DNA of 5,028 nt from Deltaproteobacteria bacterium (lineage in GTDB: Bacteria > Desulfobacterota > Desulfarculia > Adiutricales > JAGVGV01), in NCBI GenBank assembly GCA_015233515.1, contig JADFXS010000133.1, positions 1 through 5,028 on the forward strand, written 5' to 3'. The notes under the pieces were generated by a model. The model saw only the letters and a list, made by a program, of their open reading frames with translations, was not told the DNA's origin and searched no databases. Below, piece after piece: positions 1 to 5,028 of this stretch; positions within the stretch are counted from its first letter, which is position 1, and each line of letters starts with the position of its first letter. The translations under genes and the position numbers were made by a program.

Positions 1-597
1 CCTTTTTATTTCGATCAGATCATCAATGTAATATTCAGCGTCCAGAGCCGGGTTTTTATAGGCGATCAAGGAAACCCCCGCGCCCTTGGCCGCTTGCGCA
101 TCGTTTTCCGAATCGCCCACATATATGGCCTCGTGGGCGGAAACCTGAAGGCGGTCGAGAATCAGCAACACCGGTTCCGGGTCGGGCTTAGGCGTGGTTA
201 CTTCATGAATTGAGACCACCAGATCGAAATAATCCACCAGCCCGAAGTCGTTCAACACACGATTGATGGAATGCCCGCGATTGGTGCAGATCGCAATTTT
301 GTATCTGTTTTTTAGAAATTCCAGCAATTCGATCAAGTGTGGCGATGCGATCATATAAGGATTGAATTGACGATAATCGATGGAATAGCGCAAGGATTGG
401 GCCTGTTCATACAGTTCCGCGGGAATGAATCGCTTGATAGCCAGGTCCGTGGTGGCGATATGGACAAAATCTATTTCCGTTTCGGTCAAGGGCGGCAGGT
501 CTAAACCGGTGCGTAACCGGTTGAAAAAAGCCGCATTGGCCTGCCGGGAATCGAACAGGACACCATCACAGTCGAAAATGACGAGTTTATAAGGCAT
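1..597 (-). CDS. HAD-superfamily phosphatase (phosphoglycolate phosphatase-like), 3' end outside window
   Basis: The reading frame is open for 199 codons from ATG at 597 to the window edge with no stop, so the C-terminus is missing. All four HAD motifs are visible: motif I DCDGVLFDS (nucleophile D9, acid/base D11), motif II CTNRG (T105), motif III TPKPDPEP (K137) and motif IV VGDSENDAQAA (D162, D166). The helical stretch between motifs I and II (about residues 20-95) fits a C1-type cap, as in the phosphoglycolate phosphatase, PpaX and beta-phosphoglucomutase group. The expected reaction is Mg2+-dependent hydrolysis of a small phosphate ester in the cytoplasm; the substrate cannot be read from the sequence. 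The start is chosen because motif I sits at the usual distance of about 8 residues from it. No clear Shine-Dalgarno sequence precedes it. The gene follows the DUF1573 selenoprotein gene on the same strand after 156 bp with a large inverted repeat, so co-transcription is doubtful. Confidence 0.9.
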   Translation of the reverse strand, partial: MPYKLVIFDCDGVLFDSRQANAAFFNRLRTGLDLPPLTETEIDFVHIATTDLAIKRFIPAELYEQAQSLRYSIDYRQFNPYMIASPHLIELLEFLKNRYKIAICTNRGHSINRVLNDFGLVDYFDLVVSIHEVTTPKPDPEPVLLILDRLQVSAHEAIYVGDSENDAQAAKGAGVSLIAYKNPALDAEYYIDDLIEIKR

Positions 598-671
598 AGT
601 GATAATAATCCAATAAGGGAATCAAGATTTACCGGAGGAGATCAAGCCAAAATAAATATAACTTCAGTAAA

Positions 672-721
672 CCGGAACGACAAACGCCCGAACCGCATCA
701 GTGGGCGTCAGTCGTTCCCGG
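672..721 (-). terminator. Long inverted repeat, candidate terminator after the DUF1573 selenoprotein gene
   Basis: GGAACGAC at 674-681 pairs with GTCGTTCC at 711-718, and ACGCCC at 684-689 pairs with GGGCGT at 703-708. A 2x2 internal mismatch separates the two stems. Two more outer pairs (672-673 with 720-721) form if C719 bulges out. The loop is 13 nt. It lies 33 bp past the stop of the selenoprotein gene and before the HAD gene, the right place to end the upstream transcript. There is no clean U tract on either strand, only AT-rich sequence beyond, so a structured RNA or REP-like element is an alternative. The rest of the 598-753 gap shows nothing clear. Confidence 0.5.
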
Positions 722-753
722 AAATATGACTAATCTAAAATATAGCTTTCAGA

Positions 754-1356
754 TCACCCGCCTGAGCCGCTTTTGGCCGGGGCCGGTTGAGCCGGCGCCG
801 ACGGTTGATCGGTGACCTGAGGTTTTGGTGGTTGCTGGCCGGGACTGGAAGCCTGGGCTTCGACTTTACCGGACAAGGCCAGAACGAATTGCTTAACATG
901 TTCATCAGGAAGATTGGTTTTAACAAGAGCTTTTTTTAAAAAGTCCTTGCCCGCCCATTCGGGATAAATCTTGACGGACAGGGTGATTTTGCCGGCGCCG
1001 CCTGGCTGGATCCGCTGGTCAAACTTGACCAGAGAACAGCCTCAGCCCGGGGTGACGGATTCGATGACCAATTCCCCCCGACCTTTATTTTCCACCATAA
1101 AATCATGAGTAACGATGGTATCCGGTTGGACCAGGCCGAAATCAAAGGCCTGCTCGGAAATTACCAGTTCCGGCTGAGGTCCGGTGGGCGCCGGCGCGGC
1201 TGGTTGGCCGCTCGCCGGTGGAGTCGTGGTCTGAGCCGCCGGGGCGGCCGGCTTGCCGGGTTTGCCGGACGTCTGATCCCCGGCTTGGACCGGAAGAACC
1301 ATTCCCACGATCATGGCCATCAGCAAGGCGACTATTCTTATATGGCCTGAAATCAT
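754..1356 (-). CDS. DUF1573-domain exported selenoprotein (Sec encoded by in-frame TGA at 1042-1044)
   Basis: I read this as one 200-residue protein with selenocysteine at residue 105. The first 104 codons encode a signal peptide (basic start, hydrophobic core, VQA-GD cleavage after about residue 25), a Pro/Ala/Thr-rich linker (about 30-62) and the first half of a DUF1573 domain ending SVTPG. The frame then meets TGA, and after it continues GCSLVKF, QPGGAGKITLS, EWAGKDF and KKALVKTN to a C-terminal KSGSGG and a TGA stop. The adjacent paralogue (1527-2096) matches throughout and has Cys at the TGA position: TPG-U-G-C here, TPG-C-G-C there. By eye the domains are about two thirds identical, and both proteins end AKSGSGG. 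A hairpin of bacterial SECIS type follows the TGA. The ATG at 1356 is chosen because it gives the same MISG start and signal peptide as the paralogue; the in-frame ATG at 1530 would overlap the neighbour and precede the promoter. A G-rich ribosome-binding stretch lies at 1361-1366. DUF1573 is Ig-like (PF07610) with no assigned role that I know of. A recent nonsense mutation is the alternative but explains the hairpin poorly. Confidence 0.88.
1004..1044 (-). promoter_or_regulatory. Bacterial SECIS element directly after the Sec UGA codon
   Basis: Read on the minus strand, UGA (1044-1042) is followed after 9 nt by CUGGUC (1032-1027), loop AAGUUU (1026-1021) and GACCAG (1020-1015). The DNA core CTGGTCAAGTTTGACCAG is a perfect palindrome. 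A lower stem forms between GGCUG immediately after the UGA (1041-1037) and CAGCC (1008-1004), with UUCU/CGGAUC between, where U-A, C-G and U-G pairs are also possible. The apical loop contains a G and begins 16 nt after the UGA. Bacterial SECIS elements recognised by SelB have this form: inside the coding region, a small apical loop with G, roughly 16-37 nt from the UGA. The Cys paralogue has no comparable hairpin at the same site although its protein is very similar. Confidence 0.82.
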
Positions 1357-1384
1357 ATTTTCCCCCAAAAACAAAATTACTTTA

Positions 1385-1413
1385 ATCATACTCCCTGGGT
1401 TGGAGTTTAGCAA
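1385..1413 (-). promoter_or_regulatory. Sigma70-like promoter of the DUF1573 selenoprotein gene
   Basis: On the minus strand TTGCTA (-35, 1413-1408), a 17 bp spacer and TATGAT (-10, 1390-1385) lie 28 bp ahead of the ATG at 1356, giving a 5' UTR of about 22 nt. The -10 differs from consensus at one base and the spacing is ideal. The upstream paralogue has the same arrangement with an identical -10 box, so the promoter was probably copied with the gene. It implies that the selenoprotein gene can be transcribed independently of its neighbour. Confidence 0.6.
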
Positions 1414-1420
1414 GATTTTG

Positions 1421-1463
1421 GGGCGGAGCAAGCAGCGCTTGATCGTCAATGCGCCGGACGCCC
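1421..1463 (-). other. Imperfect hairpin between the two DUF1573 genes
   Basis: GGGCG at 1421-1425 can pair with CGCCC at 1459-1463. Inside it GCGCTTG at 1435-1441 pairs with CAA-GCGC at 1447-1454, with one bulged T and a 5 nt loop. It lies in the 170 bp gap after the Cys paralogue and just upstream of the selenoprotein promoter. It could be a weak terminator for the upstream gene. No U tract follows, and the middle of the structure is unpaired, so it may be chance in GC-rich sequence. Confidence 0.3.
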
Positions 1464-1526
1464 AGTTTAAATCTCCTATCATCCCGTCGCAATAAATAGC
1501 ATTTAAGGAATCGTGAAGATACTCGG

Positions 1527-2096
1527 TCATCCTCCGGATCCGCTCTTGGCTGATTCGGGTTGAGACGGCTTGGGCTCGCTGGTGGAAGAAGTTTGGCCTT
1601 CAACATTACCATTTAAGGTCAGGATGAATTGCTTCATTCGCTGTTCCGGGTCGTTGGTCTTGACCAATGCCTTTTTTACGAATTCCTTTCCTGCCCAGTC
1701 CGGAGCTATTTTAATGGACAATGAAATTTTACCTGTGCCGCCGGGTTGGATTTTGGGGTCAAAGGTGACTACCGTGCATCCACATCCTGGAGTGACGGAT
1801 TCGATAACCAATTCACCCTTGCCTTTGTTTTCCATAACAAAATCATGGGTGACTTCGGTATCCGGTTTGACATTGCCGAAATCAAAGGACATTTCGGGGA
1901 CGGCCAATTGTGGTTGCAGACCCGGGGCCGCCGGAGCGACCGGCTGAGCGGTCGCCGGCGGCGTCGGTGTTTGAGCGGTCGAGGCTGCCGGCTTGGATGC
2001 TTTTCCGGTCGATTGCTCCGCTGCTAGAACCGGAGCCGCCATTAGCGACAATATAGTGATAACTATTAATATTACGGTTTTTGTTCCAGAGATCAT
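1527..2096 (-). CDS. DUF1573-domain exported protein, Cys-containing paralogue
   Basis: This is a complete 189-residue protein. It has a signal peptide (one Lys near the start, hydrophobic core, VLA-AE cleavage after about residue 25), a Pro/Ala/Thr-rich linker (about 30-60), a DUF1573 Ig-like domain (about 62-168) and a Ser/Pro/Gly-rich tail ending AKSGSGG. Recognisable domain pieces are FDFGNVKPDT, VTHDF, ENKGKGELVIESVTPGCGC and QPGGTGKISLSIKIAPDW. The C-G-C motif, the only cysteines, is the probable active or metal-binding site. There is no lipobox, so a soluble periplasmic protein is expected. The ATG at 2096 has a strong ribosome-binding site (AGGAGG at 2106-2101, 4 nt spacing). The gene is the tandem paralogue of the selenoprotein gene downstream, with the Sec position here coded as Cys (TGT). 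Its biochemical role is not known to me; thiol redox or metal handling in the periplasm is only an inference from the motif. Confidence 0.9.
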   Translation of the reverse strand: MISGTKTVILIVITILSLMAAPVLAAEQSTGKASKPAASTAQTPTPPATAQPVAPAAPGLQPQLAVPEMSFDFGNVKPDTEVTHDFVMENKGKGELVIESVTPGCGCTVVTFDPKIQPGGTGKISLSIKIAPDWAGKEFVKKALVKTNDPEQRMKQFILTLNGNVEGQTSSTSEPKPSQPESAKSGSGG

Positions 2097-2125
2097 AAAT
2101 CCTCCTGTTGTACGATTGCGTTTTT

Positions 2126-2154
2126 ATCATACTACCGGCGATGGTGTTTCACAA
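2126..2154 (-). promoter_or_regulatory. Sigma70-like promoter of the Cys-type DUF1573 gene
   Basis: On the minus strand TTGTGA (-35, 2154-2149), a 17 bp spacer and TATGAT (-10, 2131-2126) end 30 bp before the ATG at 2096. The -10 matches consensus at five of six bases and the -35 at four of six. The 5' UTR would be about 22 nt and contains the AGGAGG ribosome-binding site. The layout closely parallels the promoter of the selenoprotein paralogue. Confidence 0.65.
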
Positions 2155-2214
2155 GATTAACTATGTTTCATTATTATTACAAATAAGTTACCTTGACTGA
2201 TTCGGTCTTTTGAC

Positions 2215-2243
2215 TTGACGCCCGCGAATGAAATGAATATTTC
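2215..2243 (+). promoter_or_regulatory. Possible weak promoter for the ClC gene
   Basis: TTGACG (2215-2220) is followed after 17 bp by TATTTC (2238-2243). The -35 box is good but the -10 box is poor. Other TTGACT boxes at 2193 and 2210 have no better partner. The divergent layout requires a plus-strand promoter somewhere in 2155-2270, and this is the best candidate visible. Confidence 0.28.
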
Positions 2244-2283
2244 CCTATTTTAAAAAGTTCAGGCGACGACCGGGAGGAAAACC

Positions 2284-4095
2284 ATGCCCTTTTACCGTCT
2301 CTATTCCGGGCTCATGAAAATGCTGGTCGGGAAGAGTCCGCGTTTGGTCGGAAAAAAAAGCCGCCTGATCGTATATTGCGTTTTTGTTGGAGTTATCGCC
2401 GGACTGGGTGCGGCCGGATTCCTTTATGTCTTGTCCTGGGCCAATGTATTTTTTATGAAAATCATTGCCGGGTACGAAATTCTGGAACCCCCCGGGGAAC
2501 AGATACTTCACGTCCATTTTCAAACCAGTCCCCGGCCCTGGCTCCTGTTTCTGGTCCCGGCCATCGGCGGCCTGCTTTCCGGATTCCTCGTCTATACCTT
2601 TGCCCCCGAGGCCGAGGGTCACGGCACCGACGCCATGATCGACGCCTTCCATAACAAGGAAGGCCTCATTCGGGGCCGGGTCCCGATAGTCAAGGGACTG
2701 GCCTCGATCTTAACCCTGGCCAGCGGCGGAAGCGCCGGGCGGGAAGGACCCATCGCCCAGATCGGAGCCGGGTTCGGTTCCTGGATCGGCCAGATCCTTA
2801 AGCTGGACGTCCGGGAACGCCGCCTGCTTTTGCTGGCCGGAACGGCCGGCGGGCTGGGGGCTGTTTTTCGGGCGCCTCTGGGCGGGGCCCTGACCAGTAT
2901 CGAGGTCTTGTACAAGGAGGATTTCGAGACTGAGGGGGCCGTGACCAGCATCATCGCCGCCGTGGTGGCCTATGCGGTGTTCATTCTCATCTTCGGTTCC
3001 CGGCCGATATTCGACACTCCGGATTTCAAGTTTACCAATCCGATGGAATTGCTTTTTTATTCGGCCCTGGGCCTGATCTGTAGTCCTCTGGGTCTGATCT
3101 ACTCCAAGCTTTTTTATGGCAGCCGGGACCGCATTTTTCGGCGTCTGCCCATAAAAAAGCATTATATCCCGGCTTTGGGCGGGTTAGGGGTCGGCCTGAT
3201 CGGCCTGTTCCTGCCCCAGGTCATGGGCTCGGGCTGGGGCGTGATCCAAGAGGCCATTTGGGGGCATCTACCTTTGAGCCTGATGATCGCCGCCATATTC
3301 TTCAAGATGGTCACCACTTCGCTGACCATTAGTTCCGGAGGGTCGGGCGGGGTCTTCGGTCCGACCCTTTTCATCGGCGGGATGATCGGTGGCGTGGTCG
3401 GTCACTTAGGCCACCTTTATGCTCCGCACATCGTCACCCAACCCGCGGCTTACGTTCTGGTGGGGATGGCCGCGTTCTTTGCCGGCGTAGCCAACGCGCC
3501 TCTGGCCGCCATCCTTATGGTTTCCGAGATGAGCGGTTCCTACGGCTTGCTGGCCCCGCTGATGCTGGTTTCGGTCATTGCCATCCTCCTTTCCTCCCGC
3601 TGGTCCATTTACGAAAAACAGGTCAAGAACAAGTTTCATTCTCCGGCTCACCAGGCCGACATGACCGTGAACATCCTCGAAGAGATTAAAGTCGGCCGGA
3701 TATTTCATCCCCAGGACGATGTCGTTACACTCCCCGCCGGCATGAAGCTCAAGGAAATCAAGGAGCTCCTGACCCAGACCCGCCAGGTGTATTTCCCGGT
3801 CAAGGACTTAAAAGGCCGTTATTTCGGAATATTGAATATGCATGATATCAGAATGGTCCTTTTTGATGAGAACGTGGCTGATTTGGTAGTGGCCGGGGAG
3901 TTGGTCGGACCGATGGCTTTTGTCCGCCCCGAAGACAGCCTTTTCGCGGCCCTATCCCGTTTCACCGACACCGGCTATGGGCAGATTCCGGTGATAATGA
4001 ACTACAAGGGGCGGGATATCATTTGTGGCCTCTTAACCCACGAAGACGTCATCAAAGCCTATCAAGAAGAAGTGGCCCGACGGCGGGAAACTTGA
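2284..4095 (+). CDS. ClC-family chloride channel/transporter with C-terminal CBS domain pair
   Basis: This is a complete 603-residue inner-membrane protein. A ClC core (about 25-445) is followed by two cytoplasmic CBS domains (about 470-525 and 540-597), which in this family usually bind adenine nucleotides and modulate gating. Signature elements appear in order: GHGTD (112-116) at the place of the usual GSGIP anion-selectivity loop, GREGP (152-156) with gating glutamate E154, SIEVLY (205-210), GGVFGP (355-360), and Y443 in SIYEKQ, the likely counterpart of the central pore tyrosine. The position matching the internal proton glutamate of E. coli ClC (E203) is Val208, as in vertebrate ClC channels, so coupled Cl-/H+ exchange is uncertain. 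The ATG at 2284 has GGGAGG at 2272-2277 with 6 nt spacing. The gene diverges from the DUF1573 pair, and nhaA follows 51 bp downstream on the same strand. Possible roles are anion movement in acid, osmotic or pH homeostasis; fluoride export is less likely because the selectivity loop is not of the fluoride type that I know. Confidence 0.93.
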   Translation: MPFYRLYSGLMKMLVGKSPRLVGKKSRLIVYCVFVGVIAGLGAAGFLYVLSWANVFFMKIIAGYEILEPPGEQILHVHFQTSPRPWLLFLVPAIGGLLSGFLVYTFAPEAEGHGTDAMIDAFHNKEGLIRGRVPIVKGLASILTLASGGSAGREGPIAQIGAGFGSWIGQILKLDVRERRLLLLAGTAGGLGAVFRAPLGGALTSIEVLYKEDFETEGAVTSIIAAVVAYAVFILIFGSRPIFDTPDFKFTNPMELLFYSALGLICSPLGLIYSKLFYGSRDRIFRRLPIKKHYIPALGGLGVGLIGLFLPQVMGSGWGVIQEAIWGHLPLSLMIAAIFFKMVTTSLTISSGGSGGVFGPTLFIGGMIGGVVGHLGHLYAPHIVTQPAAYVLVGMAAFFAGVANAPLAAILMVSEMSGSYGLLAPLMLVSVIAILLSSRWSIYEKQVKNKFHSPAHQADMTVNILEEIKVGRIFHPQDDVVTLPAGMKLKEIKELLTQTRQVYFPVKDLKGRYFGILNMHDIRMVLFDENVADLVVAGELVGPMAFVRPEDSLFAALSRFTDTGYGQIPVIMNYKGRDIICGLLTHEDVIKAYQEEVARRRET

Positions 4096-4146
4096 CCCGG
4101 ATTTTTTGTGTTTTATAGCAAATGAATAAGCCAGGTTATCAAGCAT

Positions 4147-5028
4147 ATGAAAACAAAACTGACTAAGCTTTTCATGGAATTTTTTGAAAGCGAGCAGGCT
4201 TCGGGAATTATCCTGATTCTCTGCACGGTAATTTCAGTCTCTATCGCCAATTCTTATTTCGGGAAAGGTTATTTGGAGTTTTGGCATGCCAAGCTTTGGC
4301 TTGAGATAGGTGACGCCATTTCCCTGAATTACAGTTTGGAACACTGGATTAATGACGGATTGATGGCGATTTTTTTCTGTTGATCGGCCTTGAAATTGAG
4401 AGAGAACTTTATGTCGGGGAACTGTCTGATCCGAAAAGTGCGTCGCTGCCGATAGCTGCCGCCATCGGCGGCATGATGACGCCTGCGCTGTTTCACTTTC
4501 TTCTCAACCGCGGGACTGAAACAATAAGCGGAGCCGGCATTCCCATGGCCACGGACATTGCTTTCACGATTGGAGTCCTTGCGTTGCTGGGAAACAGAGT
4601 TCCAGTGTCGCTAAAAATTTTTCTTGCCGCCTTAGCCATAATAGACGACTTAGGCGCTATTTTAGTTATTGCCCTGTTTTATATGAGTGACTTCTCGCTT
4701 TTATATCTAGTGTTAGCGTTAGGGGTATTTACAGGATTACTGATTCTAAACCGCGTCGGCTTCCTCTGGTTACCCCTTTATCTCGTTCCTGGCTTAATCA
4801 TGTGGTACTTTATCCTCAAATCAGGTGTCCACGCCACAATCACCGGTGTTCTTCTCGCCTTTGCTATTCCGTTTAGGCGCGGTGATGACGAATCGCCGTC
4901 TTACCAGTTGCAGCATTTCTTGCATAAACCGGTGGCATTTATCATTATGCCCATTTTTGCACTGGCCAATACCGGCATTGCTCTGACAGGAAACTGGATT
5001 GAAGGCTTGGCAACATCAAACAGCTTAG
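4147..5028 (+). CDS. nhaA: Na+/H+ antiporter NhaA, frameshifted at a T run and cut by the window end
   Basis: NhaA is an inner-membrane antiporter exchanging Na+ or Li+ for H+. The first frame (4147-4383) gives an NhaA N-terminus with FFESEQASGIILIL and HWINDGLMAIFF, then goes out of frame and stops at 4381. From 4377 the -1 frame continues as LLIGLEIERELYVGEL through SNSL at the window end with no stop. If one T is restored the protein reads 294 residues so far; about 90 more are expected, since E. coli NhaA has 388. Essential residues are kept: D137 in ATDIAF (E. coli D133), D167-D168 in AIIDDLGA (D163-D164) and the His in KSGVHAT (H225, a pH-sensor region). The conserved second part argues for a sequencing or assembly indel, a very recent mutation, or slippage rather than an old pseudogene. 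The start follows a weak AGG (4133-4135). The gene looks more AT-rich, with more TTA and ATA codons, than the ClC gene. Confidence 0.88.
4369..4379 (+). other. nhaA: Homopolymer frameshift site in nhaA (A-T7-CTG)
   Basis: Seven T at 4370-4376 sit between GCGA and CTG. Eight T would read Ala-Ile-Phe-Phe-Leu-Leu-Ile-Gly, matching the NhaA family consensus MAVFFLLVGLE; seven give Phe-Cys-stop. A -1 ribosomal slip on the UUU/UUC run, or RNA polymerase adding one U, would also restore the frame. Nothing seen nearby (an SD-like stimulator or a clear pseudoknot) specifically supports programmed slippage, so an indel is the simplest reading. Confidence 0.8.

Follow-up and report, generated by a model that had tools for sequence, protein, structure and literature searches.

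DUF1573 (PF07610) has figured in lists of predicted selenoprotein families since 2007-2008. The tables of two reviews (PMC9312934 and PMC13188914) carry it under PF07610 with a UGC motif and credit it to Zhang & Gladyshev 2007, and the corresponding entry in a 2008 paper (PMC2398784) names it OS_HP2, places it in pfam07610 and gives it a UxC motif and two sequences. NCBIfam also holds a model for such proteins, NF041425 (OS_HP2_seleno). Where PMC13188914 deals with uncharacterised selenoproteins, most of them are taken to be redox proteins. Among 5.39 million papers searched, the name DUF1573 turned up in three, the two reviews and one dealing with iron deficiency in Bacteroidetes (PMC10434189). 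The initial annotation of the locus described here allowed that the family may be new or little-described. The second description is a fair one, but the idea of DUF1573 as a new selenoprotein family was rejected on the listings in NCBIfam, PMC9312934, PMC13188914 and PMC2398784; the gene adds a new and fairly divergent member to a family already listed. Two other groups of proteins offer points of comparison. The UGC-containing TlpA/Prx-like selenoproteins, as far as their tabulated entries go, share the motif and probably also thiol redox chemistry, but they fall under thioredoxin-like and peroxiredoxin domains (cd02966, pfam00578), whereas the domain found here is Ig-like. HYDIN/ASH/PapD-like Ig domains have the fold in common with it, as judged by Foldseek with a predicted model, although the CGC motif that is present in the Cys-containing twin of the gene is absent from the aligned place in 2qsv and in the stretch of HYDIN shown.

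The gene lies in a window of 5,028 nucleotides, by which is meant the whole stretch of DNA that was analysed. With an internal TGA read through, the minus strand at 1356..754 encodes a predicted exported selenoprotein of 200 amino acids, referred to here as the Sec form; the initial annotation had the span right and made no mention of the strand. The frame ends in AKSGSGG and a terminal TGA stop (756..754), and among its 200 codons an internal TGA occurs once, at codon 105 (1044..1042), where it is the predicted selenocysteine of a UGC motif. Lying 170 bases upstream on the same strand is a tandem paralogue of 189 amino acids, the Cys form (2096..1527), which has TGT (1784..1782) at the aligned codon. 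The TGA falls, as had been proposed, on the first Cys of the paralogue's TPGCGC, and the Sec form reads TPG-U-GC. Both proteins pass the gathering cut-off of Pfam DUF1573 (26.1 bits), the Sec form with 52.3 bits and the Cys form with 65.5, and both stay below the 100-bit cut-off of OS_HP2_seleno, at 84.4 (with Cys for Sec) and 94.4, a cut-off that no match passes in a set of 145 genomes, TGA forms included, or in a set of five. The Sec form, with its PF07610 domain and single predicted Sec in TPG-U-GC, thus agrees with the reviews' listing of DUF1573 as a UGC protein, and it resembles OS_HP2 in Pfam family, motif, the number of Sec residues and the presence of Cys homologues at the same column; it differs in that Sec and Cys forms stand side by side in tandem and in its sub-cut-off OS_HP2_seleno score. 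Elsewhere the window holds an incomplete gene for a HAD-type hydrolase on the minus strand (597..1), a gene for a ClC-type channel with CBS domains (2284..4095) and one for an NhaA-type Na+/H+ antiporter (4147..5027), which occupies two overlapping frames and runs past the window end. A T run at 4370-4376 adjoins the frameshift that splits the antiporter gene, and this frameshift is either real or a sequencing error.

The twins are 68% identical in the DUF1573 domain and differ at codon 105 by TGA vs TGT. Unbroken similarity had been claimed for all 95 codons past the TGA; the alignment is indeed gap-free through the domain, but the Pro/Ala-rich tail contains 11 gapped positions (10 + 1). After the TGA the two genes differ at 48 of 60 synonymous sites and at 40 of 192 nonsynonymous sites (pS 0.80, pN 0.21; Fisher p 1.5e-16), and before it at 44/80 and 58/232, respectively, such that pN is similar on the two sides of the codon (0.25 before, 0.21 after; p 0.35). 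If the U branch is assumed to carry half of the overall dS, its neutral evolution past the TGA would predict a pN of about 0.49. The other two frames of the minus strand contain 7 and 9 stops. For the twin pair, this comparison of the two genes demonstrates strong purifying selection on the codons past the TGA, which have evidently been kept as protein. The result is the pattern by which a selenoprotein gene is recognised, in that an in-frame TGA stands opposite the Cys of homologues and is followed by an open frame under selection. If TGA had been reassigned throughout the genome (to Trp, Gly or Cys), codon 105 would be an ordinary one and the frame would equally continue, but this is extremely improbable, given that TGA is the terminal stop of the ClC gene and of both DUF1573 genes, that it is found internally in none of the ClC gene (604 codons), the Cys paralogue (190) and the windowed part of the HAD gene (199), and that all eight Trp codons in the four genes are TGG; TGA as an ordinary stop in the neighbouring genes gives no sign of global recoding.

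The same column was followed through other genomes. DUF1573-type matches at the thresholds set were present in 53/145, 30/386, 45/395 and 8/9 genomes of four genome sets, and 93 distinct domain segments (11,332 residues), both window copies included, were compared. The loci behind these segments were the best-ranked matches and chosen regions, with TGA-bearing ones taken first, so the share of TGA among them is not a frequency. At the column, 70 segments have Cys, 17 have TGA and 6 have something else, the last all being later repeats in their proteins that were excluded from the tree and hairpin sets. Each of the 17, the window's Sec form among them, carries exactly one TGA, always at this column, and the motif is UGC in 16 and UAC in one. 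The expected U/C exchange among homologues was thus borne out by 16 further TGA domains from 13 other genomes. The UAC case is a divergent DUF1573-like domain (L028 in genome G059), possibly a motif variant, and its genome has selB. Two TGA-form genes each are found in G150 (L106), G097 (L113) and G153 (L058, L102), in tandem in the first two and on two contigs in the third. In the sample of 395 genomes from a large phylum, TGA codons occur in a single one of the 52 matches listed, in G718. This match contains two of them and was considered as a Sec form, but neither lies within its domain, where the column is occupied by Cys, and it was not counted. In the tree, several members of this sample fall among loci labelled Bacteroidetes and Microscillaceae. 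As for close kin of the window's pair, a protein search returned the twin and distant Cys forms, a contig scan with two peptide patterns returned five distant loci, and alignment searches of further genomes found nothing close. Twin aside, no relative among 39 loci compared exceeds about 37% identity over at least 90 residues, with up to 46% over 50 residues, and the loci added afterwards, placed by the tree only, do not fall near the window.

Bacterial SECIS elements are stem-loops that adjoin the UGA on its 3' side and have, early in the apical loop, a G at 16-37 nt past the UGA. The Sec form has a hairpin of this kind starting directly 3' of its TGA (1004..1041, minus strand), with a 15-pair stem and the apical loop AGUU, the G of which is the 18th base after UGA. 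Its folding energy is -21.7 kcal/mol, with a z of -3.44 for 45 nt and -3.06 for 71 nt, and its pair probabilities run from 0.60 to 1.0, whereas the same stretch in the Cys twin gives -8.3 kcal/mol and a z of +0.65. Across the wider set the folds of the 17 TGA forms are more stable than those of the 70 Cys forms (p 0.0001 for energy, p 0.014 for z). The loop criterion that was used picks out 11 of the 17 TGA forms but also 27 of the 70 Cys forms, and a z below -1 is found in only 3/17 TGA forms, window included, so that the strong hairpin of the window is not typical of the set. Seven related TGA forms, from four genomes of one clade, share a 7-pair hairpin at the expected distance, with compensatory changes in four of the seven pairs and 5/49 cells broken; in four other TGA forms the hairpin is invariant and therefore uninformative on covariation. 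A comparison of window positions 700-2200 with the Rfam SECIS models gave no match, with E allowed to reach 10. That the window hairpin acts as a SECIS is a well-supported prediction.

The machinery for decoding UGA as selenocysteine is found along with the TGA forms. A selB gene scoring over the curated cut-off occurs in 22 of 53 DUF1573-bearing genomes, comprising 6/6 with a TGA form and 16/47 of the others (p 0.003, kinship not corrected), and also in six of seven additional TGA-form genomes; among the 13 other genomes with a TGA form the count is 12. In G153, a TGA-form genome of unstated completeness, no selB match was obtained at E 1e-60. Within the nine-genome phylum that includes G291, selB was found in 4/4 TGA-form and 0/4 Cys-only genomes (E 1e-60; completeness not stated), and the ninth genome has selB with no DUF1573 match at E 1e-9. 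In the large-phylum sample selB was found in 0/6 genomes tested (E 1e-60). The tRNA-Sec family search gives weak matches in all 53 genomes and in all 14 controls, and only matches of at least 63 bits were used; such matches are present in 6/6 TGA-form genomes of the 53-genome set.

A sequencing or assembly error that turned TGT or TGC into TGA would need only a single-base change, and the frameshift beside the T run in the nearby NhaA gene means that the contig may hold errors. Such an error is nonetheless very improbable here, as it would be unlikely both to land on the known Sec column of the family and to coincide with a hairpin of such stability (z -3.44).

The history of the pair bears on a further alternative. 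In a tree of 86 rows and 105 columns, which is mostly unresolved and from which one Cys segment was excluded as too short, the window twins form a pair (SH-aLRT 99) whose long branch separates them from every other TGA form. It follows that the Cys/Sec difference probably arose in the window's own lineage, after or around the duplication, and in either direction. Over the whole tree the U/C label requires seven changes by parsimony, at least two of which are forced by well-supported branches. The end branches are 0.39 for the Sec form and 0 for its Cys twin, and this greater change in one tandem copy is what might be seen if the TGA were a nonsense mutation in a decaying pseudogene copy of the Cys gene. 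Against such decay, selection persists past the TGA (pN 0.21; Fisher p 1.5e-16), where the 95 codons contain no second stop or frameshift; the stop would have hit the very column at which 16 other domains carry their TGA; and a strong hairpin is present in the TGA copy and absent from the Cys copy. Decay of a duplicate is thus close to refuted, and has at most a small chance of being correct.

Selenocysteine, as first proposed for this codon, is supported by the way TGA and Cys replace each other at a single column, by the selB genes of 12 of the 13 genomes, by the SECIS-like hairpin and by the post-TGA selection. The missing Rfam SECIS match and the one TGA-form genome in which no selB was found count against it. 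We put the probability at roughly 0.88 that the TGA at 1044..1042 is decoded as Sec to give a predicted exported DUF1573 protein of 200 amino acids with UGC in place of the twin's CGC, and Sec incorporation at this TGA can be called very likely. The first steps of the mechanism that we propose are seen in the sequences, which show a tandem pair distinguished by TGA vs TGT and, for this pair, codons past the TGA that are kept as protein; the hairpin, as the predicted bacterial SECIS, would then recruit SelB with Sec-tRNA-Sec.

What the protein does is less certain. Residues 1-25 of the Sec form (1282..1356, minus strand) consist of a hydrophobic stretch followed by VQA/GD; as read from the translation they are probably a signal peptide, and in the predicted model they appear as low-confidence coil. 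The folded DUF1573 domain, residues 63-167 (856..1170, minus strand), was modelled with Cys for Sec as an eight-stranded Ig-like/PapD-like sandwich with one short helix-like turn and a pLDDT mostly >90. In this model the UGC motif sits at the turn between strands 96-103 and 108-112. The best solved matches by Foldseek are PapD/ASH-like domains, such as the OCRL1 ASH domain and HYDIN 2e6j (TM 0.73 by target length), with a further match to 2qsv, a Porphyromonas protein of unknown function. An all-beta Ig-like sandwich with matches of this sort is not a thioredoxin-fold protein, and by the model the window domain stands outside the thioredoxin-fold selenoproteins. In the continuation of the proposed mechanism, the protein would be exported and its Ig-like (PapD/ASH-like) domain would present Sec and Cys as a U-x-C pair. 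Least surely, this pair may cycle between the selenol/thiol and selenenylsulfide states and so serve redox chemistry or chalcogen handling outside the cytoplasm, with electrons perhaps arriving by CcdA-type transfer, and the Cys twin may take on this work under selenium shortage. An exported Ig-like thiol/selenol redox protein is our best guess for the product of the window gene, as yet an unproven one.

One gene neighbourhood lends itself to this guess. Across the 386-genome and the nine-genome searches, the best TGA-form match to the window comes from G078. There the TGA-form gene stands in a row (L115:15762-19668) with genes for DsbD_TM (CcdA-like), an AhpC-TSA/thioredoxin-fold protein (TlpA-like being our own label), rhodanese and MauE/DoxX, with DUF1573(U) following the thioredoxin-fold protein; this row is an extracytoplasmic thiol-redox setting. 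The best-scoring ClC homologue of the 386 genomes (50%) also belongs to G078, 13.4 kb from the TGA-form gene. In the other 12 genomes, the 30 distinct neighbour ORFs of TGA-form genes that were scanned include none with thioredoxin, DsbD or rhodanese domains, and two of them are cytochrome c genes (G144, G291). Some neighbours are conserved within clades: an Amidohydro_3 gene adjoins the TGA-form genes in G097, G150, G152 and G153 (L113, L106, L107 and L114), and a DciA gene adjoins those in G291, G797 and G798 (L104, L105 and L109).

A second kind of neighbourhood involves selenium metabolism itself, for in four genomes (G797, G798, G097 and G152) a DUF1573 gene has tRNA-Sec a few kb away at most. 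The gene in G797 and in G798 is a Cys form, immediately preceded by tRNA-Sec and selB and followed by genes for a Se/S carrier-like protein (PF11823) and YedF (TIGR03527); the G797 cluster (L111:3181-8984) is followed by a cysteine desulfurase gene, and that of G798 (L112:3217-9351) has a double-cubane reductase and its activase inside. Each of these two genomes has a second selB elsewhere. In the other two genomes it is a TGA-form gene that is found close to tRNA-Sec, about 1.8 kb away in G097 (L113:3607-7894) and about 3 kb away in G152 (L119:6646-11120), with tRNA-Phe and a TRAM/tRNA_U5-meth_tr methyltransferase gene in between and, in G152, a porin-like ORF as well. No mention of a tRNA-Sec/DUF1573 neighbourhood was found in the literature searched, and a term search of the text of a 2015 survey of selenium-linked genes (PMC5322559) did not find DUF1573 named.

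These clusters, together with an Ig-like fold that in the model has no thioredoxin-type active site, would suit a Sec protein with a structural or a metal- or selenium-binding job in place of redox cycling, for instance an extracytoplasmic selenium or metal carrier. Such a role is a serious contender but an unlikely one, since the cluster with tRNA-Sec, selB, the Se/S carrier and YedF is limited to two genomes of the 36 tested for YedF near DUF1573, both from one nine-genome phylum, since in 13 other genomes the YedF match lies away from every listed DUF1573 match, and since PMC13188914, in the part cited above, favours redox proteins. With the thiol-redox row in one of 13 TGA-form genomes and YedF near DUF1573 in 2/36, both neighbourhoods are kept as leads only. 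More doubtful again is a broader picture, in which DUF1573 would be a part of bacterial selenium biology beyond the occasional selenoprotein, as an exported Ig-like selenium carrier or redox partner, with Cys forms in a core Sec cluster (tRNA-Sec, selB, DUF1573, Se/S carrier, YedF), Sec forms near tRNA-Sec, and repeated switching between Cys and Sec, including within one tandem pair.

Returning to the selenocysteine reading of the window gene, its acceptance restores to full length a gene that standard annotation would truncate at codon 105. The pair would also represent a natural set of Sec and Cys twins within one genome on a non-thioredoxin, Ig-like scaffold, and hence a clean system in which to ask what selenium adds. 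For the family as a whole, which has so far been listed as predicted, 17 TGA domains that agree on one column, together with selB in 12 of 13 genomes, provide a firmer footing, and the one thiol-redox neighbourhood and four tRNA-Sec neighbourhoods give the first leads on what role a DUF1573 selenoprotein may have.
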